A stretch of 64,000 nucleotides of DNA, taken from NCBI RefSeq assembly GCF_003987315.1, contig NZ_PIPI01000003.1:62001-126000 (forward strand), written 5' to 3'. The notes beneath the pieces are model-generated. The model saw only the letters and a list, made by a program, of their open reading frames with translations. It was not told the DNA's origin and searched no databases. Shown here piece by piece: positions 1 through 64,000 of this stretch. This DNA comes from Aliidiomarina haloalkalitolerans (GTDB lineage Bacteria > Pseudomonadota > Gammaproteobacteria > Enterobacterales > Alteromonadaceae). Position 1 is the first letter of the stretch; the number at the start of each line of letters is the position of its first letter. The position numbers and the translations under genes were made by a program.

Positions 1-663
1 GTTGCGCTCCCTTTCGATACGTTGAAATTCTTTTTCCCATCGGTCTTGGTCAGCTGAGTTCGCGGCAATTCGTCGCTCGTCTAATGAGCGAAAAATTCTG
101 TGCCACCACCGCTGTGCGCGCGTAAGCGGTTGTGCGGGTAACTCCGGCAGGTTTGGGAAACTCGGTGCTTCAAGTGCGAACGGCACCCGGTCATACTCAG
201 GGCTTGGCGTATCGAGAGTCGGTGTATCGTGATGAATATTAACCAAAAGATCCTGATCGTCATTTATTTTTTCGATTTCTTTGGCCAGAAACAAGCGCAC
301 TTGATCAGCATGGTTTTCCCAAACATGCCTTGTTACTGCAGGGCTAGCAGGTGAACCATCGGGTTCGAGCATGGTTAACTTGCCCCGATCGTCACACTTT
401 AAGGTGACATGCCCAGCGCCTTGTAACCCGGATTGCCGATAGTTTTGCGCGCGGTCAACACGCCGTTGATGCGCCTTATTTTTGTCGAGGCGGGTTCGGT
501 ATGACATACCTGTTCCTGGCGCGCCCACATTGCCATAAACGCCACGCCGGCCAGCGGTTACACCGGCTCCACGAATGCCGGCTGACACGCTGACGCCAGT
601 TTTACCAAAGTTAAGTCGAACTCCCGGAAGAATTCGAACCCGCCGTTGAAAACGAAATGCCAT
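1..663 (-). CDS. DUF4236 domain protein (3' end outside window)
   Basis: The reading frame is open from an ATG at 663 to the window edge, giving 221 codons without a stop, so the C-terminus is missing. The N-terminus (MAFRFQRRVRILPGVRLNFG, then KTGVSVSAGIRGAGVTAGRR and a GAPGTGMSYR segment) has the glycine-rich beta pattern of DUF4236, a short domain of unknown function found at the start of many bacterial proteins. The rest is hydrophilic and charged and I do not recognise it. A good ribosome-binding site (GGAGGT at about 671-676) supports the start. A four-copy 24-bp repeat array lies directly upstream. No function can be assigned. Confidence 0.8.
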   Translation of the reverse strand, partial: MAFRFQRRVRILPGVRLNFGKTGVSVSAGIRGAGVTAGRRGVYGNVGAPGTGMSYRTRLDKNKAHQRRVDRAQNYRQSGLQGAGHVTLKCDDRGKLTMLEPDGSPASPAVTRHVWENHADQVRLFLAKEIEKINDDQDLLVNIHHDTPTLDTPSPEYDRVPFALEAPSFPNLPELPAQPLTRAQRWWHRIFRSLDERRIAANSADQDRWEKEFQRIERERN

Positions 664-683
664 CTATAATTACCTCCATGTTA

Positions 684-779
684 ATTCCAGCTACGGTCCG
701 TAATGCCATTCCAGCTACGGTTCGGAATCGCATTCCAGCTACGGTTCGGAATCGCATTCCAGCTACGGGCTGGAACGCC
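684..779. repeat. Four tandem 24-bp intergenic repeats
   Basis: Four head-to-tail 24-bp units start at 684, 708, 732 and 756. Each begins ATTCCAGCTACGG; units 2 and 3 are identical and the outer two diverge at the 3' side. The fourth unit overlaps the 3' end of the neighbouring minus-strand gene and supplies its TAG stop (the CCGTAGCTGG part read on the minus strand). The same core recurs near 8150, 41500, 44170 and 51160, and in a weaker form near 30070. Confidence 0.9.
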
Positions 780-2163
780 GTTCGATGTAGCGCTGGAAGA
801 GTGGCAAGTAGCCGTGGTGTTCGCGAACGGTGATATCGAAGTTGCCTTGAATCAGGCCTGCACCCGGGTGGCGGGTGACTAACCACTCCCACGTAATTTG
901 CCCTGGGTTGATTAAATGCACGGGGTACCAGGTTAGCGCTTCTTCACTGAGTGGTTCGGCGCTGAACTGCGCAACAATATCAGCGTCTACGCCAAGCCCT
1001 AACGTAAGCGGTAATGACACATCATGGTGGCGCGCACCGACGCCGCCTTGGTGCACGGCAAAGGCAACGTTATAAATCTCGCCCGCTACTAAGGCTTTGC
1101 TGTCGAGCGGATTCGGGCTGGCTAAACTGCGTGTTAAGGTCACGCGCCATGCTCCGTCAGCATAGCCCCCAGCAGAGCGAATCGCACCGCGGGCACCACT
1201 CGGCTCTTGTAGTAAACGAAACGGCAGCACGTCACCCTCCTGCCACTCGTGCGCGGGATCAAACGGCACCGCAAACTCGTCGCTCAAATAATATAGGTCG
1301 TCTTGGCCATACTCGCGCGCCACTAACTTGTCCCATGACAGAGCTCGAAAGCCGACCTGCTCTGCGTCAAACATGAACGCGGGCCCAGCATCAGCGGCAT
1401 TGTCGCGATACATGCCACGGCCTTCTGAGCTCAATCGATAATGCAACACATAGGTATTGTCGGCATAGCCTAGCGGGTGCGAACGGTGCGCGCGCCATTG
1501 CCATAAATCCAAAAACTCGCCGCGCTCTTGCATGGCGGCAATTTCGTCTAACGGTCGCACCGCGTCCCACGCTGCCGGCTCGGTATAGCGTGAAACCGTC
1601 CGCGACTGCGGAATATACTTGCGGACGTCAGTACGGCCCATTTCACCACCTAAAATGGGGTGCGCTGCAACGTCGTCAGAAGAAACGGCAGAGTCTAAGG
1701 TACGCATGCCAGGGTGCACGAGCATCCAACCGCCATAGCGGCTGAAGCCTTCAACGGAGCCATCGTCGAGCATCATACTAATGCGGTCTTCATACAGCCG
1801 ATTCGCATCAGGACCAGCAGCACCAGAGCCCATCCGCGTCCAAGTACCATCGCGATAGAGCCAATATTGGTGATACCAACTCGGCTCTTCGACGGCAATG
1901 CGGTAGTGCAAGCGAAACTCGGTGTCGTTGTATTCAGCAGCAACATACAGGGTTCGCAGCGCCTGTTCCGGCGCCCCCGGCCTAAGCTCAGAAGCCCCGT
2001 CAGACACGGCCCCATCAGACACGGCCCCGTCAGACAAAGAATAGTCGCGCTCAGCTTGCGCAGATTCATTGGCGGGCGAACAGCCGATCAAAACCAGCGC
2101 AGCGCAAACCGCCGTTAGCCAACGCCCGAGAAGAGAAGAAGAATTGAATCGTTGTGCTGCCAT
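763..2163 (-). CDS. Ethylbenzene dehydrogenase-type haem-binding lipoprotein
   Basis: This 466-residue protein begins with a hydrophobic signal segment ending in a lipobox (LVLIGC, Cys about 28), so it is probably a lipoprotein. The sequence after about residue 65 fits the EB_dh haem-binding family, the gamma-subunit fold of ethylbenzene and DMS dehydrogenases: an HQYWLYRDGTW segment, LYEDRISMMLDDGSV, then GGWMLVHPGMR. In that family the domain binds b-type haem and passes electrons to periplasmic c-type cytochromes. Residues about 45-58 hold three copies of a Ser-Asp-Gly-Ala type repeat, encoded by a 15-bp tandem repeat near 1990-2036. No molybdoenzyme or cytochrome partner lies beside it. 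Its stop codon lies inside the 24-bp repeat array. Function beyond haem binding is unknown. Confidence 0.75.
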   Translation of the reverse strand: MAAQRFNSSSLLGRWLTAVCAALVLIGCSPANESAQAERDYSLSDGAVSDGAVSDGASELRPGAPEQALRTLYVAAEYNDTEFRLHYRIAVEEPSWYHQYWLYRDGTWTRMGSGAAGPDANRLYEDRISMMLDDGSVEGFSRYGGWMLVHPGMRTLDSAVSSDDVAAHPILGGEMGRTDVRKYIPQSRTVSRYTEPAAWDAVRPLDEIAAMQERGEFLDLWQWRAHRSHPLGYADNTYVLHYRLSSEGRGMYRDNAADAGPAFMFDAEQVGFRALSWDKLVAREYGQDDLYYLSDEFAVPFDPAHEWQEGDVLPFRLLQEPSGARGAIRSAGGYADGAWRVTLTRSLASPNPLDSKALVAGEIYNVAFAVHQGGVGARHHDVSLPLTLGLGVDADIVAQFSAEPLSEEALTWYPVHLINPGQITWEWLVTRHPGAGLIQGNFDITVREHHGYLPLFQRYIERRSSP

Positions 2164-2220
2164 AATGCATCTCGCCTGCGAATTTTAACCCTCAGCATAA
2201 CAAGCTTTTAGCGCAATGAT

Positions 2221-4767
2221 CTAGTTTTCACTTAAGGCATAAGTACCAACGAGCTGAAGTAACGGAGCCGGCCTTGCAAAATAAAACCCCTGCAATATGT
2301 CACAGCCGTTAGCGCGCAAAAACTCAACTTGTTCCGCTGTTTCAACGCCTTCAGCAACAATCTGTAGCCGCAGCAAATGCGCCATATTAATCAGACCTTG
2401 AACAATTGCCACGTCCTCTTTGCTCACCGGCAAATACTGAATAAAGCTGCGGTCGAGTTTGATTTTATCCACCGGCAAACTGCGTAAATAGCTTAAGCTT
2501 GAATAGCCAGTGCCAAAGTCGTCAATCGCAACTTGCACACCCAAGGCGCGAATTTCCTTAAGAATCTCAATGGTTTTTTCCGCGCCTAGGAGTAACACAC
2601 TCTCGGTTACTTCGAGTTCCAACAACTCGGGGGCTAAGCCACTGATGGTTAAAGCTGCCTTCACTTCGTCTAAGAAGCCAAAGCGCCGAAACTGTAAAGG
2701 CGAAATATTCACCGCAACTTTAAGTGTGTCATCATGCTCTTCATTCCAACGCGCAATGTCCGTGCACGCTTGGCGCAAGATCCAACTGCCAATGGTGACA
2801 ATTTGGCCGGTTTTCTCAGCCAAGGGAATGAACGTGCCAGGTGGCACAAGTCCCCGTTCCGGGTGCTGCCAACGCACCAGCGCTTCAACTTCAATGACTG
2901 CGCCGTCTTGTGCCCGCAACAAGGGTTGATAATGAACAATGAACTGGTTTTCCTCAATCGCTTCCATAATTTCGCGGCGCAGGCGGGCGTATTCACTGCC
3001 AAGTGAATGTTGCTCTTCTTGGAACCAGTGCCAGGTATTACGACCCTGACGTTTAGCCTCGCCCATGGCAGCAATCGCATTTTGCAGCGCATCGAAGTTT
3101 GGTTGCTGGCCCGACTGTAACTCACAAAGGCCAATACTGGCGCTAATGTGCAGTTTATGTTCGTCAATTTGAATCGGTTGCGCCAACACTTTTAGAACCG
3201 TCTCAGCAAAAGCAATGGCGTCTTCTTTTTTGCGCATTGCCGGCAAATAAACCGCAAACTCATCGGCGGCCACACGCGCGACTAAGTCGTGCTCTTGCGT
3301 AAGGGTTTTTAAACGATTTGAGACTTCAACTAAGAGCCGATCGCCAACTTGGTGACCAAGACTTTGATTCAGTGAGCTGAAATCATCGAGGTCGACATAC
3401 ATGATGGTTGGTAAATACTGTTTGCCGTGCTGCAGGCGACTTTCTTGTTCGATGCGAGTTTCAAATGATTGCCGGTTTAATAAGCCGGTTAAAACATCGT
3501 GGCTGCGCTGCGCGGCAATTAATTCTTCCTGCTCGCGTTGGTGAGTAATGTCTTGTTGAATGCCGATATAGTGTGTGCACAGGCCGTGATTGTCGAACAC
3601 TGGGCTGACGATTAAGTGGTTCCAAAACCATTTACCGTCTTTGCGATAATTGCGGATAGTCACTTGCACTTCGCGTTGGCGCTTAATCCCTTGGCGAATG
3701 GTATCAATTGTTTCTGGGTCGGTGTCGGGACCTTGTAAAAACCGACAATTCTTGCCCAAGACTTCGTCGGCACTGTAACCGGTAATTTGTAAAAATGCCG
3801 GGTTTACATACACAATCGGCATGTCGCCTTGGCGCGCGTCGCTCATAACAATACCGTGCGGGCTCGCTTCGATACCGCGCTGCAATAGATTGAGTTCATC
3901 GAGCAATGAGCGCTTTTCGGTAATATTACGACCAATGCCGAACACCCCAGTTAGCTCGTCATTCACCATAATCGGCAAATTGGTGATTTCTAACCAATAA
4001 ATACTGCCACTCGAATTGTAAACCGAGAGCTCGTAGGTTTGGGGTTGCCCTTTTTTGGTTAGCTCAAAGAAGTGGTCTGCTAAAGTGCGGAACTCCTCGG
4101 TCACAAACGCATTGTAATGCTGGCCAATAACCTGTTCCGCAGTAAAACCAGTAATCGTGACGCCAGCCGGATTAATCGTCGTTAAATGGCCAGTCAGGTC
4201 CATTTCAAATACGGCATCTGGATGATGGGTGAAAAGTGATGAATAACGCTGGTCAGTGCCGAGCCGAGCAAGTCGCTCTTCTTGATGAACCAGCGCTAAC
4301 GCAACCAGTGCTGCGGCTCGCTCAATGACTTCTATTTCGGTATCAGAGGGCTGCCGGGTTTCACGATAATATGTCGCAAAAGTGCCGTAGAGCTTCCCTT
4401 GGATGGTGATGACTGGCATTGACCAACACGCGGCAAGGCCTTCGTTTGCAGCCAGTTCATAATATCCGTCCCAGCTGGGGTCTTGAAAAATATCTTCGGT
4501 GACGACCAGCTCTCGCCGATACGCAGCGGTTCCGCAACTACCCACGGAAAGCCCAATCGGTAAATTTTGCAGCGTGTTTAAATAGTTTTCAGAAAAATAA
4601 TTAGACCGAAACATGCTGATGGTCTCCTCTTCTTCAGAAAACAGCATAATCGAAATTAAAGCGTCGGGAATTTGTGTAGCAACCCACTCTGAAATAGCGT
4701 TAAGAAGAGTGTCAGCATCTGTGTTTTGGCCGATTAATTTAATGACGTGTTCACTACTGAAGGCCAT
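2221..4767 (-). CDS. GAF-PAS-PAS-GGDEF-EAL cyclic di-GMP phosphodiesterase
   Basis: A cytoplasmic 848-residue sensor protein. The N-terminal GAF domain (about 1-165) is followed by two PAS/PAC domains (about 172-415), a GGDEF domain (about 425-585) and an EAL domain (about 600-845). The GGDEF signature reads AADEF, so cyclase activity is unlikely; such domains often act as GTP sensors. The EAL domain keeps its signatures: EALVRW, the Asn of VAVNIS, the Glu of EVTES, DDFGTGYSSL, the Lys of KIKLD and AEGVET. It should therefore hydrolyse c-di-GMP to pGpG. The second PAS contains an FLQGPDTDP segment with the NCRFLQ context seen in LOV flavin-binding domains, so blue-light sensing is possible. 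It is divergent from the MHYT-EAL gene at 4994. Confidence 0.9.
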   Translation of the reverse strand: MAFSSEHVIKLIGQNTDADTLLNAISEWVATQIPDALISIMLFSEEEETISMFRSNYFSENYLNTLQNLPIGLSVGSCGTAAYRRELVVTEDIFQDPSWDGYYELAANEGLAACWSMPVITIQGKLYGTFATYYRETRQPSDTEIEVIERAAALVALALVHQEERLARLGTDQRYSSLFTHHPDAVFEMDLTGHLTTINPAGVTITGFTAEQVIGQHYNAFVTEEFRTLADHFFELTKKGQPQTYELSVYNSSGSIYWLEITNLPIMVNDELTGVFGIGRNITEKRSLLDELNLLQRGIEASPHGIVMSDARQGDMPIVYVNPAFLQITGYSADEVLGKNCRFLQGPDTDPETIDTIRQGIKRQREVQVTIRNYRKDGKWFWNHLIVSPVFDNHGLCTHYIGIQQDITHQREQEELIAAQRSHDVLTGLLNRQSFETRIEQESRLQHGKQYLPTIMYVDLDDFSSLNQSLGHQVGDRLLVEVSNRLKTLTQEHDLVARVAADEFAVYLPAMRKKEDAIAFAETVLKVLAQPIQIDEHKLHISASIGLCELQSGQQPNFDALQNAIAAMGEAKRQGRNTWHWFQEEQHSLGSEYARLRREIMEAIEENQFIVHYQPLLRAQDGAVIEVEALVRWQHPERGLVPPGTFIPLAEKTGQIVTIGSWILRQACTDIARWNEEHDDTLKVAVNISPLQFRRFGFLDEVKAALTISGLAPELLELEVTESVLLLGAEKTIEILKEIRALGVQVAIDDFGTGYSSLSYLRSLPVDKIKLDRSFIQYLPVSKEDVAIVQGLINMAHLLRLQIVAEGVETAEQVEFLRANGCDILQGFYFARPAPLLQLVGTYALSEN

Positions 4768-4993
4768 AATATAAGTTAGTCCTACGACTGAAAATCAAAA
4801 CCGCGAGTTTACTTGCTACAGGTACCACGCATTATATCGGAAATGTAAGTTTTTATCGTGTTGCGTTTGCTACTCACTCCGATTTTAAAATCACTCCCGA
4901 AAGTGATCGGTTTTCTGCTTGTTTCCCTATACAGAAGTACAACGCCCATTTCTCTGAGCTATTTCGGCGCACACTTTCGATAAGGAACATAGC

Positions 4994-7495
4994 TTGCCCT
5001 TTCTGCAATTTATCACCGAGCAGCACGACTTGGCCTCGGCGTATGCTGGTTCGCATGCGGCCGGCCTTGTTGCGCTTTCTGTCGCCATCGCTATCTTAGC
5101 TTCCTACGTCAGTTTGCTGCACACTAAACTCATGCAAGGAGCAACCACCTCTCAGCGCCGTTCGCTATGGCATCTCAATGGTGCAGTGGCAATGGGGGCA
5201 GGTGTGTGGGCCATGCATTTTCTTGGTATGGTCAGTTTCAAAATTGACACGACCGTACTGTATTCGCCATTAATTACAGCTATTTCAGTTATTCCAGCAA
5301 TTTTTGCCGCATGGATCACCTTGTGGGTACTGCACCACGGCCAAGACCGATGGCGCGCGATTCTATTTGGTGGTGTCATGATGGGCGCTGGGATTGGTGT
5401 GATGCATTACACCGGTATGGCTGCCATTCGTACCCAAGCCGAGATGCTCTACTTACCGAGTATGTTCGCAATTTCCATTGTGGTCGCGGTGGTTTTGGCC
5501 GTTATTGCCTTAGCTGCACGGAAACTCTTGCGGCCAGTGATTGTGAGGTCGGTACCGCGCATTATTGTTAGTGCGGTGATTATGGGCTTTGCCATTTCAA
5601 GCATGCACTATACCGCTATGCATGCGACCGTATTCCTGCCGGCTGCTGCCGACGCTAGTTTGATGCCACTCAGTGGTGCGGACAGCAATCTAATTGTCAT
5701 GAGCGCATTGTCGGTGGCAATCTTTATTGTGATCCTCAGCGCTGTTGTTGTGGTGCTGATGAATCGGCAGCAACGTTTATCCATTCAAGCGACTTCTCGG
5801 GGCGAACGAGTGCGAGAACTTACCGAACGCTTGCAGTCGGTCGCCGATCGCATTCCCGGCATGGTGTACCAACTGCACCGTGACAACAGCGGTTTTATTT
5901 CCTTTCGCTACTTAAGTGATGCAGTGCAGGACCTCTTTGCGGTTAATGTGAATGAGGCTATTAATGACGCGAGAACGGTGCTGAGCAAGGTTCCTTTGCA
6001 CGAACGTGAGCTTATTTTCAAAAGTTTGCAAGAAAGCGCTGAGAAACTAAGTCCGTGGAATTATGAATTTCCGGTTGAAGTTTCATTGCATAAAACACGC
6101 TGGCTGTCGGCAACGTCGGTGCCGCAAAAAGAGTCAGATGGAGGCGTCAGTTGGAGCGGGTTTATTAGTGATGTCACCGAAAAGCGCAAAACCGAACAAA
6201 CCATTAAAGAGCTGGCTTACTCAGACACCCTAACTGGCCTGCCGAATCGCCGCAGCTTGCACGATGAGCTGACCGCGCGTATTGAATTACTGGCTAAGCA
6301 CCAAGCGGCCGTAGCAGTTTTGATTGTGAACCTGGATAATTTTAAACGGGTAAACGACGTGCATGGGCAGAAACAGGGCGATGCAGTGCTGCAAGAGGCG
6401 ACTCGGCGACTGCAGTCGGTGTTATCAGAGCGTTCGTTTTTGGCGCGTGTTACCGCCGATGAGTTTGTGGTGGTGACGGAGTTTACAACTGCAGAACAAG
6501 CGCGAGCGGAATGCGAAGTGAAGGCAGCAAAAATGCTCGAGGTACTGCGAGAGCCTTTCGACCTGCCCAGTTTACGCCACCAGTGCACAGCCAGTATTGG
6601 TGTGGTTATTACGGATAATAGTTGGCTTGGCGCTGAAGAATTACTGCGTCGAGCTGACCTTGCAGCAGGAAATGTAAAAACAGCCGGTGGCGATAATTTT
6701 TCTTACTATCACCCAAGTATTGAAAAAGAAATTAGTGCTCGTTTTCCGTTGGAAAATGATTTGCGCGCCGCAGTGGGTACTGATCAATTAGTGCTCTACT
6801 ATCAGCTGCAAGCCAACGAGCAGGGGCAGTTCATTGGTGCTGAAGCGCTAGTACGTTGGATGCATCCGACACGAGGTTTAGTTTCACCTGCCGAGTTTAT
6901 TCCTTTGGCAGAGGAAAGCGGCTTAATCGTGCCCATCGGCACGCAAGTGCTGCGCCAAGCATGTTTGCAGCTCGCCGCCTGGCAACAACAGGAGTCAACG
7001 CGTCACTTGAGTATGAGTGTGAACGTCAGTGCCAAGCAGTTTTACCAATTAAACTTTGTCGAACAGGTGTTGGCGATTGTTTCCGACACCAAGGTGCCGC
7101 CACATTTGCTAAAGCTCGAGCTAACCGAGAGCTTGGTTCTCGAGGACATGGAGCTGGTATTAACAAGCATGCATCGGCTAAAACAGCAGGGTATTTGTTT
7201 CAGTATGGACGACTTCGGCACCGGCTATTCAGCCTTATCCTACTTGTCGCAGCTACCGTTCGACGAGGTCAAAATCGACCAAGCGTTTATTCGCCGCGCA
7301 AGCATGGCAGAGCATCAACGGGACTGGACGATCGTGAATGCGATTATTCACATTGCTCAAGATTTAGGCATGGACGTGATAGCAGAGGGCGTCGAAACCA
7401 AAGAGCAGCAAGAGCGCCTTGCCGCAAGCGGTTGTTTGCGCTACCAAGGCTTTTATTTTAGCCGTCCTGCGCCGGTAAATGAACTACCTTTGTAG
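4994..7495 (+). CDS. MHYT-PAS-GGDEF-EAL membrane phosphodiesterase
   Basis: This 833-residue protein has an N-terminal seven-helix MHYT domain (about 25-260) with three characteristic motifs, WAMHFLGM, VMHYTGM and SMHYTAMH. The family is thought to bind a metal such as copper and to sense oxygen, CO or NO. A PAS domain (about 275-400), a GGDEF domain (about 410-575) and an EAL domain (about 585-830) follow. The GGDEF signature is TADEF and probably inactive. The EAL domain has EALVRW, VNVSAKQF, LTESLV, DDFGTGYSAL, EVKIDQ and AEGVET, so it should degrade c-di-GMP. The start is a TTG at 4994, preceded by AAGGAAC at a good distance. The 3' end overlaps the convergent chaC gene by 12 bases. Confidence 0.9.
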   Translation: MPFLQFITEQHDLASAYAGSHAAGLVALSVAIAILASYVSLLHTKLMQGATTSQRRSLWHLNGAVAMGAGVWAMHFLGMVSFKIDTTVLYSPLITAISVIPAIFAAWITLWVLHHGQDRWRAILFGGVMMGAGIGVMHYTGMAAIRTQAEMLYLPSMFAISIVVAVVLAVIALAARKLLRPVIVRSVPRIIVSAVIMGFAISSMHYTAMHATVFLPAAADASLMPLSGADSNLIVMSALSVAIFIVILSAVVVVLMNRQQRLSIQATSRGERVRELTERLQSVADRIPGMVYQLHRDNSGFISFRYLSDAVQDLFAVNVNEAINDARTVLSKVPLHERELIFKSLQESAEKLSPWNYEFPVEVSLHKTRWLSATSVPQKESDGGVSWSGFISDVTEKRKTEQTIKELAYSDTLTGLPNRRSLHDELTARIELLAKHQAAVAVLIVNLDNFKRVNDVHGQKQGDAVLQEATRRLQSVLSERSFLARVTADEFVVVTEFTTAEQARAECEVKAAKMLEVLREPFDLPSLRHQCTASIGVVITDNSWLGAEELLRRADLAAGNVKTAGGDNFSYYHPSIEKEISARFPLENDLRAAVGTDQLVLYYQLQANEQGQFIGAEALVRWMHPTRGLVSPAEFIPLAEESGLIVPIGTQVLRQACLQLAAWQQQESTRHLSMSVNVSAKQFYQLNFVEQVLAIVSDTKVPPHLLKLELTESLVLEDMELVLTSMHRLKQQGICFSMDDFGTGYSALSYLSQLPFDEVKIDQAFIRRASMAEHQRDWTIVNAIIHIAQDLGMDVIAEGVETKEQQERLAASGCLRYQGFYFSRPAPVNELPL

Positions 7496-8062
7496 AATCT
7501 TTTTAAGCTCTTGCTCAATGCTGAACACATGCGGGTCGTCGGCCTCGAGTTCACGTAACGCCTCGGCAAGCTTAAGCAAATACTCTGGGTTGGGGCCGCT
7601 TGGTCCCTCCGAGCGGGCAATATGTTCGGCAATGTCTGCTTCGCTAGCCGGACCTAAAAACGCCTCGTTGTCTGGGCCCGCCACGTAAACCAAGCCTTCT
7701 ACCTGCTGGTCTTCTTGATGATCGAGCCACTCGAACGTGGTGAAAAAGCGCAAATAACCGTTTTTCTCGCGATGATCCAAATGCGCAAACACATCCGGTG
7801 TCACCTCATAGGCCATGCCAACGCAGGTTTCATTCGCTGCTGCAATTAAAGTCGCCACGCGACCGGGTTTTTCCGGCGTGCCGCGATGGTCGTGTGAACC
7901 CTGCCAAAACCGTCGCTGCCAACCATGAATTCGCGCTGGACGTCGCTGCAAGTACGGAAAGTCGGCTTTGTAGATCAAAGAACCGTAACCAAACAACCAC
8001 ACCGACTCGAGATGATCTAACGGTAAACGCCGTTTATTTTCTTCAATTGTGTTGTGCGACAT
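7484..8062 (-). CDS. chaC: ChaC-type gamma-glutamylcyclotransferase
   Basis: The protein (192 residues from the ATG at 8062) has the ChaC family signature VWLFGYGSLIY near its N-terminus, followed by RRFWQGSHDHRG and GRVATLI. These build the gamma-glutamylcyclotransferase pocket that releases 5-oxoproline from glutathione. The later GPSGPNPEYLLKLAEAL segment is also typical. A GTG at 8080, six codons upstream, is an alternative start; neither has a clearly better ribosome-binding site. It converges on the MHYT-EAL gene. A repeat hairpin lies just upstream at 8148. Confidence 0.88.
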   Translation of the reverse strand: MSHNTIEENKRRLPLDHLESVWLFGYGSLIYKADFPYLQRRPARIHGWQRRFWQGSHDHRGTPEKPGRVATLIAAANETCVGMAYEVTPDVFAHLDHREKNGYLRFFTTFEWLDHQEDQQVEGLVYVAGPDNEAFLGPASEADIAEHIARSEGPSGPNPEYLLKLAEALRELEADDPHVFSIEQELKKILQR

Positions 8063-8147
8063 ACTGCGACTTAACTCCACAAACTTCGCGCGACTAAGCT
8101 AATAATATGCCACAACCCGCACCACACTTGAAACCTCCCAACCACCG

Positions 8148-8194
8148 CATTCCAGCCCCGGTCCACAATGGCATTGTGAACCGTAGCTGGAATG
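8148..8194. repeat. Intergenic repeat, inverted pair (hairpin)
   Basis: CATTCCAGCCCCGG at 8148 and CCGTAGCTGGAATG ending at 8194 form an imperfect inverted pair, and the inner CACAATG/CATTGTG segments also pair. The whole folds as a 47-base hairpin between chaC and recC. It belongs to the same family as the array at 684-779. Confidence 0.8.
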
Positions 8195-8274
8195 AGCGCG
8201 ACATGTAGTGTCGCTAAGCTGTGGTAGTTTCACTAGAGTGGTTGTGCTGGTCGTGGTAAAACTAGCGGTTAGCA

Positions 8275-8313
8275 GCAAAAACAAAAACAAAAGCAAAAAC
8301 AAAAGCACAAACA
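8275..8313. repeat. AAAAAC/AAAAGC hexamer run in the recC leader
   Basis: Just upstream of recC the sequence is a run of six-base units alternating CAAAAA and CAAAAG. The frame is open through it (Lys-Asn-Lys-Asn-Lys-Ser in series) and joins recC, but the recC ribosome-binding site lies after it, so I read it as untranslated leader. A purine- and A-rich unstructured leader could help translation initiation. Confidence 0.65.
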
Positions 8314-8336
8314 ATAAGGCAAGAAAAGGACAGCGC

Positions 8337-11300
8337 ATGCAGCAGGAACTTGTACCCGGTTTGGTCGTCGCCCACAGTCATCGCCTCGAGGATTTAACCT
8401 CAGTGGCGGTTACGTTCATGGCCAATTACCCGTTAGCGCCGCTCGAAGAAGAAACCGTGCTGGTGCAAAGCAACGGCATTGCCCAGTGGCTGAAAATTAA
8501 CTTAGCCGAAGCCAATGGTATTGCTGCCATGCTGAATGTGACCTTGCCCGCTCGTTTTGTTTGGAAAGCTTACCGAGCCGTGCTTGGCGACAGCATTCCA
8601 AAAGAATCACCGTTTGACAAAGACCGTTTAACCTGGCGGATTATGCGCATTTTGCCTGAGCTTGTGGAGGCCAATCAAGACGGTGCTTTCAGCGCCTTGG
8701 CGAACTATCTTGGCGCCAGTGCTGCTCAGTCAGGTCAACACGATGACCAGCGTAAACTTTTTCAATTAAGTCAGCGCATTGCCGACCTTTTCGATCAATA
8801 CCAAAACTATCGTGCCGACTGGCTTGATCGCTGGAGTGCAGGGCGCGATGTTCTCGACACGTCAGGTCAACAACAGCCGCAACAGGTACCTGCGAAAGAC
8901 CTTTGGCAACCGCAATTGTGGCGCGCGCTCGTTAATGACATTGGGCCGGAACATTTTTGGACCAACCGGGCTGAGCTACATCGGCAATTTACCCAAAAGG
9001 CGAAAGCACTCACCCAACGCCCCGCAAACATGCCTCCGCGGGTGCTTATTTTCGGTATTTCCAGCTTGCCGCAGCAGACTCTCGAAGTGCTCGACGCCAT
9101 AAAGGGCTTCACCCAAGTAGTCTTGTGTGTGCACAACCCGTGTCAGCATTACTGGGCCAACATTGTCGATGGTAAAGAGGCGCTGAAACAGGTGCTTAAA
9201 CAGGCGCCACGCCGTCACGAATTAAAAGCCGACATGGCTGAAGACATCGCCGATGATGAGCTGCATCATCATGCGCAGCCGTTACTGGCTGCCTGGGGCA
9301 AGCAAGGTCGTGACTATATTCATTTGCTTGACCTGTATGACGAAACCCTCGCCAAACAAGAAGCGTTCGAGAATATCCGTTTTGAGCTCTTCGACGAAAC
9401 GCCAGCGGAAAACTTGCTGCAACAGCTACAAAACGACGTGCTGAATTTACGTCCTTTGCATGAAACTCAAGAACATTGGCCGCCCGTTGCAGCACACGAT
9501 CGTTCGTTGCAGTTCCATAATTGCCACAGTATTCAGCGTGAAGTTGAAGTGTTGCATGACCAACTATTGGCGGCTTTTGCCAATGACAAAGAACTACGCC
9601 CGCGCGACATCATGGTCATGGTACCTGACGTCAATGCCTATGCACCGCATGTGCAGGCAGTGTTCGGGCGGCTGGATCGACAAGACCCACGCCACATTCC
9701 TTTTACGATTGCAGACCAAGGCCAGCGTCATCAGCAGCCGCTCATGGTAGCATTGGAATTGCTGTTAAGCTTGGAACAGTCGCGGGTGACCCAAGCGGAT
9801 GTATTTTCATTACTGAGCGTACCGGCGTTGCAGCAGCGCTTCGGTTTCAGCCAGCAAGAAATCATTGAGGTACAGCGCTGGCTCGATGACGCCGGTGCAC
9901 GTTGGGGGCTCGACGCACAACACCGTGCACAGTTTGGTATGCCAGAGCAAACTGCCACCAATAGCTGGTGGTTTGCGCTTGAGCGTATGGTGTTCGGCTA
10001 TGCCATCGGCCGGCCTGCTAGTGAAGAACAAGCGCGTTGGCACGATATCGAACCTTACCATGAAGTCGCTGGCCTCAGCGCCGATGCGGTCGGTAAGCTC
10101 GCTAGCCTCATTGAAGCATTAAACCAATGGTGGCATCTCACTCAGCAGCGTCACGCCATGGCCGCATGGGCACAGCACGCTGGGCACTTATTAGCACGCT
10201 TCTTTGCCGCCACCGACGATGCCGAACAAGTGCTGCTAACACAATTGCAGCAAGTGCTCGAGAGCTTGCAAGAGGTTGTCAGCGAGAGCGGTCTAACGGC
10301 AGATTTAGAGCTGAGTATTTTCAAAGAAAGCTGGCTGTCGCAAGTAGACCAACCGAATTTGAATCAACGCTTTTTGGCTGGCGCGGTGAACTTCGCCACG
10401 CTGATGCCGATGCGAGCGATACCATTTCGCCACATTTATGTGCTTGGTATGAATGACGACGCCTATCCGCGGCGGCAACCAAGTTCTGACTTTGATTTAA
10501 TGGTCGAGCGCTATCGGCCTGGTGACCGGGCGCGTCGTGATGACGACCGCTACTTGTTTCTCGAGGCCTTACTATCGGCGCGTGATTGCTTTTCCATGAG
10601 TTGGGTAGGCCACGGTGCGCAAGATAATAGCGAATGGCCGCCGTCGGTGCTGATTGCCCAATTGCGCGAACATATCCAACAAGGTTGGCGACTAGAAAGT
10701 GCCTCGGGCGAAAGTAAGGACTTACTTGCTAACCTCACCTGCGAGCATAAACTGCAAGCGTTTAACCCGTTATACCTGCAACACAGCACACCGCAGCCGC
10801 CGTATTTTACCTACATGCATGAATGGCTTGCGGCGCATACCGACAGCGCTGATCAGCAGCTCGACGTGCCGCCATGGCAAGCCGATGCCCAAGAACAACG
10901 TGTGCTAAACGTGCGTGATCTGGTGAAGTTCTTGCGCGAGCCTGCGCAGCCGTTTTTTAACTACCGGCTCGACACCTATTTTGTCAGTGATGAAAACCAA
11001 ACCAATGACAGCGAAGCGTTTTCCTTAGACGGTATCAGTGCATGGCAAATCAAAGAAGAGCTGCTGGCTGGCAGTTTAACTTGGCTGCAAGATGTACACG
11101 CACACACGCCCGAGCAACTTGCCGAACTGGAAGACTTGGAATCGCTGCAAACAACCTTGCAACCGCAATTGGCGCGCATGCAGCGAGAAGGCCGGCTTGG
11201 CGTCGAACCGATGACAACGGTTTTAGCGAACCGTTTGTTTGATAAAGTTACACCGCAGTTGCAACATGCAGCAGCTTTATTGCAAGCCTATCCAATAGCG

Positions 11301-11993
11301 GTTCCGGACCACCAGCTTGACTATGTTTGGGGCGAGTTTGTGCTGCGAGATGTGGCACAGCAGCTGTATCAGAACGAACTCGGCGAACAATTACAGTTGT
11401 TGGTGTCGAGCAGCAGGCTGAGCGAAAAACATGAGTTTTTGCCGTACGTGAAACACCTCCTGCTCAGCCTTGTGAGCGGTAACCGTGTGACCACGGTGGC
11501 CTTATTTGCGCCCGACCAATATGGCAATGTGAAGACATTGGAATTGCCACCATTAAATCGCGACCAGTCTGTCAACTTGATCACTGAACTGTTGAGTGAG
11601 CTTCGTCGTCAGCTCAGCTCGCCATGCGGTATGGTGGGCGAACTGGCTCTGAGCTGGTTGGAAACCTATACCCAAGCCATTTCCGGCAGCAAGCCGAACG
11701 CAAAAGGCAAACAAAGCACTGCTCCAGTGACCGCCGAGGAAGCCATAGACATCGCCAATGAGAAAGTACTGGAGACTATCGACAGTTCATCGGCTGGTGA
11801 TTTAAGCGCTTGGCGCTACGCCGGTCGCATTGAAAGTGATGCGGCAACCATGTTGGCTAGCGATAGCTTTTGGCAGTTACTCGAACGTGTTTACGGGCCA
11901 TTTGTGCGGTTAAAACACGGGCAGCCCATTGAGTTTGCCCTTCCAGAATCGAATTTCGCCGAGCAGACAGATAGCAAAGGAGATGCTTCATGA
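8337..11993 (+). CDS. recC: Exodeoxyribonuclease V gamma subunit RecC
   Basis: RecC is the chi-recognition and strand-splitting subunit of RecBCD, which processes double-strand breaks for recombination. The protein (1218 residues from this start) is close to the usual size and shows RecC landmarks: VVAHSHRLEDL and VQSNGIAQWLK near the N-terminus, PPRVLIFGISSLP around 225, FHNCHSIQREVEVLHDQLL around 385, then MPMRAIPFRHIYVLGMNDD and ARRDDDRYLFLEALLSAR. The frame is open upstream to 8208, but that stretch encodes only a low-complexity Lys-Asn-Ser run. The ATG at 8337 has AAGGA six bases before it and begins at the conserved N-terminus. Its stop overlaps the recB start (ATGA), and ptrA, which separates recC and recB in E. 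coli, is absent. Confidence 0.95.
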   Translation: MQQELVPGLVVAHSHRLEDLTSVAVTFMANYPLAPLEEETVLVQSNGIAQWLKINLAEANGIAAMLNVTLPARFVWKAYRAVLGDSIPKESPFDKDRLTWRIMRILPELVEANQDGAFSALANYLGASAAQSGQHDDQRKLFQLSQRIADLFDQYQNYRADWLDRWSAGRDVLDTSGQQQPQQVPAKDLWQPQLWRALVNDIGPEHFWTNRAELHRQFTQKAKALTQRPANMPPRVLIFGISSLPQQTLEVLDAIKGFTQVVLCVHNPCQHYWANIVDGKEALKQVLKQAPRRHELKADMAEDIADDELHHHAQPLLAAWGKQGRDYIHLLDLYDETLAKQEAFENIRFELFDETPAENLLQQLQNDVLNLRPLHETQEHWPPVAAHDRSLQFHNCHSIQREVEVLHDQLLAAFANDKELRPRDIMVMVPDVNAYAPHVQAVFGRLDRQDPRHIPFTIADQGQRHQQPLMVALELLLSLEQSRVTQADVFSLLSVPALQQRFGFSQQEIIEVQRWLDDAGARWGLDAQHRAQFGMPEQTATNSWWFALERMVFGYAIGRPASEEQARWHDIEPYHEVAGLSADAVGKLASLIEALNQWWHLTQQRHAMAAWAQHAGHLLARFFAATDDAEQVLLTQLQQVLESLQEVVSESGLTADLELSIFKESWLSQVDQPNLNQRFLAGAVNFATLMPMRAIPFRHIYVLGMNDDAYPRRQPSSDFDLMVERYRPGDRARRDDDRYLFLEALLSARDCFSMSWVGHGAQDNSEWPPSVLIAQLREHIQQGWRLESASGESKDLLANLTCEHKLQAFNPLYLQHSTPQPPYFTYMHEWLAAHTDSADQQLDVPPWQADAQEQRVLNVRDLVKFLREPAQPFFNYRLDTYFVSDENQTNDSEAFSLDGISAWQIKEELLAGSLTWLQDVHAHTPEQLAELEDLESLQTTLQPQLARMQREGRLGVEPMTTVLANRLFDKVTPQLQHAAALLQAYPIAVPDHQLDYVWGEFVLRDVAQQLYQNELGEQLQLLVSSSRLSEKHEFLPYVKHLLLSLVSGNRVTTVALFAPDQYGNVKTLELPPLNRDQSVNLITELLSELRRQLSSPCGMVGELALSWLETYTQAISGSKPNAKGKQSTAPVTAEEAIDIANEKVLETIDSSSAGDLSAWRYAGRIESDAATMLASDSFWQLLERVYGPFVRLKHGQPIEFALPESNFAEQTDSKGDAS

Positions 11994-14900
11994 GCCATAT
12001 TCTTGATCCCTTGACGTTTCCATTGCACGGCAGCCGTTTAATTGAGGCCAGTGCAGGTACCGGCAAAACCTACACCATCGCCGCTTTGTTTGTACGTTTG
12101 GTACTTAAACATGGCCAAACTAGCGAGCAAGGCCAGCCTGCGACAGCGTTTGAACGCGCGTTGCAACCGAAACAAATTTTGGTCATGACCTTTACCCGAG
12201 CCGCAACCGCCGAGCTGGCCGACCGTATTCGCGCTCGCCTCAGTGAAGCTGCGACTTATTTTCGCCACACAGAACACGACAGCAGCGATAAGTTTTTACT
12301 CGAGCTCAAACAAGACTGCCTTGCAACCGCAGGCGCTGGTGCGTTATCCACGTATGCGCGGCAGCTCGAACTTGCAGCTCAATCCATGGACGAAGCCTCG
12401 GTAAGCACCATTCATGGTTGGTGTCAGAAAATGCTCACCGAGCATGCATTTGCCAGCGGCAGTTTATTTGACCAAGACGTCGAAACGGACGAAGAAGAAT
12501 TGCAGCTTGCGGCAGCAGAGGACTATTTCCGGCATTTTGTTTATGGCCTTGCCCCTGAACTTGCGGAACAAGTTTTAGCTATTTTGGATACACCAGAGCG
12601 CCTACTGCGCAAAGTGGGCCGGCAACTCATCGATAGTCAGCAAGGCTCGAGCACGGCAAATTTCCCGTCACTGGTCGACACTTATCGTCAGGCCGAAAGT
12701 GAAAATTTAGCGGCGGTCACTGACTATCGCGACAAATATCGAACCATTGCAGCCCGTGTCTATGAAGCGATTATGGCCCTGCCAGATAGCGGCAATAAAG
12801 GCCGCAAAAACGCAGCGCAAGCTCTGCATGCTTGGGTTACTGGCGAGGTAGCGCAACTGTCTCTTGGCAGTGATTTAAAATACCTAAAACCGGCAGATAT
12901 CGAGAAGAAATTAGCCGGGGCAGCGCCAGATGGTCTCGCTATACTGAATGAATTGCCCGCTGACTACGCAGCATTAAAGGGCTTAAGTGCTAAATTTGAG
13001 TCCATGGTGCTCTTGCATGCTCGCGACTATTTGCATGGCCGCATTAATGAGCTGAAATTGCGAGCTGCGGTAATGGGGCATAACGACATGCTCACCCGTT
13101 TACGCGACGCTTTGCGTGGGCCAAACGGTGCCGATTTAGCAGCGACTATTCGGCAACAATATCCCATTGCCTTGGTCGATGAGTTCCAAGACACCGACCC
13201 CATTCAGTACGAGATTTTCGACCGTATCTACGGTATTGCCGACAATGACGTTAGCACAGGGATCTTTTTAATCGGCGACCCAAAGCAGGCGATTTACAGC
13301 TTTCGAAATGCCGATATTTTTACCTACTTGCAAGCCCGTGAAGCAACTGCGGGGCGTCATTACACGTTAGCAACTAACTTCCGCTCTTCTCACAACATGG
13401 TTGCAGCAATCAATGACTTATTTGCCCGTAGCGAGAACAATAGCGAGCGCGGTGCCTTTTTATACCCAGACATTCCGTTTCAGCCAGTTGCGGCCAATGG
13501 CCAAAAGCGCGAATTTCGTGGCTTAGACGGGGAACCGGCAGCAGCATTGCAATGGCAAATTGGCAGCGAGCCAGTAAAAACCAAAGGCGACTATCAGCGC
13601 CCAGCTGCAAATTATCACGCCAACCTTATTGCTCAATTATTAAACAGTGAACGCGCAGGTTTTTATCAGCAAGACGGTCAGCGTACAGCGGTGCAACCAA
13701 GCGACATCGCTGTGTTAGTGGGCAATGCTAGCGAAGCACGGCTAATTCGTCGTGAATTGTCACTTCGCGGTATTCGCAGCGTGTATTTGTCGGAAAGTGA
13801 CTCTGTGTATGCACAGGCGGTCGCTAAAGACCTGCTGTTGATTATTCAAGCTTGTGCGCAGCCGCGTGACCCGCAACGCGTTCGCGCCGCTATTGCCTGT
13901 CGGTTGCTGCAGTTACCACTGGCCGAATTGGTGTTATTGCAAGAAGACGAGCAGCGTTGGGAAGCGATGGTGGATCGTTTCGATGGCTACCATCAGCTCT
14001 GGGAAAAGCGCGGTGTGCTGGCACTGTTGCATCGCATTTTGCACGAGTTTGCAGTACCGAAATACCTACTCGCCAATCAACGCGATGGAGAACGACAGCT
14101 AGCCGATGTGCTGCACATAGCCGAGCTATTACAACAAGTGAGCGCAGCGCTCGACGGCATGGCCAGTCTCGAGGATTACTTTGCTGAGCAAGTTCATGAG
14201 TTTAGCTATAGCGGAGGCTTTGGCAGCAGCGGCAAACGCACCAATGCTGAGTCGTTACAGTTGCGCCTCGAAAGCGACCAAGCACTGGTGAAGGTGGTCA
14301 CTTATCATAAATCGAAAGGGTTACAGTACCCTTTGGTATTCATGCCGTTTGCAGCGTACACCACAACCGAACAGCACCGAATACACTTCCCGAAGAGCTA
14401 TCATGACGAGCAACGCCAGCGCCAAGTGGCGTGGGACAAGTCAAACGCCGACGCCGTGCAGCGCATTAGCGATGAAATTCTCGCCGAAGATCTGCGCAAA
14501 ATGTACGTGGCACTCACCCGCGCGGAATTCGCGACCTTCGTGACCTTACAAGCGGTTGGCGACCCGAATGTCAATCCGCTGTTTTACCTCTTATATGGCG
14601 CCGGTGAAAAACGCAAAGTGGCGGATTACACCACGGTCTTTACCGATGCCGAAGCAGCTTGGAAGCAGGTGCATACAGCGATTCAGTCAATGCCTTATGA
14701 AACGCGTATCAGCTATACCGCACCGATACCAAGCGCACAAAATTTGCAGGCGGCTAAGTTACCGCAGGATCATCGCCTCGAGCGTTGGTGGCTAGCAAGT
14801 TACAGTGCCTTGCAGGCGGGCGTGGAAATGCATGCACCGCAAACCACGTTAGAAATGAACGTGCTAGAAGAAGCGCATGCAGCTGACGTGGCGCAAGGCG

Positions 14901-15742
14901 ACGAAACAGAAACCAACGCAATGCCTGAACAGCGCACTGTGTTCGCTGATCATATTCACTTACTGCCGAAAGGCGCAGGCCCGGGAACCTTTTTGCATAA
15001 CATTCTCGAAGATGCAGCGGAGCTTGGCTTTGCTGAGGTTGCCGGCAATGAAGAAGCGCGCAACGAGTTAATTCAGCGGCGTTGTCGCAGTGACTTTTGG
15101 CAGCCTTATGCGCCACAACTGCACGAATGGCTTGGCGTATATTTGCAGAGTGACTTCCCACTGAGTGCCGAGGGGCCAAGCGTGCGACTTGCAGACTTAA
15201 CTGTCTACAAAGCCGAGCCGGAGTTTTGGTTTCCTGCCCATGGGGTAGACGTATTGCAGCTTGATCAGCTCGTGGCAAGCCAGATTCAACAGCAGTTTGC
15301 ACGACCGAAGCTCGAGAAGAACATCTTGAACGGCATGTTGAAGGGTTTTATTGACTTAGTCTTTGAGCATCAAGGCAAGTATTACGTGGCCGATTACAAA
15401 TCAAACTGGCTCGGCGAGGACGACAGTGCTTATCATTTTGCAGCGCTTCGCGACAAGATTCTGGCAAGCCGCTACGACATGCAGTACGTCATTTATACCT
15501 ATGCGTTGCATAAGCTGTTGCAAGTACGCTTAGGGGCCAATTACCGCTATGAAGAGCATGTCGGCGGGGTGGTGTATTTGTTCTTGCGTGGTCATCGCGC
15601 TGACAGCCGCGGTGCGTTCTATGACCAAGTGCCTTTGGCGTTAATTGAACAACTTGACGAATTATTTATGGGTTCATCCGAACCCGTTGCATTCAATTCG
15701 GGCTCAGTCCAATCAAACGAACAGGAAGTTGCCCATGACTAA
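11990..15742 (+). CDS. recB: Exodeoxyribonuclease V beta subunit RecB
   Basis: RecB is the 3'-5' helicase and the only nuclease of RecBCD. Of 1250 residues, the N-terminal part is an SF1A helicase with Walker A (EASAGTGKTYTIA, about 19-31), motif Ia (TFTRAATAELADRI), Walker B (ALVDEFQDTDP) and motif III (FLIGDPKQAIYSFR). Motifs V and VI lie near VVTYHKSKGLQYPLV and RKMYVALTRAE. The C-terminal nuclease domain has GFIDLVF (about 1119) and YYVADYKSNWLG (about 1131-1142), the Asp and Asp-Tyr-Lys metal-site residues of the RecB family. The start ATG overlaps the recC stop and the last eight bases overlap recD, indicating one transcript and coupled translation. Confidence 0.96.
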   Translation: MSHILDPLTFPLHGSRLIEASAGTGKTYTIAALFVRLVLKHGQTSEQGQPATAFERALQPKQILVMTFTRAATAELADRIRARLSEAATYFRHTEHDSSDKFLLELKQDCLATAGAGALSTYARQLELAAQSMDEASVSTIHGWCQKMLTEHAFASGSLFDQDVETDEEELQLAAAEDYFRHFVYGLAPELAEQVLAILDTPERLLRKVGRQLIDSQQGSSTANFPSLVDTYRQAESENLAAVTDYRDKYRTIAARVYEAIMALPDSGNKGRKNAAQALHAWVTGEVAQLSLGSDLKYLKPADIEKKLAGAAPDGLAILNELPADYAALKGLSAKFESMVLLHARDYLHGRINELKLRAAVMGHNDMLTRLRDALRGPNGADLAATIRQQYPIALVDEFQDTDPIQYEIFDRIYGIADNDVSTGIFLIGDPKQAIYSFRNADIFTYLQAREATAGRHYTLATNFRSSHNMVAAINDLFARSENNSERGAFLYPDIPFQPVAANGQKREFRGLDGEPAAALQWQIGSEPVKTKGDYQRPAANYHANLIAQLLNSERAGFYQQDGQRTAVQPSDIAVLVGNASEARLIRRELSLRGIRSVYLSESDSVYAQAVAKDLLLIIQACAQPRDPQRVRAAIACRLLQLPLAELVLLQEDEQRWEAMVDRFDGYHQLWEKRGVLALLHRILHEFAVPKYLLANQRDGERQLADVLHIAELLQQVSAALDGMASLEDYFAEQVHEFSYSGGFGSSGKRTNAESLQLRLESDQALVKVVTYHKSKGLQYPLVFMPFAAYTTTEQHRIHFPKSYHDEQRQRQVAWDKSNADAVQRISDEILAEDLRKMYVALTRAEFATFVTLQAVGDPNVNPLFYLLYGAGEKRKVADYTTVFTDAEAAWKQVHTAIQSMPYETRISYTAPIPSAQNLQAAKLPQDHRLERWWLASYSALQAGVEMHAPQTTLEMNVLEEAHAADVAQGDETETNAMPEQRTVFADHIHLLPKGAGPGTFLHNILEDAAELGFAEVAGNEEARNELIQRRCRSDFWQPYAPQLHEWLGVYLQSDFPLSAEGPSVRLADLTVYKAEPEFWFPAHGVDVLQLDQLVASQIQQQFARPKLEKNILNGMLKGFIDLVFEHQGKYYVADYKSNWLGEDDSAYHFAALRDKILASRYDMQYVIYTYALHKLLQVRLGANYRYEEHVGGVVYLFLRGHRADSRGAFYDQVPLALIEQLDELFMGSSEPVAFNSGSVQSNEQEVAHD

Positions 15743-17744
15743 ACTGGATATTTCATTGGCAGATGCATTAGCCGCGTGGCAAGAACAAGGCTGGCTACGC
15801 CCACTCGACCGCAGTTTGGCGATGATGTTACTGCGCCAAGGTGCGAGTGATTTTGAAGCCTTGATGGCCGCCTTGGTTTCGCACCAAATCGGGCGCGGGC
15901 ACACCTGTTTGTCATTGGTTGAGCTAGCCACCGATCCACAGCGCACGCTCGACATCCCTCCAGCGCAGTGGGAAGCCCGAAATGCTTATTTAATGCACAG
16001 CTCAGCTTTGATGAAAAACTTATTAAAACCAACCGAGCTGTTGTGTCAGGTACTTGGTGAAAATGACCTCAAGCAATTATCAACGCGTTGGCTCGAGCAA
16101 GCGCGCCAGGGGCAAACCTGTGCTTGGCAACCCGAGCAAAAAGCCACAGGGCTGCACCCACTGGTGTATGACGAACACACGCAGCTGCTCTTTTTGCGCC
16201 GCTATTGGTCGTACGAACAACGCATTAATCATTGGCTCTACGAGCGGATGCAACGGTCAGCCGAGCAAGTCGATGCAGCAACGATAAAGGCAATCGTCGA
16301 GCGACTGATTCCTGATGTGACCGAGCATCCAAGTTGGCAGCGGATAGCCTGTGCGAATGCCGCACAACAAAGTTTTAGTGTGATTACCGGTGGCCCGGGA
16401 ACTGGCAAAACTTATACCGTGCTGCGTGTTTTGGCGACCTTGTCGGAATTGCACCGTGTCACCGCACCGGAACGGACCCTGCGGATTGCCCTAGCGGCGC
16501 CAACCGGAAAAGCTGCAGCGCGCATGCAAGAATCGATAAGTCAGTCGTTGCAAGAAACCCAATCTGACGAATTTAATCAGCTGCAAACAATTTTGCCAGC
16601 AAAAGCATCGACCTTACATCGCTTGCTCGGCTCGCAGCGCAATAGCCGCTATTTCCGTCATCATCGAGGTATGCCGCTACCTTACGATGTGGTGGTGATT
16701 GACGAAGCGTCGATGATCGACACCGAAATGTTCGATGCGTTGTTAGACGCCTTAGCCCCGAGTACACGCTTAATTCTCCTTGGTGACAAAGACCAGCTTG
16801 CGCCAGTTGAAGCGGGGTCGATACTCGCAGCGCTCTGTCAGGGTGCCGAGCACGGTGGTTACAGCGCTTCCCACTGGCAACGGTTACAAGCTGCCAGTGG
16901 CGAACCGCTGCCAGCAGAAACACAAACGGCGGGCTCACAGACACGCTTAGATCATGTCGTGATGCTGCGTAAATCCATGCGCTTTAGCGGCGCGATTGCG
17001 GATTTAGCAATGGCCGTCAACGCCTGTGATGTGGAAGCTGCGAATGCAGTGTTAGCGGCTCATGCGGCAATGCCGTCTTCTCCCGTGCAAGTGGTGGAAA
17101 CTCGGCAGCCACAGAATGCAGCGGTTGCCGCAAACTGGCTCTCGCCGCAACTGCTGAGTGGCTACGATAACTTTGTAAAAGCGTGTGGCGAAACTCCGTC
17201 ACCAGAGGAAACCGATACATGGGCATTGCGTGTGCTGTCGGCATACGGCGAGTTTCAGTTTCTCACCGCTTTGCGGGCGGGACCCTATGGCCAAAAAGCC
17301 GTAAACACAGCGGTAGCAGGACACTTTGGCCAAACGCCGGATCACTGGTATCACGGCCGACCGGTCATGGTGACGGCCAATGATTACAGTTTAAGCCTGA
17401 ATAATGGTGATATTGGTATTGCCCTGAACCATCCAGAATCAGGTTTGCTCAAGGTCGTATTCCCTGGCAAGGAGCCTGGTACGGTGCGATGGGTATTACC
17501 AAGCCGATTGGCGCAAGTAGAAACGGTTTACGCCATGACCGTACATAAGTCACAAGGCTCGGAGTTTGCCCACGCGGTGCTGGTGCTGCCTGACCGCAGC
17601 TCGCCAGTGTTGACCAAAGAGCTGATTTACACTGGCATTACCCGTGCGAAAAAGCAGCTAACTTTAGTTATTCCAAACCAGCAGGTGTGGCGGCAAGCTC
17701 TGCAGCAGCGGATTGAGCGTCTCGGTGGACTGTTCGGTCGGTGA
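15735..17744 (+). CDS. recD: Exodeoxyribonuclease V alpha subunit RecD
   Basis: RecD is the fast 5'-3' helicase of RecBCD. The 669-residue protein carries Walker A (VITGGPGTGKTYTV, about 216-229), a following LAAPTGKAAARMQES motif, Walker B (VVVIDEASMIDTEM), LLGDKDQLAPVEAGS and a C-terminal AMTVHKSQGSEFAHAVLVLP with TGITRAKKQL. The frame is open further upstream within recB, but the ATG at 15735 has AGGAAG at a good distance and begins at the usual RecD N-terminus. It overlaps recB by eight bases. No clear hairpin terminator follows. Confidence 0.95.
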   Translation: MTKLDISLADALAAWQEQGWLRPLDRSLAMMLLRQGASDFEALMAALVSHQIGRGHTCLSLVELATDPQRTLDIPPAQWEARNAYLMHSSALMKNLLKPTELLCQVLGENDLKQLSTRWLEQARQGQTCAWQPEQKATGLHPLVYDEHTQLLFLRRYWSYEQRINHWLYERMQRSAEQVDAATIKAIVERLIPDVTEHPSWQRIACANAAQQSFSVITGGPGTGKTYTVLRVLATLSELHRVTAPERTLRIALAAPTGKAAARMQESISQSLQETQSDEFNQLQTILPAKASTLHRLLGSQRNSRYFRHHRGMPLPYDVVVIDEASMIDTEMFDALLDALAPSTRLILLGDKDQLAPVEAGSILAALCQGAEHGGYSASHWQRLQAASGEPLPAETQTAGSQTRLDHVVMLRKSMRFSGAIADLAMAVNACDVEAANAVLAAHAAMPSSPVQVVETRQPQNAAVAANWLSPQLLSGYDNFVKACGETPSPEETDTWALRVLSAYGEFQFLTALRAGPYGQKAVNTAVAGHFGQTPDHWYHGRPVMVTANDYSLSLNNGDIGIALNHPESGLLKVVFPGKEPGTVRWVLPSRLAQVETVYAMTVHKSQGSEFAHAVLVLPDRSSPVLTKELIYTGITRAKKQLTLVIPNQQVWRQALQQRIERLGGLFGR

Positions 17745-17945
17745 TCAGCTTGAGTATTCTTGCTGGTATGTTCGTGCTTGCTCATGACAGCTTCATGAAG
17801 TGCGTTGATTTGTTAGATAACACTGGTCTTTTCGTGAGCAATTTCGTAACTTGAATTGTTAGTGGTCAAACCTCATAACAGGTGAGTGTATATTTGTTTA
17901 AAGATGATTATTCTGAATCAACGCAATTTTTAGAGCTTATCGCCA

Positions 17946-18938
17946 GTGATTAACCAGACCTTAAACCCGCAACAGCTGCAGTACTTTTTTGAGCAGTTGT
18001 GGAAGCAGTCGTTGAATCCAATTTGGGTATGTAAAGTTGTGCCAAATGACTTCGAAATGGTCAGTGCTAACGAGGCGGCCATGCGCGTGGATGCGAACCA
18101 GATCCCAGGCGCTTTAATCAGCGAAATTCTCGAAAAAGGCGGCCACGCACCGGAGTTAATTTCTGGGTATTTTGCTTGTTTGGAAACCAAGCAAATGGTC
18201 GAGTTTGAGCAACGGCCTTGGGTTAACGGTAAAGAGTATCTGTACCGAACATTGCTGGTGCCGATCATCAATGAACATGGCGAAATTACTCATATTTGGG
18301 GTACCGCGCATAATTTAACTGACTTTTTGGACCCACAAAAAGAGCTTCTGGCTATTAACCAAATTCTCGAAACCAAAATTACCGAGCGTACCAAGCAATT
18401 GCGCGACGCTATGGAAAAGCTTGAGCAACTGTCGGACACCGACGAACTGACGGGGTTGGCCAATCGCCGGCATTTTAATCGTCACTTACACGCGCTCATG
18501 AACGCCGGCCGTCCTTTTGCCATACTGTTTATCGACATTGATTATTTCAAGCGATACAACGATCACTTTGGCCATCAGGCGGGTGACGCATGTCTGCGGC
18601 AAGTAGCTGAGTGTTTGCAGCAGTTTCAGCGTCAACCTGACGACTTGCTGTCACGTTATGGTGGTGAAGAGTTTGTCATGCTTTTACCGGATTGCCCCCT
18701 TCATGAGGCCAAAGAAATCGCTGATGCGATGCGTTCTGCGATACATGACAAGCGCATTCCGCATCCAACAAATCGAGTGCCCAATGTGGATTATTTAACG
18801 ATTAGCGTTGGCCTAACCCTTTCACCAGCGGGAAATCATGATCCGGATACCGTGCTGAAAGCAGCGGATGACGCACTTTATGAGGCGAAGGAAACTGGGC
18901 GCGATCGCGTTTATATGATTGAGCTGACTTCGAATTAA
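17946..18938 (+). CDS. PAS-like sensor diguanylate cyclase
   Basis: A cytoplasmic protein of 330 residues. Residues about 15-125 look like a PAS domain (NPIWVCKVVPNDFEMVSANE at the start, a PAC-like region ending GTAHNLTDF). A coiled-coil linker (about 128-160) leads to a GGDEF domain. The signature is RYGGEEF and is intact, and DELTGLANRRHF and FIDIDYFKRYNDHFGH are conserved, so it should make c-di-GMP from two GTP. The RxxD inhibitory site is shifted by one residue (RQPDD), so product inhibition is doubtful. The start is a GTG at 17946 with a weak ribosome-binding site. It converges with a 4-base overlap on the PnuC-like gene. Confidence 0.85.
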   Translation: MINQTLNPQQLQYFFEQLWKQSLNPIWVCKVVPNDFEMVSANEAAMRVDANQIPGALISEILEKGGHAPELISGYFACLETKQMVEFEQRPWVNGKEYLYRTLLVPIINEHGEITHIWGTAHNLTDFLDPQKELLAINQILETKITERTKQLRDAMEKLEQLSDTDELTGLANRRHFNRHLHALMNAGRPFAILFIDIDYFKRYNDHFGHQAGDACLRQVAECLQQFQRQPDDLLSRYGGEEFVMLLPDCPLHEAKEIADAMRSAIHDKRIPHPTNRVPNVDYLTISVGLTLSPAGNHDPDTVLKAADDALYEAKETGRDRVYMIELTSN

Positions 18939-19669
18939 CGACGGTGGGCTTGCCACCACCCATACAGCGCCAATAATGCATTGACCTGATACACCATAGT
19001 TTGAATCGCGAATATCACATTGTTATTGGCGAGGTTCTTCACCGCGAGCCAAACGAAGTTAACGATAATCCACAGTAGCCAGCTCATCGAATAGCGCAAG
19101 ATCATCGTGGTTTGAGCGGTCACCCCGAGTACAAACGCAAGCACGTTAATTTGGTACCAAGAGATATCGAGGCCGAGCAGCGACAGCGCTGTGTCGGTGT
19201 CAGCGCCAATAAAACTGTACTGCTGCAACTGCGCGTTTAACCACGGAAAAATTGCCAAGCCAATGGCGATAAATACCCCAGTGATCAGCCATACGGAAAG
19301 ACCTGCTTGGCGCGGTTGCATATCACCATTGGCGTCTTGATTGCGTCGCCAGTCAAATAAAGCGTACAAGTGAGTGAGAAAATAGAACAGTGGCGCAAGC
19401 ATGAGGCCGGTGGCACCGCTGCGTCCTTGCACCATACTTTCACCTAGGTTGGCCAACATGCCCAAGCCGTTGCCGGCTTTGTTCTTGCGAAACGCGAGGG
19501 CAAGCACACAGACTAAGCCAATGATGGCAACCATGAGCATGATAAGGTCAAAGGTGCCGCGGTCGGTACTCAGCCAAAAACCAGCACTGAGCGCAATGAC
19601 ACCGCAACTAAACCAGATCACCGCCCAAGGGCGCGCCCATTCGTTAAGTAACTTGTCGAGCAGCTGCAT
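18935..19669 (-). CDS. PnuC-like nicotinamide riboside transporter
   Basis: This is an integral membrane protein of 244 residues with about seven hydrophobic segments. The GESMVQGRSGATGLMLAPLF and WLLWIIVNFVWLAVK regions and the C-terminal MVYQVNALLALYGWW resemble the PnuC family, which facilitates uptake of nicotinamide riboside or related vitamins. The Trp-x-x-Trp...Asn pattern in helix six fits. The protein is somewhat longer at the N-terminus than most PnuC members, so the substrate is uncertain. It is the last gene of a minus-strand run starting with the catalase-like peroxidase and sits 26 bases after the gabD-like gene. No NAD riboswitch was recognised upstream. Confidence 0.6.
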   Translation of the reverse strand: MQLLDKLLNEWARPWAVIWFSCGVIALSAGFWLSTDRGTFDLIMLMVAIIGLVCVLALAFRKNKAGNGLGMLANLGESMVQGRSGATGLMLAPLFYFLTHLYALFDWRRNQDANGDMQPRQAGLSVWLITGVFIAIGLAIFPWLNAQLQQYSFIGADTDTALSLLGLDISWYQINVLAFVLGVTAQTTMILRYSMSWLLWIIVNFVWLAVKNLANNNVIFAIQTMVYQVNALLALYGWWQAHRR

Positions 19670-19695
19670 GTTCAGTCCTTTTTACCAAGGTGTGG

Positions 19696-21153
19696 CTACA
19701 CGTCGATACAGACATACTTAAGTTCGGTGTATTCATCCAAACCTTGATGGCCGCCTTCACGGCCCATACCGGACGCTTTGACCCCACCAAACGGTGCGGT
19801 GGCATTGGAAATTAGGCCGGTATTGACCCCAACCATGCCCGCTTCAATGCCTTCGGCAACTCGGCGAATACGGCCAGCGTCACGCGCATAAAAATAAGCA
19901 GCGAGACCAAACTCTGAGGCATTGGCGTATCCTAATGCTTCCTCTTCGCTGTCAAAAGGAATCAGTGGCACGACCGGGCCGAACGTTTCTTCTTTGGTGC
20001 AAAGCATGTCGGGCGTACCGTTGCTTAACACAGTCGGTTGGAACCATGTGCCGCCAAGCTCATGACGAGCACCACCGTATACCACTTCAGCGCCATGCTG
20101 TTTAGCGTCAGCAATGTGTTTCTCTACTTTTTCAACGGCTTTTTCTGAAATCAGCGGACCAATGGTGACGCCGTCGTCAAAGCCGTTACCAACGTTCAGA
20201 GCTCGCACTTTTTCGAGTAGTTTTTGGGTGAATGCATCGGCAATTGAGCGCTGGACATAGACGCGGTTGGCGCAGACGCAGGTTTGTCCCGCGTTGCGGA
20301 ATTTACTGTCGATTAAACCTTGCGCCGCTTTGTCGAGATCGGCGTCGTCAAAGACAATAAACGGGGCATTACCGCCAAGCTCAAGGGAAATACGTTTCAG
20401 GGTGGGCGCGGACGCAGCCATCAGTGTCGCGCCAACGGCCGTCGAGCCGGTGAAGCTAATCTTGCGCACCAACTCGCTACTGGTAAAGGCTTCGCCAATG
20501 GTTTTGGCATCGCCCGTGACCACACTAAACACGCCATTCGGCACACCGGCCTCTTGCGCCAGCGCGGCCAAGGCAAGCGCAGTCAAAGGTGTTTCCGAGG
20601 CGGGTTTAACCACAATCGTGCAGCCTACCGCTAATGCGGGTGCAACTTTACGGGTAATCATTGCCGCAGGAAAATTCCACGGGGTAATCGCAGCACAGAC
20701 GCCCACGGGTTCGCGGGTGACAATAATGCGTTGGCTTGCGGTTAAGCCAGGAATTGTCTCGCCATAACTGCGACGTGCTTCTTCGGCAAACCATTCGATG
20801 TAGCTTGCGGCGTAGGCAATCTCGCCCTTGGCTTCAGCGACCGGCTTACCTTGCTCGAGCGTCATCAGCTCACCTAAGGCTTGCTGGTTTTCCATTACGA
20901 GCGCATGCCAGCGTTTCAGTACTTGCGCGCGCTCGGCCGCTGTTTTTTGCCGCCACGCTGGCAGAGCGGTGGCTGCTGCCTGAATCGCATGTTCGGTTTC
21001 GGTCGCACCACAATTGGGCACGTGGGCGATAACTTCTTGTGTGGCTGGGTTGGTGACAGCAATTGTTTTCCCGCTGTCTGCGGATCGCCATTCGCCGTTA
21101 ATCAAGCACTGCTCATAAATGAATTTGCGCAGGTTCGGTCGAATGTCGCTCAT
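19696..21153 (-). CDS. gabD: NAD(P)-dependent succinate-semialdehyde dehydrogenase
   Basis: An aldehyde dehydrogenase of 485 residues, the usual length for GabD, which oxidises succinic semialdehyde to succinate. Catalytic signatures are present: TPWNFPAAMITRKVAPALA (Asn of the oxyanion hole), FTGSTAVG cofactor loop, LELGGNAPFIVFDDADLD (catalytic Glu) and KFRNAGQTCVCANRVYVQ with the catalytic Cys in the Cys-Val-Cys arrangement typical of succinate-semialdehyde dehydrogenases. The C-terminus (GMGREGGHQGLDEYTELKYV) also matches. A strong GGAGGTG ribosome-binding site precedes the start. No gabT or gabP is nearby, and the gene follows cytochrome b561 by 15 bases, so it may detoxify aldehydes alongside the peroxidase unit. 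Confidence 0.85.
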   Translation of the reverse strand: MSDIRPNLRKFIYEQCLINGEWRSADSGKTIAVTNPATQEVIAHVPNCGATETEHAIQAAATALPAWRQKTAAERAQVLKRWHALVMENQQALGELMTLEQGKPVAEAKGEIAYAASYIEWFAEEARRSYGETIPGLTASQRIIVTREPVGVCAAITPWNFPAAMITRKVAPALAVGCTIVVKPASETPLTALALAALAQEAGVPNGVFSVVTGDAKTIGEAFTSSELVRKISFTGSTAVGATLMAASAPTLKRISLELGGNAPFIVFDDADLDKAAQGLIDSKFRNAGQTCVCANRVYVQRSIADAFTQKLLEKVRALNVGNGFDDGVTIGPLISEKAVEKVEKHIADAKQHGAEVVYGGARHELGGTWFQPTVLSNGTPDMLCTKEETFGPVVPLIPFDSEEEALGYANASEFGLAAYFYARDAGRIRRVAEGIEAGMVGVNTGLISNATAPFGGVKASGMGREGGHQGLDEYTELKYVCIDV

Positions 21154-21168
21154 GCTGCCACCTCCTCG

Positions 21169-21729
21169 TTAGTCTTTTGGTTTTTGTTCTTTTGAAAAAT
21201 TGAGTCCTGTCATACTTTCTAACACGCCATCGCGCTTAATTAAACCGTGATGCAGTGCCGCGCCGATGTGCACCAGCACAAGGAGAATGAGCCCCCAGGC
21301 AATGAGCGCATGCATTTCCCGAAGAAAACCATACAGCTCCATGCTAATCGGTGTGATATTCGGCAAGGTAAACCAACCAAACACCGATACCGGACGACCT
21401 GCCGCGCTTTGCATGAGGTAACCCGATAACGGCATCGCGAACATCGCCGCATATAAAAAGAAATGCGACAACTGTGCGATGCGTTGTTGCCAATGCGGCA
21501 CCGAGGCAGGTAAGTCCGGCTGCTGCTGACTTAAGCGCAGCGCAAGGCGAATAATCGCCAGTAGCAGCGCCATAACCCCAAACGACTTGTGCAGTGACAG
21601 CAGGGTGAGATGCCATGGCTCAAGGCTCTGCACCATGGCTAATCCAGCGAACAACAACGAAATCAGTAGCAGTGCCATGGCCCAGTGAATGATTCGAGCA
21701 GCAAGGCTATACGTAGTAATAGTCGACAT
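21169..21729 (-). CDS. Cytochrome b561 family protein
   Basis: A four-helix membrane cytochrome of 186 residues. Histidines placed as in bacterial CybB-type b561 (RIIHWAMALL in helix one, LHKSFGVMALL in helix two, and HALIAWGLILLVLVHIGAALHHG in helices three and four) should bind two b haems and carry electrons from the quinol pool. It starts five bases after the catalase-like peroxidase gene ends. That pairing is known for catalase-like peroxidases, so this subunit probably supplies the electrons for peroxide reduction at the periplasmic face. Confidence 0.88.
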   Translation of the reverse strand: MSTITTYSLAARIIHWAMALLLISLLFAGLAMVQSLEPWHLTLLSLHKSFGVMALLLAIIRLALRLSQQQPDLPASVPHWQQRIAQLSHFFLYAAMFAMPLSGYLMQSAAGRPVSVFGWFTLPNITPISMELYGFLREMHALIAWGLILLVLVHIGAALHHGLIKRDGVLESMTGLNFSKEQKPKD

Positions 21730-21734
21730 TAGCG

Positions 21735-22775
21735 TTACTCCATTCCTTGCTGGTAAAAGTGCTCACGTGCGCGGCGGCGGTATGATTCAGCATACACCGA
21801 CGAGCGTGCCTGTAAGATTTGATCATTGGTGGCAGCCATACCTGCCGGTAATACGAGCGGATCAAAATTAATGCCGTTACATAAGCCTTCGGACTGATCA
21901 GTTGCGCTGTGAATGACGATTTGCCCGGCAACGACTTGTTGGCGGTCAGCCGGCCAACGCACGGTTGGGTCATTTTCATCATCCGCATCGGTAGCTAAGG
22001 TAAAGACCAAGTCATACACCACAGGTGCGACGTCTAAGCGCGCCATAAACTCGTTTTGCAGCGCGTTCGGGTCATCGCGATCACCCTCAAAGCCGCGGCC
22101 GTGTGACTCAGCTTGCGGCACAGCTGCCCAACGTACCGCTTGACGCTGACGGCCATTAACAAGGTAAAAAGCGTTGATGCTGTTGTAGGTTTCAGTCGCA
22201 TAGCTCTCCGTTGCCGTGTACGACGCTTGCCACTCTCGTGCCGCTTGTGTCTCTGGGTGTGCTTCTAAAAAGGCGGCAACACGTTCAGGATTTGGCCGAC
22301 CGGTTTCTGGATCCGGTCGAAAGGCATTCATTTGTTCGAAAAATGCTTGGCCGGTACGCACAGGCATCACAGGCGGTGTGTTCATCGCTGTTTGCCAGCG
22401 AAGATTGGCTTTGTCGCCGATACTTAACGCCAGACTGCGCACGCCTGATGCCAAGTCAGGTGCGGTCGGGTTGCCGCCACCGATCGAAATCCGACCAACA
22501 AAGGTTGTCGCGCCCGGTTGGAAAATCGTTGCGCTGGAATAAGCGCTTAATTCGCCATTGGCGACGAACTCACCGGCCAAACAAAAGCCTTTGGCATGCG
22601 CACGACGGAAGCCAAGATGTGGGTTACCGCCTTCTTGAAAATCGACAAATTGTTGGGCTGTGACTCGGCCTTGGCCGAGGCCATTGGCAACGCCATAAAA
22701 CAAAAGTGCTAGCCCACCGACTACCACGGCGATAATGCCGTAACGCAGTGCGAGGGAGGAAGGTTGCTGTGCCAT
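21735..22775 (-). CDS. Membrane-anchored catalase-like peroxidase (SrpA type)
   Basis: From the ATG at 22775 the product is 346 residues. An N-terminal hydrophobic helix (about 10-30) acts as signal anchor and puts the catalase-like domain in the periplasm. FRRAHAKGFCLAGEF carries the distal haem His as in small catalase-family peroxidases. The C-terminal RSSVYAESYRRR fits the proximal-Tyr motif R-x3-Y-x-[DE]-x3-R. The protein is much shorter than true catalases (about 480 residues), which fits peroxidase rather than dismutation activity. An AGGA site lies seven bases before this ATG; the frame is open to 22853 but lacks family similarity there. It heads a tight run with cytochrome b561, gabD and the PnuC-like gene. 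Confidence 0.85.
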   Translation of the reverse strand: MAQQPSSLALRYGIIAVVVGGLALLFYGVANGLGQGRVTAQQFVDFQEGGNPHLGFRRAHAKGFCLAGEFVANGELSAYSSATIFQPGATTFVGRISIGGGNPTAPDLASGVRSLALSIGDKANLRWQTAMNTPPVMPVRTGQAFFEQMNAFRPDPETGRPNPERVAAFLEAHPETQAAREWQASYTATESYATETYNSINAFYLVNGRQRQAVRWAAVPQAESHGRGFEGDRDDPNALQNEFMARLDVAPVVYDLVFTLATDADDENDPTVRWPADRQQVVAGQIVIHSATDQSEGLCNGINFDPLVLPAGMAATNDQILQARSSVYAESYRRRAREHFYQQGME

Positions 22776-22914
22776 GTGGATGTCCTGTTTGGTCGTATCT
22801 GAGTTAACGTTGACTAACTGAAGCACTACAAGGTTTGTGACCGAATCGATCACTACACTGGATCATTCATTCGTAACAAAGTTTTACAATGTATAGTTTG
22901 TGAACAATTTGTCA

Positions 22915-22943
22915 TTGACTAAGCTTAAACCTGATTCTTATCG
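22915..22943 (+). promoter_or_regulatory. Candidate sigma-70 promoter of the Sel1 gene
   Basis: TTGACT at 22915-22920 is followed after 17 bases by TTATCG (22938-22943). The -35 box is good and the -10 box weak. Transcription would start about 35 bases before the ATG at 22984. Confidence 0.35.
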
Positions 22944-22983
22944 ATTGAAACTGATTCAGCCAAAATTCACGAAGGATAGCGTC

Positions 22984-23895
22984 ATGACCATTCGTATTTT
23001 AAGCTTTCTAATTGTCGCTTTTGTCTTCACCGCTGCGGCGTTCAATTCGAGCGCCCATGGGCAAACGCTCGACGAGCTCTGCACTAGCGAGCAATGCCAT
23101 GATCTCGTCAAAGGCTTTGAGCGCTATGCCCAGCATGGCAACACCCACTCGATGGTGTTTCTTGCGTTGGCCTATGCCAATGGCGAAGTTGTTGAGCAAG
23201 ACCATCGCAAAGCCAGCATGTGGATCCGCGAGTCCGTGCGTTTGCGCTCGCCTCTCGGTGCTTACGTGAAAGCGCAGTGGCGACGTCAGGGCTTTGTCTT
23301 TGAGCAAGATGAAGAACGTGCGGAATGGTTGATTGACCGAGCTATTGCAGGCGGATTTTCTGTCGCGATGTACGATCGCGCCGTGCGCTTATTGCACGAC
23401 CCAGAGCGCATGCAAGAAGGGGCTGACTTACTTGAGGAAGCGGTAGATTTAGGCTTGCCCGATGCGCGTTATTTATTCGCGTTGTTGCTTGAACATGGTG
23501 AAGTGTATGAACAAGATCTCGTAACTGCCGGTTTGCTCTATCGCGAGCTTGCCGTTGAAGGCTTCCGTGACTCGCGCCAGCGCTTAGAAACTGTGATTGG
23601 TCAGGTCGAGCGTTCATCAGCGGAAGACGTGCAGACGATCGTGGCGCAGCTCCGAGCGTATGACGACATGGAAGTGATTACCGTATACGGCCGTTACGGC
23701 AGCTTTGATGATCACCTTGCGGCAATTAATGCCAGTGTCCGCGACCGTTTCTACCAAAAGCCAACCGGAACTCGCATGCGCCGAGCGCGCCCTTGTGAAG
23801 ACACTGTTGGCTGCCGAGTGCTCTACAATCGCGACTGGGGAGACGTTGCCTTTACTACTCTAGCAGGTGCCTTAGGTCTCCCGAACGGAATGTGA
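22984..23895 (+). CDS. Secreted Sel1-repeat protein
   Basis: From the ATG at 22984 (AAGGA just upstream) the product is 303 residues. It starts with a signal peptide ending near AHGQT. Helical pairs of about 36 residues follow, with Sel1 spacing of small residues: HGNTHSMVFLALAYANGEVV, then SPLGAYVKAQWRRQGFV, then AGGFSVAMYDRAVRLL and LGLPDARYLFALLLEHGEV. Sel1 repeats form curved protein-binding scaffolds, often in the periplasm. Two cysteine pairs (LCTSEQC near the start, CEDTVGC near the end) could form disulphides. The partner is unknown. It is divergent from the peroxidase operon. Confidence 0.75.
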   Translation: MTIRILSFLIVAFVFTAAAFNSSAHGQTLDELCTSEQCHDLVKGFERYAQHGNTHSMVFLALAYANGEVVEQDHRKASMWIRESVRLRSPLGAYVKAQWRRQGFVFEQDEERAEWLIDRAIAGGFSVAMYDRAVRLLHDPERMQEGADLLEEAVDLGLPDARYLFALLLEHGEVYEQDLVTAGLLYRELAVEGFRDSRQRLETVIGQVERSSAEDVQTIVAQLRAYDDMEVITVYGRYGSFDDHLAAINASVRDRFYQKPTGTRMRRARPCEDTVGCRVLYNRDWGDVAFTTLAGALGLPNGM

Positions 23896-23921
23896 CCTGG
23901 ACCCTATTTAGACGCTAACTC

Positions 23922-23945
23922 ACACTTTTATGCGCGTAAAAATGT
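23922..23945. promoter_or_regulatory. Imperfect palindrome, distal operator candidate
   Basis: A 24-bp dyad around CTTTTATGCGCGTAAAA with two mismatched pairs. Its centre (23933/23934) lies exactly 32 bp, about three helical turns, from the centre of the perfect palindrome at 23952-23979, so a protein bound to both would sit on the same face of the DNA. Confidence 0.6.
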
Positions 23946-23951
23946 AAAAAA

Positions 23952-23979
23952 TAACACTTTTATGCGCATAAAAGTGTTA
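23952..23979. promoter_or_regulatory. Perfect 28-bp palindrome, operator candidate
   Basis: A perfect dyad of 28 bp centred on ATGCGCAT, with arms TAACACTTTTATGC and its complement. It lies 51 bp upstream of the DUF4143 ATPase start. A TATAGT at 23987-23992 could be the -10 box, in which case the palindrome covers the -35 region, as expected for an operator. No T-run follows, so it is not a terminator. Confidence 0.7.
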
Positions 23980-24029
23980 ATTGAGTTATAGTGAGTTGTT
24001 GTTAACGACTTCACAGGTAGGCAAAAACC

Positions 24030-25343
24030 ATGCAGCGGACTCTACTTAGCGCTCTAATGTCTTGGAAACAGCAGGCTTCCCGCAAGCCCTTATTAATCGA
24101 TGGGGCGAGACAAACGGGTAAAACGTATTTGCTACAAGACTTATTTGGTAAAAGCTTTGCCAATATCCTGCGTATCGATTTTCTTGAGAACCCTGCTTAC
24201 AAAGAAGCTTTTGATGGCTCCCTAACGCCTGACGATTTGCTCATGAATATTGAGCTGTTGACCAATCAGACCTTTAATCCGAGCACTGACCTATTGATTC
24301 TTGATGAAATCGGGGAGTGTGAACGAGCGGTGACGTCGTTGAAGTATTTTGCGGAACAAGCACCGTCATACTTTATAGCAGCCAGTGGCTCGAACATTGG
24401 ATTATTAAACACATTCCCGGTTGGAAAGGTAGAGCAGTACAATTTACGTCCATTGACCTTCCAAGAATTTATTTATGCTTCACAGGAGCCGGCGCTGATC
24501 AAAGTCTTTGATAGCCAGACAAATACAGCGTCCGCGCATACTCGATTAATGGATAAGTTAACCGATTACTTTTTCACTGGGGGTATGCCGGAAGCGGTTG
24601 CTGCTTGGTATCAGTCGAAAGAATTAAGTATTTTGGAGCGTGTTGAAAAAGTAACAAAAATTCACGCTGATTTAGTTTCTGGTTATCGTCGAGATTTTGG
24701 TAAGTACGCGGGTAAAGTGGATGCGGCCGTGATTGAGTCGGTGTTCAATAGCATCCCAGCGCAACTATCGCAAGTCAGCGACGAATCTGTGAAGCGTTTT
24801 AAATTTAAACAGGTGCATGAGCGTAAATCACGTTACAGTGACTTTGAAACCGCCATCCATTGGCTTCAATGTTGTCGTTTGGCCTTGGCGAATTATCCCA
24901 TTGAAGGTCAGCCAAAACCGCCGCTGGCTGCCTACAAGAAGGAAAATATGGTCAAACTGTTTCTATTTGACGTCGGGCTGCTGAACCATATGCTCGGTAC
25001 CAGTTATAAAGAGATTAAGCAGCAGAGCTATGAATATAAGGGCTATGTTGCCGAGAACTTTGTTCAGCAAGAACTAACCGCCATTGGCATTGAGCCGAGT
25101 TATTCATGGAATGACGCTCGAGCGGAAATCGAATTTCTTGTAAGCACCGATGACGGCGATATTGTCCCTATAGAAGTAAAAAGCGGTAAACGTACGCGAG
25201 CTAAATCACTGACTTCCTATATTGAAAAATGTGCACCGCGCAAAACGTTTAAATTGACAGGAACTCAAGGTTCTTCCGCCCTTGAGCAAACAAATATTGT
25301 CATGCCTTTATATTTTACTCAGTACGTACCACAGCGGTGGTAA
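24030..25343 (+). CDS. AAA ATPase with DUF4143 (nuclease-like) domain
   Basis: A protein of 437 residues with the AAA_14 plus DUF4143 architecture. Walker A is IDGARQTGKTYLL (about 24-36), Walker B is DLLILDEIGE (about 88-97), followed by sensor residues around FIAASGSN. The C-terminal part (from about 205) contains AENFVQQEL and AEIEFLV followed by VPIEVKSGKR, which matches the PD-(D/E)xK-like fold of DUF4143. The family is common in prokaryotes, behaves as accessory genes, and its function is not established. Base composition is visibly more AT-rich than the surroundings, suggesting acquisition. Two phased palindromes precede it and a small membrane-anchored protein gene follows on the other strand. 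Confidence 0.85.
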   Translation: MQRTLLSALMSWKQQASRKPLLIDGARQTGKTYLLQDLFGKSFANILRIDFLENPAYKEAFDGSLTPDDLLMNIELLTNQTFNPSTDLLILDEIGECERAVTSLKYFAEQAPSYFIAASGSNIGLLNTFPVGKVEQYNLRPLTFQEFIYASQEPALIKVFDSQTNTASAHTRLMDKLTDYFFTGGMPEAVAAWYQSKELSILERVEKVTKIHADLVSGYRRDFGKYAGKVDAAVIESVFNSIPAQLSQVSDESVKRFKFKQVHERKSRYSDFETAIHWLQCCRLALANYPIEGQPKPPLAAYKKENMVKLFLFDVGLLNHMLGTSYKEIKQQSYEYKGYVAENFVQQELTAIGIEPSYSWNDARAEIEFLVSTDDGDIVPIEVKSGKRTRAKSLTSYIEKCAPRKTFKLTGTQGSSALEQTNIVMPLYFTQYVPQRW

Positions 25344-25409
25344 CACAGTCTTGACTGTTTGTCGGGTATTCTTGGCATGTCTACTGGCATATAAACGGAT
25401 AGCACTCAC

Positions 25410-25919
25410 CTAATCGAGGATAAGCGACCCATCGGTATAATCGAAGATAATGCGCATTTGATTCACGCCATCAATGCTCACCGCTCTGGCAATGATTCCG
25501 GCAAAACCACGGCCTTCGCGGAAGAATACGTCGTTCATAAATAGCTCGATGTCGTCTCTGTCGTGATATCCCATTTTTGCGAAACACACGCGATTGTTGC
25601 AGGTAAAGTCTTCCAGATAGACGTCGTTCCGATGCAATTGTTCAGAGTCTCGAAATATATCTTGGTATTTTGCTTCTACTTCATAAGATTTTGAATTTCT
25701 GTCAATTTGGCGCGCAAATTCGAATAGATTATCGAAATCCCGGCTGAGCATGTAATGTTCTGCAGTCGCACTGCTCAATCCTTGTGGGGGAGATAATTTT
25801 GCAAACTCAGCTTCGATCAGATCGCTTGTACTTGCTTGCTCTGAGTTGCCAAAAATAAAATAAGCGAACGCTGCCGCAATGACAGAGATTCCAATGATCA
25901 AGAGCTTCCCTGATTTCAT
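25410..25919 (-). CDS. Membrane-anchored hypothetical protein
   Basis: A 169-residue protein with one N-terminal hydrophobic helix (KLLIIGISVIAAAFAYFIFG), probably a signal anchor placing the rest outside the cytoplasm. The soluble part is rich in acidic and aromatic residues and has one cysteine pair (TCNNRVC) that could form a disulphide. I do not recognise a family. It converges on the DUF4143 ATPase gene with a 66-base gap and shares its lower GC content, so both may belong to the same accessory segment. Confidence 0.55.
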   Translation of the reverse strand: MKSGKLLIIGISVIAAAFAYFIFGNSEQASTSDLIEAEFAKLSPPQGLSSATAEHYMLSRDFDNLFEFARQIDRNSKSYEVEAKYQDIFRDSEQLHRNDVYLEDFTCNNRVCFAKMGYHDRDDIELFMNDVFFREGRGFAGIIARAVSIDGVNQMRIIFDYTDGSLILD

Positions 25920-26110
25920 AATAGTCCTTAAGATTTAACAAAATAGAACGCAAGCACAATTGCTCAGTCTTTTCGAGACTACTTGATAAGTGACGTCGAA
26001 TCAAAGACCTTGTGTAACTCAGTGTTTTGATTGGCAGACTAGCTGATATTCCTGTCCGATCTGATACAATACTGAACATCTTAGTACAGTAATGAATTTC
26101 AGGAGTGGTT

Positions 26111-27091
26111 ATGGCAGTACTCTCTGTTTTAGATTTGGCACCGATTACCGAGGGCAGTGATGCCGCCGAGTCGTTGCGTAATTCTGCGGATTTAGCCCAA
26201 CACGTAGAACGTTGGGGTTATCGTCGGTTCTGGATGGCCGAGCACCACAATATGGCCGGCATTGCGAGTGCAGCGACATCCGTTGCGCTGGCTTATATTG
26301 GTAGTCAAACCGAATCGATTCGAATTGGTGCAGGCGGTATTATGCTGCCGAACCATGCACCGCTGATTGCGGCTGAACAGTTTGGTACCTTAGCTGCATT
26401 GTTTCCGGACCGAGTCGACCTAGGTTTAGGCCGAGCTCCAGGAACGGATGGCGCAACGCTGCGTGCATTACGCCGCACTTACAACAGCGCTGATAACTTT
26501 GCAGATGACGTGCAAGAGCTGCTGATGTATCTCGCTGAACCAGAGCCGGGGCACGCAATTCAAGCCGTGCCCGGAGCGGGTTCAAAGGTGCCAGTGTGGT
26601 TATTAGGTTCTAGCCTGTACGGTGCCCAACTAGCGGCGAAACTCGGCTTACCGTATGCGTTTGCCTCGCATTTTGCACCGGACTACTTACACATGGCGCT
26701 GGAAGCGTATCGGAATAATTTCCAGCCTTCTCAATATCTACAAAAGCCGTATGCGATGGCCGCAATCAATGTCTTTGCCGCAGACGATGTGGCAGCGGCA
26801 AAACGCTTGAAAAGCTCGATGCAATTGCAGTTTATTGCGCTGAGGCAGGGGAATCCCGGCAAGTTACCGGCGCCGGTGGATGCGATCGAAGAGCAAGTCG
26901 ATGCCATGACACTTGCCGGTGCAAACCATGCTCTGAAGTACACCGCGACCGGAACGCCCGAGCAAGTTCATAACTATATGCGTGATTTTGTGGCGGCCAC
27001 TGGTGTCGACGAGCTGATGCTGACCTGCCATGCCTTTGATCATGCGGCTCGTCTTCGCAGCTTTGAAATTGCGAAGGACTGTCAGTTTTAG
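26111..27091 (+). CDS. Luciferase-like flavin-dependent monooxygenase (YhbW type)
   Basis: A 326-residue member of the bacterial luciferase-like flavin oxidoreductases in the subgroup that includes E. coli YhbW. Typical segments are [19 protein letters not shown] at the N-terminus, [39 protein letters not shown] and [13 protein letters not shown]. These enzymes use reduced FMN and O2 on unknown substrates. AGGAG at 26101-26105 points to the ATG at 26111 rather than the GTG at 26105. ubiG follows in the same direction after 57 bases. Confidence 0.88.
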
Positions 27092-27148
27092 ATCCAGTCT
27101 TGGGCAGTGTGCGTAGTTTCAGATTCCTGCTGAAAATAGGAAGAAGCG

Positions 27149-27895
27149 ATGCTGGATAAGTCAGAAAAGTCTGAGTTACAGAGTAAAGAGCTGCGTAAAT
27201 TTGATGCGATGGCGAACGAGTGGTGGGACCCAACCGGTAAATTTAAGCACGTTCTCGCCTTCAATGCCGCTCGTTTGGCAGTCATTCGCGACATGCTGGT
27301 GCAGCACTTTCAACTCGACCCTGCGCGCGCCGAGCCGTTGCATGGTTTACGCATCCTCGACGTTGGTTGCGGCGGTGGCTTGCTGAGTGAGCCGCTCGCG
27401 CAACTCGGTGCGACGGTGACCGCAATTGATGGCAGTGCAGTGAGTATCGAGGTGGCCAAAGCGCATGCGCAGCAGTCTGGGGTTCAAGTTGATTACCGCC
27501 ATAATCTAGTTGAAGAGCTGTTAGCCCAGGGCATGGAGCCGTTCGATGTGGTGCTCAATACGGAAGTGATTGAGCATGTGCAGGATCAGCAAGGGCTCAT
27601 TGATACCTGTTGCCAGCTGTGCAAGGACGACGGCTTATTTGTGATGGCCACGTTAAATCGCACCTGGAAGTCTTGGCTGTTTGGCATTATTGGCGCCGAA
27701 TATGTGTTGCGCTTGTTACCTCGAGGCACCCACGATTGGCGTTTCTTTGTCACGCCTGCAGAGTTCGCGTCCATGCTTAAACCCCATGGTTTCCGTGCCT
27801 TGGAGCCGGTCGGCCTGACCTTTAACCCGTTCACCAAGCGCTGGCGCACCTCGTCCGATACCCGCGTAAATTACCTCTTGGCTGCCGTTAAATGA
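27149..27895 (+). CDS. ubiG: Ubiquinone biosynthesis O-methyltransferase UbiG
   Basis: UbiG performs both O-methylations of ubiquinone synthesis using S-adenosylmethionine. At 248 residues it is close to the usual length. It has the family N-terminus (ELRKFDAMANEWWDPTGKFK), the SAM-binding motif LDVGCGGGLLSEPLA (about 70-84), FDVVLNTEVIEHV (post-I region) and LNRTWKSWLFGIIGAEYVL with RGTHDW near the C-terminus. Its 3' end overlaps the convergent membrane-protein gene by eight bases. Confidence 0.95.
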   Translation: MLDKSEKSELQSKELRKFDAMANEWWDPTGKFKHVLAFNAARLAVIRDMLVQHFQLDPARAEPLHGLRILDVGCGGGLLSEPLAQLGATVTAIDGSAVSIEVAKAHAQQSGVQVDYRHNLVEELLAQGMEPFDVVLNTEVIEHVQDQQGLIDTCCQLCKDDGLFVMATLNRTWKSWLFGIIGAEYVLRLLPRGTHDWRFFVTPAEFASMLKPHGFRALEPVGLTFNPFTKRWRTSSDTRVNYLLAAVK

Positions 27896-28460
27896 TCTCG
27901 GCGCGTGCGCTTTCTTTTAAGAAATAAACAGCGAGTGTAATAAAGGCGGCGGTGATGAGTACTAGCGTAAGCCAGTCGAAAAACAGTGCCGTTGCAATCG
28001 CTAGGGTAAAACACAAGCCACTCACGCGAAGCCATCGACTGGTTTTATTGAGTGCAAGATAGATACCCAGAATAAGCGCGAGGATAACGGCAACGATCAT
28101 GCTGACAAGCCAAATTGAGCTCGGAATCAGGTTATTTCTCGCTGCTACGGACATCATTCCGGCAATAAGATTGATGCTATACACACCCATCAGCCCGAGC
28201 AACAACAGGCGACTGGCGGTGCTGTTTATTTGGCTGCGTAAGCTTTGGTGTAGCGTGGCCAGCACGATCATTTGAACAATGAACAGCGTTACAGCGAAAG
28301 CGAATTGTCCGGTCGCTAATGTTCGCTGCTCATACCATGAGAGCGGATTGGGATTATTCGCCAACGACTGGAATAGATAGATCCACAAGGCTGCCGAAAT
28401 AATTGCCATGACTGCTGCGGTTGTGCGCTGCCATCTTGCTACATGGGTGCTGAGTTGCAT
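27888..28460 (-). CDS. Small polytopic membrane protein, member 1 of cassette
   Basis: A 190-residue protein with about five to six hydrophobic segments (about 15-30, 52-70, 85-105, 115-140 and 148-180). I do not recognise a family for certain. Length, topology, a short basic N-terminus and a C-terminus ending in acidic residues then Ile (RAEII) resemble the two membrane proteins encoded upstream (ending SSVDLI and VEVI), so the three are probably diverged paralogues. It is the last gene in a minus-strand cassette with an XRE regulator. Confidence 0.6.
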   Translation of the reverse strand: MQLSTHVARWQRTTAAVMAIISAALWIYLFQSLANNPNPLSWYEQRTLATGQFAFAVTLFIVQMIVLATLHQSLRSQINSTASRLLLLGLMGVYSINLIAGMMSVAARNNLIPSSIWLVSMIVAVILALILGIYLALNKTSRWLRVSGLCFTLAIATALFFDWLTLVLITAAFITLAVYFLKESARAEII

Positions 28461-28471
28461 CGTAGAACCTC

Positions 28472-29074
28472 TTAAATTAAGTCGACACTGCTATCTGCTT
28501 GCCAACAATGAAAAGCTAGGCTGATCAGCGCCAGTGTGACGAGGACTGGTGCAACGGGGAGTAACATACCGAGACTAAGAAACGGCGCGATAACAGCAAT
28601 AAACAACATTAAACCCGCGAGTTTGACGGGGGGCGCGATGCGCTTTTCGAGGGCTTGTAGGCTCAAGCCAAGTAACGAGGCCGAAATAAGCCCTGTGACT
28701 GAAACAGCAAGCATAATGGAGCTTACGGGGTGATACGCATCAAACGTTGGCGGGTTTGTGGCAAAAACTTCCACGGTGCGAACCGTAATAAACAGCAAGC
28801 AACTTAGACTTAGTATTGCCGTAAGTGTGATTGCAGCAAAACGCGTGACTTGATGCTGAATGTGTTGGCCAAGCGATTTGCGGCAGCTGACTAGCAATGC
28901 GACGCCGAGAAACATGATCACCAGTGTGAACGCATCACCCCAGCGGAAAACATCGGTAGCGGGCGGGAAGAACTTACGTTCCATGAACAGACCGAATTCC
29001 GAGAACCAATAAAGGGGAAATAGCACCGCCATCATTGAGGAGAGTAGAGCAGTTGTACGAGAAGAACTAAGCAT
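28472..29074 (-). CDS. Small polytopic membrane protein, member 2 of cassette
   Basis: From the ATG at 29074 (AAGGA seven bases upstream) the product is 200 residues with about five hydrophobic segments. The N-terminal MMAVLFPLYWFSE resembles AVALAILFPVYWLS of the third member, supporting paralogy. Membrane proteins of this size next to a short XRE regulator are often DUF2975-like, but I cannot confirm that family here. It starts ten bases after the regulator gene ends. Confidence 0.6.
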   Translation of the reverse strand: MLSSSRTTALLSSMMAVLFPLYWFSEFGLFMERKFFPPATDVFRWGDAFTLVIMFLGVALLVSCRKSLGQHIQHQVTRFAAITLTAILSLSCLLFITVRTVEVFATNPPTFDAYHPVSSIMLAVSVTGLISASLLGLSLQALEKRIAPPVKLAGLMLFIAVIAPFLSLGMLLPVAPVLVTLALISLAFHCWQADSSVDLI

Positions 29075-29084
29075 TTTAACGTCC

Positions 29085-29297
29085 TTATTCCTGATCAGGT
29101 TCGTGTGCGAGAATGTCGCCGGGCTGACAGTTGAGTGCCGTGCAAATGGCATCGAGTGTGCTGAAGCGAATGGCTTTGACCTTGCCGGTTTTGAGCAGCG
29201 AGAGGTTGGTCATCGACACGCCTACTCGCTCCGACAACTCCGTCAGTGACATCTTGTTCTTGGCCAATTCGACATCGAGATTAATTCGAATACTCAT
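29085..29297 (-). CDS. Short XRE-family (Cro/CI-like) regulator
   Basis: A 70-residue protein that is almost entirely one helix-turn-helix domain. MSLTELSERVGVSMTNLSLL forms the HTH, followed by RFSTLDAICTALNCQPGDIL, the usual YozG/HTH_26-like C-terminus. Such single-domain regulators commonly sit beside small membrane proteins. The gene lies between two of the three related membrane-protein genes, so it probably regulates the cassette, including itself. Confidence 0.85.
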   Translation of the reverse strand: MSIRINLDVELAKNKMSLTELSERVGVSMTNLSLLKTGKVKAIRFSTLDAICTALNCQPGDILAHEPDQE

Positions 29298-29319
29298 GGT
29301 TTATACCTTGTCGACTGCT

Positions 29320-29925
29320 TCAGATGACTTCAACTTCGTTCTCACCACGGTAAAAATTCAAGGCCAGTAACAGCATCAGTATCGGAAACAAGAAGATATT
29401 GATGATGCCCAGAATCACCGTGAACTGGAACACACAGGCGATCAGTAAGCCAGTGGCAAATACCTTCATGATGCCGTTGAGCTGACGAAAGCGCATGAGT
29501 AGGGTAATGGCGAAAATGAAGGCACTGACTGCGTAAAGAAACAGCATGATTAAGGCGTAGATACCAACACCGAGCACTAAAGTTTCGGGAACGTGAGCGA
29601 AAAGGCCGAGTGCATAGCCGACATCAACAAAGACCGTGGCATGAAATAGCGCCACGAATACCATCATCAAAATAAGTAAAAACGATGGGGTCGCACTCTC
29701 GAACTGGAAACTAAATTGCTTCCGCAGGACTGCATAAACTGTGATTTCTAAAACACCGAGCAAAACAAATAAGCCGTCCCAGAAATCCAGTACTTGAATG
29801 TCCTGCGTCATGATTTGAGTAAACGAATCGCCACTCCACCAGTGTGGTGATAACCAATAGACTGGAAATAGAATCGCAAGTGCAACGGCTGCGGCTGCTG
29901 CGTATTTATACGATGGCGTGTTCAT
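29320..29925 (-). CDS. Small polytopic membrane protein, member 3 of cassette
   Basis: This 201-residue protein opens the cassette. It has about five hydrophobic segments, including AAAAAVALAILFPVYWLSP near the N-terminus and a very hydrophobic C-terminal pair ending in an acidic tail (ENEVEVI). It resembles the protein at 28472-29074 in length, start and tail. No catalytic motif is seen. A 195-base AT-rich gap containing a repeat hairpin lies upstream and probably holds the cassette promoter. Confidence 0.6.
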   Translation of the reverse strand: MNTPSYKYAAAAAVALAILFPVYWLSPHWWSGDSFTQIMTQDIQVLDFWDGLFVLLGVLEITVYAVLRKQFSFQFESATPSFLLILMMVFVALFHATVFVDVGYALGLFAHVPETLVLGVGIYALIMLFLYAVSAFIFAITLLMRFRQLNGIMKVFATGLLIACVFQFTVILGIINIFLFPILMLLLALNFYRGENEVEVI

Positions 29926-30070
29926 GGTAGTTCCTTAATGAACGTTGAAAACCTGAACACCTTACGATCGAAATTTATGCAGATCAATAAATATTTTATG
30001 AATAACATAAAATAATTTATGTTAACTAAACCAGCAAAAATAAGAAACCCTGCTAAATCATAACGTTATA

Positions 30071-30120
30071 ATTCCGGCTCGGAGCCCGAATGCAAAACCC
30101 TTTTGGCTCGGAGCCGGAAT
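30071..30120. repeat. Diverged intergenic repeat hairpin
   Basis: ATTCCGGCTCGGAGCC at 30071 and GGCTCGGAGCCGGAAT ending at 30120 form 16-base arms with one mismatch. The outline matches the ATTCCAGCTACGG family, but the core is changed to ATTCCGGCTCGG. It follows the stop codon of the dioxygenase gene directly and may act as a weak terminator or mRNA 3' end protector. Confidence 0.65.
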
Positions 30121-30921
30121 TCATTTCCACAAGTGGCAGCTGCCTCTTTTGTTGAGCGCGGTGAAAGACCAGCTGCGTTGTAAAGGGGCATCTCCGGCGG
30201 CACCGACACAGACATGTAACGGCAGTAAATGCTCTTCGCGGGGGTGGCAGAAGCGAGCGTGCGGCGCTTCTTCCCAATTGATGAGCTGATGCTGGCGCGC
30301 TGCGTTATCCGGCTCAGCTAGTGTAGTTAGAATCCAGTCTTCAAAGGCTTGGTTCTTGGCATTGTCGTTCGCATTGTCGGGGCCGAAGAATGCCTGCATG
30401 TTGTGGAAGGAGTAGCCAGAGCCAATAACTAGAATGTTTTCTGCTGCTAACCCTTGCAGCGCTTCCCCGATCTTTAAGTGACGTTCCGCACTCAGTCCTT
30501 TTTGCAACGAAATCTGTAAGGTCGGAATATCGGCGTCAGGGTGCAACAGTAAGCCAGGAATAAATACGCCATGGTCGAGTCCGCGACTATCATCGAGCAC
30601 GGCTTCAATGCCGACGGCCTCGAGGCGCTGCTGCAGATCTGCGGCTAACTTTGGTGCACCAGGCACGGGGTATTTCAATGCATAGGATTCTGGTGGGAAG
30701 TTGTAATAATCGTAAAACAATTCTGGTGTGGCCGCGCTGGTAATGGCTACTGGCTCGCGCTCCCAATGTGCGCTGACGTACACTATGGCATCTGGTTTGG
30801 CAAAATGCGCATGCAGGTAATCCAGAATCTCGGCAAAGGCGCGAAGCATGTCGCTATGACTTGGGTGGTTAAGAATCGGCAGTGGTCCACCGCCATGAGA
30901 AACAAATAGAATCGGTTGCAT
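30121..30921 (-). CDS. DODA-type extradiol aromatic ring-opening dioxygenase (YgiD-like)
   Basis: A 266-residue LigB-superfamily protein. Metal-site and family motifs are present: FVSHGGGPLP, VYVSAHWE, YDYYNFP, RGLDHGVFIPG, IGSGYSFHN and CHPREEHLLPLH. These mark the DODA/YgiD group, which opens catechol rings such as DOPA between carbons 4 and 5 using a single metal ion. The gene is divergent from doxX and lysR across a 182-base gap, an arrangement that suggests LysR-controlled expression in response to quinones or aromatic compounds. Confidence 0.9.
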   Translation of the reverse strand: MQPILFVSHGGGPLPILNHPSHSDMLRAFAEILDYLHAHFAKPDAIVYVSAHWEREPVAITSAATPELFYDYYNFPPESYALKYPVPGAPKLAADLQQRLEAVGIEAVLDDSRGLDHGVFIPGLLLHPDADIPTLQISLQKGLSAERHLKIGEALQGLAAENILVIGSGYSFHNMQAFFGPDNANDNAKNQAFEDWILTTLAEPDNAARQHQLINWEEAPHARFCHPREEHLLPLHVCVGAAGDAPLQRSWSFTALNKRGSCHLWK

Positions 30922-30975
30922 AAGTTCGCCCTCCTACAAGGTGTACCTATTAGACGCTTCTTTCATTTCTTATTC

Positions 30976-30992
30976 ATTCGTATTTATCGAAT
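30976..30992. promoter_or_regulatory. Candidate LysR-type binding dyad
   Basis: ATTCG-TATTTAT-CGAAT is a 17-bp perfect dyad with a T-N11-A core in the divergent gap between the dioxygenase and doxX-lysR genes, the usual place for a LysR-type site. Confidence 0.35.
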
Positions 30993-31103
30993 AAAATATG
31001 CTACTTTGTTCAATATGTATAAATGAATTTGTTGTCTATACTGAACTCGTTGTTAAGTTACTTAGCTTGGCTGAGTATCCCAAAATTTTAATGTGAGGAA
31101 TCG

Positions 31104-31562
31104 ATGATGAGTTCATTATTACAGAATGGTTTAATTAAGAAAGCTTTAGCCACCGACTCGAGTTGGGGTTCGCTCGTATTGCGCGTACCGATTGGAATTA
31201 TTTTTGCAGCCCATGGCGCGCAAAAGCTATTTGGCTGGTTCGGTGGTCATGGCTTGGAAGGCACTGCCGGTTGGATGGAAAGTATAGGCTTGGCACCTGG
31301 TATGTTGATGGCATTTCTAGCAGGAGCTGGTGAATTCTTTGGTGGCGTGCTGATTATTCTTGGGCTTTTAACACGGCCAGCGGCATTGGTTTTAGCGTTC
31401 ACTATGGTGGTTGCCATTTTCGCTGTCCATTTTGAACACGGCTTGTTCTTAGCCAACAACGGCTATGAGTTTGGCTTAGCTCTGCTGGCAGCTAGCGCGG
31501 CATTGTTTTTCTACGGTGGCGGCAAGTTCTCCGTAGACGGTATGCTGAGCGGCACAAAGTAA
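31104..31562 (+). CDS. DoxX family membrane protein
   Basis: A 152-residue, four-helix membrane protein. The family pattern is clear: VLRVPIGIIFAAHGAQKLFG, then a PGMLMAFLAGAGEFFGGVLI helix, LLTRPAALVLAFTMVVAIF and FGLALLAASAALFFYGGG. DoxX proteins are linked to quinone or thiol redox chemistry in several bacteria, but the role here is not established. GTGAGGAA before the start is a good ribosome-binding site. The lysR gene follows after 13 bases, so the two form an operon. Confidence 0.88.
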   Translation: MMSSLLQNGLIKKALATDSSWGSLVLRVPIGIIFAAHGAQKLFGWFGGHGLEGTAGWMESIGLAPGMLMAFLAGAGEFFGGVLIILGLLTRPAALVLAFTMVVAIFAVHFEHGLFLANNGYEFGLALLAASAALFFYGGGKFSVDGMLSGTK

Positions 31563-31575
31563 AAAAGGAAAGGGC

Positions 31576-32454
31576 GTGGCACGTTCGACGATAAATCAAT
31601 GGCAAATGTTCAAAGCAGTAGTCGAACATGGCGGCTTCAATCAAGCCGCCAGCCACGTCCATAAAAGTCCCTCAAGCTTGCACCATGCAGTGCAAAAGCT
31701 TGAAGAGCAGTTAGGTGTTAGCCTCTTTACCACCCAAGGGCGTCGTCTTGAATTAACTACAGCAGGCGAGCAGCTGCTGCGCCGTATTGACTATTTACTT
31801 GCTGAAGTGGACCGCATGGAGCAGGTCGCGAGCAATATGCAGCAAGGTGTGGAGTCGCGTTTGCGGGTTGCTGTCGATGAGGCTTTCCCCCGCGAACTGC
31901 TATATCAGGCGCTTGCGAATGTCGCCGAAGAATTTCCCCTCATTCGTTTCGAAATTCTTGAAACAATACTTTCTGGTGCCGACGAACTGCTCAATGAAGG
32001 TAAAGCTGACGTCTCGCTTTCACCATTTACCCTGTCCGGCAACCTCAGTGAGGATTTGTGTGCAGTTGAATTTGTGGTTGTCGCCGGTGTGAATCATCCA
32101 TTGAGTAAAGCAAATTGCCCGCTGAAGCTCGAAGACTTAAAAGCATGTCGCCAAATTGTTTTGCGTGACTCTGCGCAGAAAAACGCGAAAGACTACGGCT
32201 GGCTCGGTGCCGAACAGCGCTGGACCGTCAGTCACATGACCACCTCCATCGAATTAATCCGCCGTGGCTTAGGATATGCTTGGTTACCGCGGCATTCGGT
32301 CGAGAACTACTTGTGCGATGGCAGCCTTGTCGCACTCAAGCTCGAATGCGGCGCTACCAGAACCACTAACTTTTATCTCAACTTCACCGATGCTGAAGCA
32401 CTGGGCCCAGTCACGCGCAGCTTCCTCGGCCACATTCGCTTTTTAACTTTGTAA
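31576..32454 (+). CDS. LysR-family transcriptional regulator
   Basis: A 292-residue regulator with an N-terminal winged HTH (WQMFKAVVEHGGFNQAASHV, then SSLHHAVQKLEEQLGVSLF) and a periplasmic-binding-protein-like effector domain from about residue 90. It starts with a GTG (31576) preceded by AAGGAAAGGG. Being co-transcribed with doxX and divergent from the dioxygenase gene, it is the natural regulator of both. The ligand is unknown. Confidence 0.9.
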   Translation: MARSTINQWQMFKAVVEHGGFNQAASHVHKSPSSLHHAVQKLEEQLGVSLFTTQGRRLELTTAGEQLLRRIDYLLAEVDRMEQVASNMQQGVESRLRVAVDEAFPRELLYQALANVAEEFPLIRFEILETILSGADELLNEGKADVSLSPFTLSGNLSEDLCAVEFVVVAGVNHPLSKANCPLKLEDLKACRQIVLRDSAQKNAKDYGWLGAEQRWTVSHMTTSIELIRRGLGYAWLPRHSVENYLCDGSLVALKLECGATRTTNFYLNFTDAEALGPVTRSFLGHIRFLTL

Positions 32455-32553
32455 TATGCATGAATGCGGCAGTATGCCATCGCTGTTGCGCTTATTTTCC
32501 ATGTCATTCAGTGTTATAACTGACTGAAAGTTCAATGGACTGGGAAACGAATC

Positions 32554-34329
32554 ATGCAGCAATTTGAGGTGCTCGTTGTCGGTGGTGGTGGTGCGGGATT
32601 ACGTGCAGCCATCGCTGCAGCTGAAACTGCGCCCGAGGGTCGTATCGCGTTACTGTCGAAAGTCTACCCGATGCGCTCGCACACGGTGGCGGCAGAAGGT
32701 GGTGCCGCAGCCGTTACGCGTGCGGATGATTCCTATGCCGCCCATTTCGCCGACACGGTTGCTGGCGGCGATTGGCTTGCTGAACAAGGTGTCGTGGATT
32801 ACTTCGTTAAACAGGCCTACCAAGAGTTGGTGCAAATGGAGCATTGGGGCTGTCCGTGGTCTCGGCAAGCGAATGGTGACGTGCAAGTGCGTCGCTTCGG
32901 CGGCATGAAAACCGAACGTACTTGGTTTGCGGCCGACAAAACCGGTTTTCACATGCTTCATACCCTGTTTCAAACCTCCCTCAAGCATTCGAATATCCAA
33001 CGCTTCGATGAGTTCTTTGTGGTTGATTTACTGGTCAACGACGGCGAAATCAATGGCGTTTTGGCGCTGGAAATTAGTACCGGTGAATTACACGCGATTC
33101 AGGCCAAAACCGTGATTATGGCCACCGGTGGTGCCGGTCGCGTTTTTCGCTTCAATACCAATGGCGGTATTGTTACCGGCGACGGCATGGCAATGGCTTA
33201 CCGCCATGGTGTCGCGCTGCGTGATATGGAATTTGTGCAATACCACCCGACCGGCTTGCCCGGCAGCGGTATTTTGATTACCGAAGCGAGTCGAGGCGAA
33301 GGTGGTGTCTTGGTGAATAAGGACGGTTACCGTTACTTGCAAGACTATGGACTCGGACCGGAAACGCCGCTAGGCAAGCCAGAAAATAAATACATGGAAT
33401 TAGGGCCTCGTGACAAGCTCTCACAAGCCTTTTGGCAAGAGCAACAGCGCGGCCGCACCGGTAACTATAACGGTTCTGATGTGGTCTACTTAGATTTGCG
33501 GCATCTCGGTAAAGACTACCTGTATGAGCGCTTGCCGTTTATTTGTGATCTAGCGAAATCGTACGTCAACATTGACCCAGTAACACAACTCATTCCAATT
33601 CGCCCAGCCGTGCATTACACCATGGGCGGTATTGAAACCAATGCACAAACAGCGACCTCGATTCGTGGCCTGTATGCGGTCGGTGAGTGTGCCTCGGTTG
33701 GACTACATGGGGCTAACCGTTTGGGTTCGAACTCATTGACTGAATTGCTCGTATTTGGCCGCCTGGCGGGAGAAGAGGCAATGCGTCATGCACGAACGAG
33801 TGCGCCAGAAATGGACCAAACAAAAAGCGCACAAACGCTGCGGCAGTGGCAGCAAAAACTGCAAACTTTGACGGCGTCGAAAGCGAGTGGTGTAACTTGG
33901 GTGCAACTTAAACGCGAGTTGGTCCAAACCATGGAAGACGGTTGCGGGATTTACCGCACAGAGTCCGGCTTACAAGCGAGTTTGGCGAAGGTGCGGCAGT
34001 TAAAGCAGCAGTATCAGCAAGTACAAGTTGGTGATACCAGCCGTGCGTACAATACCGACTTATTGCAATGTCTCGAACTCGAGTTTTGCCTCGATGTGGC
34101 CGAGGCGATTGTCTTGGCGTCGCTAGAACGACGCGAATCACGTGGCGCGCATCAGCGTTTAGACGAGGGCATGACGGCTCGGAATGATCAGGACTTCTTG
34201 CGCCATAGCCAAGTATTTTTTCAGTCACAAGCGGACGCTACCTTGACGTGGCAGGCGGTCGACACGAGTCTTTCAACGCCCGGTGAGCGTGCTTATGGTG
34301 CGCAAGGTCAGCAGTCGGAGGCGCGTTAA
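32554..34329 (+). CDS. frdA: Fumarate reductase flavoprotein subunit FrdA
   Basis: The catalytic subunit of quinol:fumarate reductase, 591 residues. It has the FAD Rossmann motif [17 protein letters not shown] (about 8-24), [14 protein letters not shown], which carries the His that binds FAD covalently, and the active-site region [19 protein letters not shown] followed by [21 protein letters not shown] and [18 protein letters not shown] are also conserved. The product pairs with FrdB in the cytoplasm and reduces fumarate to succinate during anaerobic respiration. This is the first gene of a compact frdABCD operon. No convincing FNR box was seen upstream. Confidence 0.95.
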
Positions 34330-34330
34330 C

Positions 34331-35053
34331 ATGCATAAAGAAATTCAAATTAAGCGCTATTTACCGGAAGAACACGCCGAACCGTTTTGGCAAACCTTTC
34401 GTGTTCCTTATGACGAGACGACTTCTGTCCTCGGCGCGCTCAATTACATTAAAGAAGAACTCGACTCGACCGTGAGTTTTCGCTGGAGTTGCCGAATGGC
34501 GATTTGCGGTTCCTGTGGCTACATGGTCAATGGCATTCCGAAGCTTGGTTGTAAGGATTTCGTGCGCAATTATCCGGCTGCCCTGCGTATCGAGCCACTG
34601 GCGCATTTCACCGTTGAACGTGATTTGATGGTCGCCATGGATGAGTTTCTCCAGCACTTAGAAGCGGTGAAACCCTATTTAATTGCTGAGCCTTCTGAGC
34701 CGCACAAGCCACACCGGCAAACGCCGGCGCAGCTGGCGAAGTATAAACAGTTCGCGAACTGTATAAATTGCGGCTTGTGTTATGCCGCCTGTCCGCAGTT
34801 TGGTTTAAACCCTGAATTTGTTGGCCCCGGTGCTATCGCTTTGGCACATCGATACAACCTCGACAGTCGTGACCAAGGAAAGGCCAAACGCATGCCAGTT
34901 TTAAATACGCATGATGGCGTCTGGAGCTGCACTTTTGTTGGCTTTTGTTCGGACGTCTGCCCAAAAGGCGTTGACCCCGCTGCAGCAGTCAACCAAGGCA
35001 AGGTCGAGTCAGCAAAAAGCATGTTAATTCAAATGTTTCGGGGAGGCGCTTGA
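34331..35053 (+). CDS. frdB: Fumarate reductase iron-sulfur subunit FrdB
   Basis: A 240-residue electron-transfer subunit. Cysteines for the [2Fe-2S] cluster are in [20 protein letters not shown] plus the following Cys (about 56-76). [15 protein letters not shown] and [17 protein letters not shown] supply the [4Fe-4S] and [3Fe-4S] clusters. The ATG at 34331 follows the frdA stop by one base and has GGAGG upstream; the longer reading inside frdA is not needed. It links the quinol site in FrdCD to FAD in FrdA. Confidence 0.95.
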
Positions 35054-35055
35054 GG

Positions 35056-35436
35056 ATGGCTTACAAACCGAACTTACAACGAACGTGGTGGTTGCAGCAT
35101 CGATTTTTCCGCGCCTACATGCTGCGCGAAGCAACTGTGCTACCGCTGGTCTTTTTGCTCTGCTCACTGCTCGCGGGTGTCTATAGTTTGACGTCGGCTG
35201 ACGCGTTCATAGCTTGGCAAGGTTTTATGGCGAAGCCATGGGTTATTGTCATTCACACGCTGGCTTTGCTGGCGAGTTTCTATCATGCCTTGACCTTTTT
35301 TCAGCTTTTCCCGCGCGTCATGCCAATTCGCCTTGGCGATAAATCAGTTCCTGCGGTCGTCATGATAGCAGCACAGTGGTCGGGCACGTTGACCGTGATT
35401 GCTTTGTTCCTCTGGTTGTTCGGAGGTGGTTTATGA
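35056..35436 (+). CDS. frdC: Fumarate reductase membrane anchor FrdC
   Basis: A 126-residue, three-helix anchor that binds quinol together with FrdD. The N-terminal segment (RTWWLQHRFFRAYMLREATV) matches the FrdC family, including the Tyr-Met-Leu-Arg-Glu stretch. The ATG at 35056 has GGGAGG nine bases upstream; a TTG at 35050 is also in frame. Confidence 0.92.
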   Translation: MAYKPNLQRTWWLQHRFFRAYMLREATVLPLVFLLCSLLAGVYSLTSADAFIAWQGFMAKPWVIVIHTLALLASFYHALTFFQLFPRVMPIRLGDKSVPAVVMIAAQWSGTLTVIALFLWLFGGGL

Positions 35437-35786
35437 GTCAGCGCTGGCAAGGTCTGCATTTAGAGCCGTTATGGTGGGGGCTATTCAGTGCTGGTGGCGT
35501 TTGCTTTGCGGTGTTTGTGCCGGCCGCCGCGCTGGTATTTGGTGTGTTGGCACCGCTCGGTGTGATCGAACTCAATTATCTAAAGTTGCATGTTTGGTAT
35601 GGCAGTTGGTGGGGACTTATGTTTACCGGTACAGTGATTTGCTTACCCGCGTTCCATGCCGCGCATCGGATCCGTCACGGCTTGCATGACTTAAAAGTCG
35701 GCGGTGGCTGCTGGTCGATCTTGATTTGTTACGGCATTGCCGCAATAGTCAGTGTTTCGGCACTGTGGGTATGGTTTAACGCATGA
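35433..35786 (+). CDS. frdD: Fumarate reductase membrane anchor FrdD
   Basis: A 117-residue three-helix anchor. EPLWWGLFSAGGVCFAVFVP, then PAAALVFGVLAPLGV, is typical of FrdD, as is the HAAHRIRHGLHDL loop with histidines near the quinone site. The ATG at 35433 overlaps the frdC stop (ATGA) and is preceded by CGGAGG. Its own stop overlaps the start of the DNA glycosylase gene in the same way. Confidence 0.92.
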   Translation: MSQRWQGLHLEPLWWGLFSAGGVCFAVFVPAAALVFGVLAPLGVIELNYLKLHVWYGSWWGLMFTGTVICLPAFHAAHRIRHGLHDLKVGGGCWSILICYGIAAIVSVSALWVWFNA

Positions 35787-36454
35787 AATTCCAACATTTT
35801 TACCAACGAGCGATTGAACGTAAGGGCAGCGAAACTGACGTGTTAGCGCGATTACCGCAGCTAGCAACCGCTGCACAATTGCAGGCACTTGGTGACGACC
35901 GCTATTTATCGGCTATAACGAAGTGTGTGTTTCGTGCGGGTTTTGTTTGGCGCATTATTGAGAACAAATGGCCAGGTTTTGAAGAGGCCTTTAGCGGCTT
36001 TGTGCCTTTGTACTGGCAACAAGTGCCACCGGAACGGCTCGAAGCACTCGGCAACGACGAACGAATTGTTCGCAATATGCAAAAAATTAATACCGTTCCT
36101 CACAACGCGTTTATGATTGTTGAGGCAGCGGAACAGTACGGCAGCTTTGGCCATTTTCTCGCCCAATGGCCGTCCAACGATCAAGTTGGTCTGTTGCTTT
36201 GGCTGAAGAAAAATGGCGCTCGGTTAGGTGGCGCTAGTGCCCAGTATTTCCTGCGAATGGTCGGTTGGGACGGGTTTATTTTGTCGACTGACGTGGTCAC
36301 AGCATTGGAGAACCACCGCTTAATTGACGCCGCACCGACGACCCGCAAGGGCTTACAACAAGTGCAGCAGGTGTTTAACCAATGGCATGCAGAAACCGGC
36401 TTACCCTATGCCCACTTGTCACGAATTCTGTCGTATACCTTGGATGCGCGCTAG
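35783..36454 (+). CDS. DNA-3-methyladenine glycosylase I-like protein
   Basis: A 223-residue protein of the Tag/COG2818 family in the helix-hairpin-helix glycosylase superfamily, which removes alkylated bases such as 3-methyladenine. The region VFRAGFVWRIIENKWPGFEE followed by AFSGFVP parallels the conserved FQAGLSW...F..AF.GFDP stretch of Tag. LGGASAQYFLRMVGWDGFIL fits the later helices. The Zn-binding Cys/His set of E. coli Tag is not evident, so this is a divergent branch. The start overlaps the frdD stop, which implies translational coupling to fumarate reductase. The 3' end overlaps the convergent transporter gene by 4 bases. Confidence 0.72.
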   Translation: MKFQHFYQRAIERKGSETDVLARLPQLATAAQLQALGDDRYLSAITKCVFRAGFVWRIIENKWPGFEEAFSGFVPLYWQQVPPERLEALGNDERIVRNMQKINTVPHNAFMIVEAAEQYGSFGHFLAQWPSNDQVGLLLWLKKNGARLGGASAQYFLRMVGWDGFILSTDVVTALENHRLIDAAPTTRKGLQQVQQVFNQWHAETGLPYAHLSRILSYTLDAR

Positions 36455-37386
36455 CCCGCCAACAAACTTGCCGTAATTGGGATATACAACAACACGTTCA
36501 TGGGGAAGGTGATGCCGAGTGCGGCGAGCATGGCTTTGCCGATATCGGCGTCAGGTATCGCAGCCCGAATCGCTGCTGGCGCGGCAATGTAGGAAGCACT
36601 AGCAGTTAATGCACCAAGCACGAGCACCGACCCGACCGGCAACTCGAGGTACCAACCTAGCCAGAGTCCTGGCCAAATTAAGACGAGTGGCATAATGGCT
36701 GCGAAGGCGATCAGTCGCCATAAATGCCATGGAATGGGTCGACAAATCCGCGCTGTGGTTAGGCCCATTTCTAGTAAGAATAAAGCTAATAAGGCAGTAA
36801 AGCCGTTCAGCACTAGGCCTTCAATCGACGCAAGACCTTCGGGCCCATATAACCAGCCAATACCGACACCACCCATTAACAGGATAACACCGCGGCTGGT
36901 GAGCGCTTCATGCCAAATTGCGCCCATGCCTTTAGGCGCGCCAGACTCACCCGAACGCCAGTGATAGAAAGCGAGCATAAGAATAATGGCGGGTAGTTCA
37001 AGAATGACTAAGTACAAAGTTGTTTCTGGTGCCAGCGGTAAGCGGAAACTTTCAGCTAACGCCCAAGCTACCGCGAATGTACCTGCGCTAACTGAACCAT
37101 AGTGAGCTGCAATACTGATGGCATCAACACGGGACAGTTTGACGAGGCGTCTGAGGACTGGCAACAAGATTGGTGGAATCAAAAAGCCCAATGCCATGAC
37201 TGCCAGTAAATGTGTAAAAACCACTGAGCCGCTATTACTGTGTAACGCCAAGCCACCTTTGATACCGATGCTAAGCATAAGCAAGATGGTGAGAATATCG
37301 TAAACTTGTCCAGGAACTTTTAAGTCAGATTTAACCAACCCAGCAATTAAACCGAGGGCAAAAAAGGCAACAACGATATCTGGCAC
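36451..37386 (-). CDS. SbtA-like sodium-dependent bicarbonate transporter family permease
   Basis: A 311-residue membrane protein with about ten helices. The family motifs of SbtA (DUF897) are visible: GLIAGLVKSDLKVP, TILLMLSIGIKGG, AAHYGSVSAGTFAVA and LYLVILELPAIILML. In cyanobacteria SbtA imports bicarbonate with Na+. In proteobacteria the substrate is usually untested. It stands alone, without an SbtB PII-like partner. Confidence 0.85.
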   Translation of the reverse strand: MPDIVVAFFALGLIAGLVKSDLKVPGQVYDILTILLMLSIGIKGGLALHSNSGSVVFTHLLAVMALGFLIPPILLPVLRRLVKLSRVDAISIAAHYGSVSAGTFAVAWALAESFRLPLAPETTLYLVILELPAIILMLAFYHWRSGESGAPKGMGAIWHEALTSRGVILLMGGVGIGWLYGPEGLASIEGLVLNGFTALLALFLLEMGLTTARICRPIPWHLWRLIAFAAIMPLVLIWPGLWLGWYLELPVGSVLVLGALTASASYIAAPAAIRAAIPDADIGKAMLAALGITFPMNVLLYIPITASLLAG

Positions 37387-37470
37387 AGGACTTCCTCAAG
37401 GTATGCGTGAGTGCAAAAGTCTACCATTAATAAAAATACACACGCACGTCATTTTGTACGATTGGTGAAG

Positions 37471-37488
37471 TGGTCACACCGCTGACCA
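37471..37488. promoter_or_regulatory. Candidate operator dyad upstream of decarboxylase gene
   Basis: TGGTCA-CACCGC-TGACCA is an 18-bp dyad in the 212-base divergent gap between the SbtA-like transporter and the 2-oxo acid decarboxylase. It could be a regulator site for either gene. Confidence 0.35.
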
Positions 37489-37598
37489 GTGCTGCTGTTC
37501 TACCACTTTTGCGCCAAGACAGTGTGCGCTTCAGTTGACGTGAATCAACACTTTTTGTTGCTAGTCCGCGCACACTGCAGCGCAAAGAGGAGATTCCT

Positions 37599-39200
37599 AT
37601 GTTACTGGTCGACGCCTTAATCAACGAGTGTAAGCAGTTTGGTGTGAAAGAGTTCTTTGGTATTCCAGGCGACTTTGTATTGCCTTTATTTCAAGCTTTG
37701 CAGCAGCGTAATGCGTTGCCTTTGTATTATTTAAGCCATGAACCATCAGCTGTGTTTGCGGCGGACGCTGCGGCACGAATTAGTAATAATCCAAGTGTCG
37801 TGATTCTCACCTATGGTGCTGGCGCTTTGAATGCAGTGAATGCAGTTGCTCAAGCCTATGTTGAGCATGTACCTCTGGTGGTTATTGGCGGTTTTCCAAG
37901 CCAACATGAGATTGAACGAGGCTTAGCAATTCACCATCAGGCTCGCACCATTGATTCACAGCGCGATGTTTTTCGGGAAGTGACGACGTTGCAAGTGCGG
38001 TTGGATAATCCGAAAATTGCTGCCGAGCAATTGCGCCTTGCGTTTCGCACTGCGAAAGAAAAAAGCCTGCCAGTGTTCGTTGAGATTCCGCGTGATGCCA
38101 CGAATTTCGTGGTGCACGAGATGCCTCCATATCTTCCTCGCGAGGTTGAATATGATGCGGTTGTTGCCGAGGCGGCGAAACTTGCACAGCGTTTGCGGGG
38201 GGCGAAACAGCCAGTGATACTTGCCGATGTTGATGTGCGTCGTTTCAACGCAGTGCAGGCTCTAGAAGCGTTCTCAGAGCAATTTAATATTCCAATTATG
38301 AATACCTTTATGGGGCGTGCGAGCATTGATCAGAACCATCCTTGTTATGCGGGGACGTTTCTAGATCGCACCGACATTCAGGCTGCTCAGTTAATTCGCG
38401 AAGCAGATTTGATCGTGCAGGTGGGGGTGATAAAAACCGACAGTAACTTCGCCGCTCATGCCGAACTATTCCCGCGCGAGCGTGTGGTTGAACTGCAACA
38501 TGGCGGGACACAGATGCCGTTGGCTGCTGTTATCACAGAACTAACCGAGCAGTTAGGCTCAATAATGCCAACGCCTTATGCGCGGCGAAACGCGCTGACG
38601 ACGTCCTCAGAGCCACCGAAAAGCTCGAAACTAACCGCCACGACTGTGGTGCAAGAACTCGACCGTGTATTAAGTGGCGCAGAACAAGTAGTTCCGTTTA
38701 TTTCCGATGTCGGTGATTGTCTGTTTGCTTCTTTGCATGCCAAACCTTCTTTACTGTTGGCTCCGGCTTTCTATGCGTCGATGGGATATGCGGTGCCGGC
38801 AGCCATTGGCGTGCAAGCAACCAGTGGTATGCGGCCCGTGGTGTTAGTGGGGGACGGCGCATTTTTAATGACAGGTTTAGAACTTGGTCATAGTCATCGT
38901 TATGGTTTTGCGCCAATTGTGGTGCTGTTTAATAACCGGCGTTGGGACATGATCAATGCGTTTGCGCCAGACTTGAATTGTACAGAACTCAATGACTGGG
39001 ACTATGTCGGTTTAGCGGAAGCGATGGGCGGCGCTGCACACAGGGTGACAGAGTTAACTCAATTCGCGCCAGCGTTTGTACAGGCATTGCAGGAAGAAGG
39101 GCGATTTACCTTGATTGAAGTGATGCTCGATGAACAAGGACGTACCGAGCGGCTGAATAACTTTGCCCAAGGCTTTTTAACGGCCGATGCAAACTGTTAA
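37599..39200 (+). CDS. ThDP-dependent 2-oxo acid decarboxylase (indole-/phenylpyruvate type)
   Basis: A 533-residue thiamine-diphosphate enzyme with the usual three domains. The N-terminal domain has FGIPGDFVLPLFQAL, the cofactor-activating Glu in LSHEPSAVFAADAAAR, and LTYGAGALNAVNAVAQAYVE. The C-terminal ThDP motif runs from VVLVGDGAFLMTG to VLFNNRRWDM. Sequence character, including GGFPSQHEIERGLAIHHQ, is nearest to indolepyruvate and phenylpyruvate decarboxylases, which convert aromatic 2-oxo acids to aldehydes in Ehrlich-type catabolism or indole-acetate synthesis. The substrate is inferred. An AGAGGAG site precedes the ATG. Confidence 0.82.
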   Translation: MLLVDALINECKQFGVKEFFGIPGDFVLPLFQALQQRNALPLYYLSHEPSAVFAADAAARISNNPSVVILTYGAGALNAVNAVAQAYVEHVPLVVIGGFPSQHEIERGLAIHHQARTIDSQRDVFREVTTLQVRLDNPKIAAEQLRLAFRTAKEKSLPVFVEIPRDATNFVVHEMPPYLPREVEYDAVVAEAAKLAQRLRGAKQPVILADVDVRRFNAVQALEAFSEQFNIPIMNTFMGRASIDQNHPCYAGTFLDRTDIQAAQLIREADLIVQVGVIKTDSNFAAHAELFPRERVVELQHGGTQMPLAAVITELTEQLGSIMPTPYARRNALTTSSEPPKSSKLTATTVVQELDRVLSGAEQVVPFISDVGDCLFASLHAKPSLLLAPAFYASMGYAVPAAIGVQATSGMRPVVLVGDGAFLMTGLELGHSHRYGFAPIVVLFNNRRWDMINAFAPDLNCTELNDWDYVGLAEAMGGAAHRVTELTQFAPAFVQALQEEGRFTLIEVMLDEQGRTERLNNFAQGFLTADANC

Positions 39201-39268
39201 TTTTTGTTGGTTTTTTTCATGGGTGAGAGTATTAATAAGCGTATGACTAATTTGGTACTTACTTGCCC

Positions 39269-40327
39269 ATGAAAATAGCTCCGCAGTTGTTTCCACTTGT
39301 GAATTCAGAGCGCCATCAACGTAAATTACTTCGTATTGTTCTGGTTGTTCTTTTCATCTTTTCGTGTGTCATTGGCAGCCTTAATGTTTTTGCTTTTGGT
39401 GCTTATCAAATTGCGTCGTTTAATTTTATTAGTGCGGTGGCGAGTGTTGGTATTTGGTTTTACTTCCGCAGAACAACCAATTTAGTCGTCGCGTCATGGC
39501 TACTCATTACGGCTGTTTTGTTTAATTTAGCAGCGTTTATGGGGACGTCCAAAGGTGCTGCGTATTCCATTATTTGGATAACTGTTTTGCCGCCTTTGGC
39601 GTTCTTTTTATTAGGTCGGCGAGCCGGCTCTTGGGTGACCGGTATTGCATTTGTGGCCACGGTCGCATTTATAGTGTTTCATTTGCGGCCACTGTCCGAC
39701 GTTAATTTTACGACAGGTGCCATTTTAAACATTGCGGAAGTGCTGCTTGTTTTGTGGTTGCTATTCCGTTTCTATGAAGGCTCGCGTAGCGATGCATATC
39801 GTGAACTTGAGCGACTTTCTGTGGTAGATAAACTTACCGGAATCCATAACCGGTCAAAGCTCGATCAACTACTTGCTGCCCATATTCAACTTGCTGCACG
39901 CACAGACATGCCGCTTAGCGTTATCTTAATTGATATCGATCATTTCAAGCGAGTGAATGACCATTATGGTCATCTGTTTGGTGACGTTGTACTCCAGCAG
40001 TTTGTTGAGTCTATTTGCGGAGCGGTGCGGCAAACTGATGAGTTTGGCCGCTGGGGTGGCGAAGAATTTTTATTATTGTGTCCGGCAACCTCAATCCAAG
40101 ATGCTGAGGCTTTAGCGAATAAATTACGGCAGATTGTGTCTGCTTCAGTTCACACAGATAACGGTTCGATAACCTTCAGTGCGGGCGTCACAAGTGTCCG
40201 TTCACTGGTCCCTTCATCCAACGTTATCCGCGAAGCTGACCATGCGTTGTATGCGGCAAAGAACGCCGGCCGCAACCGAGTTGTTTGTTATACGCCAGAG
40301 CTAGAGTCGTTGCAGAATTTTATCTAA
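39269..40327 (+). CDS. Membrane-bound diguanylate cyclase
   Basis: A 352-residue protein with about six N-terminal membrane helices (about 20-170) and a C-terminal GGDEF domain. RWGGEEF is intact, [13 protein letters not shown] and [16 protein letters not shown] are conserved, and RQTD five residues before the signature is a canonical inhibitory site. It should synthesise c-di-GMP and be feedback-inhibited. The membrane region resembles the helix bundles of other membrane cyclases but shows no recognised sensor signature. An in-frame TTG at 39263 is an alternative start. The 3' end overlaps the convergent DUF188 gene by 27 bases. Confidence 0.87.
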
Positions 40328-40750
40328 ATGATTGGCGAACCGCTGACGGTCTGCTTGGTTCAGTGGCGGTGGCCCGCCACTTTGGATGCCGCTCGAACGC
40401 ATGGTGTCCATAAAATCACGAATATTCAGGCGCTCACCGATATTCTCTTCGGTAAACAACTCGCCACGCGGGCTTAAGGCTTGGGCGCCTTTAGCAATCA
40501 CTTCGGAGGCGAGCGGAATATCGCTGGTGATCACAAGGTCATTGGCCTGTACTCGGCGCACAATTTCATTGTCCGCAACGTCAAAGCCGGCACTTACCTG
40601 AATACTTGTAATTAACCCGCCTGGTGGTGTTTTAATTCGTTGATTCGCTACCAGCGTCAGCGGAATTTGCTTCCGCTGTGCGGCGCGAAACAAAATGTCG
40701 CGAATGACGACCGGGCAAGCGTCGGCGTCAACCCAGATGGTTATGCTCAT
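40301..40750 (-). CDS. YaiI/YqxD family protein (DUF188)
   Basis: A 149-residue protein of the UPF0178/DUF188 family. It begins [19 protein letters not shown], with the acidic cluster expected of PIN/NYN-like folds, and continues [30 protein letters not shown] and [11 protein letters not shown], all family hallmarks. The fold suggests a nuclease-like metal site, but no activity is established. Its ATG overlaps the stop of the HEPN-domain gene upstream, so the two are translationally coupled. Confidence 0.9.
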
Positions 40751-41412
40751 TCAGGCTGCTCACGAAAGTAAATAGCTGGCGCCCAGAGGTCGTGGGCGTT
40801 CTTCATCATCAATTTGATCATAATAGGGATGATTTGGCCAAGAATCTCAGTGGCATTTTTCAGCTGCTTACGATTTAGGCTACCGCCATAAGTTGCCCCA
40901 CCGTGCACGAGTTGATTGCGAAGCGTGTACATTCGGTCGAGGAGAATACTCAGTGACACCGCAATGTCTTGTTGGGCCAGAGCCTGGTTAGCGCGGTGCT
41001 TGGCTTTTTCGAAAGGCTCTTTCCAAGCGTCCGCATCGGTGCGGCCGTTCACGGAATCCCAATATGGCTGAAAGACATATTCGTTGTTCATAAAGCTCCG
41101 AATAGCCGCCGGATAGTGGGTCCAAATCACGTTATATAGTTCACGATCCTTGTCGTAGGTGACTAAGCGATTAATAAACTGCTGGAAAGTATCGCGCTCG
41201 CCGCTACGAATTTCGTTGTCGTAGTCGTTCGCATAGGCGGCGTTAAATGAAATCCATAAGGCAATAAATTCACCGTCGAGGTCGTTATTCTCACGTTCTT
41301 TCTCGGCTTTTTGCAGCCAACTCAGCGCGCGATGCACGCGTAAGTTAATTCCTTGCGCCCAACCGTCGCGATACCCACGCTGATACGCCTTCAATTGTTT
41401 AAATGTTTTCAT
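40747..41412 (-). CDS. HEPN-domain protein
   Basis: An all-helical protein of 221 residues. The segment [20 protein letters not shown] contains the R-x4-H motif (RNQLVH, about residues 168-173) that defines HEPN domains, and the preceding helix with the [17 protein letters not shown] segment fits the Apea/SWT1-like HEPN group. HEPN proteins are often metal-independent ribonucleases in toxin, antiviral or RNA-processing systems. The gene is immediately upstream of, and overlaps, the DUF188 gene. Repeat copies fill the region upstream of it. Catalytic function is inferred from the motif only. Confidence 0.75.
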
Positions 41413-41492
41413 TTAACATTCCCTCGCTGGCTATCGTCACTACTATCGCAACTACTATAGCCGAAAGCATGCGCAACCGGAACCCGCCACCG

Positions 41493-41626
41493 CATTCCAG
41501 CTACGGTCCCTAATACCATTAGCGCGCCCGTTAGGGACCGTAGCTGGAATGGCATTTGGCGCGCCCGGTAGGGACCGCAGCTGGAATGGCATTTGGCGCG
41601 CCCGGTTGGAACCGTAGCTGGAATGG
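41493..41626. repeat. Cluster of four intergenic repeats, inverted and tandem
   Basis: The first copy (41493-41513) and second copy (41531-41551) are perfect 21-base inverted arms containing CATTCCAGCTACGGTCCC. Copies three (41571-41588) and four (41608-41626) repeat the second in tandem at about 37-bp spacing, separated by a GGCATTTGGCGCGCCCGGT linker. The cluster lies between the HEPN gene and a small membrane-protein gene transcribed away from each other. Confidence 0.88.
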
Positions 41627-41663
41627 CATATGCTTGAAAGGATAGGAGAAACAGGAGGCGGTG

Positions 41664-41978
41664 GTGCGGAAGATTATTTTGACGGCTTTGGGCTGCGCTT
41701 GTCTGGCGTTGTTACTCGGTTGGCTAGTAACGGCGCAGGCGAATGCCAGTTCCTCGAACGATAGTGCGTCGCTGTTAATTGTGTTGGTGTCTATTCCACT
41801 ATTATTGGCGTCGGTCGTATTTTCCTTCGGTGCTTCATGGGTGTTACGTTCGGCTCAGCAGCGTCAAGCGCACGGCATCACAACGCTCGCGTGGCGCTGT
41901 GCGTTCGCTCTCAACCTATTGCTGTCACTGGCTTACCTCACCGTCTTCGGCTATCTGGCGAGCTTGTTATTTCGTTAG
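41664..41978 (+). CDS. Small hypothetical membrane protein
   Basis: A 104-residue protein with three hydrophobic segments (about 3-22, 33-56 and 76-100). I recognise no family. The strong AGGAGG at 41653-41658 favours the GTG at 41664; a second GTG at 41661 is almost equally possible. It follows the repeat cluster and converges on the hydrolase gene. Confidence 0.55.
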   Translation: MRKIILTALGCACLALLLGWLVTAQANASSSNDSASLLIVLVSIPLLLASVVFSFGASWVLRSAQQRQAHGITTLAWRCAFALNLLLSLAYLTVFGYLASLLFR

Positions 41979-42012
41979 TTATTGCACTAGTCACTGCGCT
42001 GAGCCAGTCCGA

Positions 42013-42864
42013 CTAGTCAATCTGTGCACTTTCGCGCCGCTGATCTTCAAGGCGGGCGAGAAACGCTTCAATGTCACTATATGCAGAGCTCCAAAATCGC
42101 AACGGGCTGGCGAGGCTCGCGACCATATCGACGTGGCGAATACGCGAGTAGTAGCGACTTTCGACATCCACCTCAAGCGCTTCTAACCGTTCTGCATAAC
42201 GTTCGGAGTGCTCAGGTTTGGCGACGGTGTCAGCTTGACCATGCAGTAATAGGGTGGGTGGATGGGTTGCGTCGGCTAATTCAATTGGATTCGCTTCGTC
42301 ACCCTCAACACGGCTGAACTTCTCGCGCACGCGGTCGTGCTCGAGGGGTAAATCGTAAGGACCGGACATGCCAATTAGGGCAATGACTTGATGACGAATG
42401 TCGCTTAAGTACTGAGGATCGGTAACGAGTAAGGCTGCGGTATGCGCACCGGCAGAATGACCAACCAGAATAAACTCAACGTCTCTGTCCGCTTGGTCGG
42501 CATAGCGCCGCATGGCCGCTGCGACATCAATGATAAAATCAGGAAACTCAACCTCTGGAAAGACCCGATAATCTGGAATTATGGTTTTGTAGCCGAGGCG
42601 AGTGAATGCTTGGCCAATGAACTCGAAATCCTCCTTATTTCCTTCCTCCCAGGCACCGCCATAAACAAAAACGACGACGGCACTGTGTTGCGCAGAGCGA
42701 GGGTGGTAGACGTCGAACTGTTGGCGCGGATGCTCGCCATAGGATCGGTTCGACTCGAGCGTGTATGTGCCACTTGGGGTGACGACATTGAGAACTCGCG
42801 CAGGCTGACAGGCCGTGGTTACGAGTGCTGCTACAATAATTAAGGCAACGAGATAATAGTTCAT
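42013..42864 (-). CDS. Alpha/beta hydrolase lipoprotein (esterase-like)
   Basis: A 283-residue protein with a lipobox (VTTAC, Cys about 19), so probably membrane-anchored outside the cytoplasm. The hydrolase fold is shown by the oxyanion segment VVVFVYGGAWEEG, the nucleophile elbow LVGHSAGAH (Ser about 136), the Asp region TLLLHGQADTV and the His of SRIRHVDMV. The pattern fits hormone-sensitive-lipase or kynurenine-formamidase-like carboxylesterases. The substrate is unknown. Confidence 0.8.
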   Translation of the reverse strand: MNYYLVALIIVAALVTTACQPARVLNVVTPSGTYTLESNRSYGEHPRQQFDVYHPRSAQHSAVVVFVYGGAWEEGNKEDFEFIGQAFTRLGYKTIIPDYRVFPEVEFPDFIIDVAAAMRRYADQADRDVEFILVGHSAGAHTAALLVTDPQYLSDIRHQVIALIGMSGPYDLPLEHDRVREKFSRVEGDEANPIELADATHPPTLLLHGQADTVAKPEHSERYAERLEALEVDVESRYYSRIRHVDMVASLASPLRFWSSAYSDIEAFLARLEDQRRESAQID

Positions 42865-43067
42865 AGTCCGCCGGTAAAGTTGGTTTTTTAAGCGTAAATT
42901 TATGTTGTATGACTACATTTACGTCATTATGACTGTTAAAGTTTAATTGTTCCTGTTCGTGGCGAATGTTGCTGCAGTGCGAGTCAGTTCTTTGAGCACA
43001 AAAGCTGAGTGCATAAGCTGAGTCCATGACACGGGTTCATTCAATGAGTAGTAAGGAGGCGTAGAGC

Positions 43068-43466
43068 ATGCGGTACTTTCGGTTACTAACAGCAGTTCTG
43101 CTGGCGTGCACGTTATCCGGCTGCATCATTTACTACAATTCAGGCGGATTTAACTCGGGTCGGTATTATATTGTTTCGACTGTGGTCGGTGGCCAAGGGC
43201 AAATTAATCCGCGCTCCGCGCAGGTTCTCGACGGCGAGCGCTTAACCATTACTTTGTCACCCGCCTCAGGGTGGACAGTTGGAACCGCAAGCGGCTGTAA
43301 TGGCCAACTTCAGCAGGACACTTATGTTACGGGTCGAATTCGAGCCGATTGCTCAGTGCGGATTGAATTTGTTGAAATCGTTGGCGACCAAGCGAACATC
43401 TTCACAACGACCAGCTGGACTAATTCTGCGGGTTACACCCTAACGGTTATTGAGCCAAGTGGTTAA
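43068..43466 (+). CDS. Small lipoprotein with InlB B-repeat-like domain
   Basis: A 132-residue protein with a clear lipobox (CTLSGC, Cys about 19). The region STVVGGQGQINPRSAQVLDG followed by LTITLSPASGWTVGTASGCNG resembles the divergent InlB B-repeat domain, a small beta fold common on bacterial surfaces. The cysteine pair in GCNG and RADC may form a disulphide. A strong AAGGAGG precedes the ATG. The role is unknown. Confidence 0.65.
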   Translation: MRYFRLLTAVLLACTLSGCIIYYNSGGFNSGRYYIVSTVVGGQGQINPRSAQVLDGERLTITLSPASGWTVGTASGCNGQLQQDTYVTGRIRADCSVRIEFVEIVGDQANIFTTTSWTNSAGYTLTVIEPSG

Positions 43467-44143
43467 GCTTTGCTTTTAACTTGCGGCCAAGGTTGTGCCC
43501 AGGGCTGCAAAAAAGCAGGAAACTCATCCCAATGACACGGCATAAAACCATCTTCTTCGCCCGGTAACAGAAAAAACGTCAGCTGTTCGCCCTGCCAAAT
43601 AAATCTTAAAGTCATGGCATGTAACATGAGCCTAGGTGCGGGCTCACCACCGTATCGGGTGTCACCCATTATCGGGGCGCTCAGGCTTTTTAAAGCAACA
43701 CGAAGCTGGTGTGTTTTGCCGGACAGGGGCCGTAGCAAGTACAAGCGGTAACCAAGACCGGTGCCAAAACTAAAAAATTGCGTGCTGGCGGGTTGTTTTA
43801 GGCTTGTCGTTAACATCCAATTGCCGTTGCGACTTTTAACCATGTCTCCTTGAATCAATCCTTGTTTCTTCTTTGGCTTATTACCGCCAATGGCCACGTA
43901 ATACTTGTCGATCGCATGAGCTTCAAATAGACGACCAAACTCGCGCGCGGCGTCTTTGTGGCGTGCGATAATCAGCAGACCACTGGTATCTTTGTCGAGA
44001 CGATGAACCGGATAGAGCGACTCGCCAGTTTGTTGCTCGAGCAATGTCACCACGCCCAGCTCCTCACCGTCACAGTGCATGCCGAGTCCCGAGCTTTTGT
44101 GAACGACATAAAAGTCCGCATGTGTTTCTAAAATTTTCAGCAT
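43463..44143 (-). CDS. RluA-family pseudouridine synthase
   Basis: A 226-residue RNA pseudouridine synthase. The catalytic motif VHRLDKDTSGLLIIAR contains the essential Asp, and RPLSGKTHQLRVALKSLSAP and GDTRYGG are the other family motifs. No S4 domain precedes the catalytic domain, as in the TruC/YqcB-like short members, so the target is a small number of tRNA or rRNA uridines that I cannot specify. The ATG at 44143 is chosen; a GTG at 44152 is in frame. It overlaps the convergent lipoprotein gene by four bases. Confidence 0.87.
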   Translation of the reverse strand: MLKILETHADFYVVHKSSGLGMHCDGEELGVVTLLEQQTGESLYPVHRLDKDTSGLLIIARHKDAAREFGRLFEAHAIDKYYVAIGGNKPKKKQGLIQGDMVKSRNGNWMLTTSLKQPASTQFFSFGTGLGYRLYLLRPLSGKTHQLRVALKSLSAPIMGDTRYGGEPAPRLMLHAMTLRFIWQGEQLTFFLLPGEEDGFMPCHWDEFPAFLQPWAQPWPQVKSKA

Positions 44144-44162
44144 ATTAACCACATCGCATTAG

Positions 44163-44197
44163 GGACCGGGGCTGGAATGGCATTCCAGCCCCGGTCC
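44163..44197. repeat. Intergenic repeat, perfect hairpin
   Basis: GGACCGGGGCTGGAATG and its exact complement CATTCCAGCCCCGGTCC are separated by a single G. This member has the C-rich core (CAGCCCCGG) also seen at 8148. It lies between the M24 peptidase and the pseudouridine synthase genes and could stabilise or terminate transcripts. Confidence 0.85.
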
Positions 44198-44252
44198 GCA
44201 ATCACGTTCTTCGCGAACCCGCTTTAACGAACTCTCTTTAACGAACCCTTTT

Positions 44253-45614
44253 TTAACGTACAAGGTGCCATTGGGTTTGACGGCCGGCGAGATAAATTAC
44301 GCGACTGCCATCGAAGTAGGCACTTTGCTCCAATTTGACCTGCACGAGCTGGTTATCCCATTCCGGAATCGCCTGTTTCACATAGCCTTCAATCGCATAG
44401 CCGGTATTGGCATACAGCGGCCAGTCGCCTTGAATAGGTGTCGGCCCTTGGTTGTCCCACATGCCAATAGTTGGGCCCGGAGCGTGCCCGAAGAACCCGA
44501 GTGGGTGCGTGTAGGTGCTGCTAAGAATACCTTCGGCGCGAGCTTTTTGCTGTGTCGCTGCAAGGATTTCATTGCCGGTACGGCCAGTTACAAACTCACC
44601 CGTGAGAATGTCCTGCCAGCGGTTGCCAGTGGCCAACGCTGACTTAAACGACTCAGGAATGTCGTCTTCGTCGGCGCGCAGCACATAGGCCATTTCTTGG
44701 GTGTCAGTGCAGAGCTTGAAGTAGCAAATACCGACGTCGGTATGCAGCACATCACCGCGTTGAATTACGCCACTCTCACCACAAAATGGCGTGTCTTCTT
44801 CGCAGGTAATGCCAGGGCGCTGGAAAGTCACGTACGGCATAAACCAAATCGGCAGCTCGAGTTCACTGAAGCGTTCGCGAATATACCACGCCACCTCGTC
44901 GGTTGTGGTAACGCCGGGGGTAATCACACGTGAGCTGAAAGCTTCGCTAATAACGCCACGGGCAATACCAACAATATGCGGATACACAGCGAGCTCTTGT
45001 TCCGTGCGTTGCTCTATCCAGCGGACAACCAAATCTTCAGCGGAAACCAATTGGTTTTGGAATTCATTCGGAAGCACTTCGAGCAGCCGTTGATGCATGC
45101 CTTGGGTTAAACCATCGGCCACCGACCAATCTCGTGACACGTTAATCCCGATCCGCTGCGGGTTTTTCGCCACAATCAGTTCACCAAGGGCTTGCCACTG
45201 TTCGTCTAAACTGCCACCTTGCCATGCTGAGTCATAAGGGCCGCCCAGAGGATAGGTGTTAACGGTTTCGCGGGTGACAGTGCCATCCGCCTGACGGTGA
45301 AACACCAACATAGTGGTGCGGCGTGCAGCAAAGGTAGGCTGTGGCACCAAAGTAAAGTAGACCGGATCTTCGGCTTTCTCGCGGTTAATCACTAACCACA
45401 TGTCGAGATTCTGCTCGGCCATAAGAGCAGGTAACAAATTATCTAAACGGTCGGTCAACATGCGGTTTTCTGGCCCAATTCGCTCCCGATGAGGCACAAT
45501 CGAAAACTCATTGGCACTATTAATGACGCGACCTTGTTCAAATTCTGTCGCGTTTACAGTGGTCAGCGCCGGCAATGCCAGCCCAGCTAAGATTGCAAGA
45601 GTAAGTCGTTTCAT
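44253..45614 (-). CDS. Secreted M24 family aminopeptidase (Xaa-Pro/creatinase fold)
   Basis: A 453-residue protein with a signal peptide (LTLAILAGLALPALTTVNA). The N-terminal half is the creatinase-type domain (VINREKAEDPVYFTLVPQPT). The C-terminal pita-bread domain has candidate metal ligands in HTDVGICY, the FGHAPGPTIG segment and VKLEQSAYF. These enzymes remove N-terminal residues before proline. Periplasmic export fits a peptide-degrading lifestyle. FCGES and TCEED cysteines suggest a disulphide. It stands alone between convergent and divergent neighbours. Confidence 0.85.
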   Translation of the reverse strand: MKRLTLAILAGLALPALTTVNATEFEQGRVINSANEFSIVPHRERIGPENRMLTDRLDNLLPALMAEQNLDMWLVINREKAEDPVYFTLVPQPTFAARRTTMLVFHRQADGTVTRETVNTYPLGGPYDSAWQGGSLDEQWQALGELIVAKNPQRIGINVSRDWSVADGLTQGMHQRLLEVLPNEFQNQLVSAEDLVVRWIEQRTEQELAVYPHIVGIARGVISEAFSSRVITPGVTTTDEVAWYIRERFSELELPIWFMPYVTFQRPGITCEEDTPFCGESGVIQRGDVLHTDVGICYFKLCTDTQEMAYVLRADEDDIPESFKSALATGNRWQDILTGEFVTGRTGNEILAATQQKARAEGILSSTYTHPLGFFGHAPGPTIGMWDNQGPTPIQGDWPLYANTGYAIEGYVKQAIPEWDNQLVQVKLEQSAYFDGSRVIYLAGRQTQWHLVR

Positions 45615-45746
45615 AGTTATTGTCGCGACGCCTAGCGTCCGTCCTTTTTAAGTGTTCGAATTAACTGAATTATCCTACCGCAATTCGGCATGCAAGGGGA
45701 ATGCATGATATTCTGCGACTTGGTATCGACGGTCAATGAGAGCAAC

Positions 45747-46163
45747 ATGGCAATTCTAGTTTCACAGCGTGTGGAAATTCCAGACAATGAGATTGAGTGG
45801 CAGTTTATTCGCTCAAGCGGTGCTGGTGGTCAAAACGTGAATAAAGTTGCAACCGCGGCGCAATTGATTTTTGATATCCAAGCCTCATCGTTACCGGACT
45901 TTTATAAAGAGCGGTTATTAAAACTTAGTGATCATCGCATTACTGCAAGCGGCAAAATCATTATTAAATGCCAAGAAACCCGCAGTCAGGTACAGAACCG
46001 TGAGCTTGCGCTTGAACAGTTTATCGCCTTGGTGCGCAGTGTGAATAAAGTCGTGAAAAAACGGATTGCGACGAAACCCACTCGCGCAGCGAAAGAGAAA
46101 CGTTTACAGAGCAAAAAACAACACAGCGCCAAAAAAGCGCTGCGTAAGAGTAAAGACTTTTAA
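45747..46163 (+). CDS. arfB: Alternative ribosome-rescue factor ArfB (YaeJ)
   Basis: A 138-residue peptidyl-tRNA hydrolase that rescues ribosomes stalled without a stop codon. The GGQ motif is in FIRSSGAGGQNVNKVATAAQ (about residues 20-39). The C-terminal tail is very basic (KKRIATKPTRAAKEKRLQSK), as needed to enter the empty mRNA channel. Length matches E. coli YaeJ (140). The start at 45747 is chosen because the conserved N-terminus begins there, although the ribosome-binding site is weak; the frame is open to 45690. Confidence 0.92.
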   Translation: MAILVSQRVEIPDNEIEWQFIRSSGAGGQNVNKVATAAQLIFDIQASSLPDFYKERLLKLSDHRITASGKIIIKCQETRSQVQNRELALEQFIALVRSVNKVVKKRIATKPTRAAKEKRLQSKKQHSAKKALRKSKDF

Positions 46164-46175
46164 TCTACTACGGTC

Positions 46176-46619
46176 TTAGTTTGCCGCCGCCGTTGCGTTC
46201 CAATTCACTGCCTGCCAGCGATTATCCCGAAAAACCAAAACACCGCTGTTGTAGTGGCGGCCAATGACGTCGCCGTCGGTATTCTTGCTAATCAGCGTAA
46301 AGTTAACAATGACGGTTTCACCATAAGTTTTCAGTTCGACATCTTCCGCGCTAAACCAAGTTGTTACCTGGTCTTCTGCTATTGGCGTTGTACCTTGCAT
46401 GCCCGACATCAGCTCTGCTCGACCAAAACGCGTACCTCGAGAGCTTGTATAGGTGAGGTCATCCGCCCAAAACGCCCCATGAATTTGCGCATCGTTAATT
46501 GAAGCACCATAAAGAAAATGGTCAACCGCAGCTTTCGCACCGGCACTATCCGGAGTGTCCGCATACGCATGACTGCTGATTGCGATAACAAAGAAAAGAG
46601 TTCCTAAAACCTTACGCAT
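46176..46619 (-). CDS. Secreted NTF2-like protein (DUF4440)
   Basis: A 147-residue protein with a signal peptide (VLGTLFFVIAISSHAYA) and a SnoaL/NTF2-like fold: an N-terminal helix pair (AKAAVDHFLYGASINDAQIH), then FWADDLTYTSSRGTRFGRAE and beta strands ending in VLVFRDNRWQAVNWNAT. DUF4440 proteins bind small ligands or have no known activity. It converges on arfB. Confidence 0.75.
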   Translation of the reverse strand: MRKVLGTLFFVIAISSHAYADTPDSAGAKAAVDHFLYGASINDAQIHGAFWADDLTYTSSRGTRFGRAELMSGMQGTTPIAEDQVTTWFSAEDVELKTYGETVIVNFTLISKNTDGDVIGRHYNSGVLVFRDNRWQAVNWNATAAAN

Positions 46620-46753
46620 GAGCTGAGCCTTTTGTCTGATACTAAAAACTCATAGTACGCATGCGGCGCCTAAATTTGCAATTCCATTGGAGTGTCCTAG
46701 GCTTTCACCACATTAACTCGAAACAGATAAACAGATAGACGGAGGAGCAGAAG

Positions 46754-47140
46754 ATGGATAATAAAGCTTATATGCAAGCGCTTTACTTGGCCTTTGGGCA
46801 AGGCAATTTAGATCCTATGTTAGCGATTATGCAGGACGACACCGAATGGATCGAAGCTGAAGGTGGTCCGTATGGCGGCGTTTACACAGGTGTTGAGGAA
46901 ATCATGACCAACGTATTCGGCCGTATTCAGCAAGACTGGCAATCTTTCACCGTTGTGCCCAATCAGTTTATTGTTGATGGTGACACCGTTGTCGTACTGG
47001 GTGCTTACACTGCCACGCACAATCAAACTGGCCGCAGTTTTTCGTCACCGTTTGCGCACGTTTGGACTCTAGCTTCTGGCAAGTTAAAGCGTTTTCAGCA
47101 GTTTGTTGACACTCATTTGCATAACCAGCCATTACCTTAA
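46754..47140 (+). CDS. Cytoplasmic SnoaL/NTF2-like protein
   Basis: A 128-residue single-domain protein. ALYLAFGQGNLDPMLAIMQD and DTEWIEAEGGPYGGVYTGVE, then VVVLGAYTATHNQTGRSF with FAHVWTLASGKLKRFQQFVD, match the ketosteroid-isomerase-like SnoaL group. No catalytic residues can be assigned. GGAGGAG precedes the ATG. It overlaps the convergent nuclease gene by nine bases. Confidence 0.8.
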   Translation: MDNKAYMQALYLAFGQGNLDPMLAIMQDDTEWIEAEGGPYGGVYTGVEEIMTNVFGRIQQDWQSFTVVPNQFIVDGDTVVVLGAYTATHNQTGRSFSSPFAHVWTLASGKLKRFQQFVDTHLHNQPLP

Positions 47141-49444
47141 CTGCTCGGTAGCTCGAGCTTGGGTTAACAGCAACAACTCAGCGGCAGCGCGAGCGTCGTC
47201 GAGTGCGCGGTGATGATTGGTCAGTTGAATGTCGAAGGTCTGACATAAAGCGCCTAACGAATAGGAAGCGAGCCCCGGGAAATGTTGCCGCATGCGCTGC
47301 ACTGTGCAGATTTTTGGTAGTTTAAAAATATGCCCAAGTCGTTCATATTCACTGCGGAAAAAGCTGTAATCGAAATTCACATTATGGGCGACGAATATGG
47401 CATCGGCGAAAAATGCTTCCAATTGAGCGAAAACTTCGTGAAATTTCGGTGCAGTTGCGACCATATCGTTGTTAATTCCGGTAAGTTCGGTGATAAATCG
47501 CGGAATATGTCGCTCTGGATTAATCAACGACTGCCATTCATCAACTATTTTGCCGCCGCAGACTTTCACTAAGCCTATCTCGATAATGCGGTGATAACCT
47601 TGGGCGCCACCAGTGGTTTCTACGTCAACCACGATATAAGGCTGTTCTGGGTCGACTTGCCATTGCACGGTTTGCACAACGACGTTGAAACCTGCCTGTT
47701 GTAAACGCCGCATGCTCATCAGTTGATTGCGCCGCAAACTATCGCCCGGTGCCTTGATTTCTTCAAAGCGCAGCTGACCGTCTTCAATCACGAGTAGGTC
47801 TGGATAACCATCGTTGCGCTGCAAATAATCTTGGCTCATTTCTGTCAATACTTGCGCGAGTGCGTGCACAGGGGTGTGTTGCAACACATGCGAAAATATC
47901 TCGAGCAATGAATTGTGCCAACGAAAAACACCGTTTGCTGTGCCATAAAACTGAGCGGCAACGGCCATGAGGTGGCGCAGCCACTTGCCTGGTGAATCGA
48001 GCTCGGCAAACAAAGAGCGGATATCTTCTTCGTTTTCACGCCAAAAACTCTGCTCCCGCAAGGCCAATGGCAAGCGGTCAAACTCATTACAAAAACCATT
48101 TCCTTCGCGAAACAAGAGATGCCAAAAGGTCATGCCAAAGAGGGCTCGCCACATCCGGTTTTCGGTTCGCCAAACGAGCGCGCCGCGTCTTTGATAGTGA
48201 CGCTGCATGCCTTTTTCGACCTGGTCTTTGTGCGCTTCATCCAGAGTGACCGGCGCATCGCAGCTGCGCAGAATGTCGGTGAGAATGCTGGTGCGTTTCT
48301 TTTCAAACTTCCGTTGCAGAAAGTCTAAAGCAAAATAAAGTAAGTGCTCACTTTCCGGATTCTCAATGATTTCATTGAGTCTATTTTCAACTGTAAGCGT
48401 CTCACCTGCCTGATAGAGCAAACGCAAGTATTTCTCAATGGCGCGCGGGTCGGGTGAGCGCTGAAACAACTGCAGCGCTAATTCTTGATGGTTCTCTGCC
48501 AAGGCAAACTTACCCAACTGATAGAGTAAGTTGCCGTATTCTTGCTCAGCTAAATAACCCGTTGGCTGCGCTGCTTGCAAGCAGTATTCGGCAAAGACTA
48601 AGCGTTGCGGCGCAGTGCTGTTCTTAAATGCGGCCAGCTCGACAGACCAATACCAAGCGTTTTTCGCATCGGTTAATTGTTGAAAACGCGCTTGTAAGTG
48701 CGATAAATCATCGTCACTCTTGTTTGCGTTTGCGTTTGCGTTTGCGTTTGCGTTTGCGTTTGCGTTTGCGTTTGCGTTTGTGTTTGTGTTTGCGTTTGCG
48801 TCGGCACGGCTCGCTACGCGATTCGAAAGCAGCGCTTGGCGAGTGCCCATGACGCCAAGATCGCGCATGGAAAACTGGTTTAACGTGCCTCGCACATGGC
48901 CGAAATAGAGAAACCGAAAATAATGAAAGACTTGGTGCTCGGCGACATGAACCCAAGCTGAAAGGCTCGGTGCGTCAACCCAGTCACGTACAATTACATT
49001 GGTGCTGTTAAAAACCTCGAGCCACGCAGATTTCGTTGCGGATTTATTAGGCAGAGGCTGAAATTCAGCTTCAGTGGCCAAGTCAAATAACTGTGGTTTC
49101 GTTAGTTGATTTAAAAATATCTGCTGTAATGGGGTTTGCAAACTAACAGGCTCTGGGTGTTGTAAACACTCGACAACAGGTACGACAAATCCAGCATCTT
49201 CGAGCTCTGCTAAGGCAGCGGTAATGTCGTTAATTTCCGCATAATCTAAAGTGTTCAACGCCACAAATGGCCACTTGCGATTGAGCATTCGCACGAGCAG
49301 ACAAAGTGCGTCTTCGGATAAGGCGTGAATTTTCTCGACTATCGCGCTATCGTGAGGGTCGAGCAGGTGTGGGCAAACCTCCTCAATATAATGAAGAAAT
49401 TCAAGAAAATGATCGCGATAGTATTTTTCGGGCAGAGTCTTCAT
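47132..49444 (-). CDS. FAN1-like VRR-NUC nuclease fused to DEDDh 3'-5' exonuclease
   Basis: A 770-residue fusion. The N-terminal part resembles bacterial FAN1 (LCLLVRMLNRKWPF, LDYAEINDITAALAELEDAG, later RTENRMWRALFGMTFWHLLF). The VRR-NUC site lies at about 547-580: YPDLL with the catalytic Asp near 549, then FEEIKAPGDSLRRNQ with Glu near 562 and Lys near 564. From about 603 a DnaQ-type exonuclease follows: VVDVETTG (Asp 607, Glu 609), HNVNFDYSFF (Asp about 692) and HHRALDDARAAAELL (His about 745, Asp about 750). FAN1 is a structure-specific 5' flap nuclease for crosslink repair; a 3'-5' exonuclease on the same chain would trim the other strand. A 26-residue Asn-Ala/Asn-Thr run lies about residue 215-241. 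A LexA box sits 31 bp upstream. Confidence 0.85.
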   Translation of the reverse strand: MKTLPEKYYRDHFLEFLHYIEEVCPHLLDPHDSAIVEKIHALSEDALCLLVRMLNRKWPFVALNTLDYAEINDITAALAELEDAGFVVPVVECLQHPEPVSLQTPLQQIFLNQLTKPQLFDLATEAEFQPLPNKSATKSAWLEVFNSTNVIVRDWVDAPSLSAWVHVAEHQVFHYFRFLYFGHVRGTLNQFSMRDLGVMGTRQALLSNRVASRADANANTNTNANANANANANANANANANKSDDDLSHLQARFQQLTDAKNAWYWSVELAAFKNSTAPQRLVFAEYCLQAAQPTGYLAEQEYGNLLYQLGKFALAENHQELALQLFQRSPDPRAIEKYLRLLYQAGETLTVENRLNEIIENPESEHLLYFALDFLQRKFEKKRTSILTDILRSCDAPVTLDEAHKDQVEKGMQRHYQRRGALVWRTENRMWRALFGMTFWHLLFREGNGFCNEFDRLPLALREQSFWRENEEDIRSLFAELDSPGKWLRHLMAVAAQFYGTANGVFRWHNSLLEIFSHVLQHTPVHALAQVLTEMSQDYLQRNDGYPDLLVIEDGQLRFEEIKAPGDSLRRNQLMSMRRLQQAGFNVVVQTVQWQVDPEQPYIVVDVETTGGAQGYHRIIEIGLVKVCGGKIVDEWQSLINPERHIPRFITELTGINNDMVATAPKFHEVFAQLEAFFADAIFVAHNVNFDYSFFRSEYERLGHIFKLPKICTVQRMRQHFPGLASYSLGALCQTFDIQLTNHHRALDDARAAAELLLLTQARATEQLR
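48722..48799. repeat. 13-unit GTTTGC hexamer microsatellite inside a nuclease gene
   Basis: Thirteen six-base units: nine GTTTGC, two GTTTGT and two GTTTGC. On the coding (minus) strand they read GCAAAC and ACAAAC and encode (Ala/Thr-Asn)13. Units are in frame, so gain or loss of a unit changes linker length by two residues without a frameshift. Confidence 0.95.
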
Positions 49445-49474
49445 AACGAACCAATTATTTCTGGATAATTAATA

Positions 49475-49490
49475 CTGTACTTTTATACAG
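49475..49490. promoter_or_regulatory. LexA (SOS) box
   Basis: CTGT-ACTTTTAT-ACAG matches the gammaproteobacterial LexA consensus CTGT-N8-ACAG exactly, and the flanking TA on each side extends the dyad (TA...TA at 49473-49492). It lies between the FAN1-DEDDh gene (31 bp from its start, minus strand) and the DUF1653 gene (65 bp from its start, plus strand), so it may repress one or both. Confidence 0.82.
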
Positions 49491-49554
49491 TATTTGGCAA
49501 TTATTTTTTAACGGGATCACGAAGAAATTCGATCTTTAATCAGCGGAATACAGC

Positions 49555-49773
49555 ATGAAAGAGTTGCAAGCAGGTATTTATCGGCACTACAAAGGGCATG
49601 AGTATCAGGTGATTGACGTTGCTCGGCACTCAGAAACCGAAGAGTTATTAGTTGTTTATCGGCCGTTGTATGGCGAGCGGGCGCTATGGGTGCGCCCACT
49701 CGATATGTTTATTGAAGAAGTTGAAGTGAATGGTCAGCTACAACCGCGCTTTAGTTTCTTGCGCGACTCGTAA
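49555..49773 (+). CDS. DUF1653 domain protein
   Basis: A 72-residue protein that is entirely a DUF1653 domain: GIYRHYKGHEYQVIDVARHS, EELLVVYRPLYGERALWVRP and FIEEVEVNG. The fold is a small SH3-like beta barrel of unknown function. It shares the intergenic region, and possibly the LexA box, with the divergent nuclease gene. It overlaps the convergent MFS gene at its 3' end. Confidence 0.88.
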   Translation: MKELQAGIYRHYKGHEYQVIDVARHSETEELLVVYRPLYGERALWVRPLDMFIEEVEVNGQLQPRFSFLRDS

Positions 49774-51097
49774 TTGTTTCTAGGCCGTGAGCATTCGGGC
49801 CAGTTTTACTGCGCCAAAGCTTATAGGCGAAGAACAAACCAAATGCTGCAAGGCTGGTGTAGAACCACATACTCGGTGCATAACCCGCAATATTCTCAGG
49901 GCCAGCGGCGTTGCGGTCATTGAGCACACCGACAATAAAGGGCACAACAGCCCAGCCGAGTTGTTGGCACATGGTCATTAATGCAAACGCAGAACCTAAC
50001 CGACGAGCCTCAACAATGTAGGCGACCGATGGCCACATGACCGCGGGGATTAACGAAAACACAGCGCCAAGCAAAAAGATCACGACAAACAAAGTCAGCG
50101 GTACCATGGCACTGCCAATCAATGGAATCACCAGCGGCACGTCTGGGCCTGCGGGTAAATACGTGACTGCTAAGAACAGCGGCATCATGACCAACGCACC
50201 GACTGCCATGAACAGTGAGCGTTTACCTACACGGTCAACCCATAAGCCAAATAGGGGCGTTAGAATAATCGCAGCCACCGGTAACAGGCTGCTGAGTAGC
50301 CCCGCCGCTTCGCGGGTAATGCCATGTGCTTGTTGGAAATAATCAATGGCGAACGTGCGGAATGGGAATACCACGGCGTAGAACACCACGCAAAGTGCCA
50401 CGATATACCAATACGATGCGCTGAATTTGTACAGAGATTTCAATTCAATTTTTTCTGCCGCTTGGCTGTGGCCGATGTGGTAACGGCCTTCCGCACGTTT
50501 TTCCGCCATCCAATACAGCAATGCCGCTGACACCGAAATACCAGCAACGGCAGTGGCTAACCACAATGGATCTTGCCAGTTCAGGTAAAGCGGGCTAGCG
50601 AACGATGTTGACCAGTCTGCAGAGGCCGAGCCTAAGCGCGAAATTGACAGGTTAATGCCAAACGCGAAGCTCAGCTCTTTACCTTTGAACCATTTCGCCA
50701 ACACGGTTGTGGCGGCAACGATGAGCGGCTCAGCACCAATGCCGAGCAAAAAGCGGCCAGCAAAAATCACTTCATAGTGCGGTGTGGCGGCAGTCAAAAA
50801 AGCAGCAAACAAACAAATAAGAGCGAATACGGTAATGGCTTTCTTGGTACCGAATCGGTCAATAATGTAACCACCAATTAAGAGTACACACAGGGCGGCG
50901 ACGTTATAAGCAGTCGAAAGGAGGCCAATTTGCTGGTAGCTAAAATCGAGCTGTGTACGCATGAGGTCGATGACCGGCCACATGGAGTCGTACACATAGT
51001 AATTGCCGAACATGGCCAAGCTTACGAACAGTAAGACGAGCCAACGATAAAATGGCGTCGGTTCTGGTAAATGCTCTTGGAAGTTGGTTTGCTGCAT
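49751..51097 (-). CDS. MFS transporter
   Basis: A 12-helix major facilitator protein of about 448 residues. The loop 2-3 motif is GGYIIDRFGTKKA and loop 8-9 has GLWVDRVGKRS. The central loop (WMAEKRAEGRYHIGHSQAAE) separates the two halves. Sequence character is that of organic-acid or sugar-acid MFS carriers, but the substrate is not clear. The ATG at 51097 begins MQQTNF; an in-frame ATG at 51133 would add 12 residues and cannot be excluded. Two repeat units lie upstream. Confidence 0.8.
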   Translation of the reverse strand: MQQTNFQEHLPEPTPFYRWLVLLFVSLAMFGNYYVYDSMWPVIDLMRTQLDFSYQQIGLLSTAYNVAALCVLLIGGYIIDRFGTKKAITVFALICLFAAFLTAATPHYEVIFAGRFLLGIGAEPLIVAATTVLAKWFKGKELSFAFGINLSISRLGSASADWSTSFASPLYLNWQDPLWLATAVAGISVSAALLYWMAEKRAEGRYHIGHSQAAEKIELKSLYKFSASYWYIVALCVVFYAVVFPFRTFAIDYFQQAHGITREAAGLLSSLLPVAAIILTPLFGLWVDRVGKRSLFMAVGALVMMPLFLAVTYLPAGPDVPLVIPLIGSAMVPLTLFVVIFLLGAVFSLIPAVMWPSVAYIVEARRLGSAFALMTMCQQLGWAVVPFIVGVLNDRNAAGPENIAGYAPSMWFYTSLAAFGLFFAYKLWRSKTGPNAHGLETITSRARN

Positions 51098-51159
51098 GAG
51101 CGCATTCTCATTCGTTGTTATTATGCAATTCATTATGCCTGAGCAAACAATAAGATGGA

Positions 51160-51207
51160 ATTCCAGCTACGGCTCCGAATGGCATTCCAGCTACGGTCCC
51201 GAATGGG
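51160..51207. repeat. Two tandem 24-bp intergenic repeats
   Basis: Units start at 51160 and 51184, each beginning ATTCCAGCTACGG and continuing CTCCGAATGGC or TCCCGAATGGG. They share the 24-bp period of the 684-779 array and lie between the divergent MFS and nucleotidase genes. Confidence 0.88.
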
Positions 51208-51257
51208 TTCCGAGCATGCGTGCTTTGGGGTAGACTATCGTTTGTGCTGAGGAGACG

Positions 51258-53303
51258 ATGATGAAGAAAATTTGGTTGCCAGTTACGTTAGTGACGCTCA
51301 TTGCAATTTTGAGTTTAAGCGGTTGTGGTCGAGCGCCCGAAGTACCCAACGAGACGTCAACGGCGTCCGCGGAGAACGTGGTATTCGAGCTTATTGTTGC
51401 GCATATTAATGATACCCACTCAGCGTTTGACCCCGTCCCAGCAAGTTTTCGCGCCGAAGAGCTGACGGTGTTCAACGAGTTTGGTGGTCATCCGCGTATT
51501 CTTGAGCAAGCAAATGCTTATCGCGCGCAAGCGCAGGCCGACAACACAGCGATGCTGTTTTTGCATGGTGGCGACGCCTGGCAGGGTTCGGCTTACTTCA
51601 AAATCAACGAAGGGCGCATGAATGCCGACATCCTCAGTCGCATGAACATCGACGCAATGGCACTTGGCAATCATGAATTCGACTTAACCAATGCGCTGCT
51701 GAATGAATTCCTCGACACCATCAATTTCCCTGTCTTGGCAGCGAATATTGATGCCAGTGCAGACCCAGATCTTAAAGATCAAAGCAACTTGCGTCCTTAT
51801 GTGCTGTTTGCCTTTGACGGTTACGAGAAAATCCAATTGCATGACTTCGCTGAACTCCAAGATCTCGACCAGCGCTACCACGTCGTTGGTGTTTTTGGCC
51901 TCGCTCTTGAAGACATGCCCAATATTTCCCCCGACACCGGGCAAGTGCAGTTTTTTAGTGTCGTTGAATCGGCGCAGGCGATGGTCGATGAATTTGCTGA
52001 ACACGGCGTTTTTAACGTGATTGCTGTCACCCATCTCGGTCACGCGGTCGACGTGCATGTCGCTGAAAACGTCAACGGTATCGATGCCATCGTCGGCGGT
52101 CACTCACATTCCCTACTCGGAGACTTTACCGAGCTTGGGTTAGGGTATGCCGGTGACTATGCACAGTGGGTCGTCAACCCAAATCAGCTCGATGCGACCT
52201 GTATCGTACAAGCCGGTGAATACGCGCAAGCGATTGGCAAAGTGCGGTTAAAATTCGATGCCTTAGGCCAATTACAATACTGTAATGGCCACAATACGCT
52301 GCTAAGCAACGATGAGTTTTATCAGAGCTCTGCACGCAGCCCCGACGTTCGCTTAAGCGGTCAGCAACACAGCCAAGTGCTCGACTTCATTCATCGCCAC
52401 CCCAAAATTACCGTCGCCACCGAACATGCGCAGTTGCGGGCGCATATCGATACGGTTTATAAGCCTCACGTAGAGCAAGCCTATGGGCAAGTGATTGGCA
52501 TGCTGCCAGCACCGTTACAACACGTGCGTCGACCTGGCGACGGTGATAGCAACCAGCATGGTTCACAAGTAGCGCCTCTCGTTGCTTTGGCTCAGTATGA
52601 GTGGGTTAACCAAGCTTGGGTGCAGGAAATTACCGGCGTGCGTCCTGACTTTGCGCTCGTTGGCGCCGGTGGTATTCGCCAAAGTTTAGATGAAGGTGAG
52701 CTGCGTGAAGGTGACATTAGCCTTGAGCTTTTGCCATTCGCAAACTTCCTCGCCGTGGTGCCGCTTACGGGAGCGCAGGTTTTGGAATTACTGCATGAAA
52801 CCGTCGTTGCAACACTGCCCGAAGGCGCTCATGCAGGTAAATTCCCTTACGGTGGTAATTTCCGCTATACCTTTGTTGAAACAGAAGCTGGTCACGCTGG
52901 CGAAGTGACCCAAGCAGAGGTTAACCGTGGCACCTGGTTAACGCCAGACTGGCAGCCGCTGGACCCGACAGCAACTTACCAAGTGGTGATGAATAGTTAC
53001 AACGCCACCGGCAACGATGGCTGGACGACGTTATACCGAGCACAAGCCGAGAGTAGCGGTCGTATCGACTTAGCTTACGTTAATGGCGAGCTAAAAGTGT
53101 TCCCAGTGCAACGAATTACCCGCACAGACGGTCGTTTACAAGTGCAGTATGCAGACGAAGAACTGAGTTGCTCAGCGGAGTTTGTTAGTTGTAACACTGA
53201 CGCACTAGCGGTGATTGAATTTATTCGAGACGTGTATGTGCCAGCACTCGGTGCAGTGATGCCGGTAAAATATCCAATGGTGACATTAAAATTAATGGAA
53301 TAA
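51258..53303 (+). CDS. UshA-like 5'-nucleotidase/metallophosphatase lipoprotein
   Basis: A 681-residue lipoprotein (lipobox LSLSGC, Cys about 23). The N-terminal metallophosphatase domain has VAHINDTHSAFDP, FLHGGDAWQGS, MALGNHEFDLTN and VGGHSHSLLGD, the di-metal ligand motifs. The C-terminal 5_nucleotid_C domain has LVGAGGIRQSLDEGELREGD, LLPFANFLAVVPLTGAQVLE and VMNSYNATGNDGW, with the aromatic stack for the base. It should hydrolyse extracellular nucleotides for nucleoside and phosphate salvage, and deoD lies 3 kb downstream. GAGGAGA precedes two adjacent ATGs (51258, 51261). Confidence 0.88.
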   Translation: MMKKIWLPVTLVTLIAILSLSGCGRAPEVPNETSTASAENVVFELIVAHINDTHSAFDPVPASFRAEELTVFNEFGGHPRILEQANAYRAQAQADNTAMLFLHGGDAWQGSAYFKINEGRMNADILSRMNIDAMALGNHEFDLTNALLNEFLDTINFPVLAANIDASADPDLKDQSNLRPYVLFAFDGYEKIQLHDFAELQDLDQRYHVVGVFGLALEDMPNISPDTGQVQFFSVVESAQAMVDEFAEHGVFNVIAVTHLGHAVDVHVAENVNGIDAIVGGHSHSLLGDFTELGLGYAGDYAQWVVNPNQLDATCIVQAGEYAQAIGKVRLKFDALGQLQYCNGHNTLLSNDEFYQSSARSPDVRLSGQQHSQVLDFIHRHPKITVATEHAQLRAHIDTVYKPHVEQAYGQVIGMLPAPLQHVRRPGDGDSNQHGSQVAPLVALAQYEWVNQAWVQEITGVRPDFALVGAGGIRQSLDEGELREGDISLELLPFANFLAVVPLTGAQVLELLHETVVATLPEGAHAGKFPYGGNFRYTFVETEAGHAGEVTQAEVNRGTWLTPDWQPLDPTATYQVVMNSYNATGNDGWTTLYRAQAESSGRIDLAYVNGELKVFPVQRITRTDGRLQVQYADEELSCSAEFVSCNTDALAVIEFIRDVYVPALGAVMPVKYPMVTLKLME

Positions 53304-53359
53304 ATTAAAACCTTCTGCGTTTTAACAACACATGAGGACAATCACGTAAGGGAACCTAA

Positions 53360-53878
53360 GTGCAAACGACCGGTGTAAAACACGTAGTTCATCCTTATTT
53401 ACAATGGTATGAAGGCGGCTTAGCGCTTGCACGCTCCATGCTGCGCTGTAATCAAGCGGCCCAAGACGTTTTGCAATCGGCTTTTGACAAAGCCCTAGTG
53501 GCAAAGCGTCTACCCGAGGATGAGCCGGCGCAACGCGTGTGGTTTTATAAGGTTATTCGCAATGGTTGTTTAGATGTGCTGAGGTACTCGCAACGCTTTG
53601 TTGCTGACTCTGAAATCGAATTGTTTAGCAGCAGTGAAAGCTTCAGCGATCCCGTTGAGTTGTCGCAGCAACAGGTGTGGGTTCGGCAAGCACTAATGCG
53701 GCTAAACTCCGAACAACGTGAAATTATTGTCCTGCGTGATGTCAATGAACTGAGTTATGCCGAAATTGCCCAAGTTCTGCAATTAAATAGCGGCACGGTG
53801 ATGTCTCGACTGCACCGTGCTCGGCTTGCACTGCGCGAACAGCTTTTAGCATTAGCGGCTGACGAGGTTTCGAGTTAA
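53360..53878 (+). CDS. ECF-type sigma-70 factor
   Basis: A 172-residue sigma factor. Region 2 spans about residues 25-75 (DVLQSAFDKALVAKRL, then RVWFYKVIRNGCLDVLRY). Region 4 is LNSEQREIIVLRDVNELSYA followed by EIAQVLQLNSGTVMSRLHRA. It starts with GTG at 53360, with AAGGGAA upstream. The anti-sigma gene follows after 13 bases. Regulon unknown. Confidence 0.9.
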   Translation: MQTTGVKHVVHPYLQWYEGGLALARSMLRCNQAAQDVLQSAFDKALVAKRLPEDEPAQRVWFYKVIRNGCLDVLRYSQRFVADSEIELFSSSESFSDPVELSQQQVWVRQALMRLNSEQREIIVLRDVNELSYAEIAQVLQLNSGTVMSRLHRARLALREQLLALAADEVSS

Positions 53879-53891
53879 TCCGGAGGTAATC

Positions 53892-54353
53892 ATGAACAGC
53901 GACCAACAAGTATGTGCCAACGTCCAAGAGAAGCTATCGGCCTACTTAGACGACGAGTTAACTCAACAAGAGCAGCAGCGCATTTACTTACATGTGCAAG
54001 CTTGCCCACAATGTCGCGCATTAGCTGACGACCTCACAGCAATGCGCAGTAATTTAAAATCTGCGGTACTGTGTTCGGTCGACGAAAGAGATTTACCGAA
54101 AATACTTCATGACCAGCCCGCCCGTCGCTTTGCTTTCATTGGCTGGGCACTGCTGATAGCGGCCGTTCTGTTAATTGGCGGCATTGTCAGTTGGCAGTTT
54201 ATTCGAGAAGTTCTCAATGACACAGGTATTGGCCGTTGGCTTGGTATTGGTGTGATTGCGTTTTATGTAGGTTTGTTTTTACTGTTTCTAAGCGTACTGC
54301 GCCAACGCTTGATTGCGCGCAAAACTGATAAATATAAGAAGGTGCAATTATGA
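53892..54353 (+). CDS. Zinc-finger anti-sigma factor
   Basis: A 153-residue membrane protein. The N-terminal zf-HC2 domain (CANVQEKLSAYLDDELTQQE, then HVQACPQCRAL) has the His-x3-Cys-x2-Cys motif. Two hydrophobic segments follow (about 78-98 and 115-137). It should hold the ECF sigma factor at the membrane until a signal releases it. CCGGAGG lies before the ATG. The stop overlaps the next gene (ATGA). Confidence 0.87.
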   Translation: MNSDQQVCANVQEKLSAYLDDELTQQEQQRIYLHVQACPQCRALADDLTAMRSNLKSAVLCSVDERDLPKILHDQPARRFAFIGWALLIAAVLLIGGIVSWQFIREVLNDTGIGRWLGIGVIAFYVGLFLLFLSVLRQRLIARKTDKYKKVQL

Positions 54354-54682
54354 AACCTATGCCGGTTGTAACGACAGAAACGATTGCAGGCGAAGAAATT
54401 GTCGCTAGCTTAGGGTTAGTCCGTGGTAATACGATTCGGGCTCGCCATGTTGGCCGCGATATTCTTGCTGGTTTGCGCAATATCGTCGGTGGTGAACTAC
54501 ACGACTATACGAAGCTCATGGGTGAGTCGCGTGAGCAATCAATTGATCGGATGATTGATGAAGCTCGCTCACTCGGGGCTGATGCGATTGTCGGTGTGCG
54601 GTTTTCAACCTCCGTGGTTGCTCAAAGTGCCGCTGAAATTCTCGTCTTTGGCACCGCAGTGAAGCTTGCACCAAAAGGTTAA
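54350..54682 (+). CDS. YbjQ family protein (UPF0145)
   Basis: A 110-residue protein of the YbjQ family. VVTTETIAGEEIVASLGLVR, RNIVGGELHDYTKLM and AIVGVRFSTSVVAQSAAEIL are the conserved blocks. Known members form pentameric rings and may bind metal; the biological role is unclear. Its start overlaps the anti-sigma stop, so it is the third gene of the sigma operon. Confidence 0.92.
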   Translation: MKPMPVVTTETIAGEEIVASLGLVRGNTIRARHVGRDILAGLRNIVGGELHDYTKLMGESREQSIDRMIDEARSLGADAIVGVRFSTSVVAQSAAEILVFGTAVKLAPKG

Positions 54683-54723
54683 TGCAAGTAAACGCTTGCG
54701 CTAACAATCACAAAGTGCGAAAA

Positions 54724-54767
54724 AGAGGTGTTAGGTTGAATTAACCTGCTAACACCTCTTTTTTTAA
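54724..54767 (+). terminator. Rho-independent terminator of the sigma operon
   Basis: AGAGGTGTTAG and CTAACACCTCT form an 11-bp stem around an AT-rich loop, followed by seven T. It ends the sigma/anti-sigma/ybjQ transcript. Confidence 0.9.
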
Positions 54768-54778
54768 GGACCAGCGCT

Positions 54779-55258
54779 ATGTTGGAAAAAAACCGAATTG
54801 AAGTGAAGTGGGGGCTGATTTTTACCCTCGCTATGTTGTTGTGGATGCTGATTGAGCGAGTGTCCGGGCTGCATTCAACTCATATTGCTTACCATCCGAT
54901 GTTGACGAACCTGTTCGCCATAATTGCCATTACCATCTATGTCTTGGCGTTGCGAGATAAGCGCGAACGGGATTTCGACGGCAAGATGAATTGGGCGCAA
55001 GGCTTTATCACCGGTATTTATGTAACCATGGTGATCGCCATTTTAAGTCCATTTGCACAGGTCTTAATTCATTTTGCGATTACACCGCATTTCTTTACCA
55101 ACGCAGCGACTCATGCAGTTGATGCGGGACATATGTCTGTTGAAGATGCTGCAGCCTATTTCAATTTCCGATCGTACGTGGTGCAAGCGTTTTTAGGTGC
55201 GATTCTGCTCGGAATTGTCACCAGTGCCGTGGTTGCTACGTTCGTACGTCGTAAATAA
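54779..55258 (+). CDS. DUF4199 membrane protein
   Basis: A 159-residue membrane protein with four hydrophobic helices. KWGLIFTLAMLLWMLIERVS, YVLALRDKRERDFDGKMNWA followed by QGFITGIYVTMVIA, and the C-terminal helix pair fit DUF4199. The function is unknown. AAGGACC lies just upstream of the ATG, immediately after the terminator. Confidence 0.8.
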   Translation: MLEKNRIEVKWGLIFTLAMLLWMLIERVSGLHSTHIAYHPMLTNLFAIIAITIYVLALRDKRERDFDGKMNWAQGFITGIYVTMVIAILSPFAQVLIHFAITPHFFTNAATHAVDAGHMSVEDAAAYFNFRSYVVQAFLGAILLGIVTSAVVATFVRRK

Positions 55259-55324
55259 AGCGGCTCGAAGGTTAAATGCCGGAACCGAAACATCTGCCGA
55301 CAATAAATTAATGAGGAATCGACC

Positions 55325-55705
55325 ATGTTGAGAACAGTCACATTGGCTTCAATTGTCAGTTTGTTTTTTGTTTTGCCAACAGCCATTGCGCAAGATCGTG
55401 TGGATCATTACAAAGGTGAGCCCTCGCCGACTTTAGAAGTCGCGATGAAAAACTACGTTGAGTATAACCAACGTCTCCAAGCTGTCTTAGCCAAAGAGGA
55501 GTTGACCACCGAAGATATGGTTTTAGTGCATGAACTTACCTATACACTAGAAAATGCACTCGAGCGTATTCAAGCTGAATTAGAGGTAATTGCCGAAACT
55601 CTCGAGGAAGTCCATGTGGCTTCCGAGACCATGGATTTCGAGACGGTCAAAACCTCTGGCGCTCGCTACCTCAAGCATGCAAAAGTGCTGCGCAAAGATC
55701 TCTAA
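55325..55705 (+). CDS. Small exported helical protein
   Basis: A 126-residue protein with a signal peptide ending at IAQ-DRVDHY. The mature part is helical and acidic: RVDHYKGEPSPTLEVAMKNY, then long amphipathic helices (AELEVIAETLEEVHVASETM). The sequence resembles a small DUF family of gammaproteobacteria (possibly DUF6746), but I cannot confirm it. No enzymatic motif is seen. Confidence 0.6.
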   Translation: MLRTVTLASIVSLFFVLPTAIAQDRVDHYKGEPSPTLEVAMKNYVEYNQRLQAVLAKEELTTEDMVLVHELTYTLENALERIQAELEVIAETLEEVHVASETMDFETVKTSGARYLKHAKVLRKDL

Positions 55706-55725
55706 AACAAAAGCGAAACTCAGAA

Positions 55726-55767
55726 ACACGGTAAAGTTAAGGTAATCAGACTTTGTCTTTGCCGTGT
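55726..55767 (+). other. Hairpin between two small envelope genes
   Basis: ACACGGTAAAG and CTTTGCCGTGT form an 11-bp stem with one G-U pair around a 20-base loop. There is no T-run, so it is not a classic terminator; it may stabilise an mRNA end. Confidence 0.4.
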
Positions 55768-55827
55768 CTTCATCGACAATAGCCTGCACAAACCTTGTAT
55801 TTGCTTTTTTCGCTGAGGAGAAACGCT

Positions 55828-56562
55828 ATGAATAAAGTCATCGCGGTGCCAGTTTTTGGTTTTATGAGTTTAAGCTTGTTGGCGTGCTCGTCAATGACTG
55901 AGGAAGTTGCAAGCCTACCGACCGATCCGGGCGAGTTAGAGTTGCGAGCTGTTGGCAATGAACCATTCTGGTCGTTGCAAGTCTATGCCGAGCAAGCGCA
56001 CTTGCAGCGCCTTGGTGAGGACACCGCTTACTTTGCCATTACGAGTAAAACGCAAACTGAAGAGACACAGCGGATTCGGTTCAGTAACAATGCGTTTTCT
56101 GGCAGCGTCGTGGTGCGCAATGAGTTGTGCCATGACAGCATGACGGGCATGCCTTACCCTTATTCGGCACAAGTGCAAGTTCCGGGTGAGAGCCTGCAAG
56201 GTTGTGCTGGCGACCCGCTAGATTTATTGCAAGCGAATCCGTGGCAGTTCGACCAACTTGGCGACCATCAGGTTGCTGACTTAGTGGTCGTAACCATGTT
56301 TTTCGAAGACGAGCGGGTGACCGGTAGCACAGGCTGTAACCGTTACTTTGGCAGTTACAACCTCACTGGTGAGCAGCTGACATTTGCCGAAACCGGCATG
56401 ACTAAAATGGCGTGCGACGGACCTCGTAACGAAGCAGAGCAGGCGTTTGTTCAGCTACTTAATCAAGTGAATCGTTTTGATATTACATCAGAAGGGCATT
56501 TGGTACTGCATACGCAGGATGGACAAACGATGCGGGCACAGCCGCATCGCCTCGAGAAGTAA
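55828..56562 (+). CDS. META-domain lipoprotein (HslJ-like)
   Basis: From the ATG at 55828 (GAGGAG upstream) the protein has 244 residues and a lipobox (LSLLAC, Cys about 20). The N-terminal half (AVGNEPFWSLQVY, later YPYSAQVQVPGESLQGC) fits the COG3650 lipoprotein domain. The C-terminal half (GSTGCNRYFGSYNLTGEQLT followed by MTKMACDGPRNEAEQAF) is a META/HslJ domain, as in heat-shock or novobiocin-resistance envelope proteins. The role is likely in envelope stress; substrate unknown. Confidence 0.82.
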   Translation: MNKVIAVPVFGFMSLSLLACSSMTEEVASLPTDPGELELRAVGNEPFWSLQVYAEQAHLQRLGEDTAYFAITSKTQTEETQRIRFSNNAFSGSVVVRNELCHDSMTGMPYPYSAQVQVPGESLQGCAGDPLDLLQANPWQFDQLGDHQVADLVVVTMFFEDERVTGSTGCNRYFGSYNLTGEQLTFAETGMTKMACDGPRNEAEQAFVQLLNQVNRFDITSEGHLVLHTQDGQTMRAQPHRLEK

Positions 56563-56565
56563 TCG

Positions 56566-57270
56566 TTAGCGCAGACTATGCAAGGCCACTTGCATCATCT
56601 GCGTGAATGCGCGCTCGCGATCTTCGCTACTTGCCGCTTGCTGAGTCACCAAGTGGTCAGACACGGTTAATAGGCAAGCTGCTTGCTTGCCTAACACTTG
56701 CGCATTGTGAAAGAGCGCAAAGGATTCCATTTCCACAGCGATCACTTGGTGCTCACGATATAAGCGTTCGTGGGCATTTTCCTCTTGGCGATAGAAAACA
56801 TCGCTGGAGTGGATTTTTCCTTGATACAACGGCACGTTAATCTCGTTCGCGGTGGTTAACAAACGTTGATTTAATGCTGCACTTGGTAAAGTGATCGGAT
56901 CTTTATGGCCATTCTGAGTGTTTGCGAAGCTCGATTCACTCCAAGCAGATTCGGCTAAGAGAACGTCGAATAATTTTAATTCTTCTGTATATGCGCCACA
57001 CGAGCCCACCCGAATGATTGCGTCGACATCAAAATGGGTGAACAGCTCCCACGAGTATATGCCAATGCTCGCCATGCCCATTCCGCTACCCATGACTGAA
57101 ACCGGCTTGCCTTGAAAGTTTCCGGTGTAAGCGAGCATATTGCGAACATGACTCACTTCGTGCACATCGCTCAGAAAGTTCTCAGCAATAAATTTAGCGC
57201 GCAGCGGGTCACCCGGCATTAAAACGGTTTTGGCGAAGTCGCCGAGGTTGGCATGAATATGTGGTGTCAT
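56566..57270 (-). CDS. deoD: Purine nucleoside phosphorylase DeoD
   Basis: A 234-residue hexameric-type phosphorylase that cleaves purine (deoxy)nucleosides with phosphate. Conserved blocks are MPGDPLRAKFIAENFL (phosphate loop), GSGMGMASIGIYSWEL, IRVGSCGAY, AVEMESFALF (base and ribose site) and LLTVSDHLVT, with the catalytic Asp. It ends three bases from the convergent META gene. It could use the nucleosides released by the UshA-like enzyme. Usual deo operon partners are absent. Confidence 0.95.
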   Translation of the reverse strand: MTPHIHANLGDFAKTVLMPGDPLRAKFIAENFLSDVHEVSHVRNMLAYTGNFQGKPVSVMGSGMGMASIGIYSWELFTHFDVDAIIRVGSCGAYTEELKLFDVLLAESAWSESSFANTQNGHKDPITLPSAALNQRLLTTANEINVPLYQGKIHSSDVFYRQEENAHERLYREHQVIAVEMESFALFHNAQVLGKQAACLLTVSDHLVTQQAASSEDRERAFTQMMQVALHSLR

Positions 57271-57337
57271 AGTAAATTGTTAGTTGATTAATTTAGTGAC
57301 AGTGTAACGCGCTTGCTTGGAGGTTGCATTGATCTAC

Positions 57338-57413
57338 GTCATCGCCTAACGGCTAGGTCATCGCCTAACGGCTAGGTCATCGCCTAACAGCGCAGTCATC
57401 GCTTAACGTGAAC
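57338..57413. repeat. Four tandem 19-bp repeats
   Basis: Units at 57338, 57357, 57376 and 57395. The first two are identical (GTCATCGCCTAACGGCTAG); the third and fourth diverge at the 3' part. The array touches the last base of the minus-strand lipoprotein gene's stop and ends 68 bp from the deoD start. Confidence 0.9.
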
Positions 57414-58069
57414 TAACTCGAGCAGATCATCACGCCGTTACTTGGTTCATTAACGATCCGTGGCTGCTTGAGAATTAATTCTTTTGCTGGTTCTGGCCAG
57501 CGCTCATGGAACGACATGCCGCCGCGAATCGGGCAGGTGTTCAGTCGATACTGTTGTCCACTTACGCCGGTAATCTCGACATCAAACTGCACCGGCTGCG
57601 TCATCGGATTACGAAATGACATGAGCATGCCGTAATTGCCGCGAACCTGCGCAAAAAACAATTCAAAGGTTTGTTCTGGGTTGCGTTGCTCTTGCACTTG
57701 CCGAATGACATTGGCTTGGCGGCTTTCATCGAATTCAATTTCAACCAGTACTCGTTCGCCCGGAAGAAGTCGGATTTCACCCTCGTAGACCACTGGCCAA
57801 TATTGGTCATAGTTGAGTTTCACTTCACCTTGCACAGAAGCAAGATAAACAGAGGCATTGGTTCGACAATCGGCACCCTGTTCGCATGCTTGCTCAAGTG
57901 TCAGCGGTTGTTTGACAGTTTCATTTGTCGCTGCGGAATCGATTTGACTCGCTTGCGGCTGACTTGTTTCATTGGTGCTGGCGCATCCTCCTAAAACTAA
58001 AATGCTTAGCAACAAACTTCCGACTGCAGCCAAGTTACCACTTGGCTTTGAACTAGCAATATTCGACAT
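57413..58069 (-). CDS. Hypothetical lipoprotein
   Basis: A 218-residue protein with a lipobox (LVLGGC, Cys about 29) after a somewhat long N-terminus. A Ser/Thr/Gln-rich linker leads to a beta-rich domain: ASVYLASVQGEVKLNYDQYW, then YEGEIRLLPGERVLVEIEFD. I do not recognise the family. Cysteines at CEQGADC, NTC and the C-terminal ICSS may be paired. Confidence 0.55.
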   Translation of the reverse strand: MSNIASSKPSGNLAAVGSLLLSILVLGGCASTNETSQPQASQIDSAATNETVKQPLTLEQACEQGADCRTNASVYLASVQGEVKLNYDQYWPVVYEGEIRLLPGERVLVEIEFDESRQANVIRQVQEQRNPEQTFELFFAQVRGNYGMLMSFRNPMTQPVQFDVEITGVSGQQYRLNTCPIRGGMSFHERWPEPAKELILKQPRIVNEPSNGVMICSS

Positions 58070-58089
58070 GTAACCCTGATTCCTAACGA

Positions 58090-59661
58090 TTATGTATTTT
58101 TTACGGCGACTATTTTTGGTGATGACTTCGCACGCAACTGCGAACGGATTTCATCGAGAGCCGCCGGCTCTTGCTGCAAAAACTTAGCAAGCTCTTGAGC
58201 TGACATGGGTTTTGCAAGCAGATAGCCTTGCGCATCATGACAGCCATGTTCCTGTAAGAACAATAATTGCTCAATTTGTTCAACGCCCTCGCCAACAACG
58301 CGCAAGTTTAATGAATGCGCCATGGCTAAAATTGTCCGCACAATTGTACGATCGTCATCGTCAACTTGTAAGTCACGAATAAATGAGCGATCGATTTTGA
58401 CTTCATGAATCGGCAAGCGACGGAGAATACTCAATGACGAATAGCCTGTGCCAAAATCGTCAATTGATAAATTCACATTGGCTTCACGTAACATTTTCAA
58501 TGTGCGCAAGGTATCTTCAAAGTTATTGATGACGGCAGTTTCGGTGAGCTCGAGCTGCAATAAAGACCAGTCATGGAGATTCTCGAGCCGTCGATAAAAA
58601 AGCTCGATACAGTCGTCATCGGCAAAATCAAGCGCCGAAACATTAATTGAAAGTCGTGGGATACTGGTTCCCAGTAGTTCTAATTCGGTGAGTTCGCGAA
58701 TCGATTTTGCAAACACATAATCTGTGACTTCTCTGATAAACCCTTGCTGCTCAGCGAGGCTAATAAATGTGTCTGGGCGAATAAATCCATGTTGTGGGTG
58801 TTGCCAACGCAACAGAGCCTCAACGCCAGTAAGCTTCAGGTTATGAGCAGAGAACTGGGGTTGGTAAACCACCGAGAGCTCATCGCGCTCGATGGCATGG
58901 CGAAGGTCAGTGGTTAATCGCAAACGTGAGTGAATACTTTCACCGAAAAAGTGATCGTATAAACGCAATTGGCCATGGCCTAAGTTCTTTGCTTCTTCTT
59001 GGGCGAGGGTTGAACAGGCAACAAGATCTTTTACTTCCTCAGCATCGGTCGGGAACATTGCTATTCCGACAGCGATACTCAGTTCGAATTGGTAATTTTC
59101 GAGCTCAAGGTTTTGAAATATGTGCTGAAATTCACGTGCTTTCGTGACGGCAATTTCCGCATTACGAATATTCAAAAGGGCGACTGCGAACTCGTCGGGC
59201 CCAAGCCGAGCGACAATCGTGGGCTCGGTCGCGAAGTGGTCGCGCAAGGCGTCGGCGGTTTTCAGTAATAGGCGGTCTGCAGCTTGATGTCCGCAAGCAT
59301 GATTAATGCGTCGAAACTCGTCAATGTTGAAGGTGACTAGAGCAATCGATTGATGATGTTCGCGAGCAAAGTCGATTTCACTTTCAAGTTCTTGCCTGAA
59401 CATATGTCGATTCAGGAGTTGAGTAAGCTCATCACGCGCAGATAATGCACGCTCTTTTCTGAGCCCTTGATACAACAGAAAAAACAAGAGTACAGCGGTA
59501 ATGCCGACGTAGCTCCAACCCTTGTATGTTTGTAGCTGTGTTAAGGTTTGCACATCATCAACGAGATTCTCGAGGAAGCGATCGGAATATACAATCCAAA
59601 CCACGCCGAAAACGACATAGATTAATGTTCGTAGCAACGCACTATGCCAGGGGGATTGCAC
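58090..59661 (-). CDS. Membrane-anchored GGDEF-EAL phosphodiesterase
   Basis: A 523-residue protein with two N-terminal membrane helices (about 8-26 and 48-66), a GGDEF domain (about 75-235) and an EAL domain (about 250-510). The GGDEF signature is GPDEF, so it is probably not a cyclase. The EAL domain has GVEALLRWQHP, LSINVSALDF, LELTETAV, IDDFGTGYSSLSIL, EVKIDRSFI and VGEGVEQ, a complete catalytic set. The short periplasmic loop between the helices (about 20 residues) may be a sensor, but no domain is recognisable. Confidence 0.88.
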   Translation of the reverse strand: MQSPWHSALLRTLIYVVFGVVWIVYSDRFLENLVDDVQTLTQLQTYKGWSYVGITAVLLFFLLYQGLRKERALSARDELTQLLNRHMFRQELESEIDFAREHHQSIALVTFNIDEFRRINHACGHQAADRLLLKTADALRDHFATEPTIVARLGPDEFAVALLNIRNAEIAVTKAREFQHIFQNLELENYQFELSIAVGIAMFPTDAEEVKDLVACSTLAQEEAKNLGHGQLRLYDHFFGESIHSRLRLTTDLRHAIERDELSVVYQPQFSAHNLKLTGVEALLRWQHPQHGFIRPDTFISLAEQQGFIREVTDYVFAKSIRELTELELLGTSIPRLSINVSALDFADDDCIELFYRRLENLHDWSLLQLELTETAVINNFEDTLRTLKMLREANVNLSIDDFGTGYSSLSILRRLPIHEVKIDRSFIRDLQVDDDDRTIVRTILAMAHSLNLRVVGEGVEQIEQLLFLQEHGCHDAQGYLLAKPMSAQELAKFLQQEPAALDEIRSQLRAKSSPKIVAVKNT

Positions 59662-59804
59662 GGCGGTTATACCTCAAGTTAAGAACTCTCTGTAAAGATA
59701 GCAGTAGCTTTACAGAAAGGAAAATATCTTGGTGCTGTTGATCAGCTATTCTTTCAGTAGCAAGCTAGGGTAGAATATGCGCCCCCAAAGCGAGGTAAGT
59801 CACT

Positions 59805-61226
59805 ATGTCAGATGTACAGCACTTTCGTCCAGAAAGCGTTTCTAGCAATGCCGCCAGCTCCAAGCCGGCTGCTCAACCTACGGCAAGTAGTAAGTCGACC
59901 TCAACGTCGCCACTGATTGGCTTTGTCAGCTTAGGTTGTCCGAAAAACTTAGTTGACTCCGAGCGGATTCTGACTCAGTTACGCACCGAAGGTTACGAGA
60001 TCGTGCCAAGTTACGACAATGCTGACATGGTGATCGTGAATACCTGCGGGTTTATCGACTCGGCGGTGCAGGAGTCGCTTGACGCCATTGGCGAAGCATT
60101 AAAAGAAAACGGTAAAGTACTCGTGACGGGTTGTCTCGGTGCACGTGACGATGAAATTCGCGAAGTGCACCCTAATGTGTTGGCCATTACCGGGCCACAT
60201 GCTTATGAAGAAGTGATGAGCCAAGTTCATGAGCACTTACCAAAGCCGGAATTAATTCCATTTGAGCAGCTTGTTCCAGACACTGGGGTGAAACTAACGC
60301 CGCGTCATTTTGCCTATTTAAAGATCTCAGAAGGCTGTAACCATCGCTGTACGTTCTGCATTATTCCTTCAATGCGCGGTGACCTTGTCAGTCGCCCAGT
60401 GGGAAGCGTACTTGACGAAGCAAAGCGTCTCGCCAATGCGGGTGTGAAAGAGCTCTTGGTTATCTCACAAGACACCAGCGCCTACGGTGTTGATGTGAAG
60501 CACAAGCTTGGTTTTTGGGATGGCCGGCCAGTAAAAACTCGTATGTTGGAGCTGTGTGAAGCACTGGCAGATCTTGGCGTGTGGGTTCGCTTGCATTATG
60601 TTTATCCGTATCCGTCAGTGGACGATGTCATTCCAATGATGGCGGAAGGGAAGATTTTGCCGTATTTGGATATTCCATTTCAGCACGCAAGTAAGAAAAT
60701 CCTCAAATTAATGAAACGCCCTGGCTCTTCTGAGCGGGTTTTAGAACGCGTGCAAAAATGGCGGGAAATGTGCCCAGACTTGGTCATTCGCAGCACTTTC
60801 ATTGTTGGTTTTCCTGGGGAAACCGAAGAAGATTTTAACGAGTTGCTCGATTTTCTTCGTGAAGCTCAGCTGGATCGAGTTGGCTGTTTCACATACTCAC
60901 CGGTCGAAGGGGCCAAGGCCAATGAGTTGCCAGACCCAGTGCCAGAAGAAGTGAAACAAGAGCGTTACGAGCGATTTATGGCCGTCGCCCAAGAAATTAG
61001 CGCCGCGAAGCTACGTGCTCGAGTTGGCCAAGAAATGTTGGTGCTCATTGATGAAGTGACCCCTGAAGGTGCCGTCGGCCGCAGTTATGCGGACGCGCCA
61101 GAGATTGATGGTCTCGTTTATCTAACCGATGAAACTGACGTGCAGCCTGGCGACAAAGTTTGGGTTGAGATTATTCACACTGACGAATACGACCTATGGG
61201 GTGTGCGGGTCGAAGACGACGTGTAA
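59805..61226 (+). CDS. rimO: Ribosomal protein S12 methylthiotransferase RimO
   Basis: A radical SAM enzyme that adds a methylthio group to Asp 88 of ribosomal protein S12. The N-terminal UPF0004 domain has [18 protein letters not shown] and [11 protein letters not shown] with cluster cysteines. The radical SAM motif is [20 protein letters not shown]. The C-terminal TRAM domain ends [20 protein letters not shown]. At 473 residues it has a longer, Ser-rich N-terminus (about 35 residues) than E. coli RimO. A good terminator follows. Confidence 0.96.
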
Positions 61227-61244
61227 ATGAAAGCTTGAGCATGA

Positions 61245-61278
61245 GACAAAAACGCAAGGCGAGAGCCTTGCGTTTTTT
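61245..61278 (+). terminator. Rho-independent terminator of rimO
   Basis: AAACGCAAGGC and GCCTTGCGTTT form an 11-bp stem with a short GAGA loop, followed by T residues. Confidence 0.92.
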
Positions 61279-61351
61279 TATGATCAGATAAAGTGCTGGG
61301 AAGACTTTCGGCCGAGCAGTAGGAGCTTACGTCAGCACCTAGCGTCAGCGC

Positions 61352-61966
61352 CTAGAAATGAAAGCTCAGGCCTATGCGACCACTGCGGTCGTTGGCAAAT
61401 AAGCCAGCTCCAGCATAGACGTCGACTCGTCGCCAAGCGCGGTAACGAATATCGGCGTGGAGGCTAGTGGTAGTCATGCCGCCAGTCTTTTGAATTTGAA
61501 AATAACTCGTTAAATCCCATGCCGGCGTTAACATGCCGCGCATACCGAACTGACTAATTAAACCGTGGCGATTCAAATTGTAGTAGTTTGTTTCGAATTC
61601 GACGCGAGTTGCACCTACTAACCAAAAAATGTCCGCTTGTTCGCTAGCAGCATAGCGCACCCCGCCCATGAATGTCTGTTGATAGCCATTGTACTCACGC
61701 TCGACATTATTAATACGGTCACTGATTTTGCCGCCGTTGGTCTCGATCCGAAATAAGCCATTGTTGCGAATATTCGCACTCGCTCGCAGGCCAATGAAGT
61801 CTGCCTCACGGTTGTCATTGCGGTTCCATTCGTGATGATAATAAACATCGATCACGCGCCAATTCGGCCCGAGTTCTAGGTCAGAGTCAGTTTCGGCTGC
61901 AGTTGCAGCAGGAACCACGTATACAAAAGCGACCAAGCTGAGTAAAAAAGTGCGAAAAAACATCAT
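61352..61966 (-). CDS. Outer-membrane beta-barrel-like protein
   Basis: A 204-residue protein with a signal peptide (LLSLVAFVYVVPAATAAE). The mature part alternates polar and aromatic residues, as in outer-membrane strands: NWRVIDVYYHHEWN, DFIGLRASANIRN, TFMGGVRYAASEQADIFWLV and VDVYAGAGLFANDRS. It ends in GLSFHF, the C-terminal Phe typical of outer-membrane barrels. The size suggests about eight strands. The role is unknown. Confidence 0.7.
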   Translation of the reverse strand: MMFFRTFLLSLVAFVYVVPAATAAETDSDLELGPNWRVIDVYYHHEWNRNDNREADFIGLRASANIRNNGLFRIETNGGKISDRINNVEREYNGYQQTFMGGVRYAASEQADIFWLVGATRVEFETNYYNLNRHGLISQFGMRGMLTPAWDLTSYFQIQKTGGMTTTSLHADIRYRAWRRVDVYAGAGLFANDRSGRIGLSFHF

Positions 61967-62050
61967 GGCGGAAGACGTCTCGTAGTTAAAATCAACGAAT
62001 ATTGTAACAGTGACTTGCTGTCAGTGCGATTCGAAAAATATATCGGCTAG

Positions 62051-63409
62051 TTAACGAGATTGATGATCAATTGGGTTAAAAACAGCAACCTTATTTTTGC
62101 CTTGGCGTTTTGCATCATACATGGCGCGATCAGCTAAACGCGTGAGTTCACTAATCGACTCTGAGTGCAACGGGTAAAACGCGATACCGATACTGGCGGC
62201 TAACTCAATTCGCAGGTCTTGCACGTAGATGGTCTCACAAATCGCGTTGCGAACTTTCTCCGCAGCGCGAAGGGCGGCAGGTTCGAGAGCTGCGCGGTCA
62301 TAAAAGCCTGGCAAAGCCACTAGAAACTCGTCACCACCAATGCGTCCAATTAGGTCAGATTGGCGCAAAACACGACCAATACGTTTTGCAACTTTGGCTA
62401 AAACCTCATCCCCAACCGCATGCCCATGTTGGTCATTTACGGGTTTAAAGAAATCTAAGTCAATAAATAGTAGTGCTAAGTTATAGCCCTCGCGTTGGCT
62501 TACTTTGAGTTGATGATCCAGTAAATCAAAAAATAACGAGCGGTTGGGTAACTGTGTCAGAACGTCATAATGCGCTAACTGTTGGATATGCTGTTGCTGA
62601 GTCTTTTGGTCAGTAATTTCGCGGGCAATCCCCATGAATTTCTTAATGGTACCGTCGTCATTAAAAATGGGCGATGCATTTGTGGTGTGCCATTGCAAGT
62701 TACCGTGGATGTCGCGAATGCGATATTCCAAGCCACTTTGTTTTTGCCGCGTGGAAATTAGTTTTTCCATGAAGTCGTAACAACGCTGTAAGTCGTCGGC
62801 AAAAATGAAGTTGTCGAAGGTTTTACCGACCACGTCGTTGAGATGGTGCCCGAGAATATCCTGCCATGTGGGAGATACATAAGTGATTGTGGTGTCTGGA
62901 GCAATGGTATAGATAATGTCGTTGGCACTTTCCACGAGCGCTCTAAAATCGGCTTCACTCGCAGCTAATTTAATTTCATTATTTTTTCGTTTAGTGATGT
63001 CCATGGCATAACCATAGAACACGACGCTGCCGTCGGGATTACGCTCGAAAACATCGAAAGCTTCGACCCAGACGATTTCTTGATTTGGTTTGATGACCCG
63101 AAACTCGGCTTGCCAGCCAAGGTTTTCTTTGACTGCGACAGTGGTGCCGGAGAATACATGCGCACGATCATCGGGGTGAATACGACTGATAAGTGTGTCG
63201 CTGTCGGCCATCACGTCTGCAGCATTGAGACCTACAATATCTAAACAGTTGTCGGAAATATATAAAAATTGATAGTCGCCTTCAGCGCTCTGCCGCAACT
63301 GATATACGAAGCAGGGTAAGTGATGGCCAATAGCTTGGAGCAGTCCAAAGTCAAAGGATTGCGGTTTAGCTGATTTCATGTCGTCTAAAAATGCACCCGC
63401 CACGCTCAA
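62051..63409 (-). CDS. PAS-PAS diguanylate cyclase
   Basis: A cytoplasmic 452-residue protein. Two PAS/PAC domains (about 20-150 and 155-275; DYQFLYISDNCLDIVG and TITYVSPTWQDILGHHLND) precede a GGDEF domain (about 285-450). RIGGDEF is intact, RQSD five residues upstream is a canonical inhibitory site, and LTQLPNRSLFFD and FIDLDFFKPVNDQHGH are conserved. It should make c-di-GMP with product feedback. Confidence 0.9.
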   Translation of the reverse strand: MSVAGAFLDDMKSAKPQSFDFGLLQAIGHHLPCFVYQLRQSAEGDYQFLYISDNCLDIVGLNAADVMADSDTLISRIHPDDRAHVFSGTTVAVKENLGWQAEFRVIKPNQEIVWVEAFDVFERNPDGSVVFYGYAMDITKRKNNEIKLAASEADFRALVESANDIIYTIAPDTTITYVSPTWQDILGHHLNDVVGKTFDNFIFADDLQRCYDFMEKLISTRQKQSGLEYRIRDIHGNLQWHTTNASPIFNDDGTIKKFMGIAREITDQKTQQQHIQQLAHYDVLTQLPNRSLFFDLLDHQLKVSQREGYNLALLFIDLDFFKPVNDQHGHAVGDEVLAKVAKRIGRVLRQSDLIGRIGGDEFLVALPGFYDRAALEPAALRAAEKVRNAICETIYVQDLRIELAASIGIAFYPLHSESISELTRLADRAMYDAKRQGKNKVAVFNPIDHQSR

Positions 63410-63456
63410 CGTTTCCTAGCGAAAAAATATGTCCTCATCTTTTGTAGCATAATCCA

Positions 63457-63490
63457 TAAAAAAAGGAACGCCAGTGTTTGGCGTTCCTTA
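63457..63490 (-). terminator. Rho-independent terminator of azoR
   Basis: On the minus strand GGAACGCCA-AACAC-TGGCGTTCC is followed by seven T. It lies 70 bases after the azoR stop. Confidence 0.9.
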
Positions 63491-63558
63491 TTAGCAGTGC
63501 TTGGGGGGATGTACTAATGACTTAAGTACGTATTTAATAACCTAAATGGTTCAGTTCG

Positions 63559-64000
63559 TTAGGCGCTCAGTGCTGAGATTTCTGAGCTAGCCGCTTCGAT
63601 AGCGTTATTGCGGGCTTCAGGGCTTAGGTTAACGCCTTCTGCACGAATAATGGTCACGTCAGTCATGCCAAGGAAACCAAGAACAGTCTTTAAATAGCTT
63701 TCTTGATATTCCATTGCCGCCGCTGCGCCTTCTGAATAGATACCGCCACGTGCTGACGCAAGATACACTTTCTTGCCTTTGACTAAACCTTCAGGTCCAG
63801 CTTCCGTATAACGGAAAGTTCGGCCAGCTTGCGCTACGCGGTCTAACCAAGCCTTCAGCTGACTTGGAATCGAGAAGTTATACATTGGCGCACCAATGAC
63901 TACGACGTCAGCGGCAAATAACTCTTCGAGTAAGGTTTCAGTCAGCGCAAGCTCAACTTGTTGCTTTTCTGTTTGCGCATCGGCCTCAGTTCCGCCAGCT
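63559..64000 (-). CDS. azoR: FMN-dependent NADH-azoreductase AzoR (5' end outside window)
   Basis: The frame runs off the window, so the N-terminus is missing; 147 codons are present. Family segments are visible: LFAADVVVIGAPMYNFSIPS, QLKAWLDRVAQAGRTFRYTE, KKVYLASARGGIYSEG and YLKTVLGFLGMTDVTIIRAE. AzoR is a flavodoxin-like homodimer that reduces azo compounds and quinones by two electrons. The internal ATG at 63885 lies inside the conserved flavin-binding region and is not the start. Confidence 0.92.
   Translation of the reverse strand, partial: AGGTEADAQTEKQQVELALTETLLEELFAADVVVIGAPMYNFSIPSQLKAWLDRVAQAGRTFRYTEAGPEGLVKGKKVYLASARGGIYSEGAAAAMEYQESYLKTVLGFLGMTDVTIIRAEGVNLSPEARNNAIEAASSEISALSA

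Follow-up and report, generated by a model that had tools for sequence, protein, structure and literature searches.

We report a FAN1-DEDDh fusion, a single 770-residue protein encoded in a 64,000-nucleotide stretch of the genome of the marine bacterium Aliidiomarina haloalkalitolerans (hereafter the window), which is a new variant of FAN1, a known nuclease family. Our preferred explanation, which we hold as probable, is that the single chain, with its two active sites, is a repair nuclease under LexA control which first nicks the DNA and then trims it past the lesion. The observations made on the fusion itself are its domain anatomy, its intact catalytic sets, the grouping of the fused copies in one clade and the conservation of an SOS box. 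FAN1 is the human nuclease of crosslink repair and repeat stability, and the steps that turn a FAN1 nick into a gap fit for repair are generally ascribed to separate proteins. In the bacterial protein, candidates for two repair steps are fused and apparently placed under damage control; because these candidate steps lie in one chain, their coupling is testable on a single purified protein by mutating each active site separately. Among the matches listed in a literature search that covered titles and the beginnings of abstracts, with most subscription journals outside its scope, no description of a FAN1-exonuclease fusion was recognized.

The gene (positions 47132..49444) is a single uninterrupted frame of 770 codons on the minus strand, with its ATG at 49444 and its stop codon ending at 47132. 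An earlier note on this DNA had described FAN1-type blocks, a VRR-NUC site and a full DEDDh set in one 770-residue chain; this content was borne out, whereas the strand had been omitted. Frame 1 of the plus strand over the same interval contains many stops. Three Pfam profiles matched the protein above their cut-offs: FAN1_HTH at residues 8-87 (49184..49423; 58.6 bits, cut-off 27), VRR_NUC at residues 500-595 (45.6 bits, cut-off 23.8), and RNase_T at residues 604-758 (132.2 bits, cut-off 24), the first two thus falling within the first 600 residues. The remainder of the FAN1 N-terminal region (residues ~88-205, 48830..49183) was delimited by alignment to PaFAN1 (4R89); its SAP-type label is taken from published descriptions (PMC4348246, PMC9635880) and has no Pfam match here. 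It is followed by a TPR-type region (residues ~251-405, 48230..48694), which lies partly within the PaFAN1 alignment and in which the Pfam TPR_12 profile reached 17.9 bits, under its cut-off of 30.1. The FAN1 nuclease domain with its VRR-NUC core (residues 406-598, 47651..48229) carries E428, D549, E562 and K564, and the DEDDh 3'-5' exonuclease domain (residues 602-761, 47162..47641) carries D607, E609, D692, H745 and D750; all of these features are on the minus strand. No GIY-YIG domain was matched by Pfam in the window protein up to an E-value of 1. An AlphaFold model of the fusion, built from two sequences only, had a pLDDT of 39, too low to be usable.

When compared with known structures, a profile of 17 relatives (A1) matched PaFAN1 (4R89) with an E-value of 4e-51 over PaFAN1 residues 19-298 and 366-558, and the exonuclease parts of DinG (8ZEF) and of a PolC-type polymerase (2P1J) with E-values of ~3e-42. 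The HTH, N-terminal, TPR and VRR-NUC regions align with those of PaFAN1 (PDB 4R89/5Y7G), and the alignment to PaFAN1 residues 366-558 is near-gapless, pointing at the sequence level to a nuclease domain of FAN1 length that includes the FAN1-type insertion region. The catalytic residues of PaFAN1 are described as E386, D507, E522 and K524 (PMC4348246), and E428, D549, E562 and K564 of the fusion stand opposite them, as counted on the alignment. The E/D/E/K set is common to both proteins and was found in 64 of 64 fused proteins. Unlike the fusion, PaFAN1 terminates where the DEDDh domain starts: its aligned part stops at residue 558 of 559, and the exonuclease of the fusion begins at that point. 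Since VRR-NUC is not the C-terminal end of the protein and a DEDDh domain follows 2-5 residues later, we regard the fusion as a FAN1 variant rather than a standard member of the family. Across the 64 fused proteins, which share pairwise identities down to 31% and form 45 clusters at 70% identity, every copy has the same residue at each of the nine catalytic positions and at Q574, except for E609 (63/64). This first catalytic Glu of the exonuclease (motif I) is lost in one copy, L067; trimming would therefore not be indispensable, which counts against the preferred explanation.

The fusion occurs in many further bacteria, as a survey confined to the host phylum showed. In overlapping genome samples, the FAN1_HTH query had matches in 51 of 147 genomes at the family level, 53 of 295 in the order, 20 of 369 in the class and 55 of 398 in the phylum, and the frame lengths of most matches fell into two groups. 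The 51 matches of the family sample comprise 45 fused genes (all 45 fetched and verified), five frames of unfused length (547-555 codons) and one split gene; when the five were fetched, four had no exonuclease in the frame and one (L087) ended at a contig edge. Being truncated by the contig end, L087 counts as unfused only provisionally; a complete frame of the unfused form is present in another genome of its genus (G1020, L038). In total, 80 stretches were fetched by place, yielding 64 fused proteins, 13 unfused proteins and three stretches with split genes. By hand count from the tables, the 64 verified fused genes belong to 63 genomes, 20 genera and five families in at least two classes. 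In the phylum sample, all four genomes outside the class that had a match carried the fusion, one of them (G712) in two copies. Two copies on named Bradyrhizobium plasmids are 67-89% identical to these five copies from another class, in four genomes, and reach at most 41% identity with the remaining fused copies; the five are hereafter called Bradyrhizobium-like. Apart from G712, genomes had one FAN1_HTH match each, and no genome with both a fused and an unfused FAN1 was seen in the four samples. Within Aliidiomarina, the fusion was found in 7 of the 17 genomes searched and not in the other 10, an absence that counts against the preferred explanation; L001, the closest record that bears a name, shares 82% identity with the window protein.

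The recurrence of one junction in 64 fused copies rules out an assembly error or a chance join of two genes, an objection that the earlier note had raised against itself. With profile bounds set by us, the gap between the FAN1 and exonuclease parts is 2 residues in 52 proteins, 3 in 10, 4 in one and 5 in one (n=64). A quick tree was built from the FAN1 part and rooted by us on the unfused rows. It separates 64 fused from 15 unfused rows at a single branch (SH-aLRT 100%); none of the 15 unfused rows falls within the fused clade, and the Bradyrhizobium-like copies form one clade inside the fused side. This topology agrees with a single fusion event that was followed by transfer.

Apparently, the fusion is SOS-induced and controlled by LexA. 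A LexA (SOS) box, TACTGTATAAAAGTACAGTA, lies at 49473..49492 on the minus strand, 28 bases before the start codon, and scores 27 of 28 in our scheme. In the window, the core CTGT-N8-ACAG is present a single time against 0.96 occurrences expected by chance, so the weight of the box rests on its position and its conservation in relatives. For the relatives, positions -250 to +90 relative to the earliest potential start codon were searched, with dinucleotide-preserving shuffles as background because per-locus control windows could overlap the box, as seen in L137. The SOS box, which had been noticed before in the window alone, recurs in 44 of the 59 fused copies from Gammaproteobacteria with a score of 22 or higher out of 28 (3.0% of shuffles); a score of at least 24 was reached in 31/59 (0.08%), and the strict core is present in 22/59 (0.3%). 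The 59 copies are related and hence do not amount to 59 independent trials. No box with a score of at least 22 was found in the remaining 15/59, which include four of seven copies from the same genus (L130-L133) and all four of another genus (L082-L085), and this also counts against the preferred explanation, as does a simple scan of the minus strand around the window box that revealed no sigma-70-like promoter. CTGT-type boxes scoring at least 22 were also found upstream of 4 of 13 unfused FAN1 genes, which were hand-picked and are thus a non-random set (0.4% of shuffles).

In the Bradyrhizobium-like copies the upstream motif is a different one. No CTGT-type box was detected in these five copies even at a score of 21, whereas GAAC-N7-GAAC is present upstream of all five (1.2% of shuffles), and was found in none of 33 downstream windows and none of the 59 gammaproteobacterial upstream regions. 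The same GAAC-N7-GAAC motif precedes lexA in 4/4 Bradyrhizobium-like hosts. In the window genome, lexA has two CTGT-type boxes and recA has one; this genome also contains another, weaker match to LexA_DNA_bind, which has no CTGT-type box. The box upstream of the fusion is thus of the same type as the LexA motif of its host, which it appears to follow as the motif changes between hosts. The earlier interpretation stands as regards a FAN1-family nuclease and a DEDDh domain in one chain that is no product of sequencing error, and as regards the SOS box, which proved to recur in relatives and to vary with the LexA motif of the host. One Bradyrhizobium-like copy has a strict CTGT-N8-ACAG core at a chance-like distance.

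A mechanism can be proposed from these features by analogy with characterized enzymes. We infer FAN1-type cleavage, a 3'-5' polarity of the exonuclease, a hand-over between the two sites and a role in crosslink repair. After a FAN1-type nick the fragment with the flap ends in a 3' hydroxyl, and DEDDh enzymes digest from 3' ends. The FAN1 part would bind branched or crosslinked DNA and nick the strand with the 5' flap a few bases past the junction, in line with the reported preference of FAN1 enzymes for 5' flaps and cleavage a few nucleotides beyond the junction (PMC9635880). The nick would expose a 3'-OH, from which the DEDDh domain, attached almost without a linker to the natural end of FAN1, would digest back toward the junction and the lesion, and removal of the damaged stretch would leave a gap that can be filled. 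The earlier note had suggested that one polypeptide could process both strands at a crosslink or flap. This is possible and is favoured by no result obtained here; action on one strand fits at least as well, because the FAN1 nick should itself yield a 3' end usable by a 3'-5' exonuclease. The simplest joint reading of the two domains would be that the nicked strand is also the one that is trimmed, a course of action already put forward for the Cho-exonuclease fusion.

The Cho-like exonuclease-GIY-YIG proteins, among them the mycobacterial form as well as L019-L021 and L142, resemble the fusion in joining a DEDDh domain to an endonuclease, which is GIY-YIG by Pfam instead of FAN1, and differ further in having the exonuclease at the N-terminus. 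For the mycobacterial Cho-exonuclease fusion, digestion from the nick through the lesion has been proposed (PMC1564403). Among 11 other DEDDh domains that were scored, those of L019-L021 were the best (153-175 bits vs 93-126 for the remaining eight); in the exonuclease tree the fusion joins the GIY-YIG fusions on long branches, so the link between them is tentative. The exonuclease-DinG protein (PDB 8ZEF) has a close DEDDh domain partnered with a helicase, and the Staphylococcus aureus form is described as having a role in mitomycin C repair and is reported in the same source to be outside LexA control (PMC12345164). The DEDDh exonuclease MrfB of Bacillus subtilis, which has TPRs, is also described as acting in mitomycin C repair (PMC11194089); unlike the fusion, it has no FAN1 nuclease and acts with the helicase MrfA. 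MrfB and exonuclease-DinG show DEDDh enzymes at work in mitomycin C repair and are parallels to the fusion, no tests of it.

An unlikely alternative to nick-and-trim is that the two domains have independent jobs, the FAN1 part nicking flaps and crosslinks while the DEDDh part removes nascent 3' ends that have stalled or acts as a proofreader of SOS polymerases, so that fusion would only tie together their induction and place. The relationship of the DEDDh domain to the polymerase-associated exonucleases PolC and epsilon is consistent with such a division, and frames with Y-family polymerase domains stand beside the fusion in two of seven Bradyrhizobium-like loci (L148, L155). However, the near-constant junction of 2-5 residues and the lack of any unfused row within the fused clade suggest that the geometry of the two domains matters, and the polymerase neighbours are not general. 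A constant neighbourhood was looked for and rejected, no neighbour family being present in more than 3 of 18 loci compared over flanks of a few kb. Beside the fusion gene in the window lies a gene for an MFS transporter, and a DUF1653 gene is read divergently from the intergenic region that contains the box; the nearest relative of the window gene has the same neighbours. A damage-response gene, SRAP (SOS response associated peptidase) or Y-family polymerase, is adjacent in 4/7 Bradyrhizobium-like loci, which speaks for the preferred explanation; in the plasmid of Bradyrhizobium sp. 172, SRAP lies just upstream of the fusion, 75 bases away, and it also adjoins one of the two G712 copies. As a constant partner SRAP was rejected: it is present in 22 of 34 fusion genomes and, among these, adjacent to the fusion only at that one G712 copy.

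That the protein is an anti-mobile-element or defence nuclease instead of a repair enzyme seems to us very improbable. Its patchy occurrence in the genus (7/17 genomes) and its plasmid location in Bradyrhizobium would be in keeping with defence, and the PADLOC candidate PDC-S48 and a CRISPR-associated DEDDh model both match the exonuclease part; these matches are confined to residues 598-767 and could be hits to any DEDDh domain. The neighbourhoods, compared for recurrent gene families, contain no family in more than 3/18 loci, and a repair role is indicated by the SOS box and by the homology to FAN1. A DEDDh domain that is mainly a DNA-holding or structural module with dispensable catalysis, as the single loss of the motif-I Glu might indicate, is scarcely credible given that all five residues are kept in 63/64 copies despite the low identities.

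The window copy differs from its relatives by a GTTTGC hexanucleotide repeat of 13.3 units with 97% matches (48722..48801, minus strand), which encodes an Ala-Asn run (residues ~215-241) within the loop that connects the N-terminal and TPR regions. Because six is divisible by three, gain or loss of hexamer units leaves the reading frame intact. The loop (G197-R253) has 55 residues in the window copy as against 21 in its closest relative; its length ranges over 12-27 among the other 63 fused proteins, and in 44 of the 64 it is 13. Four tandem hexamer units were found nowhere else in the window genome, nor in the four same-genus genomes searched. The 'wedge' of PaFAN1, which enters the flap junction, is described as lying at helix 11 and the loop that leads on to helix 12 (PMC4348246), and by alignment the repeat occupies the place of this wedge. 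A bolder and doubtful extension of the preferred explanation is that the fusion is a self-contained nick-and-trim machine for crosslink repair that arose once, was rewired to the LexA motif of each host and, in Bradyrhizobium, travels on plasmids of conjugative type, and that in the window species the microsatellite lengthens the junction-opening wedge loop, making substrate handling tunable by repeat length.

In a search of plasmid proteins, 5 of 358 matching records cover at least 80% of the protein, three from Pseudoalteromonas and two from Bradyrhizobium. Both Bradyrhizobium plasmids with the fusion are typed as conjugative, and one of the three Pseudoalteromonas plasmid records was examined and is typed as non-mobilizable. 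Three of these records (two from Bradyrhizobium, one from Pseudoalteromonas) are annotated publicly only as 'exonuclease domain-containing protein', a label under which the FAN1 half is easily overlooked. The fusion was rejected as a phage gene, none of 156 matching phage records covering 80% of the protein. On viral contigs, scanned with patterns from the exonuclease part alone, six loci match the exonuclease end only (residues 569 onward), and one of them, L142, is the exonuclease-GIY-YIG protein mentioned above.

In the window, the gene for the FAN1-DEDDh exonuclease fusion is divergently oriented to a DUF1653 gene (49555-49773), and the intergenic region that contains the SOS box is common to both. 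By motif search, a DUF1653 gene adjoins the fusion in two of the 64 loci, namely the window and its nearest relative.

Other neighbors were found in the Bradyrhizobium-like loci. The gene for an SRAP protein (SOS response associated peptidase) is located immediately upstream of the fusion in two of these loci, on a plasmid of Bradyrhizobium sp. 172 (L149, 4158-7139) and in genome G712 (C1, 1298145-1301159). Frames carrying domains of Y-family polymerases (IMS; IMS_C) adjoin the fusion at 4198-4857 in locus L148 and at 8148-8732 in locus L155; because both frames are short, they may represent pieces or other subtypes. Three Bradyrhizobium-like loci (L149, L151, and L152) encode, close to the fusion, members of a single protein family that by eye looks like a site-specific recombinase.

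An exonuclease-GIY-YIG protein is encoded on a viral contig (L142, 1-1359), where the neighboring genes look, by eye, like those for an integrase and a tape-measure protein.

Within the FAN1 part of the window protein, the wedge-position loop is encoded in part by a hexanucleotide microsatellite (48722-48801) specifying (Ala-Asn)n, which is absent from the other 63 fused proteins in the comparison of 64. In the copy from genome G777 (L067), exonuclease motif I reads DIGTSGG and the first catalytic Glu is lost, although the FAN1 residues are intact. In three stretches (L072, L080, and L081), the FAN1 gene is broken into separate frames.
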